Notes under the pieces: model-generated
What the model was told of the DNA's origin: nothing
The model's database searches: none
What the model saw: the letters and a program-made list of their open reading frames with translations, nothing else
Shown here: piece by piece, positions 1-22,170 of the stretch
Layout: each line of letters opens with the position of its first letter
Position numbering within the stretch: position 1 is the stretch's first letter
Source: a virus
DNA length: 22,170 nt
Virus record (IMG/VR): IMGVR_UViG_3300043466_001255
Coordinates: 1 to 22,170 of that record
Strand: one strand, 5' to 3'
Program-made: the position numbers and the translations under genes

Positions 1-8
1 TAACAATT

Positions 9-398
9 ATGCCATACACGATCAAAATTAAAGTCCCAGAAGGATTCACAGACCTTGGTGAAAAACTGGAAATGCCTGAACCATATGAAATGGAAGAGGA
101 TGAAAGCGAACAAGAAGAGCGTGTTCACTATCCATCGCTATACTTTGAGAACGCAGAAGCACTAAAGGATTTTCCAAAGGAAGGAACAGCCGTCATCCAC
201 TTTAAAAAAGTGATGGAAAAAACCACAACGTCCGAAATTAACGGAAAGTCTGAAACTAGACATTGCGTTGAGTTGCAAATCAATGGTATTAAAGCCGGAG
301 AATCTACCGAATCGGAAGAATCGGAGCCTGACGATGAGGATGCCATCGAAAAGGGATTGGAAGAGGCATCTGAATCCAACGAAACCGACAACGACTAA
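9..398 (+). CDS. Small acidic phage protein, function unknown
   Basis: 129 residues. I do not recognise a family with confidence. The first ~90 residues look folded, with alternating hydrophobic strands (IKIKVPEGF near the start, TAVIHFKKV near residue 62, CVELQINGIKAG near residue 86). An acidic stretch lies at about residues 23-38, and the last ~30 residues are Glu/Asp/Ser-rich and probably disordered. ATG follows a TAA at bases 1-3, which may be the stop of an upstream head gene, with only five bases between, the same stop-gap-ATG pattern seen for later genes. No Shine-Dalgarno sequence is visible. Lying just before the connector/tail genes, it may be a head-associated accessory or decoration protein, but that rests on position alone. 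Confidence 0.8.
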   Translation: MPYTIKIKVPEGFTDLGEKLEMPEPYEMEEDESEQEERVHYPSLYFENAEALKDFPKEGTAVIHFKKVMEKTTTSEINGKSETRHCVELQINGIKAGESTESEESEPDDEDAIEKGLEEASESNETDND

Positions 399-402
399 TA
401 CT

Positions 403-741
403 ATGGCTGACAAAACTATGCCCCCCAACGATCCAATGCCTGCTCCAGATTCTGGAATGGGTGCTGCTCCCGCCGACAAGATGGCTCCTGAAGCCGCCGC
501 ACCCGCTGGCGATGGATCTGTAATGGTATCCATGCCAAAGGATGCTTTCGACGCAATCCACCAGCTTATCGTGCAGCTTGCGCAGGGGGTTGATTCTCTC
601 TACCAAAGCGTGAACCAAGAGGCCGCTATGGCAGGAGAGGCTCCTGTGGAAGAAATGCCTCCCGCTGGCCCTGAAATGGGCGCAGGATCTCCTGATGATG
701 AGTTCCTAAAGGGAATTGTCGAAGCCGGAAGCCAACGCTAA
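403..741 (+). CDS. Small Pro/Ala/Met-rich phage protein, function unknown
   Basis: 112 residues. I chose the ATG at 403, four bases after the TAA of the upstream gene, rather than an in-frame ATG at 268 that would lie deep inside that gene. The first ~40 residues are rich in Pro, Ala, Met and Gly and the last ~35 in Pro, Glu and Gly; both ends look disordered. Between them lies one clear amphipathic helix at about residues 46-76 (core DAFDAIHQLIVQLAQGVDSL). This disordered-helix-disordered layout suits a small adaptor, scaffold-like or capsid-associated protein, but no family is recognisable. The start context AATACTATG recurs at the 169-aa gene at 8629. Confidence 0.78.
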   Translation: MADKTMPPNDPMPAPDSGMGAAPADKMAPEAAAPAGDGSVMVSMPKDAFDAIHQLIVQLAQGVDSLYQSVNQEAAMAGEAPVEEMPPAGPEMGAGSPDDEFLKGIVEAGSQR

Positions 742-750
742 TACCTAAAG

Positions 751-3700
751 ATGTTCGTCTCGCAGATATATGACGAGGCCGCTGAAATCCTTGCAACAAC
801 CGATCAAAAAAAGGTTTTTCGCAAGCTAACGCAGGCCGTTCAGACTCTCATGGAGTCTGGTCATTACTTCCACACCAATCAAGAGGTTGATGTCTGTACT
901 GGCTGGGACGGGCAAACAATTACACTCCCTCGCGGCATTGAAGTGCCGCTTGGAGTGAATGTTGATGGTTCGCCAACATACTTCAGGGGAAGGCTGTTCC
1001 AGTACCATGTCAACAAGGGTGGAATGTACAATCCCGTTGATTGGGCATGGGATGACAGGGGCTTTGTGGCTACTGTCATGGATATTCGCCAGCCTTCCCA
1101 GCTTGTTGCCATCTCCGAGCATAGCGCAGACGCTGGAGGCCAAATTCGCGTCATTGGAACAGACTCCAATAATCGCGAACTACGCACACAGATGCCCAAT
1201 GGCACAACAGTTGACGGCATTCTGGTTCCAATCCATGCGCAGTCTGATTTCCCGCTTGGTTCGATTGAGCCAGACGGCGTTACCATTCAAACGCGATCAA
1301 CGGCTGTATCGCCGCTTACAAAGTTCGTAGCAGCAACGACGCACCAGCTTCAATCTGGTCAGTCTGGAGTGCTTTCTCTTGGATCTGGGACGATGCCTAG
1401 CTTCATTTACGCCGGACAGACTTACTATATCGGCGTTGATGACACGCTGACCATTCAGCTTTACCAAAACTCGCTTGATGCGAAGGCCGGAAACAATCCG
1501 ATTTTCCTGCAAAGCATCTTGAGTGCCGGAACCATCACGCTAACTGATGCCCGTCCTAGCAATCTGCTTACGGCGATCAATCTTCAAACTGTTCCTACGA
1601 TTGCTATTGATTCGCCAAACAGCGTTGCCTTCTCTGTTGGAACTGGATCTGGATTTGCTTCAGAATTGCCATCTCCGCTTGTTGCGAACACGACATATTT
1701 CGCGCAGTCTCTGGATTCAGACGATCTGCTAATATATCCCAGTATCACAGACGCACAGAACGGAACAAATCCAGTTCTGATGACTGGCAATAGCGGAAAG
1801 TTTAACACAGACATCCGCAAGGCAATTGCACCACAAACAACGCTTTCATTTTCCAGCAAGCACTATTACCAGACTGGCGATCAAGTTCAGGCATTCACAT
1901 CTGGCGGAACGCTTCCTACGCCACTAATTGCCGGACAGAATTACTTCGTATTCGTGATTGATGAGGACACTTTGTCAATCCACACGAATGCTGCTGACGC
2001 AAGCACAGGCGCAAATCCAATCATTTTAACAGACAGCGGGTCTGGAACAAATTCCTTGGTTAAGTTGGTTGATGCAACATCAACAACTGGAACAATTAAT
2101 CAAGTAACCGCTCCAGACCTCACAATACCGCCACCTGTAGTAACAACAACCGCATCTGCGATTGCTACTGTATCTGGTGGTATAACGAATGTAAATATTA
2201 CAAAAGCTGGAAGTAAATATACGGATGCACCAATTGTTACATTTGATAGTCCAAGAAAAACGTACACGTTTACTGGGACAACAGTCACTGGGTCACCAAC
2301 AATTTCTGCTGTTTCTAATTTATCAAATATTGTTATCGGACAAACCATTAGTGGAACTGGAATATCACTTGGTACAATTGTTACTGGGATTGGAACTTCA
2401 ACAATCACAATTAGCAACTCCGCTACTGCCAATGGCACATTAGTGCCTTTTGTTGTTGCTCCAACCGTCTCTGCTGATTCTCCACAAGCATTTTCAACGG
2501 CAACTGGATATGCAGTAATGATTCCAGATAACACTACTCCAACTGGAACATTCGCAGTAGGAAGCATTGTAATAACATCAGCCGGACAAGGATATACAAC
2601 AGCACCAACAATAACAATTAGTGCGCCGACTACAAATGTTGCCTTCACTGCGAACAGCACTTCTGGAAGCGGCGTATTAACTGCAATTGCTGCGGCTACT
2701 GTTACTTCACTGCAAGTTGGTGCGCCAATCTATGGCGACAACATTCCTGATGGAACAACGATTGTTTTAAAGCTGTCTGGAACATCTATACAAGTAAGCA
2801 ATCACGCAACAAGTACGGCAACAGCAGCAGATTATGCGTCAACAAGAACCACGGCGGCAAACGGTGCAAGGGCAACTGCTACCCTAGAGACATCTTTTGT
2901 TTCAAATATAACAATCCCAGCGGGACTTGGTGGATCTGGATATGAAAACCCTCCAATTGTAAAAATTGATGGTGGTGGCGGAACTGGCGCAACTGGAACA
3001 GCCCAAATTTCAAATGGGTCAGTAACATCTGTCTCGCTTGTGACGCAAGGAACTGGATACGTTACGCCACCAGTTGTTTCGTTTATTCCATCAACTGGTG
3101 TTTTTGTAGAGTTTTCATCAAGCGGAACGCTACCAGCACCGCTTGAGTCAGGCACTGCGTACAGGCTGGAAACTCCTTTAAATGCATCCACTGGAACCTA
3201 TTCCATTAGGAACGCAGACTTCAGCGAAGTAAACATTACTGGATCTGGAACTGGAAATTTTTATGTGGCTCTTACTCGTCCGTTTAGAATCACATTCAAC
3301 AGCACTTGGTCTGGCGATTTCTCCGGCATCGTAAACAGTCCGCCGCAAGGCTTCTACTTTGCATCTGATTATCTTTTGCCAAACGGAGTTGATTCTACAA
3401 CTCAGTACTTTTTCAAAGTAATTGATAACAAAACTGCTGAAGTTTATTCATCGTCATCAAATGCAACAAGCTCACCTCAAGCGAGAACAGCAAACACCAT
3501 AAACGGGTCAAAAACGATAACGTCTGTTAGCCCATCTACTGCCCTTGCCATTGGTCAAAAAATCACTGGCGCGGGAATCGCGGCGAATACATTTATTGAC
3601 GCAGTCTCTGGGTCTACAATTACGCTAAACAAACCCGCCACAGCTACTGCCACTGGGGCGACAATCGGCATAACAATTGGAATTGTTGGAGCAAGGAGCA

Positions 3701-4713
3701 TTGGCGTAGGTCAGTCATATTTTGCCATTCGCGTTCCATCATATGCCAAGGCATACAACAACCTCATTGTTCCTAGTTCCATCGAATACTTGAGCAATGG
3801 GCAGCTTGTCAAATTTTCTTCTACTGGTTCGCTTCCTTTACCATTGGACGCTGTCACAGATTATAAAATTACCATATCTGGAAACAATGTGTCGCTGACT
3901 GACACATCAAATGTACCGATTGTATTTTCTGATGCTGGTATTCCTACGCTTCCAGTAGGCCAGATGAGCATGAACATTGTGCGTACATTTACGCCAGTCG
4001 CATCTACCAGTATTGACGCTGTTGGATCTTTGTTTGAAATAGGCGATCAAGTAACAGTGCGTCCGGCTGATGGAGACACGCTCCCTGCTGGCCTTGTTGC
4101 AAGCACGATGGCAACGCCGCAGTATTATTATGCGAGACCAGTTGACGCTAATAGCTTTGAGCTTTACGACACCTATGCCAACGCAATAAACACTGCATCA
4201 ACAACTGGCAGGATTACTTATTACAACACTGGCGACAGCGTAAGCAGCGCATTCTTTGTAGATTCAATTCTTCCTCCTACCTTGGTTAAGAGCATCCTGC
4301 ATGTTGAAAAGCCTGAAACTCTTGGTTATGTCAGCCTGTACGCTCTTGATTACGGAAGGAGCAACGACATGGCTCTGATCGGTCAATACCACCCAACAGA
4401 AACCAATCCAAAGTACCGCAGGATTCGCATTGGAAAGCATTGCTCATGGGCAAGAATCATCTACCGCATGGCCCATCCATTCATTACCAGCCAATACGAC
4501 TACATTCCCGTAGAAAACGAGCGTGCAATCATTGCGGCGGTTCATGCCTGTGACCTAGAAGACAAAGACTTCATGGAGCAGGCACAAATGTATTGGACGG
4601 CTGCTATTTCTTATCTGAAAAACCAGAACGAAAGCATGGAGGGTCACGCTATGCAGCCGCCACAAATTAACAATATTACTTACGGCGATTACACAGATGA
4701 TGTAATGTTTTAG
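751..4713 (+). CDS. Connector/tail-tube A-like virion protein with a ~1000-residue repeat insertion
   Basis: 1320 residues. Residues 1-~190 and ~1173-1320 read as the two halves of a phage head-tail adaptor or tail-tube A-like protein. The N-terminal part has an opening helix, then TLPRGIEVPLGVNV and GQIRVIGTDSNNREL; the C-terminal part has LGYVSLYALDY, YRRIRIGK and a terminal helical segment (NERAIIAAVHACDLEDKDF). T7 gp11 is about 196 residues, close to these halves joined. Between them lie about 1000 residues of Ser/Thr/Gly-rich beta repeats of three interleaved kinds (separate entries). The following nozzle-like gene supports a gp11-like position. The inserted repeats are likely surface-exposed and could act as an adhesin-like or collar decoration. 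Structural role is fairly secure from context; the exact adaptor assignment is inference from pattern memory. No SD is seen; the ATG is nine bases after the upstream TAA. Confidence 0.85.
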   Translation: MFVSQIYDEAAEILATTDQKKVFRKLTQAVQTLMESGHYFHTNQEVDVCTGWDGQTITLPRGIEVPLGVNVDGSPTYFRGRLFQYHVNKGGMYNPVDWAWDDRGFVATVMDIRQPSQLVAISEHSADAGGQIRVIGTDSNNRELRTQMPNGTTVDGILVPIHAQSDFPLGSIEPDGVTIQTRSTAVSPLTKFVAATTHQLQSGQSGVLSLGSGTMPSFIYAGQTYYIGVDDTLTIQLYQNSLDAKAGNNPIFLQSILSAGTITLTDARPSNLLTAINLQTVPTIAIDSPNSVAFSVGTGSGFASELPSPLVANTTYFAQSLDSDDLLIYPSITDAQNGTNPVLMTGNSGKFNTDIRKAIAPQTTLSFSSKHYYQTGDQVQAFTSGGTLPTPLIAGQNYFVFVIDEDTLSIHTNAADASTGANPIILTDSGSGTNSLVKLVDATSTTGTINQVTAPDLTIPPPVVTTTASAIATVSGGITNVNITKAGSKYTDAPIVTFDSPRKTYTFTGTTVTGSPTISAVSNLSNIVIGQTISGTGISLGTIVTGIGTSTITISNSATANGTLVPFVVAPTVSADSPQAFSTATGYAVMIPDNTTPTGTFAVGSIVITSAGQGYTTAPTITISAPTTNVAFTANSTSGSGVLTAIAAATVTSLQVGAPIYGDNIPDGTTIVLKLSGTSIQVSNHATSTATAADYASTRTTAANGARATATLETSFVSNITIPAGLGGSGYENPPIVKIDGGGGTGATGTAQISNGSVTSVSLVTQGTGYVTPPVVSFIPSTGVFVEFSSSGTLPAPLESGTAYRLETPLNASTGTYSIRNADFSEVNITGSGTGNFYVALTRPFRITFNSTWSGDFSGIVNSPPQGFYFASDYLLPNGVDSTTQYFFKVIDNKTAEVYSSSSNATSSPQARTANTINGSKTITSVSPSTALAIGQKITGAGIAANTFIDAVSGSTITLNKPATATATGATIGITIGIVGARSIGVGQSYFAIRVPSYAKAYNNLIVPSSIEYLSNGQLVKFSSTGSLPLPLDAVTDYKITISGNNVSLTDTSNVPIVFSDAGIPTLPVGQMSMNIVRTFTPVASTSIDAVGSLFEIGDQVTVRPADGDTLPAGLVASTMATPQYYYARPVDANSFELYDTYANAINTASTTGRITYYNTGDSVSSAFFVDSILPPTLVKSILHVEKPETLGYVSLYALDYGRSNDMALIGQYHPTETNPKYRRIRIGKHCSWARIIYRMAHPFITSQYDYIPVENERAIIAAVHACDLEDKDFMEQAQMYWTAAISYLKNQNESMEGHAMQPPQINNITYGDYTDDVMF
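2167..3084 (+). repeat. Repeat class B: four GxGYxxxPxVxI units
   Basis: Four short units follow the plan V-x-x-(V/I)-x-(I/V)-x-x-x-G-x-x-Y-x-x-x-P-x-(V/I)-x-(F/I), at about 2167-2250 (NITKAGSKYTDAPIVTF), 2558-2630 (VITSAGQGYTTAPTITI), 2908-3000 (GLGGSGYENPPIVKI, followed by GGGGTGATGTA) and 3013-3084 (LVTQGTGYVTPPVVSF). This type of repeat is familiar from phage and bacterial surface proteins. They are interleaved with class C units between the first three and the fourth class A units. Confidence 0.7.
2263..3690 (+). repeat. Repeat class C: three GxxTIxxVSxxxxLxIGQxIxGxGI units
   Basis: Three units at about 2263-2445, 2653-2835 and 3490-3690 share: a variable lead strand, L-x-(I/V)-G-(Q/A)-x-I-x-G-x-(G/N)-I, (G/A)T-x-I, a strand ending in TI-x-(I/L/V), and a terminal (S/N)-x-(A/P)-T-A. 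Clear cores are NIVIGQTISGTGISLGTIV and ALAIGQKITGAGIAANTFI. The pattern is common in phage structural proteins as a mobile beta module. The first copy lies in a visibly A/T-rich stretch (about 2150-2450) compared with the flanking connector part. Confidence 0.7.
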
Positions 4714-4716
4714 GGC

Positions 4717-6858
4717 ATGAAAAGCCAAAGCATCACCACTGGAAGGTTGGTCAAGACATCTGCGAACTGGATTAAAGGCGTTAATTCAGTGCGCAATCCT
4801 TGGTCACTGCCTGAAGATCAGGCCAAGTTTGCTGTAAATGTAAATGTTCGCGGAGGCATTGCCCAAACACGCAACGGATTCAAGATGCATCTATCGTTGC
4901 CGAAGGGAAACTTCCAAGGAGGTATCATTTTTAACGCCAACAAACAGGCTAAAGCAGCTTCTACGATCACAAACCTATCCGGCGTGACGATCACGCAGAA
5001 AAACACGATCTACACGCCAGAAGGCACTGAATTCGCAGCTTCAGAGCTTCCATATGCAGTGTTCGTTGTTGATGGCAAGGTTTACTACTCTCCCTTCCCT
5101 CTCAAGCAGCCAAGGGCGTGGAGCGATTATCAGCTTTCTGGAATACAGCTAGATCCAGATGTGTCAGAGGTAAATATTGTTGTTGCCACCCAATCGGCAT
5201 CGGTGAATACAAGCGGAGGCACAACAGTAACGCCATCACACCGCATGCTGATCTTTCAGGATGGCATTAATAGCGCACATTATTGGGACGGGTCAGACAA
5301 GTCTGGGTCATCGATTCCACAAATGCCAGTCGGCTACTGGATGGCCTATTCCGGCAACAGGCTTTGGGTTGCAAATGGCAACATCATCAGCGCATCAGAC
5401 TTAGCCAACCCACTTGGCTGGACAGAACGTACTACTGGAGCGGGGCGTGGAGACTTCAGCGTCCCTAGACCAGTAACGGCAATGCACGATCACATTGGGC
5501 AGAATAACGACACCCGCCTGTATGTGTTCACAGACCAGTCTACATATTCTCTGGCTTCTGGTGTACTTGATCGCTCGCAATGGGGGGTTACGGCAAACTT
5601 CCAGCAAACGATATTCCCGAATATTGGGTGCATCGCCGGAAAGAGCATCGCCTTTCAAAACGGACAGATGTGGTGGTATTCGCAAGGCGGACTGGTTAGC
5701 GTTGACGTTGCCGCATCTAGTTATTTGTCCAGCCAAGTGCTTTATAAGGATGTGGAGATGGCAAAGGCGAAACGCCTGATGGCTCCAAACTATACAGGCA
5801 TCTGCGCTGCATCATATGAAAACTATTTGTTGTACAGCATCCCGTACCTAGAGCCGCTTAACAGCGCGACGATGGTCTTGGATTATGCAGCCGCATCCGA
5901 ATGGAATCAGTCACGCACTCCGGCATGGGCTGGAGTTTGGAATGGAATTCGTCCCGTAAACTGGTCAGTTAACACAATTGACGCTGTTCCTAGATGCTTT
6001 GCGTTTTCCGTTGATTACGCATCAACTTCTGATGGGTCTTTTAATCATCTTTGGGAGGCGTTTGTTCCAGAAAGATACGACACCTATCTGGAAATCAACC
6101 AAGACGGCACAACCACAGAAAGGATCAACAGAATCTACTGCCAGTTTGAAACTGCACTGCTTGGTGACGACATGGGATGGAAACAGATGGTGTATGGCGA
6201 ACTTGATTGCTCGCAAATCGCAGGAACAGTTGATGTGAAGGTTTCCTATCGTGGAAGCAAGGGCATTTATCAGGAGATCCTGAATAATCGTTTGCTTGCT
6301 GTTACAGATCCCTATCAGTATGAAACAAGCCAAGCTGCAACCGAAATCGCTGACTTGGGAATCCTGCAAACGCAGTACCGCCGTTTGATTACTGAAAATG
6401 TTAACAGGACAGAAAAAAGCGAATCCTGTGAGTCAAAAAACACGCTAGATATAGACAAAGCATTTAGCTTTCTTGTCGAGTGGTGCGGCGCACTGGGAGT
6501 TGATGCTATCCGCATGTACCAAGACCCTTGGAACGAGCCATCTGTTGGAAATAAAAACGTAAATGAAACTCAATATTGCGTTGTTGGCGAGGATGGAGCT
6601 TCAATTGTAGTTGACCTGACAGAAGCCCCTCAAGAGCAGGCAGGAAATGCTGTAAACTCATGGTCTAGCACGCAGACTAGGACGGTAACACTGCGCTGCA
6701 CTTCGCCGTCTACTATTCCGGCTGTGTCCGCTACGGCTACCGCATCATTTACCAGCTATGTGTCGCAGGATGATGCTAATACGCAAGCAATCGCACTCGC
6801 AACGCAGCAAGCAACGAATGCCGCAAACCAATACAGGATTGCAAATCCTTGTTCCTAA
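4717..6858 (+). CDS. Tail nozzle / tail-tube B-like virion protein
   Basis: 713 residues, similar in scale to T7 gp12 (about 794). The N-terminus has the G-V-N-x-x-x-N-P-W-x-L-P...N-x-x-x-R-x-G-x-x-Q-T-R-x-G pattern (residues 21-55) that I associate with phage tail nozzle/stabilisation proteins. The middle has repeated strand blades (RMLIFQDG, GNRLWVANGN, TRLYVFTDQSTYSL, GQMWWYSQGGLVSV), suggesting a beta-propeller-like body. After about residue 656 there is a separate tail with TRTVTLRC, then TASFTSYVSQDDANTQAIA and a helix ending in NPCS; it resembles the small domain found at the ends of many surface proteins (DUF5977-like, from memory). The gene starts three bases after the stop of the 1320-aa gene; these two would form the tail tube. 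Function is inferred from pattern and order. Confidence 0.85.
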   Translation: MKSQSITTGRLVKTSANWIKGVNSVRNPWSLPEDQAKFAVNVNVRGGIAQTRNGFKMHLSLPKGNFQGGIIFNANKQAKAASTITNLSGVTITQKNTIYTPEGTEFAASELPYAVFVVDGKVYYSPFPLKQPRAWSDYQLSGIQLDPDVSEVNIVVATQSASVNTSGGTTVTPSHRMLIFQDGINSAHYWDGSDKSGSSIPQMPVGYWMAYSGNRLWVANGNIISASDLANPLGWTERTTGAGRGDFSVPRPVTAMHDHIGQNNDTRLYVFTDQSTYSLASGVLDRSQWGVTANFQQTIFPNIGCIAGKSIAFQNGQMWWYSQGGLVSVDVAASSYLSSQVLYKDVEMAKAKRLMAPNYTGICAASYENYLLYSIPYLEPLNSATMVLDYAAASEWNQSRTPAWAGVWNGIRPVNWSVNTIDAVPRCFAFSVDYASTSDGSFNHLWEAFVPERYDTYLEINQDGTTTERINRIYCQFETALLGDDMGWKQMVYGELDCSQIAGTVDVKVSYRGSKGIYQEILNNRLLAVTDPYQYETSQAATEIADLGILQTQYRRLITENVNRTEKSESCESKNTLDIDKAFSFLVEWCGALGVDAIRMYQDPWNEPSVGNKNVNETQYCVVGEDGASIVVDLTEAPQEQAGNAVNSWSSTQTRTVTLRCTSPSTIPAVSATATASFTSYVSQDDANTQAIALATQQATNAANQYRIANPCS

Positions 6859-6861
6859 TCT

Positions 6862-7107
6862 ATGCCTACGATTACACAAGCAATTCAGCCAATCACAGAG
6901 TTCCCCAATCAGTACATGAGTCCGTTTGGGTCGGATGGAATTATTCCTTTGTATTCAAGCATCCCAATCAACAACAACACCAACGGGTCATGCTTGCCAT
7001 GTGTTGTTTGTGGAAATAGCAATGTCAGGAGGCAGATTATTGCTGCACAGGCTCCCAATGTTCAAACGGCACTTGCAAATGGAGTATCAGTTGCTGTAGG
7101 AACGTAA
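6862..7107 (+). CDS. Small phage protein with a CxxCxxC motif
   Basis: 81 residues; no family recognised. The first ~40 residues are Pro/Ile/Asn-rich (TQAIQPITEFPNQYMSPFG). The middle has CLPCVVCG, a Cys-x-x-Cys-x-x-Cys arrangement that could bind a metal or form disulfides, although a fourth ligand is not evident. The last ~30 residues look helical then beta (AQAPNVQTALANGVSVAVG). It starts three bases after the nozzle-like gene and is followed by another gene after three bases, so it is co-translated with the tail genes and is probably a minor virion or assembly protein. Confidence 0.72.
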   Translation: MPTITQAIQPITEFPNQYMSPFGSDGIIPLYSSIPINNNTNGSCLPCVVCGNSNVRRQIIAAQAPNVQTALANGVSVAVGT

Positions 7108-7110
7108 TTT

Positions 7111-7497
7111 ATGAGAGAAAATATATCATATAGATTCGTTTCACCAAATACCGATGACTTTTACAAGTTGCAGTCATTCGCAAAGACATTTGATCACTCT
7201 ATAGTAGAAAACCCTAATACAACGGTTCACGCCCTATACAGAGGCGACACTTGCTTTGGATATTCTGATACCGTTTACCTTCCAGTGACGTATCCGGCGT
7301 TCCATCCGGCACTTACTAGGCCGAGAGACGTTATTCAGGTAATGAGCGACTGGAAAGCCCACACTCAACTTTCTGGCAAACAGGGATTTATTGGAGTTCC
7401 GCTAAATAATAGGGACGGCGCAGGCAATTTTCCTGAAGAAACTATGAATAAATTAGGTCTTGTCAGAACTAACAGAGAACTTTATATTCCTGAATAA
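7111..7497 (+). CDS. Small protein in the T7 gp13 position, possibly GNAT-like
   Basis: 128 residues. Position between the nozzle-like gene and the Ala/Gln-rich internal proteins matches T7 gp13. The layout is loosely like a reduced GNAT acyltransferase: an opening strand and helix (RFVSPNTDDFYKLQSFAKTF), a central strand (TTVHALYRGDTCFGY), a helix (VIQVMSDWKAHTQL), a strand (KQGFIGVPL), and an ending MNKLGLVRTNRELYI typical of the last GNAT strand. The acetyl-CoA loop Q/RxxGxG is not visible, so any catalytic activity is doubtful. An AGGA about nine bases before the ATG could serve as a ribosome site. Family assignment is tentative; the reading frame itself looks real. Confidence 0.75.
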   Translation: MRENISYRFVSPNTDDFYKLQSFAKTFDHSIVENPNTTVHALYRGDTCFGYSDTVYLPVTYPAFHPALTRPRDVIQVMSDWKAHTQLSGKQGFIGVPLNNRDGAGNFPEETMNKLGLVRTNRELYIPE

Positions 7498-7499
7498 TT

Positions 7500-7859
7500 A
7501 TGGGCGGATCAACACCAACACCTCCAACACCTAATAGCCAGCCCGTTGACATGGCATTGCTTCAAATGCAGCAACAAGCGGGGCAAGATGCACTGGCTCG
7601 ACAGAATGCTATGGACGTTGCTATGTCATCACGCCCACTGGAGACTCGCGTTCCTGATATTTATGGCCCTCAAGGCGCATTGAACCAGATGGGACAACTC
7701 GCCGCTGTCAATGCCTACAAGAGCAGGGAACTTGAGAAGATGACCAACCCCGCTGGTGCAGCCGCTCGCGAAGAAATCCAAAACCAAGCCGCCGCTGGAT
7801 TAGCCCCTAGTTACTGGGAAAACACAATGAAGCAGTGGGGAAAAGGCGTTGGCATTTAA
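7500..7859 (+). CDS. Gln/Ala-rich internal virion protein candidate (MGGSxPxP family)
   Basis: 119 residues. It opens with MGGSTPTPPTP and then a Gln/Ala/Met-rich helix (MALLQMQQQAGQDALARQNA), much like the 169-aa protein at 8629 which opens MGGSPSPAP and continues with a Gln/Ala helix. The second half (IYGPQGALNQMGQLAAVNAY, then a helical Ala-rich stretch and WENTMKQWGKGVGI) is not recognisable. It sits where T7 carries gp14, so a DNA-ejection role is plausible. The next gene begins four bases after its TAA. In some phages these two reading frames may correspond to one longer protein; here they are separated by a clean stop and start. Confidence 0.75.
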   Translation: MGGSTPTPPTPNSQPVDMALLQMQQQAGQDALARQNAMDVAMSSRPLETRVPDIYGPQGALNQMGQLAAVNAYKSRELEKMTNPAGAAAREEIQNQAAAGLAPSYWENTMKQWGKGVGI

Positions 7860-7863
7860 CCTT

Positions 7864-8592
7864 ATGGACGGCACTGCAAACCCATTTTCTTGGCAGGATG
7901 AACTAGGTCAATGGACGAAGACCAGCGGACTGCAAAACTACCTGCAAACGGGACTGCAAGATAGCACCATTGGAAAGTCTGGTTTTTTTGATCAGGCAAC
8001 TGCTCAGGCGCAGGATTTGCGTGCTAAAAACTTGGCATTGGCGCAACAGGCCATCGGACAGGCTCCCGTTGCCGGAATTGACCCTGCGCAGGCTGTAGCA
8101 GCCACACAGGCCGCTAATGCACAGGCTCTGCAACAGCGCGAGGCTGCTAGGCAGGCAGGATATGGACTTGCTAGGGCCAACCAACAGTCTGCTACTGACT
8201 GGATCAACCAGATGATGGGTTCCACATCCCAAGCCGTTACCAAACAACAGCAAGAGTGGCAGAACTACCAACAAGCTGCCATGCAGGCTGCGGCACAAAA
8301 CCAAGGTGGTCAAAATGCAATACTAGGGGCTGGGATCAATGCGCTTGGAACAATTGGCGGAGCAGCACTTGGAGCTAAAGCTGGCCCTTTGGGAATGCAG
8401 GCAGGAAGCGCACTGGGCGGAGCATTGGCAGGCATGGCATCAAAAGGATTAACGTCAGGAGGAGGATATTCATCTGTTGGATCAGCCCAACAAGCAGCCC
8501 CTTATGCAGCAGGATTTACAAACACTTCAGGCGGAATTATTCCAAGGGCGGCTCCAGCAGGAATCGCGTACTTTGGTGGAAGACAGTATTAA
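7864..8592 (+). CDS. Internal virion (gp14-like) protein with Gly/Ala hydrophobic segment
   Basis: 242 residues from the ATG at 7864, which follows the upstream TAA by four bases; an in-frame TTG at 7849 would overlap that gene and add only five residues, so I reject it. Residues 1-~30 contain NPFSWQDELGQW. Residues ~45-145 form long Ala/Gln-rich helices. At about residues 148-195 there is a Gly/Ala-rich hydrophobic stretch (AILGAGINALGTIGGAALGA, then GPLGMQAGSALGGALAGMA) with small residues spaced as in glycine-zipper membrane helices. A protein of this type after the tail genes fits an ejection-channel component that enters the cell envelope. No classical signal peptide is seen. Function is inferred. 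Confidence 0.78.
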   Translation: MDGTANPFSWQDELGQWTKTSGLQNYLQTGLQDSTIGKSGFFDQATAQAQDLRAKNLALAQQAIGQAPVAGIDPAQAVAATQAANAQALQQREAARQAGYGLARANQQSATDWINQMMGSTSQAVTKQQQEWQNYQQAAMQAAAQNQGGQNAILGAGINALGTIGGAALGAKAGPLGMQAGSALGGALAGMASKGLTSGGGYSSVGSAQQAAPYAAGFTNTSGGIIPRAAPAGIAYFGGRQY

Positions 8593-8628
8593 CTTTTAAC
8601 AAAACCTAACAACTAACAAAACAATACT
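8593..8628 (+). promoter_or_regulatory. Unstructured A/C-rich leader before the 169-aa gene
   Basis: At 36 bases this is the longest gap in the window. It is nearly free of G and made of repeated AAC/CTAAC/AAAAC words, ending in AATACT directly before the ATG. No SD is present. An A-rich, structure-free leader of this sort can help initiation where SD pairing is not used. I see no convincing promoter or hairpin in it. Confidence 0.35.
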
Positions 8629-9138
8629 ATGGGCGGCTCACCTTCTCCAGCACCACAGCAACAGGACAACAGCGCAACACTTGCAATGATCGCTCAAATG
8701 CAAGCCCAGCAAGCCGCTGCACAACAACAGGCACAGCGTGCGCAAGAAAGGGCTATTTACAACTCGCAAGTGCAGGCCGCTAACCAAGCCAAAAATGTCG
8801 GAATGCAAACAGCGCAGCAGCAGCTTGGCTTGCAAGACCAGTATCAGCAGGCCAAGGATGCATCCGCGCTTGCCGAGGCGCAACGTCAATCATCTGCCGC
8901 TGGAGCAGCCGCAACTGGCGGAGGTTATGATTTTGCTGAAACCCAAAAAGCGCAACTTTCTAATCTTGGAGCCGCCTCTGGAATGCTTCCACAAACAATG
9001 GCTAATATTGGTGGCATCTCTCCCATTAAAAACCCAGCCGCAACTACAGCAGGAAGCATGACATCTGCTGCCAATAGGGGCGTTACTGGAGCGAATCAAT
9101 TCCAGATGCCGACAACTGAAGGTCTTGCTATCCGTTAA
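8629..9138 (+). CDS. Gln/Ala-rich internal virion protein candidate, paralogue of the next gene
   Basis: 169 residues. It starts MGGSPSPAPQQQ, then about 80 residues of Gln/Ala-rich helix likely to form a coiled coil. The next protein (181 aa) shares the plan: a long Gln/Ala helix, a YNxxVQxAxQxxxxGxQxAxQQ segment (here from YNSQVQAANQAK), a GGxG(Y/F) turn, a K-x-x-x-x-N-(L/I)-G segment (here KAQLSNLGAAS), then a loose tail ending in (N)xFxxP near the C-terminus (NQFQMPTTEG). The two are probably old tandem duplicates. The opening MGGSxPxP also links it to the 119-aa protein at 7500. Likely an internal or ejected virion protein. Confidence 0.77.
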   Translation: MGGSPSPAPQQQDNSATLAMIAQMQAQQAAAQQQAQRAQERAIYNSQVQAANQAKNVGMQTAQQQLGLQDQYQQAKDASALAEAQRQSSAAGAAATGGGYDFAETQKAQLSNLGAASGMLPQTMANIGGISPIKNPAATTAGSMTSAANRGVTGANQFQMPTTEGLAIR

Positions 9139-9143
9139 GTAAT

Positions 9144-9689
9144 ATGTTTTTAGGTGCTTATGGCAGTTATGGAAACAGATCACTAGGGGAACAAAAAACC
9201 AGAAAGCAACTTGATCAAGAGGCCGCAGATAGGGCCGCTGAACAACAAAAAGCGCAGACTGAGGCACTATTAGCCACCCTACGGGCGCAAGCAGCAGCAC
9301 AAGCAAAGGCGTTAAAGGCTAAAGAAGACGCTGCTAGATACAATGAGGCAGTACAATATGCCCAGCAACAAGCCCAGACTGGAAATCAAGAGGCTAGGCA
9401 GCAAATTGCATCTTATAATCAAGCGCAACAGGCGCAAGATACAGCGGCACAACAAACCCAACAATCCAGCATGCAATCTGGAGCGCAAGCGGCAGTCGGA
9501 GGAGCAGGATTCAATCCGGCAATGGCAGCAAAGCAATCATTTGCAAATATTGGAATGGGCGGCGGGGCATCCATGATTAACCAAGCACCGCAAGTAGCGC
9601 GAGCTACCCCGCCAGCAAACCAAACAGGTGCTTCTTCAAATAAATTTACACTTCCATCTGCATCTGGTATTAACTTCGGAGGATTTTAA
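9144..9689 (+). CDS. Gln/Ala-rich internal virion protein candidate, paralogue of the previous gene
   Basis: 181 residues, starting five bases after the previous stop without an SD. It lacks the MGGS opening (it has MFLGAYGSYGNRSLGEQ), but then follows the same plan as the 169-aa protein: a long Gln/Ala/Lys helix (LLATLRAQAAAQAKALKAK), YNEAVQYAQQQAQTGNQEA, GGAGFNPAMAAKQSFANIG, and an end segment with NKFTLPSASG. The end of the gene carries GGAGG (codons for the closing Gly-Gly), which may double as the ribosome site of the next gene. Role probably as for the other Ala/Gln-rich proteins. Confidence 0.77.
   Translation: MFLGAYGSYGNRSLGEQKTRKQLDQEAADRAAEQQKAQTEALLATLRAQAAAQAKALKAKEDAARYNEAVQYAQQQAQTGNQEARQQIASYNQAQQAQDTAAQQTQQSSMQSGAQAAVGGAGFNPAMAAKQSFANIGMGGGASMINQAPQVARATPPANQTGASSNKFTLPSASGINFGGF
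9677..9683 (+). promoter_or_regulatory. Shine-Dalgarno-like site of the 565-aa gene
   Basis: CGGAGGA lies nine bases before the ATG at 9693. It is the strongest SD-like match at any start in this window, most of which have none. It overlaps the final Gly-Gly codons of the upstream gene, so it could be coincidental. Confidence 0.4.
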
Positions 9690-9692
9690 ATT

Positions 9693-11390
9693 ATGGCAAA
9701 CGCATTTGAAACTGGTGGATACGCATTCGCTCCAGTCCTTCCAAGGGTTGATGAACCTTTGGCTGGCCTGAAGCCACTTTCATTTGCAGGCGGAAGCCAG
9801 TCACCCATCCAATTTAAACCGCTTGCAGCATGGAATGTTGAAAGCCCCCGCGCTGAATTGATCGGACAGGGAATTTCCAGCGGACTTGGATCTATTGCGC
9901 AGGGCATTCAAGCGACCTATAAGAGCAAACAGGATAGAGAAGAAACATTTCGTAAAGAAGGCAGGGAAGATCGTCTTCTTGCTGAAAAGAATGCTAGAGA
10001 AGATAAACTTCTTGCGCAAAAGTACGCTCAAGAAAGAGATATTAGCATCATCAAGGAACAAATCCGAGAAAGGCTTCCTTCATCTACTGCACTCAAAGGA
10101 CTTGCAGAAAGAAGCCTGCTGGGCGAACAGCCTGATGAGTCTAGTGACGCAATGTCAACTGTGGCTCCACTTGAACCACTTGAAATAAAAAGCATCAACA
10201 AAGGCAGACTTGGCGGAGGATCATTTGAAAGCATTAATCTTCCTGAAGAAGAGGAGGCGACTAGTGAAACCTTAAAAATAAATAACGGATCATCTCCGTT
10301 AGCCAACATTACAGCACCAGTAGATATTTCCGCCGCTCCATCTCCTCGCGGGCAGGATGCCATAAATGCCCTTTCAACTATTGACTGGTCTAAAGTAAAG
10401 GGTCTTGTAGCAAGCACAGGAGGCGCGGCGACACCGACTGACGTTCCACTTGAAAGAAACATTTTCTTGCAAAAGAAGCCGCCAGCTTCGCTTGCAAACC
10501 TTGGCGGTGTTTCTGATGAGTTCTTGAAAAACGTAGAAAGTAATCTTTCGGATGTAGAAGAATCAGACAGATTGGCAAACAGAATGGAGCAAAATCGCCA
10601 GCAAAGCCAGCTACAGAAGCAGATGGAGCAGGCCATTGGCATTGACGCAATCTACAACGAGCAAGAGGCTCTTGCGCTTCGTGATTATGCAAAGACCAAA
10701 GGGATTCCTGCTGCTCTAAAGGCAACCCGTGGAGGGTATGAAGTTACATGGCCCTCGCAGACAGAGATTGAGAAGTACAGGGAGAGCATGGGCGGAAAAC
10801 AGCCAGCCGCCATGAAGCAGGAAGAAATCTTCAAAGAAGAGGACAAGTTGCGCGGAGATTACCTGTCCCAATCTAAAAACTTTCAAGTTGTTCAATCGGC
10901 ATGGAATAACCTCAAGGGCAAACTAAAAGATCCAACTGGAGCTTCTGATATGTCCATGATCTTTGCATACATGAAGCTCCTTGATCCCACATCGACTGTT
11001 CGTGAGGGTGAATATGCAACCGCATCCAATGTTGGAACAATTCCTCAAACCATCTTTGGAAAGTATAACAAAGCGATTGAAGGAAGTGGCTTTCTTGATC
11101 CCAAAGTTCGCGAGTCTTTCATTAAAGAAGCAAAGGGCATGTATGAAAATGCCCTTGATTCCCATAAACAAGTTGTTGAACAGACAAAACAACTTGCCAA
11201 ACAATATAATCTTAATCCAGAGCGAGTTACAATCGACCTTGTAACAAGAGACAAGGGGCCGGAAATTGACAACGCAGTAAAAGAATTGGAAGCAAGTCTT
11301 AATGCTAGACAAGATGTTGGATCTCCATCCTACAAAGAAGCATTTAATAAGTTAAAAGAATTGCGCAGACAACAGAAACAGGCACAATAG
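9693..11390 (+). CDS. Internal virion (gp15-like) protein with conserved LDPTSTVREGEY block
   Basis: 565 residues. After a ~75-residue opening there is a highly charged Arg/Glu/Lys/Asp helix at about residues 76-117 (QDREETFRKEGREDRLLAEK), probably a coiled coil. Residues ~130-300 are low-complexity and likely flexible. The C-terminal ~200 residues are helical and contain LDPTSTVREGEYATASN at about residues 430-446, a block I know from internal or ejection proteins of many short-tailed phages, followed by GIPxx-like and long helical segments. It lies between gp14-like genes and the giant gene, the position of T7 gp15 (about 747 residues). It probably joins the giant protein in the ejection assembly. 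The family block is seen; the ejection role is inference. Confidence 0.82.
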   Translation: MANAFETGGYAFAPVLPRVDEPLAGLKPLSFAGGSQSPIQFKPLAAWNVESPRAELIGQGISSGLGSIAQGIQATYKSKQDREETFRKEGREDRLLAEKNAREDKLLAQKYAQERDISIIKEQIRERLPSSTALKGLAERSLLGEQPDESSDAMSTVAPLEPLEIKSINKGRLGGGSFESINLPEEEEATSETLKINNGSSPLANITAPVDISAAPSPRGQDAINALSTIDWSKVKGLVASTGGAATPTDVPLERNIFLQKKPPASLANLGGVSDEFLKNVESNLSDVEESDRLANRMEQNRQQSQLQKQMEQAIGIDAIYNEQEALALRDYAKTKGIPAALKATRGGYEVTWPSQTEIEKYRESMGGKQPAAMKQEEIFKEEDKLRGDYLSQSKNFQVVQSAWNNLKGKLKDPTGASDMSMIFAYMKLLDPTSTVREGEYATASNVGTIPQTIFGKYNKAIEGSGFLDPKVRESFIKEAKGMYENALDSHKQVVEQTKQLAKQYNLNPERVTIDLVTRDKGPEIDNAVKELEASLNARQDVGSPSYKEAFNKLKELRRQQKQAQ

Positions 11391-11399
11391 CTCCTCAAC

Positions 11400-14300
11400 A
11401 TGAGCGTTCTTGATGCCATTGATGCTGAAATTAAAGCGGAGGATGATGCAAGCAAACTTGCTGCAAATGAGCCTCTACAAAAACCCGTAGAAGAGGCCAA
11501 GCCGCCTGCTGGAGTACTTGGATTAATTGATGCAGAAATTGAAGCTGAACAAAATCCAGTTCCATTTGCTGGCAAAAAAGCAGAAGAACTAGATACGACA
11601 GATTATGAGGTTCTAAATTATCTCTCCCCAGAAAAACTTACGGAAGTTTCTAATACTAGAAAAGACATCCCGCTGCCGGATGATCTTTTGCGCAAAAAGT
11701 TCGATTACCAAAGAAGCCTTCCTTGGAACGAAGGCATGAGGACGATGGAGGATTGGTACAACATCGGCGCGGGAGTTGTAGAAACTGGTAAAAGCCTAGC
11801 CAAGGGTGTTGGAAAGGTTGCTTACAATGTTTTTGATCCAACTGGTGACAAAGGATTTCAGTCAATTAAAGACTTTGTATCGCCAGCAGTAGAACTTCCA
11901 TCAATGGCAGCAAATCTTGCTACCAAACTCTATGAAGGCGGTATGGATTGGACTGACAGGTTGAGCGAAAAGTTTGGACTTCACGACCAAGAAAAAAGTT
12001 TTGAAAACTATAAAGCGAGGCATCTAGTTGATCAGATTCAGGCTCAAGCAGCACAAGAAGACCCCTCTATTTACGGCAGGCTGATTAAATCTAACTTTGT
12101 AAAAGAGGGACTTGCTCAAATTGCATTAAGCACGATTCCTGATGCCCAGACAATTAGCGAACAAGAGGGAGTGTCCCTTGAAAAAGCAAAGCAAATACGC
12201 AAAGACAGGGCATATCAAATTGCTGAACAGACTGCATCTGAAAGGGCCGCAATGGAGCCAGAAACAGATGAAGACATTGCCACCGCAGGAACATTTCTGC
12301 TTCCTAGCAGCTTGGGCCTTGGAGAAATGGGGCTTGTCTCGCTTGGTGCAGAAGCCGCATTAAAGTCGGCTCCGCAGATTGCCCGTGGAATTAAATATGC
12401 AGGGAAAACTGACGCTCAAATTAAAGCAATCAATGACGCTGCTCAGATTGCAGCTAGGGAAAAGGCATTAGAGACACTTGCAAGGAGGCAGCAGCCTTCA
12501 TTTATCGGAAAAGCAGCCGGAGCGGTCGCTGATAAAATTGATGACGCTGCAATTGCTTTAAAAAATATTTCTGAAAAGACTCCGCAAATACTTAAAGACG
12601 TTGTTCCAGTTGTAGGCGGTGGAGCGATTGGATATGGAGTAAGCGATGAAAACAGGGGGGGCGGAATTCTTGCTGGAGCATTACTTGGCAAGGCTGGAAG
12701 GCCAGCATTAAAAGCTGCTGCATATGCGACGAAGTTGCCTGCACTGGTTCGTGAGATTGATGCAGCTAGGGCTATTTCTGCTGGAGGGACAAAAGGAACA
12801 TTTGAAATTCTTGGAGGAACGCCAAACGTAAGCAAGGAGGCCGCAAAAATTCTTCGATATGGAGGAAGGAGGATTGATGACATCCTTGAAAATAGCGTCG
12901 AGTACGCCAAAGCCGGAATTCACGGCACAACGCTTGCGTTGGCTACGGGCGCATTGGAATCGGCTTCTCCTGAAGAACTGAACAACATGCTTGCCAGCGG
13001 CTTGTTCTACATTGGCGGAGGGAGGGCTGCTCACCATGTTTTTGGCAAGCTGACTGGCGTAGATCCAGTTGTTGAGGCAAGAAGGCGCAGGCAGCAAGTC
13101 CAAGATGATCTCAAGACATACCAAGACCTTGATCAAGCAAGCAAAGACACTCTAAATTCAGTTACCAGTTGGGATAACGTAATTGCAAATCGGCAGAAGG
13201 TCGTCCAACAGGCAGAAACTGCATACAACGATGCCCTTGCAAGAGGATCTAACGACGCTGAAAGACTTGGGAAAAACCTGAAGGCACAAAGGGCCGCTCT
13301 TTCCATGCTAAATCGCGCCAATGTGCAAACACGCAACGAGTATGGTCGCCAATTCATCACGCAGCTTACTAGGAACAACCAGCTTGTTAATGGCGTATTA
13401 AGGGCTGGTCAGAACAATGTGGGAATCAGCATTCTTACACCTAAACAAATTTTTGATAAATTCCGGCAAGATCCTGCAAATGCAGCAGCCACAGATCAAG
13501 AATTGATGGATGCTGCCCAGCAGCGAGGATTTTACAGCACGCCGGAGGGCGCGGTTGAGTATCAAGCCGGAATGGGAATGGAAGCCCCCAAAAGCAAGAT
13601 GATCTTTGATCGCACAAAGCCATCAATCGTTATCAACGCTGACCACTTAAAGGCTCGCATGCTTATTGATGGTGAATCTGCCGCAGAGGTATTAAACCAT
13701 GAAGTTGGACATCATGTCCGAAACATCCCAGAATTCAGGGATGCCAACAAAGATGCTGAAGCGATGCTATTCAGCCAAGAAATTCGCGACCCATCCGGCA
13801 ATATTGTAGCGACAACTTCTGGACGATATAGCCCCAAGGATCTTGTCGAAATGTACAAGAAGAACTACATGAAGGACAAAATGCCAGATGAAATAGAACA
13901 GCTATCAAAGCTGGCTGGCCTTTGGGACTTCTCTCGCAACGATTTAAACGAAAATGCAGTCGCCTCGTACATGAGGGATGAGATTATTGCAGACCTTAAT
14001 GCTGAAACGCTTTCACGCCATCTTGGCGAGGATCTTGACTCCGGCACAAAGCACATCATTGATTTAGCTCGCGTAAAAACCAAAAAAAGCATCCTAGACC
14101 GCGCTATTATTAAATTTGCAGGGCTTGGTGGAAAGGGAGATCCTACTAGCGAGCTTACTGGGGCTGAATACTCGCCGGAAGTCATGGCGGCTAATAGGAA
14201 CGCCATGCGTGCGCTACAATCGCTTCAGGGCGAGGTTTCCGCTGCGGTTAGATCACCTGATGAGCCAAAGATCAACAGGGCAGAGATGATGAGGAATAAG

Positions 14301-17300
14301 GCTCTTATGGAGCGTTATGGCAAGTACAGCGGCCTATTCAAAACCAAAGTTCAAGCGCAGATATTCGACGGCAATGGAAACCCAGTTGGTGCGCCAATCG
14401 ACATCGCTAATCCAAACGCCTCCGAAGGATCATGGCAGAACAAGAATGGGCAAGTACGTCAACTTAATGGTTACGGACAACGTCCTGATGAAGTCAGCGA
14501 AGCAAATGGTATTGTTATCCCAGATGGCGGCTCGCTTGTCGTTGGAAGGCAAATTGTCATGCAGCCAGATGGCAAAACTCCTATATTGCTTGATACCAAG
14601 GAGGCGAAAAAACTTCAAAAGGATCGCACTGATGTAGTTCGCAATGCACTGAACACGCCCGATGAGGGCGCACCAAACCGATTTGAACCTACTGGCGATC
14701 CAGATGGAACATGGCGTGGAACGCTAACTCCTCTACAGATTGATGCAATCAAGAACCTTCCTGAAGGGATTGTTCCAAAATCAATCAAGGAGCATATTCT
14801 GAAGATTAACGACATGATCGTGCGCGGAGATGGATCGCGAATGCTTGTCGATTACGCCGCAGTAATGAACGACAGCGGCAAATACACGCCGTATTCAGCC
14901 AAGATTTACGATGTTGTTCCTATCGGAATGCATCTTTCAAAGAATGGTCACTTCCTTGTCACGACAATCTCCGTAGGGCGCATGTTCGACAAGCTAAATG
15001 CTTGGAGTGAGCGTATGCCTGCACGCCTTGCCCCTTGGGGTGGAAGCAAGGATGCATTCTTCAAGGAATTCACCGAAACGTATCTCCAGAACTGGCAGAA
15101 TGGGCTGGCTGGTGAAACTGGCCTTGCCGGAACGCCTGCCGAAGCAATCGCAAAGAAGAATATCTTCGCGGACTTCCTGAACCTTGCCACCAAGGACACC
15201 GCTCCGCTTAATCCTGACCGCACAAAAACGCCTCGCAGGAAAGGTGATGTTCGCGGGAAAGACATCGACCGCACGATCATGTCCATGCGTCTTGATCACA
15301 TGGCAGAGCTTATTGACAACGATGGTGCGCCGAAGATTCCCGTCAGTTATCAAAAGGCAAAATTCAACATGATGCCAGCCGAGCCTGCTCCTGAAACTCC
15401 AATGGAGGAGCGCAGGCCGTCCGCAATCAACCTTGGCATCAGGGCGACTTACACTCCCGAAAGAAAGCCGTTTGAAGCGCGGTATGTGGCTCCAGAAGGC
15501 GCAGCACTTACGGCGAGTTTGGTAGCAAGCGGAACTAGCCTAGAGTCATTCGGCAAGGAGTCACTCGCGAAACTTGCGGAATACTATGGAATTACGATTC
15601 CAGATGGCGCAAGCCGTGGAGAGATCATTGATTCCATCAACGAGAGGCCGATTGAGGCTCCTATAGCTGCACAGCCACAAGAAACCAAGTTCTCCTTCAC
15701 GACATCTACCGAGCGTGACGATGCAATTAAAAAGCTAATTGCCACAGGAGACGACCAAGGAATCCGCGACCTTAATAGAACCACAATACTTAGCGCACTA
15801 GCTGACCTTAAAAACATTCAAGTCGCGATTGAAGACGCGAAGGGCGTGTACAAGGGGGATAAAGAAGTTTCTTCCATTATCAAGGTCACTACGACTAGCC
15901 AACAGGATCTCAACAGGGTCAGGAGTCGCATTGCAGATGTTGCAAAGATGTTCCAGCAAATGGAATTCCTTGAAGAAAAAATGGGCGCAGGAAAACGAGG
16001 CCTTTTTGGGAAAACTGATGAAGATGGATTTAAACATATCGGAAGTTCCACTCTGTATGTCGAGGGAGTTACAGATGATCAGATTGAACAGGCTAGAAAA
16101 CAGGCCGGAATTGATGGATTAACGCTTGCAGATGGACGAATTGAGTTGTATGACCGAAGTGATGACCCAGAATTCTTCAACCGAGTTACAGCCCTTGACA
16201 CCGCAATCCGACAAGCTGGAGGTGTGGTCACATCGTCTGAAACAGGCGTTGCATCAGTCAAATCCTATAGTGAAGATCCGCAACGATACGCCGGAACAAT
16301 CGGGTACGACGACCAGTCGCTTCAGATTTATTCCGCCGCAGGAGAATCAGAGCGACTAAAGACTCCCTTAGTTCAGAAGTTGATGGGCCTTATGGGAAGG
16401 CCGATGGAGGCTCCAAAGTCTGGCAAGAGATCCTATTTTGAGGCAAAAGACTTAACGCCGGAGCAAGTCAAGAAGCAGGTCGGAATAGCTCAGAGATTTA
16501 TTAGCCTCCCATTAAATGATTTAGCCAATCCTTTAGTCAAAAAGGCATATGAGCGTCTTAACATAGAAATCGGAAAGCAGTACGATTACCTAACCGAAGG
16601 CAAAGACGGAACCAAGTTCACAAGCCAGCCTTATGAATTGGCTGGAGAGCCTTACGAATCAAGCGCAGATGCCATTAACGACATCAGGACAAAGAATAGC
16701 CTGAAGTTTCTAAAGACCGATCCTTCCTCGTTTGGGCCTGAAGGTGAAGATTTCAGCTACCATCCGCTATTGCAGGACAGCGGCAGGGTAGACGCAAATG
16801 GAGTGAGGTTGACATATAACGACCTTTTCCGCGCAGTGCATGACGCGATAGCTCACGGCTTATTTGGGGCTGAATTTGGGCCTATTGGCGAAGAGTCGGC
16901 ATGGCAGACGCACATGAGGACGCTAGACGATCCTTGGGCAAGGTGGGCTTTGACCACAGAAACAAGGGGTCAGAATTCATACGTCAACTACCGCGAGCAA
17001 ATGCTTGGACAAGACGGCATGCCACTTCAAAAAGGCGACGATGGGTACATTCCGCTTAAAGAGCGTGGATTTGCAGAGCAGAAGGCCGCACTACTTCCAC
17101 TTGAAGACTCACTCACTGGTGATAAGAAAGTGGACGAAGTAACACGCAAACTGATGAACGAGATTGGCGAAGATCAGTCTCAAGGCAGTGCCGGAATCAG
17201 CTTCATGCCAGCCGACGAAAAATATCCCACAAGCGAGCGTGGATTCTACTCCGGCCTGCAAAAGACGATTGACGAAAAGATGCCAGCAAAGGCATCGCCA

Positions 17301-20300
17301 CAGCAGATTCTTTCAATCGTCGACAACCCGCAGAATGCAAAGCCTGAAGAAGTCAAATGGAGCAACCTTGCTGGCTTCTTGGAGGGGAAGCAGAGCGTTA
17401 CCAAGCAGGAGGTACTGGATTATCTCAAGAACGAGGGATCGGTGAAGTTTGAAGAAGTAAGCACACAGCTAACTGAAAAGCAGAAGGGTGAGATTGAATG
17501 GGCAAAGAAAACTTGGGATAATCTGAAAAAAGAATATCAGGATCTTCAAGAAAAATGGGCTTCTGAAAAAGATCCGATTAAAAAAGCACAAATTGCAGAA
17601 GAAGCATCCAGCATAGAGCAAAACATGGATGATTTGGATAATGAGATAAAAGAATCAACCAAATTGCAGAAAACACAATACTCCCAATACGTCCTCCCCA
17701 ATGGTGAGAACTACAGGGAGGTTGTGCTGACGATGCCAACAGGCGCAGAAAATGCTGAACTAGCGTATAATGACTATAACCAATCCCTGCGTGAAAAATA
17801 CGGAGTTGAAGATATTGGATTAGTAATTTCCGAACAAGAACGAGAAATAGCTCAAAAACTCTATGAAAAAATTAATGAAGGCTATAGAGGAGAATACACC
17901 TCCTCCCACTTCCGAGACATCCCCAACTATGTAGCCCACATGAGGCTCAACGAGCGTCCTGATAGCGAGGGACGCAATGGTTTGTTCATTGAAGAAATCC
18001 AGTCTGACAGGCATCAGCAGGGAAGGGAGAAGGGGTATGCTGGGGAAGGCACGAATGAAATGGAGGAGTTTGAAAAGTTGCGTGATATTCCTGCATCACA
18101 ACGCACACAAGAACAGCAAGCTAGGTTTGATGAATTATCTTTCAAGGTTCTAAAATCGCAAGAAAGAGGCATCCCCGACGCACCCTTCCGCAAGGATTGG
18201 TCAGTCCAGATGTTTAAGCGTGCCTTGCGAGATGCCATTGAAGGCGACAAGGAGTGGATCGGCTGGACTAAGGGAGAGACGCAGGCTGAACGATTTGATA
18301 TAAGCAAACAGGTTGATGAAATAAGGCACTATCCAGACATGGGTTATGGAGAAGATAAATATATCCGAATAGAACTAGACCTAGCTAATGGTCAGAAACA
18401 CTTGCTTTCTGTAAATAAAGAAACTGGAAACACAATCTCTGGCGTTGGCCCAGCGGAATGGTCTGGAAAACCACTTGCAGAAATTATTGGCAAGGAGACG
18501 GCGGATAAAATCCTTTCTGGACAAGGAGAGGACAAAGTTTCTGAGCCGCAAGGGTTAGCTCGCCTTGGAGGAACAACACCAAAAAACTACAAATCCCTGT
18601 CTGGTGAAGGATTAAAAATTGGAGGTCAAGGCATGAAGGGCTTCTACGATCAGATCCTCCCCAAAGAGGTCGGAAAGTACGTCAAGAAGTGGGGTGCGAA
18701 GGTTGAGGAGGGGAAAATTGGTCAATCCATATCCAAAGAAGACATGGACATGGGGGATATTTCCGATGCAACTCCAGAAGAACTTGCACAACTTGAAGCG
18801 CAAGGAATGGTAACTGGGCCATCCGTTAAAATCTGGAAAGTCGCCATCACTCCAGAGATGCGCGAGAGCATCAAGAACGAGGGACAGATCGCCTTCATGC
18901 CCAAGGTTGCCGTTGTCCCTGAACGCTTCACTGGAACTGGAGGGGAAGAGGCTCGCAGGGGCAAGTATGTAGAGCCTCCCAAGTTCTTTGGTCAATTCAA
19001 CATCTCGCAATACGAGAAGGGCGGGAAATTCTTTGACGCTGAAACTGGAGAGGACATCACCGATAAGTCTTATGAGAACGCGTCTATATCCGTAGATGGA
19101 GGGAAGCCATCGCTAGTTGCAAACAACGAGTCTGAAAGCATGGGTACTGGCCCTATTGTCCGCAGCAATCTCTTTAAGCAAAAGGCCGGATGGAAATGGA
19201 TTTCCGAGAATGCGCCAGAGACATCCACAATCGTTTCGGTAGAGGGTCAGGGCAAGCACGTCTACACACTGCGTGCAGACTTCCAGAATGGCGTTAAAAT
19301 GGCCCGTTATCCCGACAAGACCAGTGAGCCAAGATTGCGTCCAACAGGCCGTGGCGAGCTTGTTATGGGGCAAGAAATCGGTCGTATTGACATCAGGGGC
19401 AAGGAACATCCTGTATACGACACGATCACGATTGGCGAGAAGCCTGCAAGCGACATCTCCTTCATGCCTGCCGCAAAGCTGGACGAGGCACATGCCAAGG
19501 CTATTGAGTCAGGAGACATGGAGGAGGCGCAGAGGCTGGTTGATGATGCGGCGAGGAAGGCGGGGTTGGATACCAATGGAGAAGATGGATGGTGGCATGG
19601 CTCACGATCTAAAGATCCGTTTACAATTTTCAACACAGACAACACGCCAGAAACTGGATGGAGAGGTCTTGGTGCTTACTTTGGTATTGGTGAGCAAGCA
19701 AAGGGATTTGGGTCAAATAACAACCGAAGATTTTATCTTAAATTAGACAAAACGCTAAATACTACATTTGAGAAACTAATTGATCGTTTCGATGATCCTG
19801 TAGAAGCAAGGAGGGCGTTGGAGCAAGAAGGATATGATTCTGTAATGAGCGATCCTTATGCTGGAGCAATCGCAGTTTTCCGCCCTGAACAAATCAAATC
19901 CGCAGACCCCGCAACCTACGACAACGAAGGCAAGCTGATTCCTCTCTCAAAGCGGTTTGACACTAGTAATCCCGACATCCGCTTCATGCCCTACTCGCCG
20001 GAACTTCCAAAGACAGAAGACGGCAAGGTCGATTGGGCTGGATTTAAAACAAGGACGCAGGAAACTGCAAAGCCGCTGGCTGCATTGGCTCCGCTTGGTG
20101 GCATTAGTTTCATGGGTAAAAAAGAAAAATCGCCAATGCCAATGTCTGCACTGAATGTACTCCATGCAGATAGCGATGTTCTTCCAAAACCTGACAAAAA
20201 AGTAGCGAATGCAAAAGTCGCCGTTCAGCTTGCAGATATTGCTGAACAACATCATGGAAGGGTTATTACCAGTAACGACATCACGCTAGAAGAAGAGCAA

Positions 20301-21824
20301 AAGTTTATTCAGAATGGTGCAGATGAAGCAGAATCTGCCTTAAAAGCCAGCGGCAAGAATGCTGGTAACTGGTACTCTACCGCAATGAAAGCTGCTGTAG
20401 CTGTTGCAGGAGTGATTCATAAGGTTATTTCTGACCCCAAAGAAGCAATGAAAAATCCTCACTTTGCCAAGGAGCCTGATCCTACCAAAGCTGCACAATT
20501 TGCATTTTTGATTCCGCTGGCAATTACTTCTCAAAATCAAACTGTTCCACTAAATACTCGTTACGGAGAAGAGCAATTTAATCATTTCCAAAAAACGGGA
20601 AAGTTTGACCCAACAAAAATTTATGGAGAGAAGGCCGCTTCTATTAGTGGGAACCTTGAACTGGCAAACCATTTAATTGATGTCATGGGAGGCTTAACAA
20701 AACTGGAGGATTTTGTTAAACAAGAGTTTTCAGTTAAAGAATTAGAAGATGCAGCCAGCAAAATCGCAGGTAGAAAGATCACCATAGCTGGACGAAAGAC
20801 AGATATGGTCAATGGAGCGGCTATTTTTGGGCCAAAGATTGGTCAAGGGTTCCTCCAAAACTTAATGGGCAAGTTTGATCCAGTAACAATTGATTTATGG
20901 ATGCGTCGAACATGGGGGCGTTGGACGGGAGATGTAGTTGGAGATGGAGTTACTGGCGTGCGCCTTGGAAGGTTAATACAAGAGTACCGCAATTCCGGCA
21001 GGCGACTTCCAGACAGCCTGAAAAATTTGCGAACGGTAATGCGAAGCACTGGAACAACATCAACAGGAAAACCAACAAAGCCTGAATTGACAGTTTCTGG
21101 GAATGTGCAAGATCGAATTGAAACTGATCCTGAATTCCGAAAAAGCATTGAACAGCTTTCAAAGGAAGCTAATGCAGAATTTCAAGGTTATTACAAATTG
21201 ATGGGTTCGCCTGTGTCAGATGCAATGATCTTGGAAATAAACAAAGTTGCTCCAGCTGGGAAAATAAAATATTCCGAAGAAACAAGGAATGAGCGTGATT
21301 TTGCATACAACAAACTGATCAAAGAGCAGCTTAAAATTAAAAATGATCTTGATGAAAAATGGGGTCAACTCTCTTCAGTAGAGAAAAAAGCACTGAATGC
21401 AGAAGATCCTAAAAAAGCCATTTCAAAAGCAAAGTGGATTGAACAACAGCATGCTAACGCAGGAAGAACAAAGGTTCTAGCAAATGAGCAAAAGAATGCC
21501 ATAAAACCACAATGGGCTTCTGCTGCAAAATCAATCGTTGCTGATTTGAATCCAATTGATATTCCTACAGATCAAGACAGGGTTGTTATCTCCCGTGTTG
21601 TCAATGGAATACGCAAAACACTGGAGTCCCGTGGATACAATGTGACCAACGCTGATGTGCAGGCTATTTTATGGTATCCAGAAAAGGATCTATGGGCTAA
21701 ATTAAGAGGTGAAGAGGAATCAAATCTAAAGCAATCATATGACGACGAATTACTCAAAATCGCAGAGCAACGGGGTTACGGAGAAGAAGCAAGAGCCGTT
21801 GCCAAGCGAATCAGAGGCTATTGA
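11400..21824 (+). CDS. Giant 3474-residue ejected/polyvalent multidomain protein
   Basis: Uninterrupted 3474-residue frame in the position of T7 gp16 and about the size of the N4 virion RNA polymerase, although no polymerase motifs are seen. Residues 1-~650 are mostly helical, with two near copies of VLxxIDAEIxAE at the start, Gly/Ala-rich hydrophobic stretches at ~297-327, ~397-434 and ~506-551, and a coiled coil at ~561-644. From ~735 on it is a chain of domains typical of phage polyvalent proteins: metallopeptidase (HEVGHH, 767-772), unassigned domain, SAP-like segment (1381-1417), HDxxxH/TETRGQN domain, EEIQSD domain, GWKW domain, ADP-ribosyltransferase-like domain and a C-terminal VTID/QAILWYPEK domain. 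FMP motifs mark several joins. Likely carried in the virion and delivered with DNA to act on the host. No SD; the ATG follows the upstream TAG by nine bases. Confidence 0.88.
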   Translation: MSVLDAIDAEIKAEDDASKLAANEPLQKPVEEAKPPAGVLGLIDAEIEAEQNPVPFAGKKAEELDTTDYEVLNYLSPEKLTEVSNTRKDIPLPDDLLRKKFDYQRSLPWNEGMRTMEDWYNIGAGVVETGKSLAKGVGKVAYNVFDPTGDKGFQSIKDFVSPAVELPSMAANLATKLYEGGMDWTDRLSEKFGLHDQEKSFENYKARHLVDQIQAQAAQEDPSIYGRLIKSNFVKEGLAQIALSTIPDAQTISEQEGVSLEKAKQIRKDRAYQIAEQTASERAAMEPETDEDIATAGTFLLPSSLGLGEMGLVSLGAEAALKSAPQIARGIKYAGKTDAQIKAINDAAQIAAREKALETLARRQQPSFIGKAAGAVADKIDDAAIALKNISEKTPQILKDVVPVVGGGAIGYGVSDENRGGGILAGALLGKAGRPALKAAAYATKLPALVREIDAARAISAGGTKGTFEILGGTPNVSKEAAKILRYGGRRIDDILENSVEYAKAGIHGTTLALATGALESASPEELNNMLASGLFYIGGGRAAHHVFGKLTGVDPVVEARRRRQQVQDDLKTYQDLDQASKDTLNSVTSWDNVIANRQKVVQQAETAYNDALARGSNDAERLGKNLKAQRAALSMLNRANVQTRNEYGRQFITQLTRNNQLVNGVLRAGQNNVGISILTPKQIFDKFRQDPANAAATDQELMDAAQQRGFYSTPEGAVEYQAGMGMEAPKSKMIFDRTKPSIVINADHLKARMLIDGESAAEVLNHEVGHHVRNIPEFRDANKDAEAMLFSQEIRDPSGNIVATTSGRYSPKDLVEMYKKNYMKDKMPDEIEQLSKLAGLWDFSRNDLNENAVASYMRDEIIADLNAETLSRHLGEDLDSGTKHIIDLARVKTKKSILDRAIIKFAGLGGKGDPTSELTGAEYSPEVMAANRNAMRALQSLQGEVSAAVRSPDEPKINRAEMMRNKALMERYGKYSGLFKTKVQAQIFDGNGNPVGAPIDIANPNASEGSWQNKNGQVRQLNGYGQRPDEVSEANGIVIPDGGSLVVGRQIVMQPDGKTPILLDTKEAKKLQKDRTDVVRNALNTPDEGAPNRFEPTGDPDGTWRGTLTPLQIDAIKNLPEGIVPKSIKEHILKINDMIVRGDGSRMLVDYAAVMNDSGKYTPYSAKIYDVVPIGMHLSKNGHFLVTTISVGRMFDKLNAWSERMPARLAPWGGSKDAFFKEFTETYLQNWQNGLAGETGLAGTPAEAIAKKNIFADFLNLATKDTAPLNPDRTKTPRRKGDVRGKDIDRTIMSMRLDHMAELIDNDGAPKIPVSYQKAKFNMMPAEPAPETPMEERRPSAINLGIRATYTPERKPFEARYVAPEGAALTASLVASGTSLESFGKESLAKLAEYYGITIPDGASRGEIIDSINERPIEAPIAAQPQETKFSFTTSTERDDAIKKLIATGDDQGIRDLNRTTILSALADLKNIQVAIEDAKGVYKGDKEVSSIIKVTTTSQQDLNRVRSRIADVAKMFQQMEFLEEKMGAGKRGLFGKTDEDGFKHIGSSTLYVEGVTDDQIEQARKQAGIDGLTLADGRIELYDRSDDPEFFNRVTALDTAIRQAGGVVTSSETGVASVKSYSEDPQRYAGTIGYDDQSLQIYSAAGESERLKTPLVQKLMGLMGRPMEAPKSGKRSYFEAKDLTPEQVKKQVGIAQRFISLPLNDLANPLVKKAYERLNIEIGKQYDYLTEGKDGTKFTSQPYELAGEPYESSADAINDIRTKNSLKFLKTDPSSFGPEGEDFSYHPLLQDSGRVDANGVRLTYNDLFRAVHDAIAHGLFGAEFGPIGEESAWQTHMRTLDDPWARWALTTETRGQNSYVNYREQMLGQDGMPLQKGDDGYIPLKERGFAEQKAALLPLEDSLTGDKKVDEVTRKLMNEIGEDQSQGSAGISFMPADEKYPTSERGFYSGLQKTIDEKMPAKASPQQILSIVDNPQNAKPEEVKWSNLAGFLEGKQSVTKQEVLDYLKNEGSVKFEEVSTQLTEKQKGEIEWAKKTWDNLKKEYQDLQEKWASEKDPIKKAQIAEEASSIEQNMDDLDNEIKESTKLQKTQYSQYVLPNGENYREVVLTMPTGAENAELAYNDYNQSLREKYGVEDIGLVISEQEREIAQKLYEKINEGYRGEYTSSHFRDIPNYVAHMRLNERPDSEGRNGLFIEEIQSDRHQQGREKGYAGEGTNEMEEFEKLRDIPASQRTQEQQARFDELSFKVLKSQERGIPDAPFRKDWSVQMFKRALRDAIEGDKEWIGWTKGETQAERFDISKQVDEIRHYPDMGYGEDKYIRIELDLANGQKHLLSVNKETGNTISGVGPAEWSGKPLAEIIGKETADKILSGQGEDKVSEPQGLARLGGTTPKNYKSLSGEGLKIGGQGMKGFYDQILPKEVGKYVKKWGAKVEEGKIGQSISKEDMDMGDISDATPEELAQLEAQGMVTGPSVKIWKVAITPEMRESIKNEGQIAFMPKVAVVPERFTGTGGEEARRGKYVEPPKFFGQFNISQYEKGGKFFDAETGEDITDKSYENASISVDGGKPSLVANNESESMGTGPIVRSNLFKQKAGWKWISENAPETSTIVSVEGQGKHVYTLRADFQNGVKMARYPDKTSEPRLRPTGRGELVMGQEIGRIDIRGKEHPVYDTITIGEKPASDISFMPAAKLDEAHAKAIESGDMEEAQRLVDDAARKAGLDTNGEDGWWHGSRSKDPFTIFNTDNTPETGWRGLGAYFGIGEQAKGFGSNNNRRFYLKLDKTLNTTFEKLIDRFDDPVEARRALEQEGYDSVMSDPYAGAIAVFRPEQIKSADPATYDNEGKLIPLSKRFDTSNPDIRFMPYSPELPKTEDGKVDWAGFKTRTQETAKPLAALAPLGGISFMGKKEKSPMPMSALNVLHADSDVLPKPDKKVANAKVAVQLADIAEQHHGRVITSNDITLEEEQKFIQNGADEAESALKASGKNAGNWYSTAMKAAVAVAGVIHKVISDPKEAMKNPHFAKEPDPTKAAQFAFLIPLAITSQNQTVPLNTRYGEEQFNHFQKTGKFDPTKIYGEKAASISGNLELANHLIDVMGGLTKLEDFVKQEFSVKELEDAASKIAGRKITIAGRKTDMVNGAAIFGPKIGQGFLQNLMGKFDPVTIDLWMRRTWGRWTGDVVGDGVTGVRLGRLIQEYRNSGRRLPDSLKNLRTVMRSTGTTSTGKPTKPELTVSGNVQDRIETDPEFRKSIEQLSKEANAEFQGYYKLMGSPVSDAMILEINKVAPAGKIKYSEETRNERDFAYNKLIKEQLKIKNDLDEKWGQLSSVEKKALNAEDPKKAISKAKWIEQQHANAGRTKVLANEQKNAIKPQWASAAKSIVADLNPIDIPTDQDRVVISRVVNGIRKTLESRGYNVTNADVQAILWYPEKDLWAKLRGEEESNLKQSYDDELLKIAEQRGYGEEARAVAKRIRGY
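13602..14114 (+). other. Metallopeptidase-like domain (HExxH) of the giant protein
   Basis: About residues 735-905. The sequence has ESAAEVLNHEVGHHVRN, giving the HExxH zinc motif with H767, E768 and H771. About 90 residues downstream is SYMRDEIIADLNAET, where E861 in DEIIAD is a good candidate for the third zinc ligand in gluzincin style. A preceding strand (IVINADHL) fits a zincin edge strand. Metallopeptidase domains are common in phage polyvalent proteins. Substrate is unknown: it could be a host protein or the same polypeptide. Confidence 0.75.
14277..15359 (+). other. Unassigned globular region after the metallopeptidase
   Basis: About residues 960-1320, ending at the first FMP-like site (KFNMMPAE). 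It contains short strands (QAQIFDGNGNPVGAPIDI, GGSLVVGRQIVMQ), then a compact stretch with YSAKIYDVVPIGMHL, HFLVTTISVGRMFDKL and a Trp-rich segment around APWGGSKDAFF. I recognise no family. It looks folded rather than linker-like. Confidence 0.5.
15540..15650 (+). other. SAP/HeH-like segment of the giant protein
   Basis: Residues 1381-1417 include LAKLAEYYGITIPDGASRGE followed by IIDSI. The helix, Y-G-I/L-x-(I/V)-P-x-G-x-(S/T)-(R/K)-x-(E/D)-(L/I)-(I/V)-x-x-I pattern is that of SAP or helix-extension-helix motifs, which usually bind DNA. It would let the released domain sit on nucleic acid. Short motif, so moderate support only. Confidence 0.5.
16428..17201 (+). other. HDxxxH...GE...H...TETRGQN domain of the giant protein
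   Basis: About residues 1677-1934. The core is FRAVHDAIAHGLFGAEFG, GEESAWQTHMR and TTETRGQNS, with candidate functional residues H1814, D1815, H1819, E1831, E1832, H1838, E1854 and R1856. The order of His, Asp, Glu and Arg looks like an active or metal site. I recall this block from other phage polyvalent proteins but know no established reaction for it. It is preceded by SPxEL-type strands (FTSQPYELAGEPY) and ends at an exact FMP site. Confidence 0.55.
17211..18893 (+). other. EEIQSDxHQ / GGxGMKGFYD domain of the giant protein
   Basis: About residues 1938-2498, between two FMP sites. It opens with GFYSGLQKTIDEKMPAKASP, then KPEEVKWSNL and a K-x-E-V-L-D-Y-L segment, then a charged coiled coil (~2015-2070), NGENYREVVLTMP, FIEEIQSDRHQQG (E2198-Q2207), PDAPFRKDW, WIGWTKGETQAERF and GGQGMKGFYDQILP (2408-2421). 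I know this as a widespread phage polyvalent-protein domain of unknown activity. Two stretches, about 17500-17670 and 18300-18560, look like insertions and are visibly A/T-richer than the conserved core. Confidence 0.6.
18903..19460 (+). other. GWKW domain of the giant protein
   Basis: About residues 2502-2687, bounded by FMP sites on both sides. It has GPIVRSNLFKQKAGWKWISE (W2598 and W2600) followed by strands (TIVSVEGQGKHVYTLRADF, GVKMARYPD, GQEIGRIDIRGKEHPVYDTI). Probably a small beta-rich domain. I recall similar LFKxKAGWKW segments in other phage polyvalent proteins, without known function. Confidence 0.5.
19470..19982 (+). other. ADP-ribosyltransferase-like domain of the giant protein
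   Basis: About residues 2691-2861. It has GWWHGS (H2733), then GWRGLGAYFG (Y2760), then IAVFRPEQIKSADPATYD (E2830, Q2831) and IPLSKRFDTSNPDIRF. The HG, (G)xYF and (V/I)FxPEQIKSA series is characteristic of the ART-like domain of phage polyvalent proteins and related toxins, in the H-Y-[E/Q] class. E2830 or Q2831 is the likely third site residue. It could modify a host protein or nucleic acid after delivery. The unusually short distance (about 27 residues) between the H and Y motifs is normal for compact ART versions. It ends in an exact FMP site. Confidence 0.68.
20112..21824 (+). other. C-terminal VTIDLWMRR / QAILWYPEK domain of the giant protein
   Basis: About residues 2905-3474. The core is FGPKIGQGFLQNLMG followed by VTIDLWMRRTWGRWTG (D3165, W3167), then much later DVQAILWYPEKDLW (Q3421, W3425, E3428). 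G-x-K-x-x-x-F-x-x-N-L...V-T-I-D-x-W recalls the helix-hairpin-helix/Asp arrangement of DNA glycosylase-type folds, and the same signature pair occurs as a stand-alone phage protein in other genomes (from memory). Between them lies an A/T-rich, basic helical stretch. DNA binding is plausible; a catalytic role is only a suggestion. Confidence 0.5.
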
Positions 21825-21924
21825 GCCGCATGAACTCGCTGGTTTGCTAGACAGCAAACAAAGAAAAGAGTTGGCACAGGAGCTTCTGAAATTAATGAAA
21901 ACCAAGGAAACCTCCGCAAATTAA
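21739..21924 (+). CDS. Small helical phage protein overlapping the end of the giant gene
   Basis: 61 residues, in a different frame from the giant gene. It overlaps the last 86 bases of that gene if the ATG at 21739 is used; no later ATG gives a sensible product, although TTG codons downstream are possible alternatives. The first ~25 residues, inside the overlap, are polar and featureless. The second half (IEPHELAGLLDSKQRKELAQ, then LLKLMKTK) is a convincing amphipathic helical stretch and continues beyond the giant gene's stop. The next small gene begins five bases after its TAA. No family recognised; start position uncertain. Confidence 0.6.
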   Translation: MTTNYSKSQSNGVTEKKQEPLPSESEAIEPHELAGLLDSKQRKELAQELLKLMKTKETSAN

Positions 21925-21929
21925 AAACT

Positions 21930-22067
21930 ATGCCCATCTGCCAACGCTCATCTCAAAACTGCTTTACCAGAAACATCAAAGCAGAAATCAAAGCCGGAAA
22001 ACCACAAAAGCAAGCTGTTGCAATTGCGTACAGCGTGCAGCGCAAAGCAAAGAAGAAGGGGAAGTAG
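21930..22067 (+). CDS. Tiny basic phage protein (GKPQKQAVAIAYSVQRKA type)
   Basis: 45 residues from ATG 21930 to TAG 22065-22067. It contains NIKAEIKAGKPQKQAVAIAY followed by SVQRKAKKKGK. The A-G-K-P-Q-K-Q-A-V-A-I-A-(Y/L)-S segment with a Lys/Arg-rich tail is a familiar small-protein type in many tailed phages, of unknown role; the charge suggests nucleic-acid contact. No SD; the ATG follows the preceding TAA by five bases. Confidence 0.7.
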   Translation: MPICQRSSQNCFTRNIKAEIKAGKPQKQAVAIAYSVQRKAKKKGK

Positions 22068-22075
22068 AATCCCCC

Positions 22076-22170
22076 ATGCCGGACATGACCAAGCACTCGA
22101 CCGCAGAACTGGCTCGACGATTTGGAAAGTCGGTGATGGCAGAGGCCGTTGCAATTGCCAGCGGTCAATC
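22076..22170 (+). CDS. Start of a further phage gene, cut by the window end
   Basis: An open frame begins at ATG 22076, eight bases after the previous TAG, and runs off the window after 31 full codons (MPDMTKHSTAELARRFGK, then a helix ending AVAIASGQ). A second in-frame ATG is at 22085. The visible part is helical and could be the start of a DNA-packaging or regulatory protein, but nothing diagnostic is present. Confidence 0.5.
   Translation, partial: MPDMTKHSTAELARRFGKSVMAEAVAIASGQ

Follow-up and report, generated by a model that had tools for sequence, protein, structure and literature searches.

The virus record analysed here, an IMG/VR entry of 22,170 bases (hereafter, the window), carries a gene that probably encodes the neck adaptor of a group of short-tailed uncultivated phages, with the region corresponding to the fibre dock enlarged into exchangeable arms that would serve in host contact or fibre docking. 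The open reading frame (positions 751 to 4713, plus strand) encodes a protein of 1320 residues, in which conserved ends (residues 1–184 and 1174–1320) flank approximately 980 residues of repeats. The split, repeat-filled architecture, first described in an earlier note made from the DNA letters, is confirmed. Profile HMMs started from one seed per repeat class and then iterated over the homologue set recovered exactly 7 class A (37–96 bits), 4 class B (25–57 bits) and 3 class C repeats (57–63 bits), the numbers that had been estimated from the letters, with scores far above the top scores of reversed or shuffled controls (12.8, 0.4 and 0.6 bits for A, B and C, respectively). The domain boundaries proposed at residues ~190 and ~1173 were likewise correct within a few residues. 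In profile–profile comparisons (HHalign), A1 to A7 behaved as one family, with E-values of 1e-5 to 1e-19 for most pairs, A5 being the most divergent. The classes, described as interleaved, do not simply alternate; the C repeats are nested within B and A repeats, and C1 (~502–570), C2 (~625–703) and C3 (~915–973) are clean insertions in the window protein. The features, in window coordinates, are as follows:

751..4713, plus strand: whole gene of the adaptor-like neck protein with the giant insert, 1320 aa; IMG/VR relatives number at least 187 by the N end and at least 288 by the C end
751..1302, plus strand: N-terminal adaptor-like part (residues 1–184); predicted helices 7–14 and 19–35, then beta
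1303..1521, plus strand: class A repeat 1 (185–257), profile HMM
1594..1797, plus strand: class A repeat 2 (282–349); contains insertion slot S1, empty in the window protein
1822..2055, plus strand: class A repeat 3 (358–435), the top-scoring A repeat
2089..2244, plus strand: class B repeat 1 (447–498), profile HMM
2281..2439, plus strand: class C repeat 1 (511–563), within the clean insertion of 69 residues in slot S2; lacking in most relatives
2452..2619, plus strand: class B repeat 2 (568–623), profile HMM
2656..2826, plus strand: class C repeat 2 (636–692), slot S3
2848..3084, plus strand: class B repeats 3 and 4 (700–739 and 727–778, overlapping), profile HMM
3076..3258, plus strand: class A repeat 4 (776–836), profile HMM
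3346..3504, plus strand: class A repeat 5 (866–918), interrupted by C3 (slot S5)
3496..3663, plus strand: class C repeat 3 (916–971), an insertion of 64 residues in the alignment; lacking in most relatives
3754..3942, plus strand: class A repeat 6 (1002–1064), profile HMM
4000..4248, plus strand: class A repeat 7 (1084–1166), profile HMM
4270..4710, plus strand: C-terminal adaptor-like part (residues 1174–1320); helices ~1257–1271 and 1275–1298 transferred from the model of the relative L023
4717..6858, plus strand: nozzle-type gene (P22 gp10/T7 gp12 type), 713 aa, by fold search, with a weak phrog_8040 match

The earlier note had proposed a survey of homologues for the same adaptor without the insertion. 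None was found: all 88 distinct proteins in which both ends are present carry an insert (745–1585 residues, median 909), and all open reading frames with a single end among the loci retrieved run off their contig. The relatives in these loci, found at 61%–100% identity, have full lengths of 1084–1921 residues, with protein lengths across the family climbing in steps of about 80 residues. The view that such an insertion in a connector is unusual thus stands in comparison with the named adaptors (166–250 aa) but not within the lineage, where the insert is the rule, nor in light of the cyanophage neck protein gp14, which carries a variable insertion of B modules. Searches with tblastn against 50,697 named phage records revealed no relatives of the whole protein or of either end, and none of a relative's terminase or nozzle, so that this is an uncultivated lineage; genome_contigs gave no relative either. 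The ends of one family record of 63.6 kb (G003) overlap by 127 bases, and its genome hence looks complete.

A core arrangement of AAA-B(n)-AAAA, summarised for the scaffold as AAA-[B/C]-AAAA, is shared by most of the 63 complete homologues. They have seven A repeats, or six in a small number of cases, and additional B repeats lie within the A blocks of some. Mean pairwise identity is 68%–82% for the ends and 44%–64% for the A repeats, with residues 41–110 being the most conserved segment of the family (82%). Extra modules are confined to five slots, located in A2, at two sites in the B region, at B3/B4 and in A5. The content of slot S3, occupied by C2 in the window protein, illustrates the variability: L022 has nothing there, L010 a stretch that resembles C2 but is longer, and L004 a pair of B repeats. 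Automatic slot classification was noisy at low thresholds and was not used for slot contents. On a tree of the ends (a quick tree, with many branches weakly supported), the five slots changed at least 6, 4, 5, 5 and 9 times, at least 29 changes in total. Near relatives differ by entire modules, with the flanking DNA being ~82%–92% identical, and in one pair the A5-slot module of one phage resembles a B-region module of the other. The A repeats are therefore an old, fixed scaffold, and the B and C repeats are optional modules which have been repeatedly gained, lost or swapped. Accordingly, repeated module gain, which had been read from the mixture of classes, applies to B and C, for which the changes are recurrent, but not to A, whose repeats are ancestral, with a fixed number and order. 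Collectively, this pattern suggests that the neck is a fast-changing contact surface.

The proposal that the two ends belong to one split adaptor draws on structure prediction and gene order. The AlphaFold2 model of L023, a relative of 1111 residues (pLDDT 81, pTM 0.45), has two helices at the start (7–14 and 19–35) and two at the end (1048–1062 and 1066–1089) with beta structure in between, the insert lying between helix 2 and helix 3 and strands of 18–20 residues linking adjacent repeats. A fold search of the PDB with this model gave no significant E-value (0.3–0.7); the highest-probability protein among the listed matches was the SU10 adaptor gp11, found with three chains (7z47_A, 7z4b_DU and 7z47_B; probability 0.57–0.77), with a TM-score to the target of ~0.25 over ~150 columns. 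Residues 41–110 are highly conserved yet modelled with low confidence, as an interface would be, and the conserved C-terminal tail (GHAM.PPQIN..) is also of low model confidence; both may become folded upon binding a partner, for example the portal, with the tail, by analogy, possibly forming a portal-embracing arm.

At the sequence level, no link to known adaptors was recovered. Neither Pfam scans nor searches in ten genomes gave a match to Tube (PF17212), SU10_adaptor (PF24175) or P22_Tail-4, although PF24175 did not match in any control genome either. HHalign comparisons of the joined ends with the T7, SU10 and P22 adaptors gave no signal, one local T7 alignment sitting in the expected helix-2 register, and no PHROG adaptor profile matched the window protein. 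PDB sequence searches with the protein and its modules returned nothing relevant, nor any relative of the modules. Assignment to head closure Hc2 (phrog_460) was rejected, as the match covers a B repeat only (profile positions 203–295), and the profile outside this inserted repeat (positions 1–218 and 291–385) is unmatched by the window protein. Since the known adaptors share no sequence homology with each other (PMC6702177), the missing profile match is weak evidence against membership. Identity of the window protein as a head-to-tail adaptor is thus supported by the two-plus-two end helices, the SU10 fold match and the downstream nozzle, but unproven, since no sequence profile reaches the known adaptors.

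The genomic neighborhood agrees with that of adaptors. The gene lies directly upstream of a nozzle-type gene, the product of which matched the tail protein of Pa223 (9nwi_Y, E = 3e-4) and then the nozzles P22 gp10, PhiM1 and T7 in a fold search, in addition to a weak match to phrog_8040 (head closure Hc3); the model of this product is of low confidence (pLDDT 57), and only its fold match was used. The order of adaptor followed by nozzle is that of T7, where the adaptor gene directly precedes the nozzle gene, and of P22, where gp4 (Ad3) lies directly upstream of the DNA-stabilising/nozzle gene gp10 (Hc3). The nozzle-like protein ends in a segment resembling DUF5977 (residues 650–706; E = 0.0018, which misses the curated cut-off), and a long C-terminal helix is predicted. 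In G003, two fibre-like genes (L113/L114, G003 56744–60503) are located just upstream of the adaptor; their products share the motif ESVPSLI.NL.. at the N terminus, which is probably a docking domain that both have in common. Elsewhere in the window, positions 11400–21824 are occupied by a single open reading frame of 3474 aa with a sub-threshold match to ART-PolyVal, the ADP-ribosyltransferase of polyvalent proteins (residues 2732–2836, E = 0.002). Its product is likely a giant ejected polyvalent protein, and G003 carries a 2376-aa reading frame at the corresponding place.

T7 and SU10 are among the closest known systems. The T7 adaptor consists of a four-helix bundle and a beta fibre dock (PMC6702177); SU10 has a T7-like dock, whereas P22 and Sf6 have none (PMC9509320). 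As predicted for the window protein, T7 gp11 and SU10 gp11 are built of two helices, a beta domain and two helices, and it is the beta domain, at the place that we equate with the insert, that docks the tail fibres (PMC6702177, PMC9509320). However, these adaptors have 196 and 250 aa, respectively, compared with 1084–1921 aa in the present family, contain no repeat modules and have no detectable sequence homology to it. Similarly, P22 gp4 has 166 aa, lacks the dock domain (PMC9509320) and gives no sequence match to the window protein. Partial likenesses are found in other tail and neck components. In the lactococcal 936/TP901-1 phages, the proteins of the neck passage structure (NPS) form a neck collar in which a conserved part is followed by binding modules that can be exchanged, and their CBM binds host cells weakly (PMC6669499). 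NPS is, however, a ring protein of its own, non-essential and with its modules in a terminal position, rather than an insert inside an adaptor. In SU10, a core tail protein also carries inserted domains, with four Ig-like domains lying between blades 2 and 3 of the propeller (PMC9509320); there, however, the protein is the nozzle and not the adaptor, and the domains have a mechanical role in tail elongation.

By comparison with these systems, we infer the following arrangement. The first two and last two helices would pack into a four-helix bundle of the adaptor type, and twelve such bundles would sit under the portal and above a hexameric nozzle encoded by the next gene. The beta-repeat arm of 745–1585 residues would project outward between helix 2 and helix 3, the place of the T7/SU10 dock. 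As both ends would belong to the bundle, the scaffold of seven A repeats would have to leave it and return, so that the middle part, rich in B and C, would come to lie well out on the arm; slot symmetry suggests a hairpin layout, with A1–A3 leading out, A4–A7 leading back and the variable modules at the tip. The B and C modules would occupy fixed loop slots, mostly mid-chain (between A3 and A4), and be swapped while the ends stay conserved. The resulting collar of about twelve arms would most likely contact the host surface or glycans, hold the fibres encoded upstream, or both.

The repeat classes differ in their distribution. Among the loci retrieved, A repeats are restricted to this gene; C repeats are also present in a 1387-residue reading frame of L021 and B repeats in a reading frame of L064. 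Relatives of B and A occur often in structural proteins of T4-like cyanophages, including those of the baseplate, and the gp14 neck protein of these phages (Hc2, phrog_460) contains class B copies at one site (B-profile E down to 2.5e-16): none in metaG-MbCM1 (308 aa; L208 1946–2872), 2 in S-RIM2 (390 aa; L366 51–1223) and 4 in S-T4 (456 aa; L367 30–1400). Thus, two neck proteins unrelated to each other, the adaptor-like protein and gp14, have received insertions from one module family, and the papers searched describe neither case. The cases differ in that gp14 is another protein of another phage family, with B modules only and an insert of at most ~150 residues. One candidate, the metaG-MbCM1 entry H8ZN75 (BFVD 'Gp14 neck protein'), was discarded as a misannotated 2409-aa structural protein of phrog_358 (L205 40957–48186, NC_019443), the real Hc2 coding sequence being at 95845–96771; the misannotation has reached structure libraries.

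A bolder version of the preferred reading, which we put forward tentatively and consider doubtful, is that the neck adaptor is itself a host-recognition organ, with twelve arms and B/C cassettes exchanged between phages, and that, given the mobile modules also present in gp14, the neck serves aquatic phages in general as a second site where host range evolves. Alternatively, the arm could be a structural sheath, the A scaffold wrapping along the nozzle or up the vertex of the portal and making a short tail more stable or longer, and the variable modules being tolerated, non-binding loops. The constancy of the A repeats in number and order, with a mean identity expected of a load-bearing scaffold, and the strands joining the repeats in the model, which suggest a stiff ribbon, are in line with this explanation. 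Recurrent module exchange, by contrast, is usual for exposed contact surfaces, and the neighbouring genes are retained across a protein length range of over 800 residues, so that we regard a sheath as unlikely.

That the protein is not an adaptor but a separate collar, neck fibre or other virion protein encoded beside the nozzle gene, its end helices forming some other attachment domain, appears quite improbable to us. The absence of sequence homology to any adaptor and the weak fold match would be compatible with this, and the lactococcal NPS are a precedent, being ring proteins in their own right that carry binding modules (PMC6669499). However, an adaptor fits the two-helix ends, the insert position and the gene order, and a single reading frame always contains both ends. 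No second candidate for the adaptor was seen in the stretch from the fibre-like genes to the nozzle, where G003 has only two small acidic/proline-rich reading frames besides the adaptor-like gene. Finally, a single contig could mislead if misassembly had fused an adaptor gene with a fibre gene, although nothing else was found in favor of such a fusion; with 88 distinct proteins from many independent metagenomes displaying the same architecture in one open frame, this explanation is refuted by the survey and has virtually no chance of being correct.

Adaptors are commonly regarded as small, fixed joints. The present family would represent a large uncultivated group in which the adaptor is five to ten times the usual size and combines a conserved scaffold with neck slots that swap modules, and cyanophages show a related insertion pattern in a neck protein unrelated to it. 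Should the modules bind hosts, host-range prediction would have to consider neck proteins alongside fibres and spikes; if they are structural, the family would be an example of a short tail re-engineered through insertions.
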